Below, one piece after another: positions 1 through 64,000 of a DNA stretch of 64,000 nt. Numbering within the stretch: the stretch's first letter is position 1; the number at the start of each line of letters is the position of its first letter. The stretch comes from Pseudoxanthomonas sp. NC8 (lineage in GTDB: Bacteria > Pseudomonadota > Gammaproteobacteria > Xanthomonadales > Xanthomonadaceae). The notes under the pieces are model-generated. The model was not told where the DNA came from. It worked only from the letters and a program-made list of their open reading frames with translations, and searched no databases. The stretch is taken from the NCBI GenBank assembly GCA_025232375.1, contig CP060419.1, positions 371,001 to 435,000 of the forward strand, in the 5' to 3' direction. Both the position numbers and the translations under genes were made by a program.

Positions 1-1220
1 GTTCGACGGCGACCGCGGCATCGAAGCGCTGCTGCAGGGGCTGGTCCGCTTCGGCTGGGAGCCGGTGCGCGAGAGCGTGGACGGACAGCCGGAACGCGTC
101 ATCGCCCTGCTGCGCGACAACGCCTCGGTGACCTGGAGCCGGCCGGACAGCTCGAACTGTCCGGCGCGCCGCTGGAAACCATCCACCAGACCTGCGTGGA
201 GCTGGGCACCCACCTCAACGAGGTGCGCCAGGTCTCCGACGAACTGCAGCTGGGCTTCCTCGGCATGGGCTTCCAGCCCAAGTGGCGCCGCGACGAGATG
301 CCGTGGATGCCCAAGGGCCGCTACCGGATCATGAAGTCGTACATGCCAGGGTCGGCCAGCTCGGCCTGGACATGATGACCCGCACCTGCACGGTGCAGGT
401 GAACCTGGACTACGCCTCCGAAGCGGACATGGTGAAGAAGTTCCGCGTGTCGCTGGCGCTGCAGCCGGTCGCCACCGCGCTGTTCGCCGATTCGCCGTTC
501 ACCGAAGGCAAGCCCAACGGCTACCTGAGCTACCGCTCGCATATCTGGACCGATACCGATCCGGACCGCACCGGCATGCTCGATTTCGTGTTCGAGGACG
601 GATTCGGCTACGAGCGCTACGTCGACTACCTGCTCGACGTGCCGATGTACTTCTCCTACCGCGATGGCGTCTATGTCGACGCCTCCGGCAAGTCGTTCCG
701 CAAGTTCCTCAAGGGCGAGCTGGACGTGCTCCCCGGCGCGCTGCCGACCCTGCGCGACTGGTCCGACCACATGACCACCGCCTTCCCGGAAGTGCGGCTG
801 AAGAAGTTATGGAGATGCGCGGCGCCGACGGGGGCCCGTGGAACCGGCTGTGCGCGCTGCCCGCGTTCTGGGTCGGCCTGCTCTACGACCAGGTCGCACT
901 GGACGCGGCTCAGACCTGGTCAAGGACTTCAGCACCGCCGAGCGCCATGCCCTGCGCGATGGCGTGCCGGGCACGCACTCGGCTTGCCGTTCCGCGGCGC
1001 CAGCGTGCGCGAGCTGGCGGTCGAGGCGCTGAAGATTTCCGTCGCCGGCCTGCGTCGCCGCGCCGCGCTCAACGCCGACGGCATCGACGAGTCGCGCTTC
1101 CTCGAGCCGCTGATCGAGATCGCCGAAAGCGGCCAGACCGCGGCCGAGCGCAAGCTCGAACTCTTCCACGGCCGCTGGAACGGCGACATCGACCGGGTGT
1201 TCCCGGAATTCGCCTACTGA
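1..1220 (+). CDS. gshA: Glutamate-cysteine ligase, 3' part
   Basis: Catalyses the ATP-dependent joining of glutamate and cysteine, the first step of glutathione synthesis in the cytoplasm. The start lies before the window; the visible part covers roughly the C-terminal 400 residues of a plant/proteobacterial-type (GCS2) enzyme, a family usually about 450 residues long. Recognisable stretches include [20 protein letters not shown], the Trp-rich [20 protein letters not shown] segment, and the C-terminal [20 protein letters not shown]. The frame is broken near 138, 347, 806, 908 and 966; at 806 TTCCTGGAG appears as TTATGGAG. The protein is coherent when these are repaired, so I read it as a functional gene with sequence errors. 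Its tail is duplicated about 1 kb downstream (see 2120-2286). Confidence 0.9.
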
Positions 1221-1289
1221 GGTGCGGCGGCGTGCAGGAATGCGCCGCCGGCGATGGAGCCGCGACCACCAGGCCGCGGCTCCCTGCCA

Positions 1290-2001
1290 TCACGGCAGCA
1301 GGTGGTTGCTCACGACCTGCTTGCCGTCCAGCGACACCGATGCGTAGCCGTTGTTCTTGACGTCGTTGGCGGTAAGGCGGCCTTCCAGGTCCAGCCGCAG
1401 CGTGTGCACGTCACTGAAGGCGCCCGGCGCTTCCATAGGCGCACGCCGTTCCAGCGGTAGCTGCTGTAGACCGGGTCCAGCGAAGGCTTGAGTCCCTCGA
1501 TGGTGCCGGACAGCGCGGCTGCGTCGACCTTCGACAGCGGCACCATAAGGTAGTCCTCCAGGCGGAAGCTGGCCGCATCGCCGCTGACCGTCAGCTCGAT
1601 GTCGTAGGGGGCGCCGAACTTGCCGGTCGCCAGATCCAGCTGCTGTCCGACCAGCTTCCGTGCATCAGCCGGATTCTGGTAGTCGACGGTGCAGACCTGC
1701 AGCTTGCCGTCGGCATCGAAAGACGAGGTGATCTCCGACACCAGCGTGGCCGGAGCCAGCGCATCGGCCACGGCGCGGAAGCACACGTCGGGACCTTCGT
1801 TGAAGGTCAGGGCGGGGGCAGGGGACGGCGCGGCCGGGGAAGCGGCGGCAGTCGCGGGTGTGGCAGGCGCGGTCGACGTGGCGGCCGCGTCCGGCTCGGA
1901 CGGGGTGGCCTTCTCGCCGCAGGCGGTCAGGCCAAGGGCCAGCGCGGTGCCCAGCAGGCAAGCATGGACCATGGGGAAGGCGTGCGCACGGTCGGGGTCA
2001 T
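1290..2001 (-). CDS. Putative lipoprotein, function unknown
   Basis: I do not recognise a functional family. The start ATG at 2001 has AAGGAG eight bases upstream. A hydrophobic N-terminus ends in a lipobox-like LALGLTAC, followed by an Ala/Pro/Thr-rich linker (about residues 30-60) typical of lipoproteins tethered to the outer or inner membrane, then a globular domain of about 170 residues. One break is needed near the N-terminus (around 1965-1975), because the RBS-linked ATG and the lipobox are in different frames, and another near 1437, after which the repaired tail ends with [12 protein letters not shown] and a TGA. It heads leftward in the same direction as the two secreted proteins upstream. 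A good promoter lies at 2043-2071. Confidence 0.65.
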
Positions 2002-2042
2002 GGGTGCTCCTTGTACGGGTGGGGGAACGGGGAGCCCGGAAT

Positions 2043-2071
2043 ATATAGATTATGGGAGGTTGCTCAGGCAA
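2043..2071 (-). promoter_or_regulatory. Sigma70-like promoter overlapped by a palindrome
   Basis: On the minus strand TTGCCT (2066-2071) is followed after exactly 17 bases by CTATAT (2043-2048), upstream of the lipoprotein start at 2001. The -35 box sits inside a perfect inverted repeat, GGTTGC-TCAG-GCAACC (2058-2073), which could be an operator. The function is inferred from spacing and sequence only. Confidence 0.45.
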
Positions 2072-2119
2072 CCGTCCGGTTCCGGCTCTGCGACATGTCC
2101 ACTGCCAGGAAAAACCGCG

Positions 2120-2286
2120 CGCCAGCCGCCGACGCCGCGCCGCGCCCAACGCCGACGGCATCGACGAGTCGCGCTTCCTCGAGCCGATGATCGGGATCGC
2201 CGAGAGCAGCCGAACGCATGCTGGCGCTGTTCCATGGCGCGCTGGAACGGCGACATCGACCGTGTGCTCCGCGAGTTTGCCTACCG
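2120..2286 (+). pseudogene. Duplicated remnant of the gshA 3' end
   Basis: This stretch matches the last about 160 bases of gshA (1055-1220) closely: GACGGCATCGACGAGTCGCG and the following CTTCCTCGAGCCG are identical, and the ends still encode WNGDID and EFAY-like residues. It has small indels and substitutions, lacks the rest of the gene and reads in several frames, so it is a non-coding relic. It abuts the 3' end of the leftward gene at 2281-3984, whose TAG lies inside the last bases of the relic. The arrangement suggests a segmental duplication around the small lipoprotein gene. Confidence 0.8.
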
Positions 2287-3984
2287 ACCTGCCGGCGTTG
2301 CCGGTGTCGCGGTGTCCGCTGCGCAGCCTTCCTCGACGGGTGTGACCGAAAAGACCGGTTCGACCGAGTCCGAGAAGCGCCCCATCGGCGAGGCGATCGC
2401 GGACGTCCCCTTGGCTGCCAGCTGCCCGCCGCCGTCCTCTCCATCCAGTGACAGCGTGTAGGTGCCCTTGCCGGATATAGGTCACGCCAGCAGCCTGGCC
2501 CGAAAGTGTCCAGGTGCCGCCGCCGTCGCCGCCGGACATGTGCATGACCAGGCCGGCGCTGCTGGGGATGTTGAACGGCTGGCCCAGCGAACAGACCACG
2601 GTGTCGGCGACGAAGTCGTTCTGCCCGCCCTTGATCCGGTAGGCCTGCCGGTCCCGGGTGTCGAAGGCCAGCGAGGCGCGGCCGACACCGCGCCTGCTTC
2701 GCGCCTCGAAGGCGATGCTCGCCACCTGGTCCTTTTTCGCCGGCGCGGTATAGGTGTACTGGGCGTCGGGTGCCAGCTTCTCGCCCTCGCGGGTCAGGCT
2801 TTCGCCACCGCTGAGCGTGGCGCGCACGCTGCCGCCGGGCACGCTGCCGTCGGACTTCACCCGCGGCGCGGCGACCACGTCGAAGGAGGTGGAGGGCTTG
2901 ACTCCCGTGCGCCGCGACGGAGTGCTGCTGGCATCCAGGAGGATGCAGCGCCCGCTCTCCTGGGGCGCCTGCTTCATGCCGCGCAGCATCACCTCGGCCA
3001 TCAGCGTCTGCAGCAGCTGGGCGCTTTCCACCATCTTGCGGGTGCGCTCCACTTCCTCCATGCGGAAGATGCTGAAGCCGCTCTCGTGGTGGTTGCTGAA
3101 GATGCCGGTACCGCCGCGCTCCCAGCCGGTGGTCAGGTCCACCTGCTGGCTCTGGCCGTTCTCCGTCCCGCCCATGGCGATGCGCATGTTCGAAGACGAG
3201 CCGTCGGGGCCCCAGACCAGGTGCGCGTCGTCGTCCAGGTAGCGCTCGTAGACGAAGTGCGAGCGCACGTAGCCGCCGGTGCCGGGCTTGCCGGTGACCT
3301 GGACCGTCGAGTCGACGTCCGATTCGACCGTGACCTTGCCCGATGCGTCGGGGCAGGCATCCATCTTCGTCTTCACCTTGACCTTGCCGGTCAGGCCCTC
3401 GGCGACCTTCCCTTCGAAACTGATGTCCAGGAAAGGCTTCCGTCCGCGCTGACCGTGATCGCATAGCCGCCGTCCTTGCCGCCCAGTTGAACCGGTCCGG
3501 CGTGGGTCAGCTCGGCCAGCCTGTCGTCGGACATGTCGCTGACCATCCCGGACACCATGCTGCCGGAGACCAGGCCACCAAAGCTGGCCACGCCCAGGCC
3601 GAGCAGGCCGCTGTTCATGCCTTCGCCGGTGAACGCGGCCGGGATCATCCGCGGCACCTGCGCCTGCGCGCCGCGTGCCTGGCGTTCGTAGTCCTCCGCA
3701 TGGGGCCTGCAGTGCGGCCACCGCCTGCGCCTCGCCACCCAGCGCCTGTTCCATTCCGGTGGCGCGCATGAGGCTGTAGTGCAGCCAGTAGTCCAGCGGC
3801 CGCAGCTGCTGCAGCGAAGGTTCCGGGCCCTCGGTGAGGAACCTGTCCACGTCCGCGCGCGTGGGCGCCAGGCCAGCACTGGCCGGTGGCGTTGCGGCGT
3901 CGCCGCCGGCGGAATCGGGGAGCGCGAACACGCGCACAGGCCCACGACGCAGAGCACGAGCGCAAGGCGACGAAGCGGGTGCAT
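2281..3984 (-). CDS. Secreted protein of unknown function
   Basis: No family recognised. About 565 residues. The ATG at 3984 follows AAGGA at a workable distance and begins a signal peptide, MHPLRRLALVLCVVGLCA. The mature part has an N-terminal helical stretch (DVDRFLTEGPEP...), a Gly-rich segment (GVASFGGLVSGSMVSGMVSD), a long beta-rich middle with many Asp/Val/Thr alternations, and a segment near the C-terminus reading YTAPAKKDQVASIAFEARS that resembles bacterial Ig-like or cadherin-like repeats. The frame is broken near 3915, 3705, 3440 and 2480. The TAG at 2281-2283 is read after repair and falls at the edge of the gshA relic. It lies 90 bases after the similarly secreted gene at 4075-5330 and may be co-transcribed with it. 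Confidence 0.65.
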
Positions 3985-4074
3985 GGCGTTGGGCAGGTCC
4001 TTTGCAGCGTGGAGAGGGGCGGCCGCGGGTTCCGGTACCGCGGCTGGCGATCCGGATGGCGGGCCCCCGGCGGC

Positions 4075-5330
4075 TCAGAGATTGCGCAGCAGGCCCCGCA
4101 ACACCTTCTTGGTGGTGCTTTCCTCGGGCTTCTGTTCCTGTCCCTGCGGCGGCGTCGCTTCGCCCGGATCCATCCCTTCCATGCCCGACATGTCCATCCC
4201 CAGCAGCGCACCTGCCGTGGACTTGGTGCGCACGCGCACGTTCCACTCCGGATCCCAGGGCTGCTTCGGATCGGCGGGCTTGGGCGGTAAGGCGATATGG
4301 GTCTCCGGGCCATAGGCGATCATGCTGATCATGCCCGGGCTGGCTTCATTGCTGCCGGGGGCGGCGAAGATGCCCTTCGGGATCGCGCACGAGGTGGTGG
4401 CCGGCGACAGCAGGACTTTCTCCTTGAGCCAGCGGTCGACCTGCGCGCCGGTGAGGAAGTCGACCACGCCCTGGCCGGCGTCGGGGACTTCGGCGCTGCT
4501 CCAGATCACGATGGTCTTGCCCTGCATGCTGAGCCCGTGCAGGAAGTAGGCCTTGGCCCGGTCCACCGGCTGCCAGCCCGGGGTCACGCCGCTGGTAAGG
4601 TCGCCGGTCTGGGTGAGGGCGATCTTCGGCATGAAGTCGGCCGCCTGCTGCAGCTCGAACTTCAGCGATTCCGGCACGCCGGCACCGGTGATGCGGTGCG
4701 GGCCGACCAGCGAGGCGTTGGCCGGCGCGCGGGTGCGGGTCTTCGGGTTCGGCCACAGCACGTAGCTCGGGTCCGGATCGACGCCGCGGTCGGGCACGTA
4801 GCGGCCCTGCATCGGGTCGCCGCTGACCTCGAACTTGCCGCCCTTGGCGCGCATGTGGAACTCGCGCGGCTGGCCGGCGCGCCCCTGGCTGCCGCAGCCC
4901 CAGTAGAACTTCATGTGGATCTCGCCCTCGGGCACGCCGGACGTCGCGGTTCCCTCCTGCGTGCGGGTGGCCGGCGGAGGCAGCAGCGGCAGCGATGCAC
5001 CTAGGCCCAGTCCGGCCGGGATCTGCTGCTGGGCTTCCTTGCCGGGCGCCAGGCTGTTGCGCATGGCCACGTCGAAGAACTTGCCGGTGAACACCGGATG
5101 GCGCGCATCCGGATAGGCGAAGGTGCCCTGCGCGCCGCCCATCATCTTGGCGGCCATGCCCCCATGCCGCCCATCATGGCGCCCATGTCGGGCATGCCGG
5201 CCTTGGTTGTGGGTGGCCACGTCGATCCAGACCTGGGTTTCCGGTCCGTTCGAGGGGCGCTGCTGGCGGGCAGCGCGAGGGCCAGGGTACTGGCGAGGGC
5301 GAGGGTCAGCGGATGGCGGATGGGATTCAT
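4075..5330 (-). CDS. Secreted protein with a Met/Gly-rich N-terminus, unknown function
   Basis: Family not recognised. About 418 residues starting at ATG 5330 with a signal peptide (MNPIRHPLTLALASTLALAL, cleavage near PASSA). The first part of the mature protein is unusually rich in Met and Gly (GMPDMGAMMGGMG, then AAKMMGG), and a second Met cluster (GMDMSGMEGMD) lies near the C-terminus; such clusters can bind Cu(I) or be flexible linkers, but no metal site is proven. The centre contains IHMKFYWGCG and a Pro-rich stretch. The frame is broken near 5155 and 5265. The last residues GLLRNL precede TGA at 4075. First gene of a leftward run of secreted proteins. Confidence 0.65.
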
Positions 5331-5614
5331 GGCCTGGTCTGCGGGATGGCGGTGCGTGGATTGGTTTGCAGACAGGACACGCCATAAGCAGGTGGACGAG
5401 GACAGGGCGCGCTCCCCCGGGCATGTGCGATGTTCCCGCGGGGCCGGCGTCGACGGACCTTGCTGCTGTCGGCCCGGGTCGGCGCAGGGCCTTCCAGTTC
5501 CATCCGGGCAAGGTCGCGCGCGACGTGCCCGAGGCCGGGTCCGGACCCGCATGGCCGAGCCGACGGGTCCGCGCCGGGTACCACGCCTGGCGGCCGTGGG
5601 CGGGCGGTGCCGGA

Positions 5615-6829
5615 TCAGGGAGCCCAGAGCTTTTCCAGTTCGCGGAAGCCCCACTGCTGCGGTGATTCCACGCCGACGATGCGGTCGCTGCAGCCGGGTT
5701 CGGAGAGGTCCAGTTCGCGTTGCAGGATCTGGCTGCAGGAGCGTGCAGAGAAGAACACTTTCACCCGCGGCGCCGACAGCGCGCCGGGGCGCTGCTCCAT
5801 CACCACGGCCAGCCGGTCGCTGGACAGGCGCACCAGGGTGCCGACGGGATAGATGCCCACGCTGGCGATGAAGGCCTTGAGCACCGCCGGGTCGAAGTGG
5901 CCCTTCCACGACGCCATCCGCCGCAGCGACTCGCCCGGATCCCAGGCGTCCTTGTAGGGGCGGTTGGAGGTGATCGCGTCGTACACGTCGCAGACCGCGC
6001 TCATCCGGGTCAGCAGGGGCGTCGCCTCGGCCGCCAGGCGTGCCGGGTAGCCGCCACCGTCGAACTTCTCGTGGTGGTGGCGGACCATGTGCAGGACGTT
6101 GCCGTTCTCCAGTCCGCTGGCGCGCAACAGGCGCTCGCCCTCTTCCGGATGCGTGCGCATCAGGGCGAATTCCTCTTCGGTCAGGTGCCCGGGCTTGTTG
6201 AGGATGTCCACCGGGATGCAGGCCTTGCCCAGGTCATGCAGCAACCCGCCGGTGGCCGCTTCCCTGGCAGGCGTCGTCGTCGAGCCCGAGCTGGCGCGCC
6301 AGCGCCACCATCAGTGCGCTGACCGCCACCGAATGCAGGAAGGTGTAGTCGTCGGCGGTCTTCAGCCGGGCGATGCTGATCAATGCGCCGGGATGGCGCT
6401 TGACCGATGCGGCGATTTCCTCGGCCAGGGCAGCATCGCGGTCGGATCGACCATCCGTCCCATCCGCACCTCGCGGAACATGGCCTCCACCGCATCGCGG
6501 CCTTCCCGGCAGATGCGCCGGGCGCGGCTCAGTTCCGATTCCAGCGTGGCGGGCAGGATGGCGGTCGGGCGCGGCACCTGGGCTTCGACCACCGCGTCCT
6601 GCACCGGCGCGGCTGGCGCGTCGCCCGTGCCCGTCGCCTGCTCGTGGACGTCCACGCCCAGGCGGACGTCGATTTCCACCGACTCCACGTCGCTGGCGCG
6701 CAGCCGCTCGATGTCGTGCTCGGTCGCGAGGAAGGAGGTGCGCCAGAACGGATGCTTGAGCCACGGACCGTTCAGGCGCTGGATGTGCATCCCCGGGCGC
6801 AGCCGGTCTACGTGGATGGTTCTGAGCAT
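5615..6829 (-). CDS. HD-GYP domain cyclic-di-GMP phosphodiesterase
   Basis: Predicted to hydrolyse the second messenger c-di-GMP. The N-terminal about 120 residues (MLRTIHVDRLRPGMHIQRLN) match the DUF3391 domain usually found in front of HD-GYP; the C-terminal half has the HD motif LLHDLGK and the hallmark HHHEKFDGGGYP, followed by SAVCDVYDAITSNRPYKDA. All metal-binding and GYP residues are present, so it should be active. No membrane segment is visible, so it is cytoplasmic. ATG 6829 is preceded by GGGAGATCC. The frame is broken near 6435 and 6265. It is divergent from frmR; the 166 bases between the two starts hold the FrmR operator nearer to frmR. Confidence 0.93.
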
Positions 6830-6959
6830 GGATCTCCCGCCATTCCCTGCACGCGTCCCGTCGCGCCGAGCGGCGGGACATGCCTGTGCGTCGCTATCGG
6901 CACGCAGGGCCCCGGACTTGAGGCCGGCGCCGGGATCGACATCGGCGAGGGCGGTGGCG

Positions 6960-6976
6960 ATACTGTCCCCCAGTAT
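6960..6976. promoter_or_regulatory. FrmR-type operator
   Basis: ATACTG-TCCCC-CAGTAT is a perfect inverted repeat with a C-run centre, 19 bases before the frmR GTG. Read on the other strand it is TACTGGGGGACAGTA, very close to the TACT-G6-N-AGTA class of operator known for RcnR/FrmR repressors. It probably mediates autorepression of the frm cluster, relieved by formaldehyde. Confidence 0.75.
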
Positions 6977-6995
6977 CAGGACAGGGGAGGCCGCC

Positions 6996-8445
<1,450 letters not shown>

Positions 8446-8461
8446 GTAGCAGGCAATGCCT

Positions 8462-8552
8462 CCCGGGCTTTCGCATCGCGAAAACCCGGGCCCCGCTTTC
8501 TTTATCTCCGAAACCCTGCGGCTGCCGCCGCGCCCCCTTTACCAAAGGGGGC
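8462..8552. repeat. Two strong hairpins between frmA and fghA
   Basis: CCCGGGcTTTCGC (8462-8474) pairs with GCGAAAaCCCGGG (8478-8490) around a 3-base loop, with one mismatch. Further on GCCCCCTTT-ACC-AAAGGGGGC (8532-8552) is a perfect 9-bp stem. Neither is followed by a T-run, so they may be repetitive palindromes or intra-operon mRNA processing/stability elements, not full terminators. Confidence 0.6.
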
Positions 8553-8596
8553 TATTCACTGGTAAGCGGGTCGAAGACCCGAGCAGAGGAATGCTG

Positions 8597-9482
8597 ATGG
8601 AACGCATCGAACACCGCGCCTGCTTCGGCGGCTGGCAGGACGTGTACCGGCACGAGTCGAAGGTGCTGGGCTGCACGATGACCTTCGCCGTGTACCTGCC
8701 GCCGCAGGCGGCGGAGAGGAAGCTGCCGGTGCTGTACTGGCTGTCCGGCCTGACCTGCACCGAGCAGAACTTCATCACCAAGGCCGGCGCGCAGCGCTAC
8801 GCCGCCGAACACGCCGTGATCATCGTCGCCCCGGACACCAGTCCGCGCGGCGACGGCGTGGCCGATGCCGACGGCTACGACCTGGGCAAGGGCGCCGGCT
8901 TCTACGTCAATGCCACGCAGGCGCCATGGGCGGCGCACTACCGCATGTACGACTACGTGGTCGAGGAGCTTCCGGCGCTGGTCGAAGCACACTTCCCGGC
9001 GACGGAAGCACGCGCGATCAGCGGCCATTCGATGGGCGGGCACGGCGCACTGGTGGTGGCGCTGCGCAATCCGCGGCGCTACCGCAGCGTGTCGGCGTTC
9101 TCGCCGATCGTGGCGCCGTCGAAGGTGCCGTGGGGCGAGAAGGCGTTCAGCGCCTCTGGGCGAAGACCGCGAGGCATGGAAGGCTCAGGACGCCAGCGAG
9201 CTGGTGAGGACCGCGGAAGAGAGGCTGCCGCTGCTGGTCGACCAGGGTGGCGACGACGAATTCCTCGACGGCCAGCTGCGCCCGCAGCTGCTGCAGGCCG
9301 CCGCGGTTGCCGCCGGCCATCCGCTGCAGCTGCGCATGCGCCCCGGCTGCGACCACAGCTACTACTTCATCGCCAGCTTCATCGGCGAGCATGTCGCCCA
9401 CCACGCCGCGGCATTGCACGGCGAGGCGAAGGTGCATGCGGGGGTGCCGCACGAGCACCATGACGGGTGTGGCCACCACTGA
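8597..9482 (+). CDS. fghA: S-formylglutathione hydrolase
   Basis: Hydrolyses S-formylglutathione to formate and glutathione, the step after FrmA. An esterase-D type alpha/beta hydrolase: the nucleophile elbow is GHSMGGHG, the oxyanion segment is [13 protein letters not shown] and the catalytic His lies in CDHSYYFI. About 295 residues, slightly longer than usual because of a histidine-rich tail ([12 protein letters not shown]) with one Cys, absent from most family members and possibly metal-binding. ATG 8597 is preferred over 8591 because AGAGGA then has a six-base spacing. The frame is broken near 9160, where TACCTGGGC is expected and TCTGGGC is read. Confidence 0.95.
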
Positions 9483-9500
9483 GCCCGCGGCCCCGCCCAC

Positions 9501-10188
9501 CTAGGCGATGGCGGGACTGAAGTCGGTATAGGCGAAGCGGCTGTCGCGCAGCACGGTCTCGCCGTGTGCACGAGCTGCAGTGGCGCGGTGAACATCGGCC
9601 CGGCGGACACGCAGGTGTGGAACTCGCCGTTCTCGCCGCAGGGATCGACCCCGTCCGGCAGCGCATCCAGCAGCGCGGCGTCGAAGGCCCGGCCGGCGAA
9701 GCGTGCATCCAGCTGCTGCGTGTCGACGCAGCACAGCCGCGCGCGCAGGCCGGCGGCCTGCATCTGCCTCGCCAGTACGGCGGTATCGGAACCGAACAGC
9801 GGCGTGAGCAGGTCCCAGCCCCCGCCGCCATGCAGCTGCTGCTCCCGGTACCTGCGGATGTCGGTAGGAACAGGTCGCCGAAGGCAGCCGTGCGCAAGCC
9901 GGGCCAGCGCGCCGAGGCCTCGGCCAACGCACCGGCCATCGCCGCGTCATAGGCGGCGTTGTCGCATTGCGCCGGAATCCAGGCTTCCAGCAGTGGCAGG
10001 CCGGCGGCGGCGGCCTGCGCGCGCAGCACCTCCACGGCGATGCCCTGCATCGAGGCGCGGGCGTACTCGCGGGTCACCGTGGTCAGCAAGCCGACCACGG
10101 ACACGTCGTCGCGTTGGCGCAGGGCGTGCAACGCCCATGCCGCATCCTTGCCGCCGCTCCGGGCGAGCAGTACCGGCGTGGCGTCCAT
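9501..10188 (-). CDS. Dph6-like ATP-binding (DUF71) protein
   Basis: Member of the adenine-nucleotide alpha-hydrolase superfamily related to eukaryotic diphthine-ammonia ligase; the bacterial role is not settled. Evidence: N-terminal ATP-pyrophosphatase loop SGGKDAAWAL, and the family-typical C-terminal GENGEFHTCVSAGPMF. About 229 residues, normal for bacterial DUF71 proteins. The frame is broken near 9855 (CCTGGAAGACATC expected, CCTACCGACATC seen) and near 9566. It converges on fghA. Its ATG overlaps the TGA of the small gene upstream (ATGA at 10188-10191), so the two are translationally coupled. Confidence 0.85.
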
Positions 10189-10532
10189 CAGCCGCGACTG
10201 ACGTTGCGCAGTTCCCAGTGGTTGCCGGCCAGCAGGCGCAGGCGCTGCTTGAGGATGTCGCCGGGTATGGCGGTGAGCACGATCAGGTCGATCGTCAGGG
10301 TGTGCTGTTCCCCGCTGACCCGCGCTTGCGGATCGGTCACGCCCAGTGCCGGGTCGACCTCATCCGGGTCGGGCTGGAGCGCACGCCAGCGCTCGAACAG
10401 GGCCGGCGTGCGCAGGGCGTCCTGCAGCTGGCCGGCGAACGTGTCCGGGCTGTGCGCATGGAACGAGAGCACGGGTTCGCTGCCGCGCGCGTGCGCCGGG
10501 TCGGGCAGGCGGATGTGGTAACGGACGGTCAT
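10188..10532 (-). CDS. Conserved hypothetical protein, 114 aa
   Basis: I recognise no domain. Soluble, 114 residues beginning MTVRYHIRLPDPAHARGSEP, acidic in the middle, with a hydrophobic C-terminal stretch (TIDLIVLTAIPGDILKQRL) that looks like a buried helix and not a membrane segment. The frame is uninterrupted and codon use matches neighbours, so it is very likely real. The stop overlaps the start of the Dph6-like gene by ATGA, implying a two-gene operon and possibly a shared role. Confidence 0.75.
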   Translation of the reverse strand: MTVRYHIRLPDPAHARGSEPVLSFHAHSPDTFAGQLQDALRTPALFERWRALQPDPDEVDPALGVTDPQARVSGEQHTLTIDLIVLTAIPGDILKQRLRLLAGNHWELRNVSRG

Positions 10533-10614
10533 GGGGCGCTCCGCAATGTAGGCACATCCAATCTAGCAGCCGGCCGGGCCAGCGCCGGTGCACGCGAGCC
10601 ACCGCGTGCGGGTT

Positions 10615-11557
10615 TCAGGCGAACCTGTGCGGACCGGCGGCGAAGCCGACCACCACCGCGCCCTTGCCGACATTGACCATGCCGGTCAGGCTCATCACGC
10701 TCTCGAACACTTCCACTTCGTGCGCCGCGCAGGTTTCGCGCAGGCGCGCGTATCCGGGCAGGGCGCGCAGCCCGCCCAGTTCGCCGCCGTAGCTGAGGCA
10801 CAGGGTCGGCGTCATCAGCCCGGCCTTGATCCGCTCGATGGTGAAGTCGAACAGCTTCTGCACCGCCGCGTCGAAGCCCTTGATCTTGCCTGCCGGCGCG
10901 GTCTCGCCACGGTGGCAGTGCAGGATCGGCTTGATGTCCAGCGCGCTGCCGAGGGCGGCGCTGAACAGGCTGACGCTGCGGTCGCCCTTGGTCCGGGCGC
11001 GGTTGCGCAGGTAGTACAGGTCGGGCGGCACCATGTAGCCGTGCGTGTTGAGCGCCAGTTCCTCGAGCCGCTCGCGGATCTTCTGCACGCTGTCGCCGGC
11101 CTTGCGCATGCGCACCGCCTCGACGACGCCGATACCCTGCGCGGCGAACAGGTTCTGGCTGTCGATCACCCGCAGCGCGAACGGCGAGTTGTAGCCGGCG
11201 GCTTGGCGCACCGGCTTGTAGTCGTTGAGGATGGCGAAGCTGGCCTGCACCGCGTGTTCGTGGATCGGGCTGCGGTTCCTGGTCACGGTCAGGCAGAACA
11301 CATGGTCGTAGTCGACGACCAGCTTGCCCTAGGAACAGGTCGCGGATCTGTTCGACCGAGTAGGGGATGGTCTCCGCCTCGTGGCCGCGTTCGGCGACGT
11401 GGGCGTGCAGGAAACTGAGCGTGGCTTCCTCGTCGCGATGGTCGGTAAGGACCGCGTCACCGATGCGCACGGTGATCGGCAGCAGTACCACCTCGTTGCT
11501 TTCGATGTAGTCGGCTGGCAGGTCGCAGGTCGAATCGACCACGATTCCGATGCGCAT
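10615..11557 (-). CDS. DegV family fatty-acid-binding protein
   Basis: DegV/FakB-like two-domain protein that binds a single fatty acid; in Firmicutes FakB hands it to a kinase, but the partner in proteobacteria is unclear. The N-terminus MRIGIVVDSTCDLP is diagnostic (the S-T pair contacts the carboxylate), and the second-domain segments RVIDSQNLFAAQGIGV and KPILHCHRGE are typical. About 314 residues, normal length. ATG 11557 follows GGGAGG. One frame break near 11331, where CCTAGGG replaces an expected longer sequence. No kinase gene is adjacent. Confidence 0.9.
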
Positions 11558-11651
11558 GAGGCCTCCCGTTCCGGCCCGCACGTTCTGAGGTGTGAACCCT
11601 ATCGCAAAACCCGCACGGCGGGCATGCCCGCAATCGCGCGATGCGGGCTGC

Positions 11652-12044
11652 TCAGTGCCACAGGCCCAGGATCAGCCCGTACAGCGTGAACTGCAGCGCG
11701 TGGTAGCCGCCATCGATCAGCCACAGTTTCAGCGAGCGCCCGGCGAACAGGTAGTTGATGCCGAAGCTGGTCGCCACCCAGCACAGGCCCGCGCCGAGCC
11801 CGACGGTGAGCGCATGGCCCAGTGCCGGGGCCGGGCCGAGGAACCGGGCGAACACCGCCGCGGCGACCAGGCTCAACACGAACGCGCCGCCGAAGACCTG
11901 CGCGGGATGGCCGTTGGGCTTGTCCGGGTCGACGCCGGCTTCGCGGCACCAGGTGTTCTTGAACAGCGGTCCGTACCAGACGCCGCCGAGCAGGAACGCG
12001 GATGCGGCGGCGGCCAGTACCGCCAGGATGTTGATGTCGGCCAT
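11652..12044 (-). CDS. DUF1761 membrane protein
   Basis: 130-residue integral membrane protein of the DUF1761 family, function unknown. Four hydrophobic segments are visible; the first (MADINILAVLAAAASAFLLG) leads into the family's GxxWY motif (GGVWYGPLFKNTW). Uninterrupted. ATG 12044 is chosen because the preceding bases contain AGGAC. It follows the amidohydrolase pair in the same direction with a 66-base gap, so it may be the last gene of that transcript. Confidence 0.85.
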   Translation of the reverse strand: MADINILAVLAAAASAFLLGGVWYGPLFKNTWCREAGVDPDKPNGHPAQVFGGAFVLSLVAAAVFARFLGPAPALGHALTVGLGAGLCWVATSFGINYLFAGRSLKLWLIDGGYHALQFTLYGLILGLWH

Positions 12045-12110
12045 GTCCTGGTTTCTCCAGATGATCGTTACCGGTGCGCCGGTGGTGGCGCGCAGGTGCG
12101 CGGGGGGCAC

Positions 12111-13403
12111 TCAGTGCAAGTATGCCGGCGGCAGGCCGTTTTCGCCGCCGTGCAGGTAGCGCTCGCGCAGTTCTGTCTGGCGCGAGCGCATCGGGATCGC
12201 GCGCCCGCCGAGCCAGACCTGCTGGGCGGTGTTGGCCACGTCCAGCGGGTCGCCGGTCCACAGCACCAGGTCGGCATCCCTGCCGACGGCGATCGTGCCC
12301 AGCCGGTCGCCCACGCCCAGCGCCTGTGCCGGTATCCGGGTCAGGCCGGTAATACCGGCTTCCCATGGCAGGCCGTTGGCCACCGCGTTGCCGGCCAGCT
12401 GGCGCACCTTGCGCGCGTTGTGCGAGGCATCGCCGGCCTTGGCTGAAGCCCACGTCCACGCCGGCCTGCTGCAGCATCGCCGCGTTGCGCAGGGTCGAGC
12501 CGATCTGGTCGAAGTTGCCGGGCAGGTCGGCCAGTGCATCGACGAATACCGGCACCCGTGCCTGCGCGATCTGCGGCGCCAGCTGCCGGGCCTCGGCGCC
12601 GCCGGCGATGGCGATCCGCACCTTTTCGCGCGCCGCCCAGCGCAGCAACTGGCGGATGTCGGCGGCGCGGTCGATCCTGACCACGATCCGGCCCTGGCCG
12701 GCGAGGAAGCGCGCCAGCACCGCGCGCCCGGCCGGCGTCAGCAGCGCGTGCGGCGAATCGGCCGGCACCCGGCCGCGTGCCTCGGCGACCATCTGGTCCA
12801 GCAGCATCCACTGTGCCGCGCGCGACTTGCCGCTCAGGTCGGCGGCGCCAGCCCCGAGGCGGATGAACAGCGCACGCGGCCCGATCGGATCGGCGCTGCC
12901 GTCCAGGGCGCACCACTCCGCCCTGGCCGGCAACGAACGAGTTGCCGCTGCCGGCGGCGAGCAGGGTGAAGCCGATGCCTTCCACGCGCGCCACCGGGAC
13001 CAGCACCGAGGCCGGGTTGTAGGCCAGGGTCACGTCGAACTCCGGGCGCACCGGCTGGTCTTTCAGCGACAGCTCGCCATCGACGGTCGGCTCTTCGCCG
13101 GAGACCTCCTCCAGGCCGATATCGGTGATGCCGCCGAACAGCGCCGGGGTCAGCGGCCTGCCGCCGGCATCGACCGTAGTCGCCCCGGCGGGCGCGGTAA
13201 GGCCCGTGCCGACCGCGCGGATGATCCCGCCTGGACCAGCACGTCGGTGTTGCGCAGCGTGCCCTGCGTGCCGGCGGTGTGGACCGTGGCGTTGCGGATC
13301 AGCAGGGCCTGCCCCGCCCCGGACGGGACGGGAGCTGGGCGTAGGCCGGCAGCGCGGCCAGCGCGAGCACGGCCCATCCGGTAAGGCGGGCCAGCGCATG
13401 CAT
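12111..13403 (-). CDS. Secreted amidohydrolase family protein (second of a pair)
   Basis: Metal-dependent hydrolase of the amidohydrolase superfamily (imidazolonepropionase-like), about 430 residues with a signal peptide (MHALARLTGWAVLALAALPA, cleaved after AYA). The usual D-x-H-x-H metal motif is absent: where the first amidohydrolase has DVHSHLG, this one reads TPALFGGITDIGLEE, so it may be catalytically divergent or inactive and act with its partner. The C-terminus keeps the typical VGRDADLVLWTGDPLDVAN. The frame is broken near 13325, 13215, 12925 (CCTGG read as CCCTGG) and 12445 (CCAGG read as CCAAGG). It starts 14 bases after the stop of the first amidohydrolase, a clear operon. Confidence 0.85.
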
Positions 13404-13417
13404 GCGATGGCCCCGGC

Positions 13418-14856
13418 TCACAGCGCACCTCCCGGGGCGGCGCCCGGCTGGCCGAGCATGAAGTCCGATCGCGGTTGCCGCGCCGGGTCGTTGCGGTCGT
13501 ACACGCGCGCACCGTCGATGTAGACCTGTTCGGCCTGCGCGTAGGAGCTGAACGGCGACTGGTTCCAGACCACCACGTCGGCCAGCTTGCCGGCCTCCAG
13601 GCTGCCGGTGCGCCCGTCCACGCCCAGCGCACGCGCCGCGTTGGAGGTGAGCCAGCCAATCGCGCGTTCCGGCGGGATCTCGATCCCGGCGCGGCGTGCG
13701 TTGGCGATCACCTTGGCCGCTTCCTGGTTGAGCCGCTGGATCCCTTCCTCCGAATCCGAATGCACGATCGCGCAGCTGTTCTTCGGCCGGTCGACCAGGG
13801 CGATGTTCTCCTGGATGCCGTCGAAGGCTTCCATCTTGAAGCCCCACCAGTCGGCCCACAGCGCGCCGCAGATGCCTTCCTCGGCCAGCCGGTCGGCGAT
13901 CTTGTAGGCCTCCACGCCATGGTGGAACGCGGCGATCCTGAAGCCGAACTCCTTGGACAGGTCGATCATCGTGGCCATCTCGTCGGCGCGGTAGCAGTGG
14001 ATGTGCACGCGGATGTCGCCGTTGATCGCACCGGCCAGCGTGTCCAGCTTCAGGTCGCGCTTGCCGCCGGCGTCGCCGGAACTGTCGGCGCCGCCCTTGT
14101 CGTCCGACGAGGACTGCCACCACCGGCGCTTGGGCTTGGCCTGCGGCTTGCCGCCGCCGTTCTTGCGCAGGTACTCGCTGGCGTCGATGAACGCAGCGCG
14201 GTAGCCGGCGACATTGCCCATCCGGGTCGACGGCGCGTTGCCCTTGCCGCCATAGACGCGCTTGGGATTCTCGCCGCAGGCCATCTTCAGGCCCCACGGC
14301 GCACCGGGGAACTTCATCGCCTGGTAGGTGGTGGCCGGCACGTTGCGCAGGGTCACGCCGCGGCCACCGACCAGGTTGGCCGAGCCGGGCAGCACCTGCA
14401 GGGTGGTGATGCCGCCGGCCAGCGCGGTGGCGAAGCCGGGATCCTGCGGCCACACCGAATGCTCGGCCCAGACGTTGGCGGTGACCGGCGCGGTCATCTC
14501 GTTGCCGTCGCTGTGCGCTTTCACGCCCGGGCTCGGATACACGCCCAGGTGCGAGTGCACGTCGATGATGCCGGGGTGACCCACTTGCCGGTCGCGTCGA
14601 CCACGCGCGTGCCGGCCTCGGCCGCCAGTCCGGTGCCGACCTGGACGATCTTGCCGTCGCGCATCAGCACGTCGGCGCCGTCCAGGCGCTGGCCGGTGCC
14701 GGTCAGCACCGTCGCGTTGCGCAGCAGCACCGCTTCGGATGGCAACGGCTTGTAGGTGCTGGGATACGGATCGTCGATGAAGCGCGAGGCGGCGGTCGCG
14801 GCCGGCATGAGGCCGCAGGCGACGACGCCCGCGGCGGCGAGCAGGAGGTGGCGCAT
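13418..14856 (-). CDS. Secreted amidohydrolase (first of a pair)
   Basis: Predicted periplasmic metal-dependent amidohydrolase, about 480 residues. It has a signal peptide (MRHLLLAAAGVVACGLMPAA), the metal-binding IIDVHSHLG motif, further ligand histidines in HIHCYRADEM and AAFHHGVEAY, and the C-terminal LEAGKLADVVVWNQSPF. An inserted basic, Lys/Trp-rich loop (KPQAKPKRRWWQSSSDDKGG) around residue 230 is unusual. The substrate is unknown. One frame break near 14577. It heads an operon with the second amidohydrolase and probably the DUF1761 gene; pairs like this occur together in Xanthomonadaceae. Confidence 0.88.
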
Positions 14857-15033
14857 GGATGTCCCCGGAGCAAATCTTTGCCGTAGAAACTAGACGGCCG
14901 GCGCGGGCCGCGCAATGTGCCGGACGGCGGGGGCGGGGCGGTTGTCGTCACGGCCCCGCTTCGCGGAAGCCGGGACACGCGCCGGCAACGTGCGATGGCG
15001 CATCCTGTCCGTCATCCGACTGGGAGGCGCAAC

Positions 15034-15574
15034 GTGGCGACGACGGCAGAGGCGGTGGTGCGGTTCTGGCGCGAGGCCGGCATGCAGGCCTTGGTTCAAC
15101 GGCGGCGACGCCTTCGACCGCGAATGCGAGTCGCGCTTCCTGCAGGCGCACCTGCTCGCCGCCCGGCGCGGATCCGAGGACTGGCTGCAGTCGGCCGAGG
15201 GCGCGCTGGCGCTGCTGCTCCTCCTCGACCAGATCCCCCGCAACATCTTCCGCGGCAGCGGGCATGCGTTCGCCACCGACGGCCTGGCCCGCCACTACGC
15301 CGACCGCGCGCTGGCCGCGGGGCACGACGCCGCGGTCGAGCCGGCGTTGCGCGCGTTCTTCTACATGCCGTTCGAGCATTCCGAGGCGCTGGCCGACCAG
15401 CACCGCGCCGTCGAGCTGTTCGCCGCGCCGGGCATGGAAGCCTTCGCCGCCTATGCGCTCGCCCACCGCGACGTCATCGCCCGCTTCGGCCGCTTCCCGC
15501 ACCGCAACCGCGCACTGGGCAGGCAGAGCACGCCGGAGGAGCAGGCCTGGCTGGATACCGGCGGCGGCTTCTGA
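15034..15574 (+). CDS. DUF924 family protein
   Basis: About 180-residue helical protein of the DUF924 family (TPR-like fold), function unknown. Diagnostic stretches: WREAGMQAWFNG near the N-terminus, LLLLLDQIPRNIFRGS, and the C-terminal GRFPHRNRALGRQSTPEE. GTG 15034 is chosen because GGGAGG lies eight bases upstream. One frame break at 15095, where GGCCTGGTTC is read as GGCCTTGGTTC. It converges on the Grx4 gene with a shared terminator. Confidence 0.9.
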
Positions 15575-15595
15575 CCCGCCGTTCCCGCAAACGGA

Positions 15596-15619
15596 AAACG
15601 GAGCCTCGCGGCTCCGTTT
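15596..15619. terminator. Bidirectional terminator
   Basis: AAACGGAGCC-TCGC-GGCTCCGTTT is a perfect 10-bp stem with a tetraloop and A/T ends on both sides, centred between the convergent DUF924 and Grx4-rhodanese genes. Confidence 0.85.
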
Positions 15620-15646
15620 CCTGTTCACGACAGGGTGCGTGCGCGT

Positions 15647-16576
15647 TCAGTACTTCGGCACGCTGCCGTCCACTTCCCCGGCCCAGCGATCGATCCCGCC
15701 TTCGACGTTGAAGACGTTGCTGAAGCCCTTGCCGCGGAACTCCTCGGCGGCTCGGCAGCCGCTGCGGCCACCGTGGTGGCAGAGGAAGGCCAGCCGGGTG
15801 TCCTTGGGCAGCGCTTCCAGTTCGGCGCGACCGTCGCCGTCGAAGGTGCGGTGGGCCACGGCCACCGAGGCGATCGCGCGCTCGTCGGCCGGGCGCACGT
15901 CGACCAGCACCAGCTCGCCGCTGCGGACCTGGCGGTCGGCTTCGGCCGGGTTGATCGCCTGCACGGGCTTGGGCGCGTTCGGGTTGTCGATCGCCAGGCT
16001 CTGGCCGCGGACGTCGTCGACCCAGTCGATGGTGATGCCGTTGGCGCGGCGCGCGCTGGCCGGATCGAACTGGATGCGCAGGCCCTGCGTCTCCACCGCG
16101 ATCGCGCTGTCGCTGCGCGGGGCGATCTGGAAGCGCGGCTGGAAGCGCGCGTCGATCGCCAGCGACAGCGCGGCGTTGCCGGCGTCGGCCAGCGCGCCGC
16201 GCAGCTTGTCGGCGGCCGCCTCGGTGACGGTGACCTGCGGCGGCGTGCGGTCCGGCGCGGGCAGGCCCAGCAGCTGCGACAGCTCGCCGCTGGCGGCCAG
16301 CTGCTCGATGATGTCGCTGCCGCCGACCAGTTCGCTGTCGATGTACAGCTGCGGGATGGTCGGCCAGCTGCCGAACACCTTGATGCCCTCGCGGATCTCC
16401 GCGTCGGCCAGCACGTTGACGTGCGCGTACTCCACGCCCAGGTCCTCGAGCACGCCGCTGGCCTTGGCCGAGAAGCCGCACTGCGGCATGCCCGGCTGGC
16501 CCTTCATGAACAGCACCACGCGGTTGGCCTGGAGCAGCGATTCGATGCGCGAACGCAGGGCGGGATCGAGGGACAT
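15647..16576 (-). CDS. Monothiol glutaredoxin Grx4 fused to a rhodanese domain
   Basis: 309-residue three-part protein: a CGFS-type monothiol glutaredoxin (residues 1-105, PQCGFSAKA with Cys33 and Lys25, glutathione-binding WPTIPQLY), a middle domain resembling degenerate HesB/IscA (about 110-195), and a C-terminal rhodanese domain (about 200-309, catalytic Cys in FLCHHGGRSG). CGFS glutaredoxins carry Fe-S clusters with glutathione; the fused sulfurtransferase suggests a role in sulfur or Fe-S trafficking in the cytoplasm. The middle domain has no conserved cysteines, so it is unlikely to hold a cluster alone. The frame is uninterrupted over its whole length. This fusion is familiar from Xanthomonadaceae. 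Confidence 0.93.
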   Translation of the reverse strand: MSLDPALRSRIESLLQANRVVLFMKGQPGMPQCGFSAKASGVLEDLGVEYAHVNVLADAEIREGIKVFGSWPTIPQLYIDSELVGGSDIIEQLAASGELSQLLGLPAPDRTPPQVTVTEAAADKLRGALADAGNAALSLAIDARFQPRFQIAPRSDSAIAVETQGLRIQFDPASARRANGITIDWVDDVRGQSLAIDNPNAPKPVQAINPAEADRQVRSGELVLVDVRPADERAIASVAVAHRTFDGDGRAELEALPKDTRLAFLCHHGGRSGCRAAEEFRGKGFSNVFNVEGGIDRWAGEVDGSVPKY

Positions 16577-16651
16577 GGGAAAACTCGCGACAGTGGGGGA
16601 AAAGCCCGGGAATCCGGGCCCGCCATTCTACCCCCGTGGCATCATGCGGCG

Positions 16652-17432
16652 ATGAGCGTCCCCGTAACGCTGCATCGCGTGCCCCGCCATCCGCATGCCT
16701 GGCTGGCCTTGGCTGGCGCTGTCGCAGCTGGCGGTCGCCCTGCTGTGGTGGCGGCTGGGCTGGAGCTGGGGACTGCCGGCGCTGCTGCTGTCGCACCTGG
16801 CCTTCGTGCTGCCGGTGTTCATGCCGCGAGCGACGGTCTACGCGCCGGCGCTGGCGCGGCTTCCCGTTGCCGAGCGCGCGGTGTGGCTGACCATCGACGA
16901 CGGCCCCTCGGCCGACACCGCGGCCATCCTCGACGCGCTGGAGCGGCACGGGGCCCGTGCGACCTTCTGGTGGGTGGGCGAACGTGCGCGGGCGCGGCCG
17001 GACCTGGTCGCCGAGATCCGCCGCCGCGGCCACGGCATCGGCAACCACAGCCAGACCCACCCCTCGGCACGCTTCTGGGCGTTGGGCCCGCAGGCGATGG
17101 CCGCCGAGGTGGGACAGGCGCAGCAGGCGTTGGCCGGCCCGGCCGGGGCGCCGCCACGCTGGTTCCGCTCGGTGGTCGGCCACACCAATCCCTTCCTGGC
17201 CGCGCCGCTGCGCGAACATGGCCTAGCCCGGGTGGTATGGGGCGCGCGCGGCTACGACGCGGTCGATGGCGACCCGGTGCGGGTGCTGCAGCGGATCGGA
17301 CGCGGCCTGCAGCCGGGCGCGATCGTGCTGCTGCACGAGGGCGCCGCGCATGGCCGCAGCGCGGAAATCGTCGAAGCGGCGCTGTGCCTGCTGGACGAGC
17401 GCGGCTTCGCCACGCTGGAACCGCCGCAGTAG
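16652..17432 (+). CDS. Membrane-anchored polysaccharide deacetylase (NodB family)
   Basis: Carbohydrate esterase family 4-type deacetylase, about 260 residues. Two hydrophobic segments near the N-terminus (around WLALSQLAVALLWWRLG and LPALLLSHLAFVLPVF) anchor it, then the NodB domain with metal/catalytic motif LTIDDGPSADT and HxxxH-type GIGNHSQTHPS. The C-terminal catalytic His is in IVLLHEGAAHG. It probably modifies a cell-wall or exported polysaccharide. One break near 16704, where GGCCTGGCTGG is read as GGCCTTGGCTGG. ATG 16652 is the first in-frame start compatible with this repair; its RBS is weak. Confidence 0.87.
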
Positions 17433-17456
17433 CCGGACGCATGTCGAGGAGTGCCA

Positions 17457-18110
17457 ATGGATACCGGTGACACCCCCAGGTCAGTGCTGCTGGCCGGCGC
17501 TACCGGCCTGGTCGGGCGCCACGTGCTGGCGCTGCTGCTTGCCGATCCGCGCGTGGCGCGGGTGGTCGCGCCTTCGCGCCGGCCGTTGCCGCCGCATCCG
17601 AAACTCGAGGACGTGCGCGTGGACTACGACGCGCTGCCGCAGGATGCGCCGTGGTGGGCGGTGGACGCGGTGGTGTGCACGCTGGGCACGACGATCCGGA
17701 TCGCTGGCAGCCGCGAGGCGTTCCATCGGGTCGACCACGACTATCCGCTGCAGGTCGGCGCATTGGCACGGCGGCACGGGGCGCAGGTCTACGCGCTGAA
17801 TTCGGCGATGGGCGCCGATGCCGGCTCGCGGGTCTTCTACAGCCGGGTCAAGGGCGAACTCGAACGCGACCTGGGCGGGCTCGGCTTTCCCTCGCTGACG
17901 TTCGTGCGACCGGGCCTGATCGGTGGCGAGCGCGACGACTACCGCACCGGTGAACAGCTCGCCACCGTGGTGTTGCGCGCGCTCGGGCCGGTGCTGCCGC
18001 GTGCGTGGCGGATCAATCCGGCGTCGCGCATCGCGGCCGTGCTGGTGGAGGCGGCTTTGCAGGCCCGGCCGGGGCGACACATCGTCGGTTCCGCCGAGCT
18101 GGTGGGGTGA
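17457..18110 (+). CDS. NAD(P)-binding atypical SDR (TIP30/HTATIP2-like)
   Basis: 217-residue Rossmann-fold oxidoreductase-like protein. The N-terminal dinucleotide loop is VLLAGATGLVGRHVL; further typical stretches are VVCTLGTTIRIAGSREAF and FYSRVKGELERDL with the Tyr/Lys pair. It belongs to the atypical SDRs related to TIP30 and bacterial YbjT-like proteins; substrate unknown. ATG 17457 follows CGAGGA with a six-base spacing, better than GTG 17451. Uninterrupted. It lies 24 bases after the deacetylase and may be co-transcribed. Confidence 0.85.
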   Translation: MDTGDTPRSVLLAGATGLVGRHVLALLLADPRVARVVAPSRRPLPPHPKLEDVRVDYDALPQDAPWWAVDAVVCTLGTTIRIAGSREAFHRVDHDYPLQVGALARRHGAQVYALNSAMGADAGSRVFYSRVKGELERDLGGLGFPSLTFVRPGLIGGERDDYRTGEQLATVVLRALGPVLPRAWRINPASRIAAVLVEAALQARPGRHIVGSAELVG

Positions 18111-18119
18111 GCCGCGCGC

Positions 18120-18815
18120 TCAGTCGCGCGTGGCTACGATCAGCCAGTTGTTGAACGGGGTATCGCCGGAGAGCGGAGCGAAGCTGCTGTGCAGGCCCGC
18201 GGCGTCGAACCGCGCGCGCAGCCGGTCCGCGTCGGGATAGTGGCGCGGCGCGGATTTCATCCAGCCCAGCAGGTGCGACAGGCGGTCGGTGCCGCGGGTG
18301 ATCCGCGCGCGCCGGCTGCCGTCGTCCAGGCCGGTGCGGATCACCAGTCGTGCGCCCGGCGCGAGCATGGCGAGCATGCCGTCGACCAGCACCTGCTGGT
18401 GCCCGGGGCTGAAGAACTGCAGCACGTCCAGCATCGCCACGCTGCCGCGATGCGGCGGCAGCGAACGCGACAGGTCCACCGTCTCGAAGCCGGCGTCGAC
18501 CAGGCCGCGGCGCAACGCGGCGCGGCGCGCGTCGACGATCTTGCGCGCGTCGTGGTCCACGCCGAAGTAGCGCACGGCGATGCCTTCCTCGTGCAGCGCG
18601 TGGGCGAGCAGGCCCAGCCCGCAGCCCAGGTCCAGCAGCGGTGCCGACGTGCCCTTCAGGGCCGCGCACACGCCCGGATACAGCGGGTCGCTGCGCAGCT
18701 TGGCCCGCGCGTAGTAGTAGTGGTAGCGGTTGCCCAGCGGCCAGTCGGGGAGGAAGGCGCGGGCGATGTGCCGGGCACGCTCGGCCGACAGCGGTGGCAA
18801 CGCCGTGTCCGTCAT
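18120..18815 (-). CDS. Class I SAM-dependent methyltransferase
   Basis: 231-residue methyltransferase. Motif I is LLDLGCGLGLLAHAL, an acidic residue for SAM ribose lies in YFGVDHDARK, and motif IV-like VAMLDVLQFF follows. The N-terminus (FLPDWPLGNRYHYYYARAKL) is that of a small family often encoded beside lipid-type enzymes in Xanthomonadaceae. The frame is uninterrupted. Its ATG overlaps the TGA of the SGNH hydrolase gene (ATGA), so the two are translationally coupled, hinting at modification of the same or related lipid or glycan. Confidence 0.87.
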   Translation of the reverse strand: MTDTALPPLSAERARHIARAFLPDWPLGNRYHYYYARAKLRSDPLYPGVCAALKGTSAPLLDLGCGLGLLAHALHEEGIAVRYFGVDHDARKIVDARRAALRRGLVDAGFETVDLSRSLPPHRGSVAMLDVLQFFSPGHQQVLVDGMLAMLAPGARLVIRTGLDDGSRRARITRGTDRLSHLLGWMKSAPRHYPDADRLRARFDAAGLHSSFAPLSGDTPFNNWLIVATRD

Positions 18816-19469
18816 CGGGCTCCCCGCAGCGCGGCGCGCGCGGCCGGCAGGGCCAGCGCGCTCCACAGTGCGTACATCGCCGCCGACGGATGCAGGCCGT
18901 CGTCGACCAGCATTTCCGCCTCGCCGCCGCGCTCGCGGCTGACCGGGGCGATGTCGACCCAGTGTGCGCCGGCCCGCGTGGCTTCCTCGCGGCAGACCGC
19001 ATTGAACGCGTCGATCTGCGCGGCGACCAGCGCGGTGTCGCGCGACTGGGCGAAGGCGAACGGCGTCACGCCCCAGTCCGGGATCGCCAGCACCAGTACG
19101 CGCCGCGGCTCGCCGCCGGCCAAGGCCGATCGCGCGTTGCAGCAGTGCGGCGAACTGGGCACGGAACTCGTCCAATGGCCGTCCGCGGTACTGGTTGTTC
19201 ACGCCGATGAGCAGGCTGACCAGCGCTTGGTCGCCGCCGAGCGGATTCCGCGCGTGCGCCGCGTCGATGCCCGCGTCCAGTTCGTCGGTAGTCCAGCCGG
19301 TGGTGGCGATGATGCGCGGCGCATCGATCGCCAGGCCATCGCCGCGCAGCGCGGCGGCCAGCTGTACCGGCCAGCGTCCGGCCGGCTCGACGCCCTCGCC
19401 GATCGTGTAGGAATCGCCGAGCGCCGGGAATGCGGGCGCGGCGGCGGCTGGCCCGGCGTTGCCCGCCAT
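18812..19469 (-). CDS. SGNH/GDSL-family hydrolase
   Basis: Esterase/lipase-like hydrolase of about 219 residues. Block I is ALGDSYTIGEG (nucleophile Ser), block III LLIGVNNQYRGR supplies the Asn, and the C-terminal catalytic Asp-His is DDGLHPSAAMYALW. No clear signal peptide: the N-terminus is Ala/Pro-rich but lacks a basic start, so it may be cytoplasmic or its start may lie further in. One break near 19125, where GGCCTGGCC is read as GGCCTTGGCC. It is coupled to the downstream methyltransferase by a 4-base overlap. Confidence 0.87.
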
Positions 19470-19475
19470 CTCCGC

Positions 19476-20754
19476 TCAGGCCGCCGCGGTGCGGGCCTTG
19501 GCCTTCAGCGGCACGACCTTGGTCGCCGCCTCGGCGCGGCGGGCCAGTGCGCGGTCGATGCGCGCGAACACCTCGCGCATCATCTCGGCCTGCGGCAGCA
19601 GGGTCACGCGGAAGTGGTCGCGGTAGGGCACGTTGAAACTGGAGCCGGGCACGATCAGCACGTCCTCGGTTTCCAGCAGATCCAGCGCGAACTTGTGGTC
19701 ATCGAAACCGGTCGCGGCCGGGCCGACCACCGACGGGAACGCATACAGCGCGCCCTTGGGCTCGACCAGCTGCAGGTGCTCGCTGGCCGCGCAGGCCTCG
19801 ATCACCGCACGGCGGGTCTCGTACAGGCGCCCGCCCGGGGCGCACAGCGCACTGATGGTGTCCGGGCCGTTGACCGCCGCGGCGATCGCGTACTGGCCGG
19901 CCACGTTCGCGCACAGGCGCAGGCCCGAGAGCAGGTCCAGCGCGTTGCGGTAGTCGGCGGTGCGCGCCGGCGCGCCGGTCAGCACCGCCCAGCCCACGCG
20001 CCAGCCGCAGGCGCGGTGCACCTTGCTCAGGCCGCTGAAAGTGATGCACGGGTGGTCGCCGGCCAGCGGCGCCAGCGGTTCGAACTCCGCGCCGTCGTAC
20101 AGCACCTTGGTCGTAGATCTCGTCGACCAGCAGCAGCAGGTTGTGGCGCTGGGCGATCGCCACCAGGCGCTCGAGCAGTTCTTTCGGATAGACCGCGCCG
20201 GTGGGGTTGTTCGGGTTGATCAGCACGATCGCGCGGGTGCGCGAGGAGACCAGGCCCTCGACCTCGACCGGGTCGGGCATGAAGCCGTTCTCCGGCGCGC
20301 AGCGGTAGTACACCGGGCGGCCGTCGTTGAGGATGGTGGCCGCCGACCACAGCGGATAGTCCGGCGAGGGCACCAGCACTTCGTCGCCCGGGTTGAGCAG
20401 GGCGCGCAGGGTCATGTCGATCAGCTCGGACACGCCGTTGCCGACGAACACCCGGTCGGCCGCCACGTGCGGCGCGTTGCGGGCGCGGTAGGCCGCGGCC
20501 AGCGCCTCGCGCGCGGCGGGCAGGCCGAGCTGGTGGGTATAGGGGTCGGTATGGTCGATGTCGTCGATGATGGCGCGCTGCAGGTGCGCCGGGGCACGGA
20601 AACCGAACGCGCCGGGATTGCCGATGTTGAGCTTGATCAGCTTGCGGCCCTCCGCTTCCAGCGCGTGGGCTCGCCGGTTCAGCTCTCCGCGGATCTCGTA
20701 GCGGACTTCTGACAGGCGCTCGCGGACGCTGAGCGGTTTCTCGGTGGGCGACAT
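19476..20754 (-). CDS. PLP-dependent aminotransferase (AlaA-like)
   Basis: Fold-type I aminotransferase, about 426 residues, resembling glutamate-pyruvate transaminase AlaA. Key features: substrate/cofactor segments YTHQLGLPAAREAL and NPNNPTGAVYP, PLP-Asp/Tyr in LVDEIYDQVLYD, and the Schiff-base lysine in TFSGLSKVHRACGWRVGW. An Ala/Lys-rich tail of about 20 residues is non-conserved. Start uncertain: 20754 (MSPTEKPLSV) fits family length; 20787 adds 11 residues; neither has a strong RBS. One break at 20110 (CCAGG read as CCAAGG). Divergent from rsgA. Confidence 0.9.
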
Positions 20755-20972
20755 GGCGGCAAGCGGCAGGGTGGGGTTGCTTGGCATGTTAGCGGAAATA
20801 AACCGCGCAAATGCCTGTCCGGCAAAGGCCCGCCGGGGTTCGTGACCATGGTTTCGATTTCATTGGAAATCGTTGGCAGGCATGCCGCGGCGGCCGTTTT
20901 TCCGGACCCGGGGCCGGCCGCGCCCCCGGTTCGCCACGGAACCCTCCGTCCCACCACTTACAATCCCGGCCC

Positions 20973-22089
20973 ATGAACCCTGCCGACCTCGACTACACCC
21001 CCTCCGCCAGATCGGCTGGCCGTGGGTGGGCCCGGCCGAGGATCCCGCCTGGCAGGCCGTGGCCGCCGCCTACCCCGGCGCGCGCCCGGCGCGGGTCAGC
21101 GAGCAGCACCGCACCGGCTACGTGCTGGCCGACGCGGCCGACACCGGCTTCCGGGTCGAGTCGCCGCCGGAATGGCAGCGCCGTCCCGTGTTCAAGGCCG
21201 ACGGCGTCCCCTGCACGAGCGCGCGGCGGTGGGCGACTGGGTCCTGCACGACGGCAAGCGGATCCTCGCCATGCTGCCCCGGCGCAGCGCGATCAAGCGC
21301 GCCGCCGCCGGCGAGCACTACCAGCAGCAGGTCATCGCGGCCAATGTCGATACCGCCTTCGTGGTCTGCGGCCTGGACGCGGACTTCAACCCGCGCCGGA
21401 TCGAACGCTACCTGCTGCTGGTCGGCGGCGGCGGCGTGCAGCCGGTGGTCGTGCTGACCAAGGCCGACCGCGACGGCACCGATGCCGACGCCGCGCAGGC
21501 GGCGCTGGCCGACCTGCGCGCGCAGGGCGTGCCGGTGCTGGCGCTCAACGCCAAGGATCCGCAGGCGGTGGCCGCGCTGGCGGCGTGGCTGGGCCCGGGC
21601 CGTACCGCGGTGCTGGTCGGCTCCTCCGGCGCCGGCAAGTCGACCCTGACCAACAGCCTGCTCGGCGAGCAGCGGATGAAGACCGCCGAGGTGCGCGAGC
21701 ACGATTCGCGCGGCCGCCACACCACCACCCACCGCGCCCTGATCGCGCTGCCCTCCGGCGCCTGCCTGGTCGACACGCCCGGCATGCGCGAGCTCAAGCC
21801 CACCGGCGAGGAAGAACTGGCCGACGGCGGCTTCGGCGACCTCGAGGCGATCGCCGCGCAGTGCCGCTTCAACGATTGCGCCCACCAGAACGAGCCCGGC
21901 TGCGCGGTACGCGCCGCGATCGAGGCCGGCGAGCTGGACGGCGCGCGCGTGGCCAACTACCTCAAGCTGCGCGACGAGGTCGCCGGCGCGGCTGACCGCC
22001 TGGCCAACCGGCTGGCGCAGAAGTCCGACGCGCGGGTGCAGAACAAGGCGCTGCGCAAGCGGCTGGACGAGAAGTATCCAAGGCGCTGA
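20973..22089 (+). CDS. rsgA: Small ribosomal subunit biogenesis GTPase RsgA
   Basis: Circularly permuted GTPase that assists late 30S subunit maturation. The G-motif order is permuted as expected: G4 VLTKADRDG comes first, then the P-loop GSSGAGKSTLTN and G3 DTPGMREL. An OB fold precedes it and a zinc knuckle follows (CRFNDCAHQNEPGC). About 371 residues. ATG 20973 begins MNPADLDY. The frame is broken near 21003 and 21215. The C-terminal basic helix ends KRLDEKYPRR before TGA. It is followed by the low-GC peptide locus on the opposite strand. Confidence 0.94.
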
Positions 22090-22178
22090 GGCGGAGTCGG
22101 ACGACCGATAGGTCGCCTTGGCGTTACTGCCGGAAAAGTTCCGGCCGCGTCACGCGTGTGAAGAGTTCCTAAATCCGG

Positions 22179-22325
22179 CTACCTGTCACAGGATTCGGAG
22201 AGCTGGCTGTGCTTTGCCTTGGCGGCAATGCCGATCTCCAAGAGATCGGCTCGACAATTCCAGACTAACAGGAAGGAAAGAAAGACAAGAGCGGCTCCTA
22301 AACATCTGGCTTTCGAGTTGGACAC
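22179..22325 (-). CDS. Small hydrophobic peptide D (possible fourth member of peptide locus)
   Basis: Candidate 48-residue peptide using GTG at 22325, with CGGAGA nine bases upstream. It has the same length and layout as peptide C: a short basic N-terminus (MSNSKARC), one hydrophobic segment (LGAALVFLSFLLVW) and a polar tail (NCRADLLEIGIAAKAKHSQ). It lacks the RNNI...EGYEEN signature of peptides A and C and has no double-glycine leader. A longer in-frame ATG exists upstream but with a badly placed RBS. It may be a degenerate paralogue or an unrelated small membrane protein; the call is tentative. Confidence 0.4.
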   Translation of the reverse strand: MSNSKARCLGAALVFLSFLLVWNCRADLLEIGIAAKAKHSQLSESCDR

Positions 22326-22441
22326 AGGCAAAGTCTCCGAATGCTGGATTTCCATTCCTGCCAACGGGGCGGCAAGAGAGGTTGGTGGTGCTGTTTGAGA
22401 CGAGTGCTTGCGCGTGCCGGATCGGCCAGAAAGGCTGCCGA

Positions 22442-22588
22442 CTAATCGGCAAGGTGTGCCGACTGATTTTCCTCGTAGCCTTCCAGGAATCCTGCGACGA
22501 AGCTGCTTATGTTGTTGCGTTGAGTCCATACCGCGATGAACAGAAGCACAAAGACTAGCGTGCGGTAGCGACCGATCGAAAGCCTCAT
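22442..22588 (-). CDS. Small membrane peptide C, paralogue of peptide A without leader
   Basis: 48-residue peptide from ATG 22588 with GGAG at a good distance. One transmembrane segment (RTLVFVLLFIAVW) is followed by RNNISSFVAGFLEGYEEN, which aligns with RNNIRDFAEGVFEGYEEN at the C-terminus of peptide A. It has no GG leader: the N-terminus is MRLSIGRYR. It could be a leaderless relative, a membrane partner or an immunity protein for A; none of these is proven. It lies 46 bases after peptide B, separated by a strong hairpin. Base composition is clearly less GC-rich than the surrounding chromosome. Confidence 0.7.
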   Translation of the reverse strand: MRLSIGRYRTLVFVLLFIAVWTQRNNISSFVAGFLEGYEENQSAHLAD

Positions 22589-22606
22589 TTTCTTCGCTCC
22601 AGGAAA

Positions 22607-22629
22607 GGTGGCCGCCTGAGGCGGCCACC
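22607..22629 (-). terminator. Perfect hairpin between peptides B and C
   Basis: GGTGGCCGCC-TGA-GGCGGCCACC is a 10-bp perfect stem with a 3-base loop. On the minus strand it is followed by CTTTCC, a weak T-rich tail. It could partially terminate or stabilise the 5' mRNA so that A and B are made in excess over C and D. Confidence 0.6.
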
Positions 22630-22634
22630 CCAGG

Positions 22635-22802
22635 TCAATGTCTCGTTGCAAGGTAGATCAAGGCCGGCACCGGTGGCAGAAGACCAGCTTCGGGATGGTG
22701 CTCGATCTCGCTAATCAAGGCACCCAGCTGCCGCCCCCAGCTTTTGGTCTCGGCATCACCGCCGCTGACCGAAAGGACATCTTCATCGCGCAGAGCTTTC
22801 AT
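22635..22802 (-). CDS. Double-glycine leader peptide B (bacteriocin/RiPP-like precursor)
   Basis: 55-residue precursor. The leader MKALRDEDVLSVSGG has the classical double-glycine pattern: hydrophobic residues at -12, -7 and -4, acidic residue at -8, Gly-Gly at -2/-1 relative to cleavage. The predicted core of 40 residues (DAETKSWGRQLGALISEIEH then HPEAGLLPPVPALIYLATRH) has an amphipathic helix and a Pro-rich hydrophobic end; it has no Cys. Such leaders are normally removed by a C39-peptidase ABC transporter, but none is encoded within the window. ATG 22802 follows the TAG of peptide A by seven bases, so A and B are co-translated. The core resembles nothing I know. Confidence 0.75.
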   Translation of the reverse strand: MKALRDEDVLSVSGGDAETKSWGRQLGALISEIEHHPEAGLLPPVPALIYLATRH

Positions 22803-22809
22803 GATTTTT

Positions 22810-22980
22810 CTACCTTTGGCTGTGCTTTGCGTGATTTTCTTCGTAGCCCTCGAACACCCCTTCGGCGAAGTCGCGGATGTTGTTGCGCTCATGGTAGACA
22901 AACCCGAGAACCATCAACGCTGTGATGACAGCAACGCCGCCTGATACCGCGTCAACCTCGTTTGCATGCAGGATTCGCAT
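22810..22980 (-). CDS. Double-glycine leader peptide A (bacteriocin/RiPP-like precursor)
   Basis: 56-residue precursor from ATG 22980, with GGAGAGGTG at ideal spacing, the best RBS in the locus. The leader MRILHANEVDAVSGG is exactly 15 residues, like that of peptide B, and shares M-[RK]-x-L, acidic/Val and V-S-G-G positions. The 41-residue core starts VAVITALMVLGFVYHERNN, a hydrophobic segment, and ends IRDFAEGVFEGYEENHAKHS, a polar amphipathic tail; it has no Cys. The core is related to peptide C. The gene is too short for common ORF thresholds. It probably heads the four-gene transcript, 110 bases after the end of maeB. Confidence 0.8.
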   Translation of the reverse strand: MRILHANEVDAVSGGVAVITALMVLGFVYHERNNIRDFAEGVFEGYEENHAKHSQR

Positions 22981-23005
22981 TTTTCACCTCTCCATGTGTT
23001 TGCGA

Positions 23006-23020
23006 GCCGGATCCTCCGGC
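23006..23020. promoter_or_regulatory. Palindrome in the leader of the peptide locus
   Basis: GCCGGA-TCC-TCCGGC is a perfect inverted repeat 26 bases upstream of the peptide A start and 70 bases after the maeB stop. It could be an operator for the peptide genes or part of the maeB terminator. No T-run follows on the minus strand, favouring the former slightly. Confidence 0.3.
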
Positions 23021-23090
23021 AAGATCAATCCTGCCTGCTGCGCCACGCCGTTGGAATCAGAAACCTCGTCCTCGCGCTGAAGGATTTTCC

Positions 23091-25383
<2,293 letters not shown>

Positions 25384-25536
25384 GTCCGTCACGGCGTTGG
25401 GCAGGCATCCGATTCTACGCGGAGGCCCACGGCGGGCGCGGCCGGCCCTGGTGTGCGGTCCCCCGCTCGCAGTGTTCGCGTGCCCCGTCCCGCCCGGCCG
25501 TGCTACCTATGGCCCCTCGAATCCACCGGAACGCCC

Positions 25537-26842
25537 ATGACCCCGCACCGCCGCACTCCCTTCCCAGCTCCGCATGGCCCGGTCCTGCTGGCCGGCAGGG
25601 GCCTGGGCGCCGGGCCCGACGCCGGTCCGACGGCAGTCGACCCGATCGGCGCCGACGTGGTTGCCAGCGCCGGCTGGCGGATCCCTACCGGCGAGGTCAG
25701 CCTGCCGGTGGCGGTGCTGCGTGACTCGGCGCTGCGCCACAACCTGGACTGGATGCGCGCGTTCACGCAGGCCTATGGGGTCGAGCTGGCGCCGCACGGC
25801 AAGACCACCATGAGCCCGGAACTGTTCGCGATGCAGCTGCAGGCCGGGGCCAGGGGATCACCCTGGCCACCGCACCGCAGGTCCGCGACGCGTACCGGCA
25901 CGGCGTGCGCCGGGTGCTGATGGCCAACCAGCTGGTCGACCGGGCGAACATGGCGATCATCGCCGGGCTGCTTGCCGATCCGGCCTTCGAGTTCTGCTGC
26001 CTGGTTGATTCGGCCGCCAATGCCGATGCGCTGGGTGCGTTCTTCGCCGCGCAGGGCCGGCGCCTGCGCGCCTGCTGCTGGAGATCGGCGTGGCCGGCGG
26101 CCGCACCGGCGTGCGCGACGAGGCGCAGGTGGGCGAGGTGGTCGCGGCGATCGCGCGCTGGCCGCAGTCGCTGGCGCTGGCCGGGGTGGAAACCTACGAA
26201 GGCGTGCTCAAGGAAGAGGCGCCGGTGCGCGCGTTGCTGCGCCGCACCGTCGCCACCCTGCAGTCGCTGCGCGCCGCCGGCGCCTTCGCCGAAGAGCGCG
26301 TGCTGCTGTCCGGTGCCGGCTCGGCCTGGTACGACGTGGTCGCCGAGGAGTTCGCCGAAGCCGCGCGGGATCCGGGCGTGCGCGTGCTGTTGCGCCCGGG
26401 CTGCTACCTGACCCACGACGTCGGCGCCTACCGCGAGGCCGATGCGCGGATCCACGCCTCCAACCCGGTGGCGAAACGGATGGCCGAAGGCCTGCGCCCG
26501 GCGTTGCAGCTGTGGGCCTGCGTGCAGTCGCGGCCGGAGCCGGGTCGGGCCATCGTCGGCCTGGGCAAGCGCGATGCGGCATTCGACGCGGGGTTGCCGC
26601 TGCCGGTGCTGCACTGCCGCGCAGGCGAGGAGGCGCCACGTCCCGTGCCTGCGCACTGGAGGCTGACGGCGATGATGGACCAGCATGCGTTCCTGCAGCT
26701 GGAGGCCGACGACGAACTGCAGGTCGGCGACCTGCTGTGCTTCGACATCTCCCACCCGTGCCTGACCTTCGACAAGTGGCGCCACCTGCTGCGCGTGGAC
26801 GACGCCTGGCGGGTCACCGGCGCGGTGCGCACCTGTTTCTGA
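25537..26842 (+). CDS. PLP-dependent D-amino-acid aldolase/deaminase (D-serine dehydratase-like)
   Basis: Fold-type III (alanine racemase-like) PLP enzyme with the C-terminal D-serine-dehydratase-like domain, about 433 residues. The PLP lysine lies in ELAPHGKTTMSPELF, and the C-terminal metal-binding His-x-Cys analogue is in DISHPCLTFDKWR. It could be a D-threonine aldolase or an amino acid deaminase; sequence alone does not decide. The N-terminal extension is longer than in yeast Dsd1. ATG 25537 has only a weak RBS. Frame breaks near 25853 and 26072. It converges on the DUF1704 gene with a 28-base gap. Confidence 0.85.
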
Positions 26843-26869
26843 CCGGTGTCGCGCGCGGCCACCGCGCGC

Positions 26870-28121
26870 TCAGCGCAGCGGCTGGTCGTCGATCCGGTCC
26901 ATGCGGATGCGGTTGGCGAACAGCGAGAACGCCAGCTGCCCGGGTAAGGCCGTTGGCGCGCTCGATCCACGGTGGCAACCAGCGCGGTGGGACCAGGGTG
27001 CCATCGAGGAACAGCGGCTCGAAGCGGACCACGTCGTGCAGGGTCATCTTGCCGGCGAACAGCCAGCGGCCCAGGCGCAGCCGGTCCTGGTGCAGGGCGT
27101 GGCGGAAGAACGTGTGCACGCCGATCAGGCCGCGCAGGTACACGGTATCCTTGGTGAAGGCGAAGCCGCCGCTGACCGGCACGCCGCGGAACACGCGTTG
27201 CGTCGAGACGAAGCTTTCGGCCTCGTTCTGCCCGCCATCGAGGAAGTAGCGGAACACCTGCAGGAAATCCGCACCTTCCAGCGCCATCGCCACGGCCTCG
27301 ATGCGCATGCTGATCCGCTTCATGCGCTCGATGTCGATGCTGCCGGTGATCTGTTCGGCGAACGTGGTAAGGCCTTCTGGGTGGCGGTGACCCGCGGCGA
27401 GGTAAGGCCCAGGCTCAGCATATGTGGCTGCTCGCGGCCGTTGAGCGCGGTCAGTGAATGGACCAGCGCCTCGTGGTGGAACAGCTGCCCGCGGTCGTAG
27501 TCGGTAAACGCCGCGCCGGCGCGCAGGCGGATGCGGGTCGCGCCGGCGGCGGCCTTGGCGATCAGCTCCGGGTCCAGTTCGACGCTGATCACCCGCGCGC
27601 CGAAGAACTCGTCGAGGTCGCCCTGCAGCTGCAGCGACAGCGCGGTGGCCGAGACCGGCACCTGCTCCTGCGGCGCGAGCAGCTCATGGTCAAGCTCGCT
27701 GGCGATCTGGATGAAATGGGCGGCGGCCTCGCGCGCGGTCGGGCCGGCGCCTTGGCAGCGGCTCGTCCGGGCGTCCGAACAGGACGATCGATTCGCTGCA
27801 CGCCCGGGCGGTGCCCAGTGCTTCGAGCAGGGCCGCCGCGCGGCTCCAGCTGTCGGCCGATTCGCGCAGGTACAGGCCCAGTGGATGATCCACGTCGGCG
27901 GCCGCGGCGACGGCGTCGAGTTCGCGCCGCGCTTCGCTGAAGTCCAGCTTCGGGTAGGCGACCTCCGGCAGCGTCGCCTGTCCGCGATGCCAGCGGGCGA
28001 GGAATTCATCCTGGACGTGGGCCGGCCAGCTGGCCAGGGCGAGCAGCCTGATCCCGCGCGCCACCGCGACCATGCGCGCGTCCAGCGCGGCGTGATGGAC
28101 GATGTCGGCGGCGATGGCCAT
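26870..28121 (-). CDS. DUF1704 (QEGLA-motif) metallopeptidase-like protein
   Basis: Member of the DUF1704/TIGR02421 family annotated as flavohemoglobin expression-modulating QEGLA motif protein and related to eukaryotic MATCAP-type tyrosine carboxypeptidases. The zinc motif H-E-x-x-x-H is present in FHHEALVHSLTALNG, and the segment corresponding to QEGLA reads TATQKALTTFAEQ. About 415 residues, normal. The bacterial substrate is unknown. The frame is broken near 27755, 27366 and 26945. The last two breaks fall on the string GGTAAGG that recurs in this window. Confidence 0.85.
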
Positions 28122-28407
28122 GCTCGTTGTCCTCAGGCGTACGGCGCCGGGCGTCGATCACGTGGTGCAACCGGTACTGCGCCGGCGACCGGCGGGGTGT
28201 GGCGGCCCGCGCCAGTCTAGCGCCGGGCGCCGCGGACGGCCCGGCGCGCAGGATCCGGGGTCCGCGAAGGGCATGCCGGTCGTGTCCCGCCATGTACGCC
28301 TTGCCGCGCCGCATCTGGGCGCGGAGCAGATCCGGGCAATGCCCGGGGCGGGTCATCGAGTGGCTGCTACGATGCCCGGCGCCGGTACGGATGCCAGCGG
28401 AGGGAGC

Positions 28408-28946
28408 ATGCCCGTGACACCGCCACGATCGACCTTCGTCACGGTCCAGGCGCTGGATATCCATCGTCATGTCCGGCTCGGGCACGGCGATCGCGATCCT
28501 GCAGAACGTGATGGTCCAGGTCATGTTCCGCGAAGCGCCGCTGGAGCAGATGCTGCAGGCCGCGCCGCAAGGCGTGCCGCCGGCGATGGCGTTATGGCCG
28601 GCCATGCGCGCCTGCTGTTCTTCGGCGTTTTTATGGTCACGCTGTTCACCTGGCCAGTTCCATCGGCCTGCTGCGCCGGCACAACTGGGCGCGCTGGTGC
28701 TTCATCGGGGTGATGGCGGCGGGCATGGCCTTGGCAGCTGGTCGGGCTGTCGGTCCAGGTCAGCATGTTCGCGTGGATGCGCACGCAGTTCGCCATGAGC
28801 GCCGAGCTGGGTGGGCCGGACATGGGCCCGATGATCGCCGCGGTCGCCGTGATCAGCGCGATCTTCGCGACCGGCATGATCGTGCTGCATGCTTATGGCT
28901 CATCCTGCGGCTGGTTTCGCCGCGCGTGGCCGCCGAGTTCCGCTAG
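28408..28946 (+). CDS. Small integral membrane protein, unknown function
   Basis: About 180 residues with four predicted membrane segments: WISIVMSGSGTAIAILQNVM, the LLFFGVFMVTLFTLASSIGL region, CFIGVMAAGMAWQLVGLSV, and AAVAVISAIFATGMIVLHAW. ATG 28408 has GGAGGGAGC immediately upstream. The three reading frames used are joined at breaks near 28460, 28595, 28650, 28730 and 28893, one of the most damaged genes in the window for its length; nevertheless the composite protein is smooth, ending RLVSPRVAAEFR. No domain recognised. Confidence 0.6.
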
Positions 28947-29048
28947 CGCGAGCCTCGATGCGAGGCGCGGCCACCTCGTGTTCCATGCAGCCGCACGCGG
29001 CTGCGCAGCCCGGCCGTCGAAGCGGCATGCGTGGCGGGGCGCCGCGCC

Positions 29049-29439
29049 TCAATCGTCCTCGTCGCCTTCGACGACCTTGCGCTGCATCGCGAAGAGATAG
29101 GCGTCGGCTTCGGCCACCGAGGTGAAGATCTCGTTGAGCGGCACCGCCTTGACCATGTCGAAGACCTTCTGGATCTGCGGCTGCGGGTTGGCCACCAGCA
29201 CCTTGCCCGCGCGCGCCGACAGCGCCTTGCGTGCCTTGAACACCGAACGGATGCCGGCGCTGCTGATGTAGTCCAGCCCGGTAAGATTCCAGGACCAGCG
29301 AGGTGATCGCGTCGTTGGCGAGGATCGGCGCCAGCGTTTCGTCCAGCTGTGCGTAGGTGTGCGTGTCCAGCCGTCCACCCGGGGCCACGCGCTGGACGCC
29401 CTGGGCGGGTGGGGTGGTGTCGATCCTGAGCAGGCTCAT
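29049..29439 (-). CDS. STAS-domain anti-sigma factor antagonist
   Basis: About 130-residue STAS-domain protein, the switch element of partner-switching systems (SpoIIAA/RsbV type). The phosphorylatable Ser is in LDYISSAGIRSVFKA, the conserved loop. It should be dephosphorylated by the membrane phosphatase encoded just upstream and then bind an anti-sigma kinase. An acidic tail (VEGDEDD) ends the protein. Its ATG overlaps the stop of the phosphatase gene by four bases. One break near 29287, where a T is inserted in an expected LVLELTGLDY. Confidence 0.9.
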
Positions 29440-31848
29440 GCGGAGCTCTCCATGTCTTGGGCGGCATCCAGCCGCAGGGTGATGCGGAGCACGTTGATGT
29501 CCTCGATCCGCTGGTATTCGATCCCGTCGGCCAGCTTCTGGACCAGGAACACGCCCAGTCCGCCGATATCACGATCTTCGATGTCCGCATCCAGGTCGGG
29601 GGCGGCATGCGTGGTCGGGTCGAATGCCGGACCGCGGTCGCGGAACTCCAGCCACAGCTGGCCCTCGTCGACCCGCGCCTTCAGCTCCAGCGGCGACTCG
29701 GCGGTGGTGGCGTGCTCGACCGCGTTGCACGCGACCTCCTCCACGATCAGCCGCGCGTCCCGGATCGCCGCGACGCTGGCGCCGTGGTGGGCCAGCAGGG
29801 CGTCGATCGCGTCAGTCATCCGCGCCACGTCGACCGACGAGTGCGCCACGCTGATGTGCACCGAAGTCTCCCCTTTTGCGCCGACAGCATGCGCCTCGGC
29901 CCCGGCGATGTCGAGGTCGTGGGCGCGGCTGATCGCGAGGATGGTGGTGTCGTCCGACGGCGGCGCTTCGCCGACGAAACGCTGCACGTCGGCCAGCAGC
30001 CGGGTGCAGGCTTCGGTCGCGCCGAGGGTGTGCCCGGCCATGGCCTGCTTCAGGCGTTCGAGGCCATAGGCCCGGCGGCCGGCCAGGTCGAAGGCTTCGG
30101 TGACCCCGTCGGTATAGGCCAGCAGGCAGTCGCCGGGAACCGGGGCGCCGTGCCACAACGGGAACGCGTCGCTGACCTCGAACCCGAGCGGCGGCCCGTT
30201 GGCCACCGGCAGCAGCTCGACCTGGCCGTCGCCGCGCAGCAGCAGCGGCGGCTCGTGGCCGGCGCTGGCCAGCGACATCGTGCCGGTGCGCACGTCGATG
30301 CGCCCGCACAGCACGGTGGCGAACATGCAGGTCTCGTTGTTGCGCGCCAGCCGCCGCGAGCCCTCGACCAGCGCATGGGCCGGGCTGGTCGCGGTCTGGA
30401 TCGCCACTTCCAGCATGCTCATCGCGCGGGCCATGAACAGCGCCGCCGGCACGCCCTTGTCGGACACGTCGCCGATCACGAACCACAGCTCGCTGCCGGC
30501 GCGCTCGATGAAGTTGTAGAAGTCGCCGCCCACCGCCTTGGCCGGCTCCAGCAGCGCCTGCGCCTCCGGGTGCTCGTGGCCGCGGTCGATGGTGCGGCCC
30601 TGCGGCAGCATCGCCATCTGGATGTCGCGGGCGATCGACAGTTCGCTTTCCAGCTTCTGCCGCGCCGCGCCCATCTGCTCGATCTCGGCCAGCTGCCGGC
30701 GGATCGAGCGCCGTGCGTTGTCCAGCGTGCGCGCCAGCACGCCGACCTCGTCGCGACGGTCCACGTGCGCCAGCGGCGCGTCGTTCTCGCCGGCGACGAA
30801 CTCCAGCGCCGAGTGGGTCAGTTCCTCCACCGGGCGGCTGATCTGGCTGCCGACCTTGCGCACCAGCAACGTGCCAAGCAGCGCCAGCACCAGGCTGGCC
30901 GCCATGATCAGCAGCAGCACCCGGTCGAAGCGGTCCATGATCAGGTCGTAGGACTCGCCGACCAGCAGCGTCCAGCCGCTGTCACCGACCGGCTCGACCA
31001 CGGTGAAGCGCATCCGCTCGCTGTTGCTGTCAAGGTGGTAGAAGTACGTCGGGTGATGCCCGCGCAGCGCCTCGGCGGCCGGGGCCAGGTCGCGGCGGCC
31101 GCTGCGCGTGATGAACCCATCGAAGGTCTCCTGCGCCCGCGCCTGCGGGATCGTGCTCATCGCCAGCGTGCCTTCCGGCGCCACCAGGGTGACCCGGACC
31201 CCCGGCAGGTGGGTAAGGCTCTCCACCGGCGCGACCAGGTCGTCGATGCGCATGTCGATGCTGGCCATGCCGCGTGCCGGCGGCGGCAGCGGCACGTTGT
31301 ACGTCGTCACCCAGAGGTCGCCGGCGGTGCTGTTGAGATAGGGCTCGGACCACCAGCCTGGCGGGCCGCCAGCGTGCGCCGGTACCGGGGCTGGGCCCGG
31401 TAGTCGTAGCCGTCGGCATGGAGGTCGCGCGCGCGGCCCTCGAGGCCGAGCCAGCGTGCGTAGGGCGCCTGGCCGGGTGCATTGGGCTCGAGGACCAGCA
31501 GGGCGCCGGCGGCGCCCGGCACCGTTTCGACCAGGGCCCGCTGCGCCGCCTGCAGCTGCTCCGGCGTCAACCCCGCGCCGGCCACCAGATTGGTAAGGTT
31601 GTCGCCGGCTGGGTCAGCGTGCGCAGGTTGTCGTCCAGCCGCCCTGCCGCGGCGATGGTGGTGGCGCGGGTGTCGCGCTGGGCGCGGTCGAGGATCTCGC
31701 GGCGCAGGTACCAGCTGGTGACCACGGTCACGCCGAGCAGGAACAGCAGCGTCAACGCACCCGACCACAGTGCCACGCGGGTGCGCAGGCTGTCGTACCA
31801 GCGCACGTCGCCGGCGATCGCGGCATACGGCAGTTCGGTGTTGGGCAT
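29436..31848 (-). CDS. Membrane sensor SpoIIE-type phosphatase with C-terminal anti-sigma kinase domain
   Basis: About 804 residues. Order: transmembrane segment (ALTLLFLLGVTVVTSWYL), periplasmic Cache-like sensor (about 50-320), second membrane segment (LLIMAASLVLALLGTLLV), HAMP linker, SpoIIE/PP2C phosphatase (metal Asp residues in VGGDFYNFI and VIGDVSDKG), and a C-terminal RsbW-type HATPase_c domain (IVEEVACNAVEHA, DRGPAFDP, GGLGVFLVQKLADG). One chain thus carries both the phosphatase and the kinase that act on the STAS partner. The frame is broken near 31607 and 31350. It lies 72 bases after a paralogue lacking the kinase domain. Confidence 0.9.
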
Positions 31849-31920
31849 GGCCCGTTCCCGCGGCGGACCCGCGCATCATATGCCGGCACCGCCGCGGATA
31901 GCGCGCGCATCGGCGCGGAC

Positions 31921-33902
31921 TCAGTCCTCGCGCTGGCGGCTGATCGCTGGGATGGTGATGTCGTCGGACTGCGGCGCCTCGCCGGCGAAGCGGCGCACGT
32001 CGTCGAGCAGGCGATGGCAGGCCGCGGCCGCGCTGTCGCCGCGGACCAGCGCGCCCAGCAGGCGTTCGCTGCCATAGGGCCGGTTGTCCGGATCGAACGC
32101 CTCGGTCACCCCGTCGGTGTAGCCGACCAGGTGCTGCCGGCGCCGAGCACGCCTTCATACAACGGGAACGCGGCCGCCGGCTCGAAGCCCAGCGGCGCGC
32201 CGCCTTCCAGTGACAGCAGTTCGGCGCGGCCGTCGGGGTGCAGCAGCAGCGGCGGGTCGTGGCCGGCGCTGGCCAGGGCGAAGCGGCCGCTGGCCACCTC
32301 CAGCCGCCCGCACAGCACGGTGGCGAACATGCAGGTCTCGTTGTTCTCGGTAAGGCGCAGCGAGGCCGCCGCCAGGATCCGGTCCGGCGAACCGTGCCGC
32401 CGCGCCTGCTGCTCGAGCACGGTCAGGGTGCGGGCCATGAACAGCGCCGCCGGGATGCCCTTGTCCGAGACGTCACCGATCGCGAACCACAGCACGCCCG
32501 GCTCCAGCTCGGAGAACTGGTAGAAGTCGCCGCCGACCTCGCTGGCCGGCTCCAGCAGCGCATGCGCCTCGACGTGCATGTGCGCGGTGTCGAACGCGCG
32601 CGCGGCCGGCAGCATCGACTGCTGGATGTCGCGGGCGATCGACAGCTCGCTCTCCAGCTTCTGCCGGGCGCCGGCCATCCGCCCGATCTCGTGCAGCTGC
32701 TGCTTGATCGAACCGCGTGCCGCGTCGAACGCGCGCGCCATCACCCCGACCTCGTCCTCGCGCTGCACGTCGGCCAGCGGGTAGTCGAAGTCGCCCTGGC
32801 TGAAATGGTGCGCGCTGTCGGTGAGCCGCTCGATCGGTTCGGCGAAGGCGCGGGCGTAGCGCCGCGCCAGCCACAGCGCGAACAGCAGCGCCAGCAGCGC
32901 CGCCAGCGCCACGCCCAGCGCGATCCGGTCCAGCCGGTGCACGAACCAGCGCTCGGACACGGTCAGGGCGAAACTCCAGCCGCTGTCGCCCACCGGCATC
33001 ACCACCGTCGCGAGCGGATCGCCGCGGGCGTCCGCGTGACTGAAGGTGGCCGTCTGCCGTGCGGCGATGGCGTGGACCAGCGGCGCCAGGCCGGCGCCGT
33101 CGGGCGCGGCGGCCAGGCTGGACACGTCCTGCTGCATCCGCACCCGCGGATCCGGGTGCACCACCGCCAGCCCGCCGGGCGAGAACAGCATCGGCTGCAG
33201 GCCGGCGCTGTCGAGCCCGGCCACCAGCTGGGCCAGCCGTTCGACCGGCACGTCCAGGCTGACCATGCCCACCGCCGGCGCGCCGGACGCCTCGCCGGGC
33301 CGGCGCAGCGGCAGGTTGAAGGTGGTGAAGTACGCCCCCGGTGGCCGCGTTGGCATAGGGCTCGGACCACCACGGCCCGTTGGCGCCGACCGTGCGCGCA
33401 TACCGGGGCATGGTCCGGTAGTCGTAGCCCAGGTCGGCCACCGACTGCTCGACCAGGCGGTCGCCTTCGCGGCGGATGTACCAGGTGAAGCCGTCGGCGT
33501 CGCCCGGCATGTGCCGCGGCTCGACGATCATCATCGCCCCGGTGATGTCGGGGTCGCCGGCCAGACTGGCGACCAGCAGCGAGCGCAGGTTGGCCGGCTG
33601 CGCGCCGACCCCGGTGGCGCCGGCGGCGAGGGTGCGGCCGCTGACCTGCACCGAGCGCAGGGTCGCCTCCAGGCTGCGCACGGTCTGCCGGGCCAGGCTG
33701 TTGGCCTCGGTCCGCGCGTTCTCCACCACCAGCACCCGGGCGCCGGCATAGAAGGTGGGGCCACCACCAGCAGCAGGCCGGCGTTGAGCACGCTCGACCA
33801 CAGCACCATCCGCGTACGCAGGCTGTCGCGCCAGCGCACCGCCGCCGGGGCGGCGGCCGCGGGCGGGGGCGTGGCGGGACTGCCGGTCGGGACTGCGGAC
33901 AT
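31921..33902 (-). CDS. Membrane sensor SpoIIE-type phosphatase (paralogue without kinase domain)
   Basis: About 660 residues with the same order as its downstream paralogue: Pro/Ala-rich N-terminus, membrane segment (MVLWSSVLNAGLLLVVAP), Cache-like sensor, second membrane segment (ALAALLALLFALWLARRY), HAMP and SpoIIE phosphatase (VGGDFYQFSE, AIGDVSDKGIPAALFMA). It ends after SDDITIPAISRQRED, with no HATPase_c domain. The two sensors share architecture but diverge in the periplasmic region, so they probably detect different cues and converge on one STAS protein. Frame breaks near 33768, 33340 and 32135. Confidence 0.9.
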
Positions 33903-34144
33903 GGCGTGTCCGGTGGTGCGGTGCACCGATCATAAGCAGATCGCGTATTGCTGCGCTGCCGCATCCGCGCTGTCGCCGGGACTGTCCGGGACATCCATTC
34001 GATTGCATCTGAAAGTGTCGGCGGATGCGGCCGCTGCGGGCGGCATACGGGGGCGTAGCGCGGCCGGAACCCGCGCCGCTGCGTTAAACTCGGTGGTCCA
34101 CACGAACATGACGGCCGCGACCCCGCGCGCGGATAGGGAGTGAT

Positions 34145-36839
34145 ATGAACTGGCTGAACGAGGTGCTGCAGAACGATCCGGATCCGGTCGAGACCCGTGA
34201 ATGGATCGAGTCGCTCAAGGCGGTCATCGACCGCGACGGACCCGAGCGCGCGCACCTGCTGCTGGAGGATATGGTCGAGCTGACCCGCCGTTCGGGCGCG
34301 TTCCTGCCGTTCTCCCCGACCACCGAATACGTCAACACCATCGCCCCGGCGCTGGAGGCCAAGAGCCCCGGCAACGCCGACCTGGAATGGCGGATCCGCT
34401 CGATCATCCGCTGGAACGCGATGGCCACGGTCGTGCGCGCCAACCGCAAGCCGGGCGACCTGGGCGGCCACATCGCCTCGTTCGCCTCGGCGGCGACCCT
34501 GTATGACGTCGGCTTCAACCACTTCTGGCGCGCCCCGTCCGACAGCCACCCGGGCGACCTGCTCTACATCCAGGGCCACAGCGCGCCGGGCATCTACGCC
34601 CGCTCGTTATGGAAGGCCGGATCAGCGAGAACCAGCTCGACAACTTCCGCATGGAAGTGGACGGCCGCGGCATCTCGTCCTACCCGCACCCGTGGCTGAT
34701 GCCGGACTACTGGCAGACCCCGACCGTGTCGATGGGCCTGGGCCCGCTGGGCGCGATCTACCAGGCGCAGTTCATGAAGTACCTGGAGCACCGCGGCCTG
34801 ATCGAGAAGTCCGACCGCAAGGTCTGGTGCTTCATCGGCGACGGCGAGTCGGACGAACCGGAAACCCTGGGCGCGATCGCGCTGGCCGGCCGCGAAGGCC
34901 TGGACAACCTGATCTTCGTCGTCAACTGCAACCTGCAGCGCTGGACGGCCCGGTGCGCGGCAACGGCAAGATCATCCAGGAGCTGGAAGGCGTGTTCCGC
35001 GGCGGCGGCTGGAACGTGATCAAGCTGCTGTGGGGCGGCTACTGGGACGCGCTGCTGGCGCGCGACACCAACGGCGTGCTCAAGAAGCTGATGATGGAGA
35101 CCGTCGACGGCGAGTACCAGAACTGCAAGGCCTTCGGCGGCGCGTACACGCGCGAGAATTTCTTCGGCAAGTACGACGAGACCCGCGCCATGGTCGCCGG
35201 CCTGTCCGACGACGACATCTGGCGCCTGAACCGCGGCGGCCACGACCCGCACAAGGTGTACGCGGCCTACCACCAGGCGGTGAACACCAAGGGCATGCCG
35301 ACCGTGATCCTGGCCAAGACGGTCAAGGGCTACGGCATGGGCAGCTCGGGCGAGTCGCTCAACCCGACCCACCAGACCAAGAAGCTGGACAACGACGCGG
35401 TGCGCGCGTTCCGCGACCGCTTCAATATCCCGCTGAGCGACAAGCAGCTGGAAGAAGCCGAGCAGGTCCCGTTCTACCACCCCGGCGAGGACTCGCCGGA
35501 AGTGCAGTACCTCAAGGAGCGCCGCGCCGCGCTCGGCGGCTACCTTCCGCAGCGCCGCCGCAAGGCCGCCAAGTCGTTCACCGTGCCCACGCTGGACAAG
35601 TACGAGCGCCTGCTCAAGGACAGCGGCGAGCGCACCTACTCCACCACCATGGCCTTCGTGCAGACGCTCAACATCGCCCTGCGCGACAAGGACCTGGGCC
35701 CCGCACCTGGTGCCGATCGTCGCTGACGAAGCGCGCACCTTCGGCATGGAAGGCCTGTTCCGCCAGATCGGCATCTACGCCCCGTTCGGCCAGAAGTACA
35801 AGCCGGTCGATTCCGACCAGCTGATGTACTACCGCGAGGACCAGGCCGGTAAGGTGCTGCAGCAGGGCATCAGCGAGCCGGGCGCGATCGCGTCGTGGAT
35901 GGCCGCCGGCACCAGCTACTCGGTGTCCAACGTGCCGATGCTGCCGTTCTACATCTACTACTCGATGTTCGGCTTCCAGCGCGTGGGCGACATCGCCTCG
36001 GCAGGCCGCCGACATGCGTACCCGCGGCTTCCTGCTCGGCGGCACCGCCGGCCGCACCACTCTAACAACGGCGAGGGCCTGCAGCACGAGGACGGCCCAC
36101 AGCCGGGTCAGGCCGGCTTCATCCCCAACGTGCGCAGCTACGACCCGACCTTCGGCTTCGAGGTCACCGTGCTGCTCCAGCACGGCATGAAGGCGATGAT
36201 GGAGGACCAGATCGACGAGTACTGGTACCTCACCCTGATGAACGAGAACTACGCCCACCCGGAAATGCCGGCGGGCGCGGAGACGGGCATCGTCAAGGGC
36301 ATGTACCTGCTCAAGGACGCCGGCAAGCCGAAGAAGGGCGAGCTGCGCGTGCAGCTGCTGGGCAGCGGCACCATCCTGCGCGAGGCGATCGCCGCGGCCG
36401 AGCTGCTGGACAAGGACTTCGGCGTCACCGCCGACATCTGGTCCTGCCCCAGCTTCAATGAGCTGCGCCGCGACGGCTTCGACGCCGAGCGCTGGAACCG
36501 CATGAATCCGGAAGCCAAGGCCCCGCGCAAGGCCTACGTGACCGAACAGCTGGAAGGCCATGGGGCCCGGCGATCGCCGCGACCGACTACGTGCGTGGGT
36601 TTGCCGACCAGATCCGTGCGTTCGTGCCGATGACCTATACCGTGCTGGGCACCGACGGCTTCGGCCGTTCGGATACGCGCGCCAACCTGCGCCGCTTCTT
36701 CGAAGTGGACCGGTACTACATCGCGCATGCTGCCATCGCCGCGCTGGCGAAGGACGGGAAGATGACCGGCAAGGACGTGGCCAGGGCGATCAAGCAGTAC
36801 AAGATCGATCCGGAGAAGGCGAACCCGGTTGGGGTTTGA
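34145..36839 (+). CDS. aceE: Pyruvate dehydrogenase E1 component
   Basis: Homodimeric thiamine-diphosphate E1 subunit that decarboxylates pyruvate and acetylates E2 of the pyruvate dehydrogenase complex. About 897 residues. Recognisable blocks: N-terminal E2-binding [20 protein letters not shown], active-site [12 protein letters not shown]-like [10 protein letters not shown], ThDP motif [12 protein letters not shown]...NCNLQ, and [21 protein letters not shown] 34145 follows GGGAG. The frame breaks near 34607 (TTCCTGG read as TTATGG), 34945 (CCTGG read as CTGG), 35704, 36010, 36060 and 36558, yet every segment is highly conserved, so the gene is surely intact in the organism. No aceF or lpd follows; a tRNA fragment and an island do. 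Confidence 0.96.
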
Positions 36840-36840
36840 G

Positions 36841-36909
36841 GTATGGCCGGCGGACTCAAAATCCGCCGATGGCGACATTGTGTGGGTTCGAGTCCCACCT
36901 TAGGCACCA
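36841..36909 (+). tRNA. tRNA-Leu (CAA), 3' portion only
   Basis: Starts right after the aceE stop. The anticodon arm GCGGA-CTCAAAA-TCCGC (anticodon CAA), the variable arm, the T-arm GTGGG-TTCGAGT-CCCAC and the 3' end CTTAGGC-A-CCA are present. The D-arm and a 5' acceptor strand complementary to CTTAGGC (GCCTAAG) are not found upstream, where aceE coding sequence lies. It is therefore most likely a 3' tRNA fragment of the kind left as an attachment site when an element integrates, unless the 5' half was lost through sequence error. Confidence 0.55.
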
Positions 36910-36920
36910 GTAAAAACAAA

Positions 36921-36953
36921 GGGTTAGGCTTCGCAGCCTAGCCCCTTTTGTTT
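36921..36953 (+). terminator. Rho-independent terminator after the tRNA-Leu fragment
   Basis: GGGTTAGGCT-TCGC-AGCCTAGCCC forms a 10-bp stem (one G-T pair) with a tetraloop, followed by CTTTTGTTT and preceded by an A-rich run. Confidence 0.85.
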
Positions 36954-37004
36954 GGCGCCGCGCGCCATAGCCCGTACATAGCCCGTAGGCAGCGCTACGA
37001 AGTG

Positions 37005-37343
37005 CTACCTATAGCTCCCACTCTTCCAATGCCGACCACACGCGCGACACGTACGGATTAGGTCGCCCCACCGGCCCCGGCGCTCGGCCCCCAGCAGGCC
37101 GCCGCACTCGCACAGCAGCCCTACCCCGTACTGGGCACGCCACAGGCGCACCGTTACCCATAGGCCATGCACCCCGCCTGCCGCCAGCGCCGCATAGGGC
37201 ACCCAGCCCAGCGACGACGCCAAGGGGGCCAAGTACGGGCTTGCCTGCCAGCGCGACAGGACCAGCGACGACACGAACGCCACGACCAGCGCGAACACGG
37301 CCGGCAGGTACGCCCTGACCGCCATCCAATCCCATCGACTCAT
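37005..37343 (-). CDS. Small membrane protein with a C-terminal zinc-ribbon motif
   Basis: 112-residue protein from ATG 37343, chosen because GGAGGGA lies just upstream; longer in-frame starts lack an RBS. Two membrane segments (AYLPAVFALVVAFVSSLVL and about 50-75, GWVPYAALAAGGVHGLWVTV) are followed by a short domain with two Cys pairs, CECGG and CRACGRHW, which could hold zinc. The frame is uninterrupted. It is the first gene of the region after the tRNA fragment and faces away from the nucleotidyltransferase gene. No known family recognised; similar small Cys-rich membrane proteins occur on mobile elements. Confidence 0.6.
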   Translation of the reverse strand: MSRWDWMAVRAYLPAVFALVVAFVSSLVLSRWQASPYLAPLASSLGWVPYAALAAGGVHGLWVTVRLWRAQYGVGLLCECGGLLGAERRGRWGDLIRTCRACGRHWKSGSYR

Positions 37344-37508
37344 AAATCCCTCCCCGGCGAAGCTGCCCGAAAGTGATTTTTTTACGGGGAGTCGCAACAG
37401 GTGAGATTCGAGCCCCACCCGCACGCAGCGCGACCTACTGGGTTGTCCAAATCATGACAACCGCCACGCTTGTTTGTACGCTCAACATATGGGGATAAGG
37501 ATTCAGCC

Positions 37509-38114
37509 TTGAGCGACCTGGACGAGTTCCTGAGAGAACTGTCGGCGACGGACGACACCACGATCGTCGACTTCGCGCGCCGCAAAGTCCTACATGGCAC
37601 ACCGGTCGTCTTCATGGGGCGAGAGGATGACTATTACGCTTTCAGGAAACGAATCGCCGACTTTGCGGGCGCCCAGTTCCTCGACGTTTTCATTACCGGC
37701 TCAGCAAAGCTAGGCTTCAGCCCTATCAAACGAAAGCCCTTCGACCTCGATTCCGATATCGATGTCACGATAGTTTCGGCAAACCACTTCGAGAGAGTCC
37801 TGGATCTGGTCGGAGAGTTCCAGATGGAAATCCGCCGGAATCGACTGGTGGTCTCCAAGCGAGAGCTGGATACGTATCACCGGTTTCTCGAGTACACCAC
37901 ATTGGGGTGGATGCGACCCGATCTGCTTCCAACATCCTTCAAGATTGGCCCGCTGAAAAGTGACTGGTTCGATTTCTTCTCTTCAATCTCTCACGGGGAA
38001 TCTGAAGTAGGAAATTACAAAGTGTCAGCGGGCGTCTTCAAGTCACATGCGCACTTCGAACGGTACACGATAAGCGGCCTTTCAGAACTAGCAAACTCAT
38101 TGCGACTGGAATAA
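37509..38114 (+). CDS. Nucleotidyltransferase-fold protein, candidate defence component
   Basis: 201-residue protein. It carries a DNA polymerase beta-type nucleotidyltransferase signature: G64-S65 in FITGSAKLGFSP and D83/D85 in DSDIDVTIV, with an upstream acidic DLD. A third catalytic acid is not obvious. The start TTG 37509 is preferred because ATAAGGA lies eight bases upstream and the protein then begins MSDLDEFLREL; a TTG at 37470 is the alternative. The frame is clean and the base composition is much less GC-rich than aceE, pointing to transfer. Two bases separate its stop from the DUF262 gene, so the pair is an operon. It could modify RNA, protein or a nucleotide; unknown. Confidence 0.75.
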   Translation: MSDLDEFLRELSATDDTTIVDFARRKVLHGTPVVFMGREDDYYAFRKRIADFAGAQFLDVFITGSAKLGFSPIKRKPFDLDSDIDVTIVSANHFERVLDLVGEFQMEIRRNRLVVSKRELDTYHRFLEYTTLGWMRPDLLPTSFKIGPLKSDWFDFFSSISHGESEVGNYKVSAGVFKSHAHFERYTISGLSELANSLRLE

Positions 38115-38116
38115 TC

Positions 38117-39124
38117 ATGACTCAGCAAATTAAACCTTCGGTCACGAACCCTACAATTGCCGAGCTTTACCAAAATATCCAAGGGGGTAAATTGGTGCTG
38201 GATCCAGATTTTCAGAGAAAGTTTGTCTGGACGACTGCCCATCAAGAAGAGTTCATAGACACGATCATTCGGGGATACCCCTTCCCCGAGATCTACGTTT
38301 GCCAAGGTTCGATAGACCTCGCCAAACTGAAGACTACGCAGCATGTAATTGATGGACAGCAACGTCTAACCACGATTAAGAACTACATCGACGGAAAGTA
38401 CGACAAGCCCTTCAGTAAAATCCCAATGTACGCGGATTTAGATGACGATGGCAGAACAGATTTCCTGTCGTATCAAGTAGTTCTTCGAGACATCGGAAAA
38501 GTAGATGACGAAACAATCAGAGAGATCTTCCGAAGAATCAATCTGACCAAATTCCAACTCGACGACGTTGAGGTTCACAACGCTGTCTACAACGGCGAAT
38601 TCATCACCGCCGCTAAGGACGTTCTTAAACACGTTTCCTTGGACGAATACGGCGTCTTTCATGAATCAGAATTCACACGAATGGCAGACCTGCACTTCAT
38701 GCTGCTAGTCATGTCAACTCTAGACAACAAAGGATACTTCCCTCAGGACAATGAAGTAGAGAACTTCATTGCGAGCTACAACGAGGAGTATCCAAATAAG
38801 GAAGTTAAGAAGAAATATCTGATCGAGACATTCCAGTTCATTAGCGATCTAGCCTTGCCTGTCGATTCTATTTGGTTCCGAAAAAGCAACTTCTTCACGT
38901 TAGTTGTGGAACTCAACTGGGGACGCGTGAAAGCACCGAAGGATGTTCGTAAGCGGCTTATTGACCTAGAGGAGAACATCCTCAAGAACAGAGGCTCTAC
39001 GGATACTGAGTTCGGAAAGTACTACTCATACATGTACTCAGCGACAGCCGGCAGGAAGGCGCGCGCTACCCGTGCCTCGGTGTTTAGAAAGTACGTCCTG
39101 CCCGAAGCCCCTCAAATCTCTTGA
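38117..39124 (+). CDS. DUF262 (GmrSD/ParB-like N-terminal) protein, candidate defence effector
   Basis: 335-residue protein. The DUF262 domain is clear: PDFQRKFVWTTAHQEEFIDT near the N-terminus, the nucleotide-dependent nuclease-type motif VIDGQQRLTTIKNY, and RINLTKFQLDDVEVHNAVYN. In GmrSD restriction systems DUF262 is joined to a DUF1524 HNH nuclease; here no HNH-like motif follows and the C-terminal 130 residues are a helical region of unknown type. The frame is uninterrupted and low in GC like its partner. Linked tightly behind the nucleotidyltransferase gene (2-base gap). A role in defence against phage or plasmids is inferred from family and context. Confidence 0.85.
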   Translation: MTQQIKPSVTNPTIAELYQNIQGGKLVLDPDFQRKFVWTTAHQEEFIDTIIRGYPFPEIYVCQGSIDLAKLKTTQHVIDGQQRLTTIKNYIDGKYDKPFSKIPMYADLDDDGRTDFLSYQVVLRDIGKVDDETIREIFRRINLTKFQLDDVEVHNAVYNGEFITAAKDVLKHVSLDEYGVFHESEFTRMADLHFMLLVMSTLDNKGYFPQDNEVENFIASYNEEYPNKEVKKKYLIETFQFISDLALPVDSIWFRKSNFFTLVVELNWGRVKAPKDVRKRLIDLEENILKNRGSTDTEFGKYYSYMYSATAGRKARATRASVFRKYVLPEAPQIS

Positions 39125-39134
39125 TGCGGGAAAA

Positions 39135-39306
39135 GGGGTCAGGTTCATTTCCTGAGGGAAAAGGGGTCAGGCTCATTTCCTGACGCTGAGCGAAAAGGGG
39201 AAAGCCAAGAAGACGGGGTCAGGTTCACTTCCGGGATGAGGGTGCGCGCGGCGGTCGGTGGGCTGGGCGGGTACCGGCGAAGAGAGAACGGGGTCAGGTT
39301 CACCCC
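39135..39306 (+). repeat. Cluster of four GGGGTCAG repeats
   Basis: Four copies of GGGGTCAGGTTCACTTC or close variants begin at 39135, 39163, 39215 and 39290. The copy at 39215-39281 is part of a 67-base unit nearly repeated at 43150-43216 (including GTGGGCTGGGCGGGT). The cluster begins 10 bases after the DUF262 stop. No gene is visible between 39125 and 39442. Confidence 0.85.
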
Positions 39307-39442
39307 TGGGTGGTCCGGCTGACGGCGCTTCGGTCCGGGTTTTCCCGCGTGCGTCGGCGCGGGTCGGGTTCCATCGGATGCGGCTTGCCGGGTACGGGCG
39401 AGTCCGACACGCTGCCCGCCTCATGTCCACCGGGGAAGGGCA

Positions 39443-40656
39443 ATGCAACGAAACCTGGATTTCGCGCGTCGATTTGCGGGCCTGCTGCTGTTGCCGGCGC
39501 TGTTGTGCTGGAACGGTGCATGGGCGGCCGTGCCGGCGGATGCGGCAGCGGCCGACTTCGATGTCCGGATGCAACAGCTGATGCATGAAGGCGGGCTGGT
39601 CGGCGCGGGCGCGGCGATCCTGGTCGGGCCCGAGGTGCGCTGGATGCAGGGCTACGGCTGGGCCGACCGCGAGCAAGGCGTGGTATTCACACCCGACACG
39701 GTGATGAACGTCGCCTCGATCAGCAAGACCGTCACGGGCGTGGCGTTGATGCAGGCCGTGCAGGCCGGCCGCCTGGAGCTGGACCGCGACGTCAACGACT
39801 ACCTGCCGTTCCGCCTGGTGAATCCGCATGCACCGGGGGCCGTGGTCACGCTGCGCCACCTTACCACGCACACCTCGGGCATCACCGACCGCCCGGACGC
39901 CTACGCACGCGCGTACGTGTTCGGGCGTGATCCGGAGCAGGCGCTGGGCACGTTCCTTACCAGCTACCTCTGGTGGTGCGCGGCGGGGACGAATACGATC
40001 CGGCCAACTTCCTTCCGGGCGCGCCGGGCCGGCATCGCGAGTACTCCAACATCGGCGCGGCGCTGGCCGGTTACATCGTCGAGCGCGCGACCGGCCAGCG
40101 CCTGGACGCGTGGACGCGGCAGCACGTGTTCGCGCCGTTGCGGATGGACCATACCGCCTGGCTGCTGTCGCAGGTGCCGCAGCATGCGCGCCTGTATGCG
40201 GTCCTGGACGGCGTTGCCGCGCCGATCCTGCCTTACGCACTGGTGACGTATCCCGATGGCGGCGTGCGCACCTCGGTGTCCGACCTGTCGCGGTTCTTCG
40301 CCGCGCTGCTCGACGGCGGCCAGTACCGGGGCGCGCGGATCCTGGCGCCGGAGTTGGCGGCGGAAATGCTGCGCTTCCAGTACGCCGGCGCGGCCATACC
40401 GGACAACGTCGATCCGGCGAAGGTGAACTCCGGGATCTTCTGGTCGACCAAGCTCGAGACCACGCTGGTCGGCCACGGCGGTTCCGATCCGGGGCTGGAG
40501 ACGGTGATGCTGTACGACCCGAAGGCCGGCGTGGGCCTGATCCTGTTCACCAACACCGCGCCCGACGAGACAGGCATGAAGGCCTATATCGCGATGGTCC
40601 AGCTGCTGCGCGAGCGGGGCCTGCAACTGAAGGCGCAAACCCGGACAGTCCGGTGA
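39443..40656 (+). CDS. Secreted serine hydrolase, beta-lactamase family
   Basis: Penicillin-binding-protein/class C beta-lactamase-like serine hydrolase, about 405 residues. Signal peptide with LLLLPALLCWNGAWA; catalytic S-x-x-K in NVASISKTVTG, the Y-x-N motif in REYSNIGAALAGY and a C-terminal H-G-G (VGHGGSDPGL) replacing K-T-G, as in esterase/peptidase members. Acts in the periplasm or outside; substrate unknown, probably a D-amino-acyl peptide or ester. ATG 39443 follows GGGGAAGGG. One break near 39970, around an expected CCTGGTGG. Confidence 0.87.
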
Positions 40657-40671
40657 CGATGGAACGAGAAC

Positions 40672-40702
40672 GGGGTCAGGTTCACTTCTGGGATGAAGGT
40701 GG
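40672..40702 (+). repeat. GGGGTCAG repeat
   Basis: GGGGTCAGGTTCACTTCTGG followed by GATGAAGGTGG, matching the repeat family; 15 bases after the serine hydrolase stop. Confidence 0.8.
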
Positions 40703-40895
40703 ACTCAGGCGGACCATGGATGCTGGGTGCAGCCACGCAGGGTTGTCTGCCCAGTGCCTGCACACAACGCCGTCAGTGCGCAACGGCCTGCGCTGTAGGA
40801 AGTGGACCTGGCCCCGCTACGGGAAGTGCCACTGGCAATCGTGCATCTGACAAGATGGAACAGGACGCGAGCGAAATGGATGCGCAGGTAACCGG

Positions 40896-41476
40896 ATGAG
40901 CGGTGACAAGTACTACATGCTGAGCGTGGATCTGACGATCAACGGGAGGGAGCCGATGCTCCTGGGCTGCATGCCTGATCTGCCTGAAGATAATGAAGAT
41001 GACTGGATGTTTGGCGAGCCCTTCAGCGTTGAGCCCGAGGAGCCCATCCATGTCGACATATGCGAAGACAGCGAAACTTTTGAGCCGCTCGACTTCTATC
41101 GTAATCCTCCGGTCGCCACCAGGCCTTCGTCGATGCGCTGCTGGAAGCGGGGGTGGACAATATCGTGACCTATGATGTCGTGCTGCGCAGGCGAACCGAT
41201 CCCTCATTCACTATCGAAGGCTACAAGGCCATCAACATCATCGGGATGGTCAGGTTGGCCCGCGCAGGCGCCGCCCATCTGGAAAATCCCGCCGCGGGCG
41301 ATCCGCTTGACGCCAGGCTGGAGCTCGAAGACAAAGGCGCCAACGGCCTGAACATGTTCCGCTTGAAGCAAAGCATGCGCACGATCGTGGTGCACCAGCG
41401 CGTGAAGGATCACCTGCAGGCCAAGGGTTTTGACGATCTGATCTTTGATGAGCTCGACGACGCGCTGATTCTGTAG
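40896..41476 (+). CDS. Imm11/DUF1629-like immunity protein
   Basis: About 193 residues, similar in layout to the Imm11 (DUF1629) family, which protects cells against polymorphic toxins. The typical N-terminus with tyrosines (DKYYMLSVDLT) and the C-terminal SMRTIVVHQRVKDHLQAKGF are seen. It is acidic throughout, as expected for an immunity protein. No toxin gene is present next to it, so it is an orphan or protects against toxins made by others. One break near 41120, where an expected ACCCAGGCC reads ACCAGGCC. Repeats flank it on both sides. Confidence 0.65.
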
Positions 41477-41500
41477 CGCGCCCGGGCGCAGAGGAAGCAG

Positions 41501-41572
41501 GGGGCAGAGTGTAGTTTCTTGATTGTGCTGGAGTGAGGCGACATTCGAAGAAGTCGACTCTGACCCCTGTTT
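41501..41572 (+). repeat. About 70-bp palindromic element, copy 1
   Basis: Begins GGGGCAGAGTGTAG and ends GAAGTCGACTCTGACCCCTG; the ends are inverted to each other, and the middle holds TTGTGCTGGAGTGAGGCGAC. Close copies lie at 43264-43339 and 51541-51610. It sits 24 bases after the Imm11-like stop and just before tRNA-Thr. Confidence 0.85.
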
Positions 41573-41589
41573 CGCTGTTTCGTTCGCCC

Positions 41590-41665
41590 GCCGCCGTAGC
41601 TCAACTGGCAGAGCGCGCCACTTGTAAAGGCGAGGTTGCAGGTTCGATTCCTGCCGGCGGCACCA
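41590..41665 (+). tRNA. tRNA-Thr (TGT)
   Basis: 76 nucleotides with encoded CCA. Acceptor GCCGCCG pairs with CGGCGGC; D-arm AGCTCAACTGGCAGAGC-like, anticodon loop CTTGTAA (anticodon TGT), T-arm GCAGG-TTCGATT-CCTGC. The anticodon stem has one A-A mismatch next to the loop, natural or a sequence error. Confidence 0.92.
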
Positions 41666-41800
41666 CGCGCGTCAAACTCCCGATCAATGTCGGCGAAGAA
41701 GCACGGCTGGCGGGGCATGGGCGCGTGCAGCGGGAGCGATGCCCCGGCATGCGTGACGCCGCAACCGGCGTCCGTCAGGCAATTCTGACGCCCCGGGTCG

Positions 41801-41830
41801 GGAAAGTGCACTCTGACCCCGGTTCTGGCA
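41801..41830 (+). repeat. Half element of the repeat family
   Basis: GGAAAGTGCACTCTGACCCC followed by GGTTCTGG is the right-hand half of the palindromic element, about 140 bases after tRNA-Thr. No left half is evident. Confidence 0.6.
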
Positions 41831-41903
41831 CGGGACTTGCCTGCTCCGGGGCCGGCATCCCGAAAATGTCTGCCTGACCATTTGCCCAGTATCGGAGTGT
41901 GTA

Positions 41904-42683
41904 ATGCGGAGAATCATCTTGACGGCGCTCTTGGCGCTTGTACTTCCGTGCCGGGGCTGGCAGCCGAGCGGATTTTTGAGCCCGTGGCCGCGGAAGGTCA
42001 GGTGGTTGAGTTTGAAGATGGCGAGACGGTCCTGATTGACCAGACGTCCAACGCCATCGTGTTTGCGACATTTGTGCCAAGAGACAAGAAGTCTGCGTTT
42101 CTGAAGGTCGCCTTCAAGAACATAGGTGATGAGTCGTTTGTTGTATCTGATTCATCCGTAACGGGTGTTACCCCTGAAGGTCCTCTCGAGGTTTTTAGCT
42201 ATGAGGATCGAGTTCGCGAACAGAAGCGAGCCGAAATGTGGGGTGCGGTTGCCGCTGGTTTGGCTGCTGCCGGAAATAGCCTTGGCTGCCTCCAACGCCG
42301 GGTATCAGAACACCTACGGAAGTTACGCCGGCACAGCGAGTGCGCGTGCTTACGGCCCAGGAGGATCCGCATACGCTACGGCGTACGGTTCGGGAACGTA
42401 TTCTCAGACAACTTACAACGCTGCCGCCGCACAACAAGCGCAAGCGCTTGCGAATGATCGCAACCAAGCACTATTCGATCGTCAGCAGGCGAACGCCGAG
42501 TTTGCGAAGCAAGATCTACAGGCGCGTGCGCTCAAGGCCAACACGCTTTCCCCTGGGGAGTTTGTGATGGGTGATGTCGTGTTTGAGTTACCCAAGCGAA
42601 ACAAGAAGGTGCCGGCCCAGGTCGAGATATCCGTCGATGTGGCTGGTACTCCGGTGCGCATACTCTTGCGAGAAAGGCAGTAG
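41904..42683 (+). CDS. Secreted protein with Gly/Ala/Tyr-rich region, unknown function
   Basis: About 259 residues; family not recognised. Signal peptide MRRIILTALLALVLP with cleavage after LAA. The N-terminal domain (VEFEDGETVLIDQTSNAIVF) looks beta-rich; the centre is a low-complexity stretch of Gly, Ala, Ser and Tyr (YQNTYGSYAGTASARAYG), then a Gln/Ala coiled region and a short beta C-terminus (VPAQVEISVDVAGTPVRILL). Breaks near 41955 and 42275. The AT content is somewhat higher than the chromosomal core. Flanked by tRNA-Thr and a repeat. Confidence 0.65.
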
Positions 42684-42693
42684 CGGCGGAGAA

Positions 42694-42712
42694 CAGGGTC
42701 AGGTTCACTTCT
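42694..42712 (+). repeat. GGGTCAG repeat
   Basis: AGGGTCAGGTTCACTTC, 10 bases after the preceding stop; same family as 39135-39306. Confidence 0.75.
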
Positions 42713-42760
42713 TCGTCGCCCGGCCGATGAGGGGCTTGTGCTTCTGGTTGGGGATCATGG

Positions 42761-43123
42761 ATGCGAGGTTTCGATTTGATGCGGGCTGCTGCAGTTCTGG
42801 CGCTGGCGGGAGCGCTGTTGTCCTTGGCCAGTGGCGTCCGGGCACACTCTGGCGGACTGAACAGCGAGGGCTGTCACCATGACCGCAAGAATGGTGGCTA
42901 CCACTGTCACCGCGCCCCGGCGGTGGCCATGCCGACCCCGCGATATGAGCTGGCGCCGCGCGACATGCGGACGGATGCGCCATCCTCGGGGCGGGCCTAT
43001 CGCAACTGTGACGAGGCGCGCGCCGCGGGCGCGGCTCCGTTGCGGCGTGGCGAGCCCGGTTACGGCCCGCACTTGGATCGGGACAACGACGGTGTCGGTT
43101 GCGAGCCCTACCGCAGGCGCTAA
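42761..43123 (+). CDS. Secreted protein with YHYH-like and excalibur calcium-binding domains
   Basis: 120-residue protein with a signal peptide (MRAAAVLALAGALLSLASG), a His/Cys-rich segment NSEGCHHDRKNGGYHCHRAP, and a C-terminal excalibur domain (YRNCDEARAAGAAPLRRGEP then DRDNDGVGCEPY) whose D-x-D-x-D-G loop suggests calcium binding. Such proteins are extracellular or periplasmic. ATG 42761 has GGGGATC upstream; an internal ATG at 42779 is possible. Frame intact. Confidence 0.85.
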   Translation: MRGFDLMRAAAVLALAGALLSLASGVRAHSGGLNSEGCHHDRKNGGYHCHRAPAVAMPTPRYELAPRDMRTDAPSSGRAYRNCDEARAAGAAPLRRGEPGYGPHLDRDNDGVGCEPYRRR

Positions 43124-43149
43124 GGGGGAGCGGGGTCTAAGGGCAAAAC

Positions 43150-43216
43150 GGGGTCAGGTTCACTTCCGAGATGAGGGTGGGAGCGGCGCCTGGTGGGCTG
43201 GGCGGGTTCCGGCGAA
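43150..43216 (+). repeat. 67-bp unit, near copy of 39215-39281
   Basis: GGGGTCAGGTTCACTTCCGA followed by GATGAGGGTGGGAGCGG and TGGTGGGCTGGGCGGGTTCC; differs from the copy at 39215 by a handful of bases. Confidence 0.85.
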
Positions 43217-43263
43217 GCGCAGGGTCTGGGCTTCGATGATGGCGCGGAAGGCGTCGTCGGAAA

Positions 43264-43339
43264 CAGAGGTCAGAGTGCAATCTCTCTATTGTGCTGGAAT
43301 GGGGTGACGTTCGAAAAAGTCGACTCTGACCCCTGTTTT
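43264..43339 (+). repeat. About 70-bp palindromic element, copy 2
   Basis: GAGGTCAGAGTGCAAT at the left, ATTGTGCTGGAATGGGGTGA in the middle, AAGTCGACTCTGACCCCTGT at the right; homologous to 41501-41572. Confidence 0.85.
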
Positions 43340-43474
43340 CCCACTGCCCCGGGCACACGCTCAGGCTCCGGCGTTGCCGACGAAAGTCATGTTGACCATG
43401 GTCACTGGTGGCTATCCCGCCCCCTGCCCGATCGTTGCAGGGTCCGCATCCATCCGGTGACCCAGGAGTCCCCC

Positions 43475-44738
43475 GTGCCCCGCTTCCGCCCGTTGTTCGC
43501 CGCCTGTGTGCTGTTCGTGTCCGCCCACGCCTTCGCCACCACTCCACGCGAGACGGTCGCGCAGGTCGCCGACACCATCGAACGGGAATACTTCGATCCG
43601 CAACGCGCACACGCCATCGCCGACGCCCTGCGCGCCGATGCGGCCGGCGGCCGCTACGACCGCCTTGCCGATCCGCTCGACCTTGGCCACCGCGCTGACC
43701 ACGCGGCTCAAGGCCGAGGACCGGCACTTCAACGTGCGCTGGGCCCAGGCGCCCGCGGCCGGGCGTGCCAGCCGTGGACCGGCCGAGGATCCGGCGCAGA
43801 CCAACTTCGGTGTCCGCCGCGTCGAGGTGCTGCCGGGCAACGTCGGCTACCTGGACATGGGCTACTTCGCCGACTTCGATTTCGCCGATGCGCAGGCACC
43901 GGCGCGGCAGGCGATCGACGCGGCGCTGCAGCTGCTCGGCCATGCCGATGCGCTGGTCATCGACCTGCGCGACAACGGCGGTGGTTCGCCGGCGATGGTC
44001 GGGTACCTGGCCAGTGCCTTCGTCGCGCCCGGCGCCGACATCTACAACACTTTCCACTCGCGCGAAGGCACCGAGTCCGAAGCCCCGGCCACGCCCCATG
44101 CGGCACCGCGCACGCAGGTGCCGCTGTACGTGCTGACCAGCGGACGCACCGGTTCGGCCGCCGAGGCCTTCGCCTACACGCTGAAGAACGCCAGGCGCGC
44201 GACCGTGGTCGGCGAAGCCAGTGCCGGCGCGGCCAACCCCGGGCAGCCGTTCCGGCTGGATGACGGCTACAGCGTGTTCGTGTCCACCGGCTCGCCGGTC
44301 AGCCCGGTCACCGGTCGCAACTGGGAAGGCAGCGGCGTGCAGCCGGATGTCGAGGTGCCGGCGTCCGACGCATCCGCGCGTGCGCAGCAGCTCGCCCTGG
44401 CCACGCTGGTCGAGCGCGGCGCCGGCACGGCCGCGCGCTGGTCGCTGGAGGCATTGAGCGCAAGGCCGGCGGCGCCGACCACCACGGACCGCGCGGCGCA
44501 GGCCGGCCAGTACGGCGTGGTCGCGATCGAGGGGGTGGGCGATGCGTTGCAGTTGCGCCAGGGCCGCCGCCCGCCGCTGCAGCTGAGGCCGCTGGCGGCG
44601 GATCTGTATTTCTTCGATGGCAACCCGACCCGACGGGTGCGCTTCGAGCGTGCGCCAGCCGGCGACGTCGTCGCGCTGGAAGTGCAGATGGCCGACGGCA
44701 ATGTCGCCCGCTACATGCGTGGTGCGGGCGAACCCTGA
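43475..44738 (+). CDS. Secreted S41-family peptidase
   Basis: Tail-specific-protease-like S41 peptidase, about 420 residues, with signal peptide (PLFAACVLFVSAHAFA). The core has VGYLDMGYFADFDF, the nucleophile segment LTSGRTGSAAEAFAYTLK and the following GEASAGAANPGQPF. A typical PDZ domain is not evident, placing it with the non-PDZ interphotoreceptor-retinoid-binding-protein-like group. A C-terminal beta domain (about 330-420) is extra. GTG 43475 follows AGGAG. One break near 43685. Acts outside the cytoplasm, substrate unknown. Confidence 0.88.
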
Positions 44739-44762
44739 TCGAAACGGAAACCGGGAGAACGG

Positions 44763-44884
44763 GGACCAGAGTGCCCTTCCTCTGCCGGGACAGATTTTTC
44801 GCGGGGCTTGGGATACAGGGGGGCGGGCCTGGAACGGGGTCAGGTCCACTTCCGGGATGGGGTGCAGGAAGTGCACCTGACCCC
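44763..44884. repeat. Palindromic repeat pair (REPIN-like) between convergent genes
   Basis: GGGGTCAGGTCCACTTCC (44836-44853) and GGAAGTGCACCTGACCCC (44867-44884) are inverted copies matching at 17 of 18 positions with a 13-base centre. A further degenerate copy (GGGACCAGAGTGCCC) lies at 44763. The pair lies between the S41 peptidase and the convergent hydrolase and may also act as a bidirectional terminator. Confidence 0.85.
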
Positions 44885-44905
44885 ATTACGGCCCACCCGG
44901 CCCCG

Positions 44906-45742
44906 TTACCCTCCTGCCGCCGCGCCGCTGACGGCGCGGTTGCGGTCGTCGACCGACGCCTCGATCAGCGTCGCCACCCCGCGCGGGTCTTCCTGCTGGG
45001 CCACGTGCCCGCCGGGGAAGGTGCGCATCGTCCAGCCACGGGCCTGGGCGTTCTGCCAGCTCCTGTCGGTTCTGGCGCGCTCCTCGATCTTCTGGTCCTT
45101 CGGCACGAAGGCCACGTAGGTCACCGGCAGCGCCAGCGCGGCCGGGTTGCGATACGACACCGGCTGCTCGAAGCACTTGATCGACTGCTTGACGCTGTAC
45201 GGCGGCCTGTCGCCGGGCTTGACCCACGGCACCTGCATGAAGCCGTCGCGGAAGCGGTCGGCCGGAAGCGGACCCCGGTTGCCGAACAGGTCCCAGATCG
45301 ATTGGCCGTCCTGCGGCACGGCCGCATCGAGGAACACGACGTGGCGGATGCGCTCGGGGATCCGGTCCATCACCCCGGTCACCACCATGCCGCCGTAGCT
45401 GTGGCCGGTGAGCACGACGTCGTGCAGGTCCTCGAACAGGATCAGGTTGACCACGTCGTCGATGTGGGTCTGCAGGTCGATGTCGGGGCTGTTGAGGTGC
45501 TCGCGCTCGCCCAGGCCGGTGAGCGTGGCGCGGTAGACGCTGTGGCCGTCGTCGGTGAGGAACTGGCCGGTGCGCTTCCATTCCCAGGCACCGGCGGTTG
45601 CACCGTGGACGAGGACGAAGGTCTGCTTCGGCGTGGAGGGCGCGGCGTGCGCGGCGGTTGCCAGAAGGAACAGCAGGCCCAGGAGCAGGACAACGGGCCG
45701 GAACGGGGGACGGAACGGACGGAAGATCATCGGGGCATCCAT
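44906..45742 (-). CDS. Secreted alpha/beta hydrolase
   Basis: About 278-residue alpha/beta hydrolase with an N-terminal signal or anchor (VVLLLGLLFLLATAAHA). Oxyanion segment LVHGATAGAWEWK, nucleophile elbow TGHSYGGMVV, acid in the middle and catalytic His in FPGGHVAQQEDPRG. Resembles the esterase/hydroxynitrile-lyase-like group (salicylate esterase type); substrate unknown. Start either 45742 (MDAPMIFRP) or 45730; neither has a convincing RBS. Frame intact over its length. Confidence 0.85.
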   Translation of the reverse strand: MDAPMIFRPFRPPFRPVVLLLGLLFLLATAAHAAPSTPKQTFVLVHGATAGAWEWKRTGQFLTDDGHSVYRATLTGLGEREHLNSPDIDLQTHIDDVVNLILFEDLHDVVLTGHSYGGMVVTGVMDRIPERIRHVVFLDAAVPQDGQSIWDLFGNRGPLPADRFRDGFMQVPWVKPGDRPPYSVKQSIKCFEQPVSYRNPAALALPVTYVAFVPKDQKIEERARTDRSWQNAQARGWTMRTFPGGHVAQQEDPRGVATLIEASVDDRNRAVSGAAAGG

Positions 45743-45982
45743 CGGGCCGGGAAGTCGGAGCCCGCGATAGTGCCAGCCGGGCGCGCGCGAACCCATGGAC
45801 AAACACGTCGTCCGCGATAACCGTTCCGGTATCCGTCGCGGCGAACAGGAGCTGGAGTGCACTGCTCTCGCCCGCGCGGACGTTCGGCAGGGTGGCGTGT
45901 GGTGATCGCCGCGCGTGGCCGTCGCCCGAGATGTTCCTGCGACCGTTGCCGTCCCTGGCGCCACCCCGTCTGTCCCGACGCG

Positions 45983-46155
45983 CTATGTCACCTTCTTGAA
46001 GATGGTCACGCCGAGCAGGAACAGCACCGCGGCGATGATGGGGCGGCGACGAACAGGAACTTGGCGATGCCCATGGCGCCGCCGGCAATGCCGCCGAACC
46101 CCAGCGCGCCGGCGACCAGGCCGATGACGGCGAAGATGATGGCCCACTTGATCAT
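45983..46155 (-). CDS. DUF1328 (YtjA-like) small membrane protein
   Basis: 57-residue protein with two hydrophobic segments ([20 protein letters not shown] and [16 protein letters not shown]), the DUF1328 layout; commonly stress-induced, role unknown. ATG 46155 follows AGGAG at good spacing. One break near 46040 in a GGCGGCGACG run. TAG at 45983. Confidence 0.85.
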
Positions 46156-46321
46156 GGTGTTCTCCTGTCGGGGCTGCCGCCGGGGCGGCGAGCCGGAGTG
46201 GAAGGCGTGGCATCGAAGCGATGCCGCAGGAGAACCTAGGGAGTCACGCGTCTTCCGTCCGTGAAACGGATGCCCGGACGCCAGCCTCCGGCGCGCGGTT
46301 GCACGCACGTCGGCAAAAAAC

Positions 46322-46340
46322 GGAGTCAGGTTCACTTCTG
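46322..46340 (+). repeat. GGAGTCAG repeat inside the end of the acyltransferase-like gene
   Basis: GGAGTCAGGTTCACTTCTG on the plus strand matches the family. The TCA at 46332-46334 is the stop codon of the leftward gene, so the repeat supplies the last codons and stop. Confidence 0.75.
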
Positions 46341-47736
46341 GGACGGGGCGTGGCGACCGATGGGCTGGCTGGGTTCATCCAACGCCGCTTCCAGGAACCG
46401 GAACGTCTGCGACCACGCCTGTGCCTGCGCGCGTGCATCGGCCTCGGGTGATCCGCCGACCTTGCGTCGCCCCCGGTTGCGCAGGGTGGTGGGCGCGTAG
46501 CCGCTCTCGTACAGCAGGTGCCCGGCGTCGGTGAAGATCAGCGTGGTGACGGGCAGGCCGGCCTCGTGCCGGCGCTCGGCGAGGTTCTGCACCATCATCC
46601 CGGACGGCCACAACTGGTCGTCGTAGCTGCCGATGAGCATGACCGCGCCGCGGATGCGCTCGACGGGAATCCGCGCGCGGGCGGCAGGTCCGGGCGCGCG
46701 GCGCGGCCGCGCTCGTACGCCCGCCGCACGCGGACATCCAGGCCGCGCCCGGCGCCCGCGATTTCTTCCCCGTAGCCGATCTGCGGGACGAACGCCAACG
46801 GCTGCCCGTGCAGCGAAAATGCCGAACGGCTGCCTTCCTCCACGCCCGGGCCCCAGCCGTCGACCACGACATCGGACGGAACGCTGGCCACCACCGCGGC
46901 GACCCAGTCCAGGTGCACGGCAGCGAGCAGGGCGAAGGTGCCACCGATCGATGTGCCGTGGATGGCGACCCGGCTCGCATCCACGTCCGCTCGCGAGGCC
47001 AGCCAGGCATGGGCACGGTCCAGTGACTCGACCGGCATCTCGACCATGCCGGCCGGCAATGCGGGCAATGCGCGGCGTCCACTGGCATCCGGCGGCGAGA
47101 AGTAGGGCAGGGCCAGGACGGCGAAGCCACGCGACGCGAAGGGCGCGGCGGCCTCGGCGATGGAATCGTCGCCTTCGGAGCCGCCCAGCAGGATCACCGC
47201 CGGCCGGGCGCGCGCTGCCGCGTGGGCGTGCGAAAACCGCGCCGGGCAGCGCGTCCACCGGCATCCGCTCGACTTCCGGCGACGCGCTCAGCAACGCCAC
47301 GGACGCGCGCAACGGCACGCCCGCGCTGCGTTCCAGCTCCAGCTCCACGCGCGTGGTGTCGACCGGCCCGGCAGGCGCGGCGACGCCGGCGTGCGGCGAC
47401 ATGCTCCAGAACAGCCCACGCGGGTCGATGCCCGCATAGCTGCCGGCCAGCGCCGGCGTGCGGTCCAGGTCGATCGTGCCGTCGGCATCGGCGCGCACGG
47501 ACACCTGCGACCGCAACCGCTGTGGGGGCCGCGTACCGTTCGCCGTGCCCCGGTACCACCGCTCCGCACTCAGGCTGACCTGCTCACCCGGCTGCAGGCC
47601 TTCGGTAAGGATCCTGAGCGGCTCGCCTTCCAGGACGCTTTCGCGGGGTTCGGTCCGCAGGACCTGCGCGCCCGCGAGGGCGGGTTGCCATGCGATGGCC
47701 AGCAGCAGCATGAAAGGGAAGCCAAGGCTTGAGCAT
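46332..47736 (-). CDS. Secreted acyl-CoA thioesterase/BAAT-family alpha/beta hydrolase
   Basis: About 468 residues with signal peptide ([16 protein letters not shown]). N-terminal beta domain of the acyl-CoA thioester hydrolase/BAAT type (about 30-150: [19 protein letters not shown]) followed by a BAAT C-terminal hydrolase domain: [20 protein letters not shown], nucleophile elbow [12 protein letters not shown], Asp in [12 protein letters not shown] and His in [12 protein letters not shown]. In animals this family conjugates bile acids or cleaves acyl-CoA; a signal peptide argues for a different, extracytoplasmic ester or thioester here. Breaks near 47720 (CCTGG read as CCTTGG), 47235 and 46685. 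Its stop lies in a repeat. Confidence 0.83.
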
Positions 47737-48288
47737 CGCCACGTCCTCAGGGGAGGTTGCCGCCCGCGGGGGCGGAAACACAATGCCAGTTCAATCTTCT
47801 TCCTCGAGCCGTCGGCATCGTCGTACGTGCGGACCTTGGGCCTGTGCTGGGGGTGCCATGTCACAGGTGGTGGAAGTCTTCGCCGACACGGGCAGGTCCA
47901 GGTCCGGCTGCCTCTCTGCCTGCTTCCGTTCGCAGGCCATGAACGCGGGAATCGTCGTCAGAAGGCCGTGACTCTCATGGCATGCGTCGGCGGCGGAACC
48001 CTTTTCCCGGGGGACCGGGGATTCCGCGGGTCCCGGCCAGGGAACGGGGCCAGCCTCCCGCCCGGTTCCCGCCGGTCCCGGGCGCCGGCCCGAAGTCTTC
48101 ACAGGGGCCTTCGGATCCTTGCGTATAGCCTTTTGACCTCCCGCGTGCGGATTTCGCAGGCGGAAGCTTCACCCGCAACGGCAGGGTGAATGGTGTGCCC
48201 CGTCCTTCCGGGCGTGGACGGCTTCGCCAGCCTGCGTACCGACGGGTTCAATCGACTCTCCATCCCACGAGCGAACAGGAGAAGAACC
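47737..48288. other. 552-bp intergenic region, no gene seen
   Basis: Between the leftward BAAT-family gene and the rightward lipoprotein. Possible ORFs are short, lack RBSs and resemble nothing known. It should contain divergent promoters; CAGGAG-type RBS for the lipoprotein is at its right end. Confidence 0.5.
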
Positions 48289-48627
48289 ATGGATAGCAAT
48301 GCCGGCAAGGCGGTGCTGATGTCGGTCTTCGTGTGCGCCGGCGTGCTCGCCGGATGTGCCAGTACCCCGAGGGACAGCAGCACCTTCGGCCGCGGCGTGG
48401 CGGGCGAGGTGCAAAGCGTGGAGTGGGGGACGATCAGGCGCTGCGCGCCGTGGCGATCGAGAGCGGGCGCCGGCTGACCAGTGATACCAGCGCGGTCGAG
48501 TTCACCGTGCTCCCTGGAGTCGGGGCGGTCCATCGTGGTCGTGCAGCCGGGTGCGGTGAGCGACTACCGGGTCGGCGACCGGGTGCGCGTCACCAATGAC
48601 GGCTCGCAGACCCGGGTGGCCCGCTGA
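48289..48627 (+). CDS. Small lipoprotein (SlyB/Pcp-like tail)
   Basis: About 112 residues. ATG 48289 follows ACAGGAGAAG. Signal peptide with lipobox VLAGCASTPRD, then a short region containing Gly residues and a C-terminal beta stretch (IVVVQPGAVSDYRVGDRVRV) resembling the end of SlyB/Pcp outer-membrane lipoproteins, though the glycine-zipper is not evident. Breaks near 48427 and 48520. A terminator overlaps its stop. Confidence 0.7.
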
Positions 48628-48640
48628 TCCCGGTTTTTTT
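48612..48640 (+). terminator. Terminator at the small lipoprotein stop
   Basis: CCGGG (48612-48616) can pair with CCCGG (48629-48633), followed by a run of seven T. The stem is short, so strength is uncertain. Confidence 0.5.
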
Positions 48641-48697
48641 ATTCCCCGTGGCTTACAGTCAGCGCAGTCCGTCAGGGGGCGGAACGCGGGGGAGCCG

Positions 48698-49431
48698 ATG
48701 TCCGGGAAGATGCTGGTGGGCGCGATCAGTGCGCTCGTGCTTTCGTCGTGTGCCACGACGTACTCGGTCACGCCGGTCGATACCGGTGCGGCCATGGTCA
48801 CGTATGGCGATGGCACCTCGACCACCGACCTTGAGCTTGCCAATGGCGCCGTGCAGGTCACCCCGCTGGGCGTGGCGACCAATGGCCGGCTGACCTTCGC
48901 GGTGGCGGGCTACAACAAGCTCGCCGTGCCGTCCGACTTCGGCCCGGAGCACTTCGCCGCGAGCGCCGATGGCGCGGGGCTGAAGCTCTACGGCTACGAC
49001 CAGCTGGAGCGCGAGGCGCGGCACGCCGCGGGCTGGGCCGCGTTCGCCGTCGCCCCTGGCCGGTGCGGCGGCCGTCTACGTCGCCAACGACCAAGGCGTA
49101 CGAGACCACGGACACCACGCTGGATACGCCCGACGGCACCTACACGGTGAGTACCACCACCTATGACCCGGAGCTGGCCGCGATGGGAACCGCGCTGGCC
49201 ACGGCAGCGACGGTGACCGGAATGGACATGATCGGGCAGCAGCTGGAAGCGGCCCGGGCACGTCTTGGCGACACGATCCTGCAGACGGCGAGCATTGATC
49301 CGCAGCAGGCCCATGGCGGTTACATCGTGGTCGCCCGGCCGAAAGCGCGGCCGCCCTACGACGTGGAAGTGTCCACCCACTGGAACGGCGAGGACTACCG
49401 CTTCCGCTTCCATGTCGCCGGGGCGAGATAG
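48698..49431 (+). CDS. Putative lipoprotein, unknown function
   Basis: About 244 residues; family not recognised. ATG 48698 follows GGGGGAG. Lipobox ALVLSSCATTYS. The first 120 residues are beta-rich (VTPLGVATNGRLTFAVAGYN), then a hydrophobic, Ala-rich segment (HAAGWAAFAVALAGAAAVYV) and a C-terminal domain with repeated Thr/Tyr (DTPDGTYTVSTTTYDPE). One break near 49056. Next to another lipoprotein and followed 7 bases later by a palindromic repeat. Confidence 0.65.
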
Positions 49432-49438
49432 GAAACAA

Positions 49439-49516
49439 GGGTCAGAGTGCGCCGCTCCGGCGTGTCAGACAATGCCGCAGACCGGGGTCGGAGCGAGGTG
49501 CCTCCTGACCCCGGTT
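49439..49516. repeat. Palindromic repeat between convergent genes
   Basis: GGGTCAGAGTGCGCC at the left and GGTGCCTCCTGACCCCGG at the right form inverted ends, followed by TTTT. It separates the lipoprotein and the leftward barrel protein and may terminate both. Confidence 0.75.
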
Positions 49517-49517
49517 T

Positions 49518-50232
49518 TCAGAACTCGTGCTGGTAGGAAATCCCCAGCTTCTGCTTCTGCCCGAAGCTGTTGTCCACGTAGCTCGCCCTCAGCCCCAGGG
49601 TGTCCCGGGCGCTGAGGTGCTAAGGACAGCCCCCGTATACCGAGGTGCCCGAGTAGTCCCGGGTGCCGCGGCTGAGGCTGGCGCTGGCGAGGAAGCTCAG
49701 GTGCCGGTTCAGCGGCCGCAGCGCGAACAGGCCGACGTAGCCGCTGCTGCTGCTCGCCTCCACGGGAATGCCGTCCTGCATGTCGGTCTCGGTGACCGGC
49801 TGCTCGCCGGTCGTGTACTGGTAGCCGAACGGCACGAACAGCTGCCACTTCCCGCTCGGCACGCCCAGCTGCGCCAGCGATACGTACCCGCCCAGCGAGT
49901 ACTGCGTCTGCATCACGCCGTCGTCGAGTTCGCGCTTGCCGGCGGCGAAGGTGAGGATGGTCACCGGGAACAGGTAGGACCCACCGAGCGACCACTGTCC
50001 GGACTCCGTGGTGCGACCGTTGAACTTGAACTTCGTCCCGACTGCCAGCGAGCCGGAGACAGCGATCTCGTCGGAATACGACAGCCCCGCCTTGGTGACG
50101 ATCTTGGTCGGATCATCCGGCGCCTTGTCGGCGGCACGGCATGGCGCGGCGCAGGCCAGGGGCGAGCACGGCCATGCCGATGCCGCCGAGGCGGAAAGGC
50201 GCTGCGTGGCCTGCAATGACAGGTGGCGGCAT
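49518..50232 (-). CDS. Outer-membrane beta-barrel-like protein
   Basis: About 238 residues. A signal peptide ending CAAPCRAADK is followed by alternating hydrophobic/polar strands with many Tyr, Gly, Ser (KAGLSYSDEIAVSGSLAVGT, QYSLGGYVSLAQLGV, LFVPFGYQYTTGEQ) and a final strand ending in Phe (KLGISYQHEF), the hallmark C-terminus of outer-membrane barrels. Resembles the short transporter-like barrel group; ligand unknown. Start uncertain among 50232, 50238 and 50244. Breaks near 50160 (at CCTGG) and 49622. Confidence 0.75.
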
Positions 50233-50525
50233 GGGCATGTGCATCCGGGAACGCTGGGCCGGGCAGGACGGGGGCAGGTTCGCTTCAAGAAGAGTGTGGG
50301 GCGGCCCCGCACCGGCGCGGCGGTCCGCTGATGCGCACGGGCCCAGGCGCCTTCCGGTTCCGTCGGGCAGGTGGATAGTGCAGCGTAGCCTGCCGCAGGG
50401 GCTCGGAGGCACCGGGTGGATGGTAAGGCAGGTGCCGGTCGGGTCGATCGGATGCGCTCCATGACGGTCACGGGCAGGCAGCGTATCGTGCTGCTTCATC
50501 CGCCCGCCGCCACGAAGGACCCGTC

Positions 50526-51539
50526 ATGACCCGTTACCGCGCATGGGCCGCCTCGAAACCCGGTGCCGCCCTGGAGGCCTTCGAATACGAGCCCGGCCCG
50601 CTGGGCGACGACGAGGTCGAGATCACGGTCGAGCACTGCGGCATCTGCCACTCGGACCTGTCGATGCTGGACAACGAGTGGGGCTTCACCCAGTACCCGT
50701 TCGTGCCCGGCCACGAGGCGGTTGGCCGGGTCACCGCGCTGGGCGCGAACGCGAAGGGCGTGGTGCTGGGCCAGCGCGTCGGCCTGGGCTGGAACGCGCG
50801 CAGCTGCCTGCACTGCGATCCCTGCCTGGCCGGCAACCAGCACCTGTGCCGGGAAGTGCAGCCGACGATAGGCGGTCGCCACGGCGCCTTCGCCGAGAAG
50901 GTGCGTGCGCACTGGGTCTGGGTGGTGCCCCTGCCCGAGGGCCTGGACGTGGCCGAATGCGGGCCGCTGTTGTGCGGCGGCATCACCGTGTTCGCGCCGC
51001 TGCGCGAGCTGGGCATTTCGCCGACGGCCAAGGTCGCGGTGGTCGGCATCGGCGGGCTGGGGCACATGGCGCTGAAGTTCTGCCGGGCGTGGGGCTGCGA
51101 GGTGACCGCGTTCACCACCAGCGCCTCGAAGGAAGAAGAGGCGCGCGCGTTCGGCGCCCACCACGTGGTCGCCACCGGCGATGCGGCGGCGCTGGAAAAG
51201 CTGGCCGGAAAATTCGACCTGATCATCGACACGGTGAACGTGCCGCTGGATTGGAACGGCCTGCTGACCGCGCTGGCGCCGAAGGGCCGGCTGCACGTGG
51301 TCGGCGCGGTGCTGGAGCCGATCCCGGTGGCGGCGTTCTCGCTGATCATGGGGCAGAAGTCGGTGTCGGGTTCGCCGACCGGCTCGCGCGGCGCGCTCGA
51401 CACCATGCTCGGCTTCGCCGCCCGCCACGGCGTGGCGCCGAAGACCGAACACTTCCCGATGAGCCGGGTCAACGACGCGCTGGACCACCTGCGCGCCGGC
51501 AAGGCACGCTACCGGATCGTGCTGGACGCGGATTTCTGA
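50526..51539 (+). CDS. Zinc-dependent alcohol dehydrogenase (CAD/YahK type)
   Basis: 337-residue medium-chain dehydrogenase resembling NADP-dependent cinnamyl-alcohol/YahK aldehyde reductases. Catalytic zinc: Cys and His in HCGICHSDLS and GHEAVGRV with CGPLLCGG; structural zinc: CLHCDPCLAGNQHLC. Rossmann loop VVGIGGLGHMAL. Reduces aldehydes broadly. Entirely uninterrupted, a useful control for the frame breaks elsewhere. A palindromic repeat starts two bases after its stop. Confidence 0.93.
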   Translation: MTRYRAWAASKPGAALEAFEYEPGPLGDDEVEITVEHCGICHSDLSMLDNEWGFTQYPFVPGHEAVGRVTALGANAKGVVLGQRVGLGWNARSCLHCDPCLAGNQHLCREVQPTIGGRHGAFAEKVRAHWVWVVPLPEGLDVAECGPLLCGGITVFAPLRELGISPTAKVAVVGIGGLGHMALKFCRAWGCEVTAFTTSASKEEEARAFGAHHVVATGDAAALEKLAGKFDLIIDTVNVPLDWNGLLTALAPKGRLHVVGAVLEPIPVAAFSLIMGQKSVSGSPTGSRGALDTMLGFAARHGVAPKTEHFPMSRVNDALDHLRAGKARYRIVLDADF

Positions 51540-51540
51540 A

Positions 51541-51610
51541 AGCAGGGTCAGGGTGCACTTTGCCGGCATGCTGGAGTGGCATGCGAAGAAGTCGACCCTC
51601 ACCCCTGTTT
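51541..51610 (+). repeat. About 70-bp palindromic element, copy 3
   Basis: AGGGTCAGGGTGCACTTTGC at the left, ATGCTGGAGTGGCATGCGAA in the middle, AGTCGACCCTCACCCCTGTT at the right; homologous to 41501-41572 and 43264-43339. Confidence 0.85.
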
Positions 51611-51663
51611 CAGACGCCTGTTCCAGCCCACTGTTTCCCGCCCTTATGGATGAGGCACTCCCC

Positions 51664-52015
51664 ATGCGCGCATTCCTGATCCCACTCGTTGCCACGTTCG
51701 GCGTGGCATTCGCGTCGACGCCGGAACCCGTCACGTCGGTCACGGTCCGCGATGCGGACTTTGCGGAGGTGAAGGTGCTGGACACGGACGAGCTCGGACG
51801 GTTCACCCGCATGTGGGCAGCGAAGCGCCCGGTGGATGTGCCGCAGGCGGTAGGCGGAACCCATTACAAGATCGATATCGGCACCGGCGGGCGCTCGCAG
51901 CGCTACCTGTACTACAGCTCGGGCCTTGGTCACGCTGCTGGCCAAGGACGTGCAGCCGGTCTACCGGGTCGCCGACCCGGCCACGTTCAACCGGCTCATC
52001 GGCGCGGTGGAGTGA
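51664..52015 (+). CDS. Small periplasmic protein, unknown function
   Basis: About 117 residues with signal peptide MRAFLIPLVATFGVAFA. The mature part (VRDADFAEVKVLDTDELGRF, then HYKIDIGTGGRSQRYLYYSS) is beta-rich with no recognised motif. ATG 51664 is chosen because GAGG lies nine bases upstream; ATG 51646 is in frame. One break at 51925, where GGCCTGGTC is read as GGCCTTGGTC. Confidence 0.65.
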
Positions 52016-52019
52016 GGAA

Positions 52020-52062
52020 AGGGGGGCAGGGGGAAAGCGCGCTCTGACCCCGGGTTTTTTTT
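52020..52062 (+). terminator. Degenerate repeat acting as terminator
   Basis: GGGGGGCAG and CTCTGACCCCGGG are imperfect inverted ends of the repeat family, followed by eight T, four bases after the preceding stop. Confidence 0.55.
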
Positions 52063-52210
52063 CTCGACTGCAGCTGGCCCCCTTGATACGTTCCGCCGGC
52101 TGCCCAATGTCGAACCCGGGCAGCCGCATCTGCGGCGGATCCATCACCATGCGTCGCGTCGCCCCGGTGCGGCCGATCCCGGTTTTTCCTGCAGCCATAA
52201 GGAGCGTGGC

Positions 52211-52711
52211 ATGTCCCGATACGAACTCGCGCAACTCAACATCGCACGGATGCGTGCGCCGCTGGAGTCACCGGCCATGGCCGACTTCGTCGGCAACCTC
52301 GAACGGATAAACCGCCTGGCCGAAACCACGCCCGGCTACGTCTGGCGCCTCGAGGACGAAAGCGGGGATGCGACCGCCCTGCGTCCGTTCGGCGATGACA
52401 TCCTTGGTGAACATGTCGGTGTGGAAGGACGTCGAATCGCTGCGCGTCTTCATGTCCAACCCCGACCACGTCGCGATCATGCGCCGGCGGCAGGAGTGGT
52501 TCGAGCGCATGGACGAGGCGTACGTGGTGTTCTGGTGGGTGCCGGCGGGCCATCGCCCCGGGCTGCAGGAGGCCAGGACCGGCTCGAACATCTGCGCGTG
52601 CACGGCCCCGGTGCGCAGGCCTTCACCTTGCGCACGCCTTTCCCGGCACCCGATGCACCCGTCGATCCGGTGCCGCCGGCCTTCCCAGGCGCCGCACCCG
52701 CGACTGCCTGA
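52211..52711 (+). CDS. DUF3291 family protein
   Basis: About 166 residues, DUF3291 (ferredoxin-like, dimeric alpha/beta barrel). Typical start YELAQLNIARMRAPLESPAM, the VSVWKDVESL-like SVWKDVESLRVF segment and AYVVFWWVPAGHRP. Function unknown; related folds are heme-degrading monooxygenases. ATG 52211 follows AAGGAG. Breaks at 52403 (CCTGG read as CCTTGG) and near 52565. Confidence 0.88.
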   Translation: MSRYELAQLNIARMRAPLESPAMADFVGNLERINRLAETTPGYVWRLEDESGDATALRPFGDDILGEHVGVEGRRIAARLHVQPRPRRDHAPAAGVVRAHGRGVRGVLVGAGGPSPRAAGGQDRLEHLRVHGPGAQAFTLRTPFPAPDAPVDPVPPAFPGAAPATA

Positions 52712-52877
52712 CGCATCCACGGGTGCACCCGGCTGACCCGGCGGAAAGCAGGGTCGGCTTCCGCGCGTGCTCCGGGTCCTGCATTCCGGGATGCCTCCTA
52801 TAGCAAATCCGGAGTTGTCCGCGGGCCCGGCGCGCCGCAGAGTCGGCAGCCGGACTTTCGACGCTTCGGGATGCGCC

Positions 52878-54095
52878 ATGCACCGCACGCTGTTCCATTG
52901 CTTCCTCCTCGCCGCCGCGCTGTGCGCGCCGCTACCGGCGCTGGCGCAGAAGTCGCCGCAGCTCGCGCGCACGCCGCAGATGGGCTGGAACAGCTGGAAC
53001 ACCTTCGGCTGCAACGTCGACGAGAAGATGATCCGGCAGATGGCCGATGCCATGGTCGCCTCCGGGATGAAGGACGCCGGCTACGAGTACGTCAACATCG
53101 ACGACTGCTGGCACGGCACGCGCGATGCGGACGGCAACATCCGCCCCGATCCGAAGACCTTCCCCTCCGGCATGAAGGCGCTGGCCGACTACGTGCATGC
53201 AAGGGGCCTGAAGCTGGGCATCTACTCCGACGCCGGCGACACCACCTGCGCCGGCCGCGCCGGCAGCCGCGGCCACGAGTACCAAGGACGCGCTGACCTA
53301 CGCGCGCTGGGGCGTCGACTACGTCAAGTACGACTGGTGCGACACGAAGGGCATCAACCCGGCCGCGGCGTACACCACGATGCGCGACGCGATCGCGCGG
53401 GCCGGGCGGCCGATGCTGTTCAGCATCTGCGAGTGGGGCGACAACAAGCCCAGGACTGGGCGGTCGAGGTGGGCCATTCCCTGGCGCACCGCCGGTGACA
53501 TCTATCCGTGCTGGAGCTGCGAGCACAACCACGGTTCGTGGTCGTCGCTGGGCGTGCTGCCGATCCTCGACAAGCAGGCGGGGCTGCGCAAGTACGCCGG
53601 TCCCGGGCACTGGAACGACATGGACATGATGGAGGTGGGCAACGGCATGAGCGAGGACGAGGATCGCGCCCACTTCTCGCTGTGGGCCATGCTCGCCTCG
53701 CCGCTGATCGCCGGCAACGACCTGCGCTCGATGGGCGAGGCCACCCGCCGCATCCTCACCCACCGGCCGATGATCCAGATCCATAAGGACAGGCTGGGCA
53801 TCCAGGCGATGAAGTGGATCGACGAGGGCGAGGTGGAGCTGTACCTCAAGCCGCTCGACGGCGGCCAGTACGCGCTGCTGTTCCTCAACCGCGGCGATGC
53901 GCCGCGCGACTACTACCCTGGACTGGGCCTTCCACTACATGAAGGACGACATCAGCGGTCGCCAGATCGACTTCGGCAAGCAGCGTTTCGCCTTGGCGCG
54001 ATGTCTGGCAGGACGGCGAGGGCAGCACCGCCGAGGCCTTCACCACGCGGCTGCCTGCGCACGGGGTGGTGGTGCTGCGGCTGTCGCCGCAGTAG
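52878..54095 (+). CDS. Secreted alpha-galactosidase, glycoside hydrolase family 27
   Basis: Retaining GH27 enzyme that removes terminal alpha-galactose. About 405 residues with signal peptide ([14 protein letters not shown]). Diagnostic: [27 protein letters not shown], nucleophile Asp in YVKYDWCD, and [15 protein letters not shown] with [12 protein letters not shown]. The C-terminal beta domain is present ([14 protein letters not shown]). Breaks near 53283 (CCAGG read as CCAAGG), 53452, 53925 and 53998. No sugar transporter or regulator lies nearby, so it probably acts on plant or polymeric material outside the cell. Confidence 0.93.
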
Positions 54096-54236
54096 CAGCG
54101 ACGCGGGAGGGCGCCGCAAGGGGCGCGCGGGGCGCAAGCACAGGGAGCGCGCAGGTGGCATCTGCCGATGCCCCGGCTTGTTTCCGCCGTTACCGTCGCT
54201 TGTGGGCCCGCGGGGTGTCCTTCATCCTGCCCGGCC

Positions 54237-56378
54237 ATGCGCCCTCTCCGATTCCCCAAACGCGCGGCCCTCGTCTTCGTGGCGACGGTTGCCGGCCTGT
54301 TCCTGATGCCGAGCCTGCTCTCGCCGCTGTTCGCGGCCAAGGTCGATCCCGCCTATCCGCGCCTGTCCGAGAACACCGCCGCGTCCGCGCACCTGGAGGT
54401 GCGCAAGCAGCTGCATGGCGACGTCGAGGGCATGTTCGTGGTGCCTGCCACGCGGCAGGTGATCGCCGCCGCTGGCGGCCACCTGTGGAAGTTCAGCGCG
54501 GACGGCGTGCCGCTGGATTCGCTGGACGAGCCGCAGGACATGCACGTGTCCGGCATTGGTTTTGCGCCGGAGTCCTACAACGACTGGACGTTGACCGGCG
54601 AGCGCGAGTCCAAGCCCTACGCGCCTGCCGTCGATGGCAGCGGACTTTCGATGCCGCAACTGGTCGCCGAGCTGGAGCGCGCGCAGGTGGTGGCGTTCGG
54701 CCGCGACGACGCGAAACAGCAGGCCTGGGCATGGCTGTGGGCTGACGGGCGCTGGAAACTGCAGATCGACCAGCACCGCGAGCAGGTGGATACCTGGTGC
54801 GGGCAGCGCAGCCATTCGGCCGAGGCGCTGAGCTGGCACGCGACCTGCCTCGAGGGCTATTCCCCTACCCGCTCCGCGTTCGTGGAGGTGGAACCGCAGA
54901 GTTTTGCCGGCGGCTACGGGATCAGGCCGGCGCGGCTGAAGGTGACCGGTTTCGACCGCCGCACCTACCACCTGGAGGAGGGCGTGGGCGGACAGGTGCT
55001 GGACGCCACCGTCGGCAAGGTGCTCCAGGCCATGGGCGTGCCCGGCGACGGACCGTCCCGCTACTGGTTCGGCGACGCGCATGTGCAGCTGGACGCGGGC
55101 GCCGAGACGGTGCAGTTCAAGATGTTCGTGCCGCGGGTCGATGACGACTACGAGTTCCTGCACAACACCCGCTGGTGGGAGCCGTCGGAACTGCTACCCG
55201 GCGCCAGTCCGTGGTTCAGCGTGCACGCGCGTGGCTACCTGGAGTACCCGGGCGAGGCCAAGCTCCAGGGTACTACCGCGACGACATCGGCCTTTACGCG
55301 GTCCGGCCGCGCGGCATCGACGATGTTCCGGCCGCGCAGCGCCAGGTACCGGCCGGCAGCCGCGCTTCGAGGGCGAGCAGACCCGCTACAACCCGGTCAC
55401 CGCCGTGGTCGAGCTCGCCGACGGCCGCAAGGTCGAGCGCTGGCTGCGCCCGCCGGCGCCGCGTCCGCTGATCGGCACCGTGGCCGAGGTGCCGGTCGCG
55501 CCGGTGCAGGCGCCGTTGTACGCGCTGCCGCAGGCGATGATCGTGATTATGGGGCCCGCAGCACGACCTGGAAGACCGCGCCGACGTGCGGCTGGACCTG
55601 TCCGACCCGGCGGTGCGCGACGCGCTGTCCGCGCCGGCCCGCGGCCCGCGCGAGCTGGTGTTGCGCGTGCCGGACCTGTTCGCGCCGACCTCGAAAATGG
55701 AAGTGCTGCTGCGCGAGGACGGCAACGAGGAACCACTGCCCGGCGTGCTCGTGTCGGTGCTGCACCGTGCCGCGTTCCGTCCCTACTACGAGGGCACGCC
55801 CAGCCGCCTCGACCAGCTGCGCGCGAACATCGCCGCGGCCGCTGGCGGCGATGACGCCGCGCTGGACGAGTTCCTGAAGCAGGCGGCCACGCTCGCGCAC
55901 GAGCCGGACAAGGTCGGCAACTTCGCCTCCACGCTCACCGCCGCCTATGCCGAGCTGGTCAACGCGTTCAATGTCGCAGGCCGCACCGACGCCTCCGCGC
56001 CGCCTGGTCCGCCACTACCTGGCGCAGGTGCATCCGTACACCTCGCCGCACCGCGACCAGAGCGTGGACTACAACATCGGCGTGATCGCCAGCCAGACGC
56101 TGGCCTTCGCCATCCACCAGCCGTCCGAGCGCGACCTGATCGAGGCGGTGATGGCGAGCCTGCTCGGACCGGACTTCGACCCGGCCGTGCAGACCAACGC
56201 CACGCTGATGTACAACCTGGCCTGCTACTACGCGGTGGAAGGCGATACCGAACGCATGCTCGCAGCGGTGGCCGCCGCACGGCGGCTGGGCAAGCCGGCC
56301 ATGCAGTTCCGTGCCGATGCCGACTTCCAGCGCTGGGACGACCCGCGCTTCCGCACGACGCTGGGCGGGGACGGTTGA
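54237..56378 (+). CDS. Membrane-anchored protein with a C-terminal TPR end-of-group domain
   Basis: About 713 residues. N-terminal signal or anchor (RAALVFVATVAGLFLMPSLL), a long beta-rich region (about 30-430) containing FGDAHVQLDAGAETVQFKM and a Trp-rich patch, then an alpha-helical region and a C-terminal stretch TNATLMYNLACYYAVEGDTE with FQRWDDPRF, the signature of the TPR end-of-group motif. The large N-terminal part is not recognised. Breaks near 55270, 55365, 55553 and 56000. Confidence 0.7.
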
Positions 56379-56451
56379 GGGCGCGGCTGGCATAGCCGTT
56401 GCCGCTTCGTCCCGGCCGCGCGCGCCATGAAGCCGCGCTTGCGGGTGACCG

Positions 56452-57122
56452 CTACGGCTCCGCGTTCTGCCGCAGCAGGTTGTTGTAGGACTTGGTGAGC
56501 AGCTCGACGGCGCGTGCCGCGCCGTCCGGTCGGCCAGCAGCTGGCGGGCCTCGGACAGGTCATGCAGCATTTCGCGGATCGCCGGGTCGCGCACAGGCTC
56601 TGCACCCAGCCGACGACCGCCAGCCGTTCGCCCTGTTCGACCGGCCGCACCCGGTGCAGTTGCCCGGTGGGATAGCAGATCGCCGAACGCGCCGGCAGCT
56701 TGTGGGCGATCTCGCCACTGCCGTGGTCGAACGCGAGCTCGCCGCCCCTGGTAGGTGTCGGGCTCGTTGAGGAACAGGGTGAACGAGACGTCGCTGCGGA
56801 CGTGGTTGGGCTCGCCCATGATCGGCGCGTCCACGTGCTGGCCATAACCCATGCCCGGCCGGTAGCGGCTGACCAGCATCACCGCCAGCCGCCGCGGCTG
56901 GGCCAGGCTCATGAACGTGGTGCTGCGCCCCAGTGCCGCCATCACCACGTTGGTGATGTCCTTCATCACCGGGTCGTTCCAGGCGATCTGCTCGTTGTTC
57001 TTCACCTTGTGCAGCCGTTCGCCGGCCGATGCCTTGCCGTCGATGAACCGGGCCGTGGAAATCTTCTGCCTGATCAGCGCGAGCTCGTCGTGGCTGATGA
57101 GTTCGGAAAGCGTGACGATCAT
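56452..57122 (-). CDS. PKHD-type Fe(II)/2-oxoglutarate hydroxylase (PiuC-like)
   Basis: About 224 residues, matching the PKHD-type hydroxylase family, often linked to TonB siderophore receptors. Iron ligands: H-x-D in YGQHVDAPIMGE and a distal His in PTGQLHRVRPVEQGERLAVV, with the 2-oxoglutarate Arg in the latter. N-terminus MIVTLSELISHDELALIRQK is typical. No receptor gene lies beside it. Breaks near 56748 (around CCAGG) and 56600-56520. Confidence 0.9.
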
Positions 57123-57365
57123 GGCGCGCCCCCTGTGCGCGTATTGCCTGTGACGTAAATCCCCGGACCTAGTCTAGGGCGGCGCGACAGGCGTGGAACA
57201 GGGGGCGGACATTGCGAATCGCGAGGGCGGCTGCCATGCGCGCCCGCCGGCCGGGTGACGCGGTACTGAACCGGCAAGCCTGCGGGCCAGCGACACGCGC
57301 CGGCTTCACGGATGCGCCACCGGTCCTGGCGCTAGGGTGGCCGCTCCCCTGATGGAGTTGCGCCC

Positions 57366-57851
57366 ATGGCCACCCCGGCCGAACTCGAGCAGAAATTCTG
57401 GAAGGCCCTCAAGTCCGACATGACCCTGATGCTCGGCGTGGATGGCCTGGAGGATGGCCATACCCGGCCGATGACCGCGCAGCTGGAGCACGAGGCGCGC
57501 GGGCCGATCTGGTTCTTCACCGCCACCGACAACGCGCTGGTGCGCCAGCTGGCCACGCCGCGGCGTGCGGTGGCCGCCTTCGCCGCCAAGGGCCATGCGC
57601 TGTTCGCCAGCATCGGCGGCGTGCTGCAGGTGGATACCGACCGGGCGGTGGTCGAACGGCTGTGGAATCCGTTCGTGGGCCCTGGTACGAGGGCAAGGAC
57701 GATCCGAAGCTGGCGCTGCTGCGGCTGGACCCGGACCAGGGCGAGGTGTGGCTCAACGAGAACAACCTGCTGGCCGGGGTGAAGATGCTGGTGGGCATCG
57801 ACCCGAAGAAGGATTACTCGGGACAAGGTCGCCCAGGTCGACCTGCGCTGA
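57366..57851 (+). CDS. Pyridoxamine-phosphate-oxidase-like general stress protein
   Basis: About 162 residues, split-barrel flavin-binding family (general stress protein 26 type). MATPAELEQKFWKALKSDMT at the N-terminus, GPIWFFTATDNALVRQL, and the C-terminal LDPDQGEVWLNENNLLAGVK are characteristic. It probably binds FMN/FAD or F420; role in stress is inferred from the family. Breaks near 57677 (GGCCCCTGG read as GGCCCTGG) and 57820. Confidence 0.88.
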
Positions 57852-58129
57852 AGCGGTATCGGGCGTCGCCGGCCCGTGCCGGCGGCGACGCGATGCCCCA
57901 GCGCGATGCCCGGCGTGGCCTATCGCCCGGGCTGCGTGCATCGCGTCATGGACCTTGGGCGGTGCACGTCGACGTGGCGGCGCAACATGCTGCACGGTGC
58001 CGAGCGGATTTGCGGAACGACGCGGCGGTGGCGGGCACGCCAGATCCGGCACACGCGGTCTGCGGCTTTCGCCTACGCCATGGGCGCGCCCTGCCGGCGC
58101 CGCGGGGGCGCCGGTTCCGCACCGGAAGA

Positions 58130-58345
58130 TCAGCCGCCGAAACCGGGACTCGACTGAGCGGCCGCGCGTGGCGCGAGCACGAAGTCCTCTTCCACCGCCG
58201 GAACGCGCGGATCGCCGTGCGCGGGCGTGATCTCGCCGGCGTCGTGCAGGCCGTCTCCCTGTGTCGGGGAACGCCGGCGCTGCCAGGCCCTCCATGCCAC
58301 GACACCCAGCGCGGCGACTACCGCGGTCTTCACAATCAGATGCAT
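58130..58345 (-). CDS. Small membrane-anchored protein, 71 aa
   Basis: ATG 58345 follows GGAGACGG. One N-terminal hydrophobic helix (LIVKTAVVAALGVVAW) followed by a basic segment (RAWQRRRS) and an acidic, Pro-rich tail; a single-span protein with the tail in the cytoplasm by the positive-inside rule. No family recognised. Uninterrupted. The 278 bases to its left (57852-58129) hold no evident gene. Confidence 0.55.
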   Translation of the reverse strand: MHLIVKTAVVAALGVVAWRAWQRRRSPTQGDGLHDAGEITPAHGDPRVPAVEEDFVLAPRAAAQSSPGFGG

Positions 58346-58531
58346 GCCCGTCTCCGGAGTGTTGGAGGCTGCAAGCTTCGCCGTGGCGGAGTGTGGTGGA
58401 TGTGATCCGCGGGTCACGCCGGCGTAAATCGCCGGCGATGTCGCGGTCGGCACGACGGTGCTGGCCGGCTTCACGGGCGCGGCCCGCGGCGCCGCGCTAA
58501 GGTGGCGCCCACGCCCAAAGGAGACCGCGCC

Positions 58532-58900
58532 ATGGACAACGCCGGGATCGCCACCACCTTCCTGCGCATGTGCGCGGGCGGCGAGGTCCGCGCCGCGTTC
58601 GCGCGCTTCGTGGCGGCGGACTTCGTCCACCACAACGCCTGGTTCCCCGGTGACCGCCAGTCGCTGCTGGAGGCGATGGAGCAGAGCGCGGCGGGCGAGC
58701 CGAACAAGTCGTTCGAGCCGCGCCAGGTGATCGATGGTGGCGACCGCGTCGTCGTGCTCTCGCACCTGCGCCGCGCCGACGGCGACATCGAAATGGCGGT
58801 GGTGCACATCGCCCGCTTCCACGATGGGAAGATCGTCGAGTTGTGGGATATGGGCCAGCAGATCCCGAAGGACTCACCCAACCGGCTGGGGATGTTCTAG
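58532..58900 (+). CDS. SnoaL-like (NTF2 fold) protein
   Basis: 122-residue intact protein of the SnoaL-like polyketide-cyclase/NTF2 superfamily: FVAADFVHHNAWFPGDRQSL, VVVLSHLRRADGDIEMAVVH and the C-terminal FHDGKIVELWDMGQQIP are typical of the predicted SnoaL-like aldol-condensation group. Function unknown, possibly a small ligand-binding or isomerase fold. ATG 58532 follows AAAGGAG. Confidence 0.88.
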   Translation: MDNAGIATTFLRMCAGGEVRAAFARFVAADFVHHNAWFPGDRQSLLEAMEQSAAGEPNKSFEPRQVIDGGDRVVVLSHLRRADGDIEMAVVHIARFHDGKIVELWDMGQQIPKDSPNRLGMF

Positions 58901-58984
58901 CGCCACGTCCTGCGGCGCAGCGATCCGTGCCGGGAGCAGCGCGGTGAACGCCGCTGTTCCCGGCACCAGCCTGCGACCGCACCG

Positions 58985-59392
58985 TCAGCGCACGAATGCG
59001 ATCCGCCGCATCCCCGTGGCCTCGGCGGAGGTAAGGATCCTACTAAGGCCTTCGTACTCGGCGCCTTCGGCGGTGGCGATGCGCAGCTCCGGTTCGTTGC
59101 CGGCATGTGCCCAGGCCTGCGCCTGCAGCCGGCTGCGCAGTTCGTCCATGCCGATCGGCGTGCCGTCCCAGCTGAGCTGGTTGGCCCCGTCCAGGCGCAG
59201 CTCGATCGGGGGTGGTGGCTCCGGGCGTGGGAGCACCTTGTCGATGCGTTGCGGCAAGGCGACGCTGATCGGGCGGGCCACGATCGGCGCGGTGACGATG
59301 AAGATGATCAGCAGCACCAGCATCACGTCGACCAGCGGGGTGACGTTGATGTCGGCAAGCGGTCCGGATCTTCCTGCGGTACTGAACGCCAT
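58985..59392 (-). CDS. exbD: ExbD/TolR-family biopolymer transport protein
   Basis: 135 residues, uninterrupted. N-terminal cytoplasmic stretch, then the single membrane helix with the proton-path Asp in NVTPLVDVMLVLLIIFIVTA, and a periplasmic domain. Energises TonB or related machinery with ExbB. No ExbB or TonB gene is visible on either side, so this copy is an orphan in the window and presumably works with partners encoded elsewhere. Confidence 0.9.
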   Translation of the reverse strand: MAFSTAGRSGPLADINVTPLVDVMLVLLIIFIVTAPIVARPISVALPQRIDKVLPRPEPPPPIELRLDGANQLSWDGTPIGMDELRSRLQAQAWAHAGNEPELRIATAEGAEYEGLSRILTSAEATGMRRIAFVR

Positions 59393-59782
59393 GGCTCGCT
59401 CCCTGCAGCGGGGCCGGTCGCCCCAGGGTCGAGACTACGCCGCGCGCGCAGCAACGGTCGGCGGCCCTTTGCCGATGTTCAGCCGTCATTCGCGCGCCGC
59501 CGCACGCGCTCAGGAGCCGCCGCCCACCCCGGAAGAAACCACCGCGGTAACTGCTATGGAAGCGCCCGACCGGCTGGCCGCTGCGCTGGCGCACTTCGGC
59601 ATCGAGGCGGGCGAAACCGATCCGCAGCCTGCTGTTCGCCATGCCTCGTCCCTGATGCCGCGATCGGCCAAGGGTAGCCGGTTCGCGGGCAGCTCCCGGG
59701 GGCGCGGACCCGGCGGGCGGATGTACGCATGCCGCCGCCACGCATCGTCGACAATGGGACTCTCCCCGCGCTGGACATCCGC
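59393..59782. other. 390-bp intergenic region, no gene seen
   Basis: Divergent interval between exbD and the deoxyribosyltransferase-like gene. GC-rich, no coherent ORF with an RBS and no repeat of the local family. It probably carries two promoters that I cannot place with confidence. Confidence 0.45.
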
Positions 59783-60311
59783 ATGATCCGCTCGCTGTAC
59801 CTCGCCGGCCCCGACGTGTTCCGACCCGACGCGCATGCGCGCGGACAGGAGCTGAAGGCGCTGTGCGCGCAGTTCGGGATCGAGGGCCTGTTCCCGCTCG
59901 ACCAAGGACGTGCCAGCGCACATCGGCGATCCGGCCGGGCAGGCCGAGTGGATCTACCGCGCCAACATCGGCCTGATCGAGCGCGCCGATGCGGTGCTGG
60001 CCAACCTGGATTTCTTCCGCGGCCCCGAGCCGGACAGCGGCACCTGCTTCGAGGTCGGCTACGCGGTGGCCAAGGGCAAGCCGGTGTTCGGCTACATCCC
60101 CGAGCACGGCAGCTTCGCCCAGCGCATCCGCGAGCGGCATCCGCAGGCGATCGGCGCCGATGGCGTGCTCGACGTGCACGGCTGGAGCATCGAGGAGTTC
60201 GGCCTGCCGCTGAACCTGATGCTGTCGGTGCCGGCGCCGCTGGTGGTCGGCGATGCGCGCGCGGCGCTGGTGCAGCTGGTGCGCTGGCGGGCCGACGGCA
60301 GCGACCGCTAG
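59783..60311 (+). CDS. Nucleoside 2-deoxyribosyltransferase-like protein
   Basis: About 176 residues, of the NDT family that exchanges or hydrolyses nucleobases on deoxyribonucleosides (also DNPH1-like). N-terminal SLYLAGPDVFRPDA, the ANLDFFRGPEPDSGTCFEVGYAVAKGKPVF segment with the catalytic Glu of FEVGYA, and NLMLSVPAPLV at the C-terminus fit well. ATG 59783 begins MIRSLYLAGP. One break near 59905, where GACCAGGACG is read as GACCAAGGACG. Confidence 0.88.
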
Positions 60312-60330
60312 TCGCGGCACGACCGAAAGG

Positions 60331-60358
60331 ACGATGCCGCCCGTGGGGGCGGCATCGT
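60331..60358. terminator. Terminator between convergent genes
   Basis: ACGATGCCGCC (60331-60341) pairs perfectly with GGCGGCATCGT (60348-60358) around a 6-base loop, between the deoxyribosyltransferase-like gene and the leftward DUF1232 gene. Confidence 0.8.
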
Positions 60359-60399
60359 TCGCGACCTGGTGCGACCGGCGAGCCGCTGCGCGGGCCGGT

Positions 60400-61052
60400 T
60401 CAGTGGACCCGGAACATCGCCGGTGGCGCCGGCACGTAGCTGGACTCGCGCACCCGGCGACGCTGCGCGACCAGCGCGGCCTCCACCTCGCGCGTGGCTT
60501 CCCAGGCGTGGCGGTCGAACGGGAGTTCCTCCGGCGTGCAGCCGCGCAGGCCCGCTTCCACCGCGCGCAGGCGGCGGAAGTCGCGGTAGCAGGCCAGCTC
60601 GCGGCCCAGCGTCGGTAAGGCCGCCTCCATGACGATGGCATCGTCCAGCCGGCCGACCTGCGGCAGCCAGTCCGGGATCAGGTCCCAGGTGTCGTTGGCA
60701 TAGTCGGCCACCAGCCGGGCGCAGTCGGCGATCTCGGCGGACGCCTCCCAGTCGCGGTCGCCGGCCATGGCGACGACCGATTCGAGCCACGCAATCCGTT
60801 GAGCGATACATCCGGGGGCGTCGTCCGTGGCGTCGGTCAGCTGGCGGGCGGCGGTCGCCAGGCGGTCGATATCCAGCGGCGCGTGTCGGCGGCCCAGCCG
60901 GGCCAGCAGATGGTTGAAGCGTGCCAGGTCGGCAGAGGCGGGCCGGTATTCGCCGATGTTCTTGCGGCGATGCAGCAGGCTGAAGGACGGGGCGGCATCC
61001 AGCACCGCAGGCAGCGGCTGGATGGGGACAGGGTCGTCATCAAGGCGTTCAT
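60400..61052 (-). CDS. DUF1232 (YkvA-like) protein
   Basis: About 217 residues. The DUF1232 signature is seen in DTWDLIPDWLPQVGRLDDAI, a short membrane-associated helix pair. The rest is helical and not recognised. ATG 61052 is chosen because GGAGACGC precedes it; one break near 61022 joins this start to the long frame that continues SFSLLHRRKNIGEYRPAS. Function unknown. Confidence 0.72.
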
Positions 61053-61192
61053 CGTGCGTCTCCAGGGGGGGGTAGGCGCGGCAGTGCCGGCGCCGGGCCA
61101 GCGTCCCCGGCACGCGAAAACGGGTCATGAGGCGGATGCGACCGTTCCATGCGTGTTTGCTGATCTCGTGAGGCAACCATGAGGAAGTGGCG

Positions 61193-63415
61193 ATGAAGCC
61201 GGCAGAGCCCCGTCCGCCGGGGGCGATGGAACCGTGCGCTACCGCTTCGACGGGATCGTGGTGGATGCCGCCGCCCACACCCCTGGTCCGCGACGGCCAG
61301 CCGCAGGCGCTGGAGCCGAAAGCGTTCGCCGTGCTGCTGGCCCTGCTGCGGCGGCCGGGCGAGCTGCTCGAGCGCGACGACCTGCTCGACCAGGTCTGGG
61401 GCCACCGCCACGTCACCCCCGGCGTGCTGACCCGGGCCATCGCCCAGCTGCGCGCGGCGCTGGACGACCCGGCGCAGCAGCCGCGCTACATCCAGACCCG
61501 GCACGCGCTGGGCTACAGCTTCATCGGCGTCCTGCAGGCGGCCGACACGGCACCGGCCGTCGCGGCCGAACCGGTCCAGCCGGGCATCGAAACGGCGGTC
61601 GCCGCCACGCCCGAGCCACTGCCGGGGTGGACGACGCTGCGCCGGCGCCGACCGCGCCGCCGCCGCGGGAAGGCGTGCCGCGCGGCCACGCGCGGCGGGC
61701 ATGGGCCAGCGGGCTGGCCTTCGCCGTGCTGCTGGCGGCGATCGCCTGGTGGTGGCGGGACCGCGCGCCACCGGCCGCGCCGGCGGAGGCATCCATCGCC
61801 GTGCTGCCGTTCACCACGCTCAGCGACGCGCGCGAGGACCGCTACTTCGCCGAGGGCCTGTCGGTGGAGATGCTCAACGCGCTGGCGGGCGTGCCGGGCC
61901 TGAAAGTCGCCGCCTGCCAGCGGGCCACCGGAGGCGATCGACCGCGGTAAGGACGTGCAGGCGCTGGGCCGGCTGCTGGGCGTGGCCACCGTGCTCGACG
62001 CCAGCGTGCGCCGCGAGGGCGGGCGCCTGCGCATCAGTGCACGGCTGTCCGATGCGCGCAGCGGCTACATGCTGTGGTCGCGCAACTACGACGGCGATGC
62101 CGACGCGATCTTCGACACCCAGACCGACATCGCCAACGCGGCGGCCGATGCGCTGGTGGAGGTGCTGCCCGAGGAGCGCGAAGCGCTGCGCCGCCGGCTG
62201 GCGCCGACCCGGGACGCATCGGCGTTCGGCGCCTACCTGCTCGGGGTGGGCCAGATGCTCCATCCGCAAGGCGAACGCGCACGCGAGGACGCGGCGGGGC
62301 ATTTCCGCAGCGCGCTCGCCGCCGACGCCGGTTTCGCCCGGGCGCAGGCCGCGCTGTGCCGCATGGAGCTCTGGAACTTCGAGGCCAACCACGACGCCGG
62401 CGCCTTCGACAAGGCGCGACTGGCCTGCCTGCGCGCGCGCAACATGGACCCGGCGCTGGGCGAGGTCAGCCTGGCCCTCGGTGACCTGTACCGGGTGCAG
62501 GGCAACGAAAAGCAGGCCCTCCAGTACTACGACATCGCGATCGACGATCCCGCGGTGCGCTGGAAGGCGCTGGACGGGCGTGCCTGGCTGCACGTGAACC
62601 AGGGGGCGGGAAGACGCGGCGATGAACGACTTCCGCCAGGCCCTGCAGGCCAGTCCCGGCAACGCCCGGGTGCATGCGGACCTGGGCTACCAGCAGTTCC
62701 GGCTCGGGCACTACCGCGATGCCATCGCCTCCTACCGCACCGCGGTCGCGCTGCGTCCGGACGACGGCGACTACTGGAGCATCTTCGGCGGCCTGCTGCT
62801 GGCCGTCGGCGACAACGATGCGGCCGAGGCCGCGCTGCAGCGCTCGCTGGCGATAGAGCCCAACGAGGCCGCGCTCGCCAACCCTGGGCACGCTGCGCTA
62901 CCAGAAGCGCGACTACGCCGGTGCCGCCGATTTCTACCGTCGCGCCGCCGGGCTCAATCCCATGGATTTCTACTACCTGGGCAACCTGGGCGACGCGCTG
63001 GATGCCGAGCCGGACCAGGCCACACTGACGCGGCAGGCGTACGTGCAGGCCGCAGACCTTAGCCCAGCGCTACGTCGACGCCAATCCCGGGGACGCCAAG
63101 GCCCTGGCCGCGCTGGGCTGGTACCGCGCGCAACTGGGCGACGGTGACAGTGCCGTGCGGCTGGCAGGCCAGGCGCAGGCGCTGGACCTGGAAGCCGGCG
63201 AAGTCGCCGTGTTCAACGCGCAGTCCCTGGCCCGCCTGGGCCGGCTGGACGAGGCGCGCGTCGCCTTGAAAAACGCGCGGGACGCGGGTGTATCCGCCTC
63301 GCGCATCGACACCCATGCCGTGTTCCAGCGGGCCGGCCTGGTGGGATCGCCGGGAACCGTCGCGCCGCCCCCGGCCGATCCACGTGGGTCCCCGGCGCAT
63401 CCACCAGGAGATTGA
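61193..63415 (+). CDS. Membrane winged-helix regulator with TPR repeats (CadC-like)
   Basis: About 740 residues. N-terminal OmpR/PhoB-type winged helix (YRFDGIVVDAAAHTLVRDGQ, LLERDDLLDQVWG, TPGVLTRAIAQLRAAL), a linker, one membrane helix (GLAFAVLLAAIAWWW), an adenylate-cyclase-associated FlgO-like segment (IAVLPFTTLSDAREDRYFAEGLSVEML) and about seven TPR repeats (such as VHADLGYQQFRLGHYRDAIA). A one-component sensor-regulator: DNA-binding inside, TPR sensor outside. ATG 61193 follows GAGGAAG. Breaks near 61230, 61283 (CCTGG read as CCCTGG), 61660, 61930, 62605, 62884 and 63058. Two small paralogous genes follow at once. Confidence 0.87.
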
Positions 63416-63417
63416 AC

Positions 63418-63669
63418 ATGCGCGAAGTCCTTCGAGCCGAACTCGTCCAGGTCGACGAGGGGCGCTACGTCCTGAGGTACGACGACACGATGTCCATCGA
63501 ACTTTCCTTCTGGCTGCTGGCAGGCACGGGCGTCATCGTGAAGCCGCCGCGCCCCAAGCTGCTTGCGGCGCAGGTCGTGAACCTGGTCGATGCGGAAGGG
63601 GAGGGAGGCCTGTTGGCACTGGTCGAGATGAGGGCCGTGGACACGCCGGTCCGGGAGGTGGGCACCTGA
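63418..63669 (+). CDS. Small protein, paralogue of the next gene
   Basis: 83 residues, uninterrupted, starting two bases after the TGA of the regulator gene, so co-translated with it. The middle reads SIELSFWLLAGTGVIVKPPR then PKLLAAQVVNLVD; the pattern V-x-V-x-P-P-x-P-K followed by A-x-V-x-N-L is repeated in the next gene. No known domain; looks like a small beta-rich protein. Function probably tied to the regulator upstream. Confidence 0.7.
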   Translation: MREVLRAELVQVDEGRYVLRYDDTMSIELSFWLLAGTGVIVKPPRPKLLAAQVVNLVDAEGEGGLLALVEMRAVDTPVREVGT

Positions 63670-63753
63670 CCTGCCGGCCGCAACGCCGGATGACGCCGCC
63701 GTGGCGGACGGCGGCATTGCGGACTTTCCCGCGTAAACGCAAGGAGCAGGAAC

Positions 63754-64000
63754 ATGGCAAGGCAGGTGCAGAAGAAGCGCGTATCCATCGAACTGGGCGA
63801 GGGCATCGTCATCGAGGTCGACCTCAGGCCGGTCTACAGCGGCGTCGTCGTGCAGCCGCCGCCGCCGAAGAAGGTCGCCCGCGTGCTGGTCAACCTGGAC
63901 GAGCACGGCGACTGGGACTCGATGACGCTGGGCCTGGACATCGAGGTCGCGGTCAGGCGCAAGACCAAGGCCAGGGCGAAGAAGGCGGTGGGCGCGGCCA
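63754..64000 (+). CDS. Small protein, 5' part, paralogue of the previous gene
   Basis: Starts at ATG 63754 with AAGGAGCAGG upstream and runs past the window end; 82 residues visible. After VSIELGEGIVIEVDL it has SGVVVQPPPPKKVARVLVNL, aligning with GVIVKPPRPKLLAAQVVNL in the gene before. The end is Lys/Arg-rich (RRKTKARAKK). Family unknown. Confidence 0.7.
   Translation, partial: MARQVQKKRVSIELGEGIVIEVDLRPVYSGVVVQPPPPKKVARVLVNLDEHGDWDSMTLGLDIEVAVRRKTKARAKKAVGAA

Follow-up and report, generated by a model that had tools for sequence, protein, structure and literature searches.

Paired double-glycine-leader peptides and a leaderless paralogue beside maeB in Pseudoxanthomonas: a candidate two-peptide bacteriocin locus

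Introduction

Between rsgA and maeB in the chromosome of Pseudoxanthomonas sp. NC8 lies a run of four tiny genes, which raises the question of why peptides with export-type leaders should be encoded beside leaderless peptides, at least one of which is visibly their relative. An earlier note on this DNA, made from the letters alone, had singled out the locus as an uncharacterised secreted-peptide system; here we follow it up in the window (the whole 64,000-nucleotide stretch), the rest of the genome and related genomes of the genus and family. The reading at which we arrive is of a two-peptide, class II microcin-like bacteriocin, against which the producer is protected by leaderless relatives of one subunit, with the last gene as an orphan. 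We would give this reading in its entirety an even chance of being correct; its narrower core, that the leader-bearing peptides are exported and bacteriocin-like, we rate higher.

The matter has a bearing beyond this locus. How immunity to two-peptide bacteriocins works is described as a mystery in PMC6957408. A candidate immunity protein which is itself a toxin-like, leaderless subunit suggests a concrete mechanism, namely a decoy that blocks assembly. If true, this would widen exported peptide warfare to include a large Gram-negative family, point to a mappable chromosomal slot holding toxin pairs together with matching leaderless genes, and supply many small peptide pairs for functional tests.

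Results and discussion

Four small genes between rsgA and maeB

The locus and its borders comprise the following features (window coordinates).

22810..22980, minus strand: A, precursor peptide of 56 aa, with a 15-residue double-glycine leader and a 41-residue core holding one GxxxG
22635..22802, minus strand: B, precursor peptide of 55 aa, with a 15-residue double-glycine leader and a 40-residue core holding one GxxxG
22607..22629, minus strand: hairpin between B and C, with a perfect 10-bp stem and a 3-nt loop; possible attenuator
22442..22588, minus strand: C, 48 aa, leaderless paralogue of A that combines one hydrophobic helix with an A-like tail; candidate immunity protein
22179..22325, minus strand: D, leaderless type-2 protein with a GTG start; candidate orphan immunity protein
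23091..25392, minus strand: maeB, upstream neighbour that marks the slot, frame-split in the assembly (PF00390, PF03949, PF01515)
21022..22089, plus strand: rsgA, convergent neighbour (PF03193)

The arrangement agrees with the earlier note, which had placed tiny genes A-D in one direction between rsgA and maeB and had seen a gap of 7 bases between A and B. It had also called C and D leaderless and 48 residues long: this holds in full for C, and D, too, is leaderless, with a length of 48 aa from the GTG but of 58 aa from an alternative ATG at 22355. The Pfam domains of the maeB product identify it as malic enzyme/phosphotransacetylase. The A-D locus has a GC content of 55.6% as opposed to 69.0% for the window. 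No sigma-70-like promoter was found in 22050-23150, and none of A, B, C or D is matched by a Pfam or NCBIfam model.

The genome is a single 3.54-Mb contig with an estimated completeness of 57%. Between 20900 and 25400 of the window the frame is broken in maeB and in the start region of rsgA, which fits assembly indel errors. Given this completeness and the split in maeB itself, frame breaks in this assembly are not to be taken at face value.

Leaders and cores of the two precursors

Both A and B satisfy the double-glycine leader rule, with L/E/V/V and L/D/V/V, respectively, at positions -12/-8/-7/-4. The exact 15-residue leaders reported earlier are accordingly present, as is the reported lack of cysteine in the cores of A and B, which extends to C. 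A pattern combining the leader with an ATG and a ribosome-binding-like site, composed after such peptides had been seen, has 2 matches at the locus versus 1 in 248.9 kb of other DNA. That the leaders arose by chance is ruled out by such counts against background DNA and against dinucleotide-shuffled slots (see below). We also set aside a RiPP reading, as A and B have no cysteine and no modification enzyme was noticed on reading the loci.

The cores are enriched in GxxxG motifs: across the 14 B cores from the paired loci described below there are 28, with 9.2 expected and at least one in every core, and across the 14 A cores there are 8, with 3.0 expected. Eight of the A cores have the motif, which is absent from type-2 A cores and from that of genome G163. 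A and B of the window each have a single GxxxG rather than an extended glycine zipper (GxxxGxxxG). Mature class IIb peptides are typically cationic. Both window cores, in contrast, have a net charge of -2, and the net charge is positive in only one of 14 A cores and three of 14 B cores. The class IIb model TIGR03949 (cut-off 21.5 bits) is matched by neither A nor B; S. sepilia A (16.1 bits) and G007 A2 (14.5 bits) score below the cut-off, which is passed only by a slot peptide of G001 (26 bits). In view of the charge and the curated models, we treat the locus as a candidate variant, rather than a certified member, of what by anatomy are the closest known systems, the class II microcins and the class IIb two-peptide bacteriocins.

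The precursors recur as a pair, linked to exporters

Related genomes were searched with profiles: one of A and C sequences matched 28 of 395 genomes of the family (E up to 0.05), one of A sequences 17 of 398 genomes at the level of the order, and one of B sequences 32 of 395 family genomes (E up to 0.01), with the many weaker matches inside long ORFs or confined to the leader not counted as A or B. Reading the loci revealed adjacent A-like and B-like leader peptides in 14 of them, the window and 13 further ones (G059, S. sepilia, G007, G011, G006, G015, P. helianthi (G223), G163, G309, G046, G389, G008 and G214), a count from a biased sample, as the loci were found through A or B. The leaders and the A/C signature, on the conservation of which the earlier note had staked its interpretation, are kept in related genera; the recurrence of A and B as a pair was not part of that note.

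In several relatives the pair is embedded among export genes. The order in P. helianthi is fusion gene, A, B, an 87-aa membrane protein and a transporter, the export genes having Pfam matches to C39, ABC and HlyD; in S. sepilia it is A, B, C, transporter and fusion gene; and in G046 and G389 the A-B pair lies between two export genes, those of the last three loci having been recognised by eye. In G163, where the A leader ends in Ala-Gly, B is followed by an Rce1/CPBP protein (PF02517, E 5.2e-16). No exporter was seen within 14 kb at the second locus of G008. Taken together, these comparisons leave both the A-B pairing and its exporter linkage well supported. Beside A-B-C of G059 there is, on the opposite strand (L031:10301-10519), a further double-glycine-leader peptide rich in GxxxG, followed by an ORF for a 93-aa membrane-protein-like product, and further leader matches occur elsewhere in that genome.

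This pairing bears on the possibility that A and B are separate single-peptide microcins which merely have an operon and exporter in common, with C guarding against A only and B being countered by another immunity protein or by none. Single class II microcins are the known norm in Gram-negative bacteria, as described in PMC9746304, and other slot peptides of the genus do occur singly. However, A-like and B-like peptides stand side by side in 14 loci, and GxxxG is present in every B core and in more than half of the A cores. We hence regard two independent microcins as unlikely, though as the foremost of the alternatives to a two-peptide bacteriocin.

Double-glycine leaders serve peptide signals too, the RaxX peptide of Xanthomonas being an example. 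A and B might hence be exported signals, either peptide pheromones or RaxX-like factors, with C as a regulatory or membrane partner. However, neither a sensor nor a sulfotransferase was noticed on reading the loci, and the CPBP-type neighbours in two related loci fit bacteriocin self-protection, as described in PMC8538875. A signalling role is in our estimate improbable, falling behind both independent microcins and the resident-protein explanation of C considered below.

A candidate exporter in the same genome

The earlier note had proposed looking for a C39-peptidase ABC transporter and a membrane-fusion gene elsewhere in the genome, and both are there, frame-broken as assembled. Three C39-peptidase matches lie above the Pfam cut-off. 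One is an ABC transporter gene that adjoins a membrane-fusion gene away from the locus, with the Cys, His and Asp motifs visible by eye in a three-frame translation; the other two look, by eye, like stand-alone proteins. The fusion protein has no Pfam match at 1e-5; ahead of its frame breaks it aligns to the P. helianthi counterpart over 233 residues with 48% identity. A C39 match exists in every genome of the genus but G005 (16 of 17), and for 15 of the 16 relatives the best one falls within an open frame of 694 aa or more.

C, a leaderless relative of A behind a hairpin

The earlier note had recognised that A and C have a common tail and had proposed a paralogue pair split into exported and retained forms. 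The paralogy is evident in the DNA itself, with 77% identity over a 56-nt stretch, and a search of the genome with A (E up to 10) returned A and C only. C retains a hydrophobic helix and an A-like tail and has no leader. The proposed split is strengthened by the recurrence of the order A-B-hairpin-C in eight loci from at least four genera, C being leaderless throughout and usually A-like. The hairpin, which had gone unremarked, was compared with shuffled sequences in seven of the loci: z ranges from -1.65 (G007, weak) to -4.98, with six values below -3.1, the window hairpin itself giving -3.17, or -2.93 with other bounds that include flanks. The G214 hairpin, folded without a shuffle control, has the same place. 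A terminator scan did not list the window hairpin.

The relationship between A and C holds beyond individual pairs. Profiles built from C proteins only find A peptides not included in them, in one run those of G223 (7.6e-7), G000 (3.9e-6), G163 (7.3e-6) and G059 (1.5e-5), and in a further run those of G006 (8.2e-7) and G214 (0.009). Moreover, A and C tend to match within a locus. When the similarities of all A peptides to their own C proteins are summed, the total is equalled or beaten by 3 of 40,320 re-pairings, or 3 of 720 within types, the observed pairing being counted here and below; for the tails alone these figures are 1 of 40,320 and 1 of 720, and for the first seven loci alone 1 of 5040 and 1 of 144. 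As A and C of one species share ancestry, such a match would follow equally from functional matching and from co-inheritance or gene conversion. The G214 locus, found after the idea had been formed, has an A-C score of 65, with 0 of 1000 shuffles as good. Row by row, the own C is the best match for four of eight A peptides and the own A for three of eight C proteins. Own A-C scores are 20-81 as opposed to 13-23 for own B-C. In S. sepilia no similarity between C and A is detectable, 443 of 1000 shuffles scoring as well.

A C profile (E up to 0.01) matched 15 of 390 family genomes. In 11 of these the match is a leaderless C frame; the four remaining matches fall to A peptides with a leader in G163 and G223 and to longer frames in G279 and G328. 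A leader peptide lies near the leaderless C in three of the 11, namely the window, G059 and G398, the last with a different one of 86 aa. In the remaining eight, G326 among them, no leader peptide is known nearby, the scans having covered 16-19 kb in six and about 1.3 kb per side in G185; three of the six longer surroundings have one weak match each to the leader pattern, judged to be chance. Such lone C genes would look the same whether they were orphan immunity genes or an independent family of membrane proteins.

A tree built from the A cores, C and D was too weakly supported to be of use. In G007, a small membrane protein encoded between MacA/MacB-like genes (L025:1447-1635) has a C-like end (SFVEGYIEGYSQ; E 0.003) and is at most a possible relative of C.

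D belongs to a second type of leaderless protein

D contains three cysteines and has an exact 14-mer of DNA in common with A. As it holds a palindrome, we had entertained that it might be non-coding, which was dropped once its relatives appeared: against each of the eight type-2 leaderless proteins compared, D reaches a score that none of 1000 shuffles equals, and it is by virtue of these matches a member of a real family. It also matches type-2 A cores (0 of 1000 shuffles as good for three of four, 21 of 1000 for the fourth), whereas similarity to type-1 sequences is weak or absent (11 to 828 of 1000 shuffles as good). The complete type 2, A2-B2-C2, occurs in the slots of G006, G007, G011 and G015 and also in G214, which is of another genus. 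Leaderless type-2 genes without A2-B2 are found, besides D, in the slots of G004, G009 and G016 and also in G162. This separate family, with an exported counterpart in sister species, is a further point absent from the earlier note; the exported type-2 partner of D was not found in this genome. In G011, a second leaderless type-2 gene (L164:5583-5735) follows the exporter genes, and its tail is close to that of the A2 of the same genome.

Two alternatives can be weighed against the distribution of C and D. First, C-type proteins could be resident small membrane proteins with a role of their own, from one of which A arose by gaining a leader, perhaps in order to mimic or disturb it in the target. 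The eight of 11 leaderless-C genomes without a known leader peptide nearby favour this. Against it, C follows A-B and the hairpin in eight loci; the C of S. sepilia, between B and the transporter, occupies the position held by the CPBP protein in G163 and by the 87-aa membrane protein in P. helianthi; and type-2 leaderless genes recur in the same slot both with and without A2-B2. A resident family is unlikely on this evidence, ranking just after independent microcins among the alternatives. Second, C and D could be decaying, functionless copies of A that have lost the leader. Both are short, the start of D is uncertain, and in the close orphan-C pair of G219 and G185 non-synonymous codon differences outnumber synonymous ones by 5 to 1, with no signal of purifying selection. 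However, place and size are constant behind the hairpin in the eight loci, a W is conserved in the C types, and a W and a Cys are invariant in the seven type-2 proteins aligned. Decay is in our view the least probable of the four alternatives.

A proposed mechanism and its relation to known systems

Returning to the two-peptide bacteriocin, we propose that A and B give rise to a class II microcin-like and probably two-peptide toxin. A C39-peptidase ABC transporter, encoded elsewhere, would act with the membrane-fusion protein and presumably TolC; it would cleave after the double glycine and export the 41- and 40-residue cores. Together these cores may attack competitors at the inner membrane, by way of helix contacts of the GxxxG type, and killing would stem from their synergy. 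C is predicted to stay in the inner membrane of the producer and protect it, most simply as a decoy subunit that occupies the partner face of incoming B, and the hairpin may keep its expression below that of A and B. With such a decoy, the resemblance of C to A rather than to B would make sense. D would then be an orphan immunity gene, belonging to the A2-B2-C2 type that sister species carry in the same slot. The genes and their leaders, the A-B pairing, the transporter linkage in relatives, the hairpin, the A-C homology in most loci, the family of D and the slot can be read from the sequences; export, killing, synergy, immunity and the decoy role are what we infer. Counting against the proposal are the many C relatives that stand alone, the S. 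sepilia C with no visible likeness to its A, the orphan-C codon count, the mostly non-cationic cores, the lack of matches to curated models and the frame breaks in the exporter genes as assembled.

Known systems match parts of this picture. The class II microcins of Enterobacterales (MccV and others) resemble our system in their double-glycine precursor and in a C39 transporter that works with a membrane-fusion protein; they also have a small transmembrane immunity protein, in the range of 51-216 aa according to PMC9746304, for which C is the candidate here. By contrast, two adjacent precursors recur together in our system, no curated model is matched, and C, as a leaderless relative of one precursor, falls below that range at 48 aa with one hydrophobic stretch. 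Immunity proteins of two-peptide bacteriocins are described down to 42 aa with one helix, as in CbnZ (PMC6957408, PMC8538875), and Abi/CPBP proteases are also described as conferring such immunity (PMC8538875). The class IIb bacteriocins of Gram-positive bacteria (plantaricins, lactococcin G, carnobacteriocin XY) have two short adjacent leader peptides with GxxxG and small membrane immunity proteins, the latter a candidate role here; our locus differs in its Gram-negative host, its mostly non-cationic cores and an immunity candidate that resembles one toxin subunit.

Cdz of Caulobacter is described as a two-peptide system of a Gram-negative bacterium that is secreted by a type I route and includes a small transmembrane immunity protein (PMC5380434), features which A-B would parallel, with type I secretion predicted and the immunity protein a candidate. 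Judged by that description, CdzC/D differ in being precursors of 84-86 aa with extended glycine zippers, whereas A and B are only 56 and 55 aa long and contain one GxxxG apiece. The nearest precedent that we found for a leaderless peptide in immunity is enterocin DD14, of which the intracellular leaderless peptide is reported to contribute to immunity (PMC7332713). There, however, the toxin itself is leaderless, while here a separate leaderless paralogue lies beside leader-bearing toxins. Among the open-literature matches listed, the titles and abstract openings describe neither the A-D locus nor a leaderless paralogue of a leader-bearing toxin as an immunity protein.

A variable slot downstream of maeB

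The end of maeB could be located in 16 of 17 genomes of the genus, and the 1.2-1.4 kb after it were scanned. Leader peptides are present in 14 of the 16 slots, the window included, with 18 matches in 22.5 kb as opposed to 1 in 248.9 kb of background. As noted above, the pattern postdates the first sight of such peptides; among the background DNA are the flanks of C-type matches and a 12-kb stretch with the slot of G010. In 100 rounds of dinucleotide-shuffled slots a mean of 0.03 of 16 was positive, with a maximum of 1. The slot of G009 misses the pattern and has a leader-like peptide with a Cys before Gly-Gly; in that of G010 no leader peptide was seen. The kind of peptide varies between species. 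The slots of G002, G008 and G011 also contain a transporter, and that of G008 a CPBP protein (E 8.6e-7). At its far side the slot is bounded by rsgA in the window and in G001 and, as judged by eye, by a pyruvate-dehydrogenase-like gene in several others.

More tentatively, and with somewhat less confidence than we place in the reading of the locus itself, we posit that two-peptide bacteriocins with decoy-subunit immunity are found across the family, and that the slot beside maeB is a variable site in which a genome would keep its own toxin pair together with orphan immunity copies against the types of its neighbours.

Several slots hold other families of leader peptides (L134-L137, L144-L146), both two-Cys (ELxC...C) and Ser/Thr/Gly-rich two-Cys ones, and CPBP-like ORFs come after several of these. 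Paralogues resembling signal peptidase II occur near slot leader peptides at L155:4016-4528 (G001; TIGR00077, E 7.5e-5, far under the cut-off) and, by eye, at L162:264-830 (G016) and L165:7468-7980 (G006). Finally, in G261, of another genus, a gene that by eye is maeB-like is followed by leader peptides and a C39-type transporter within 9 kb (L153:787-11086), from which it would appear that the slot may predate the genus.
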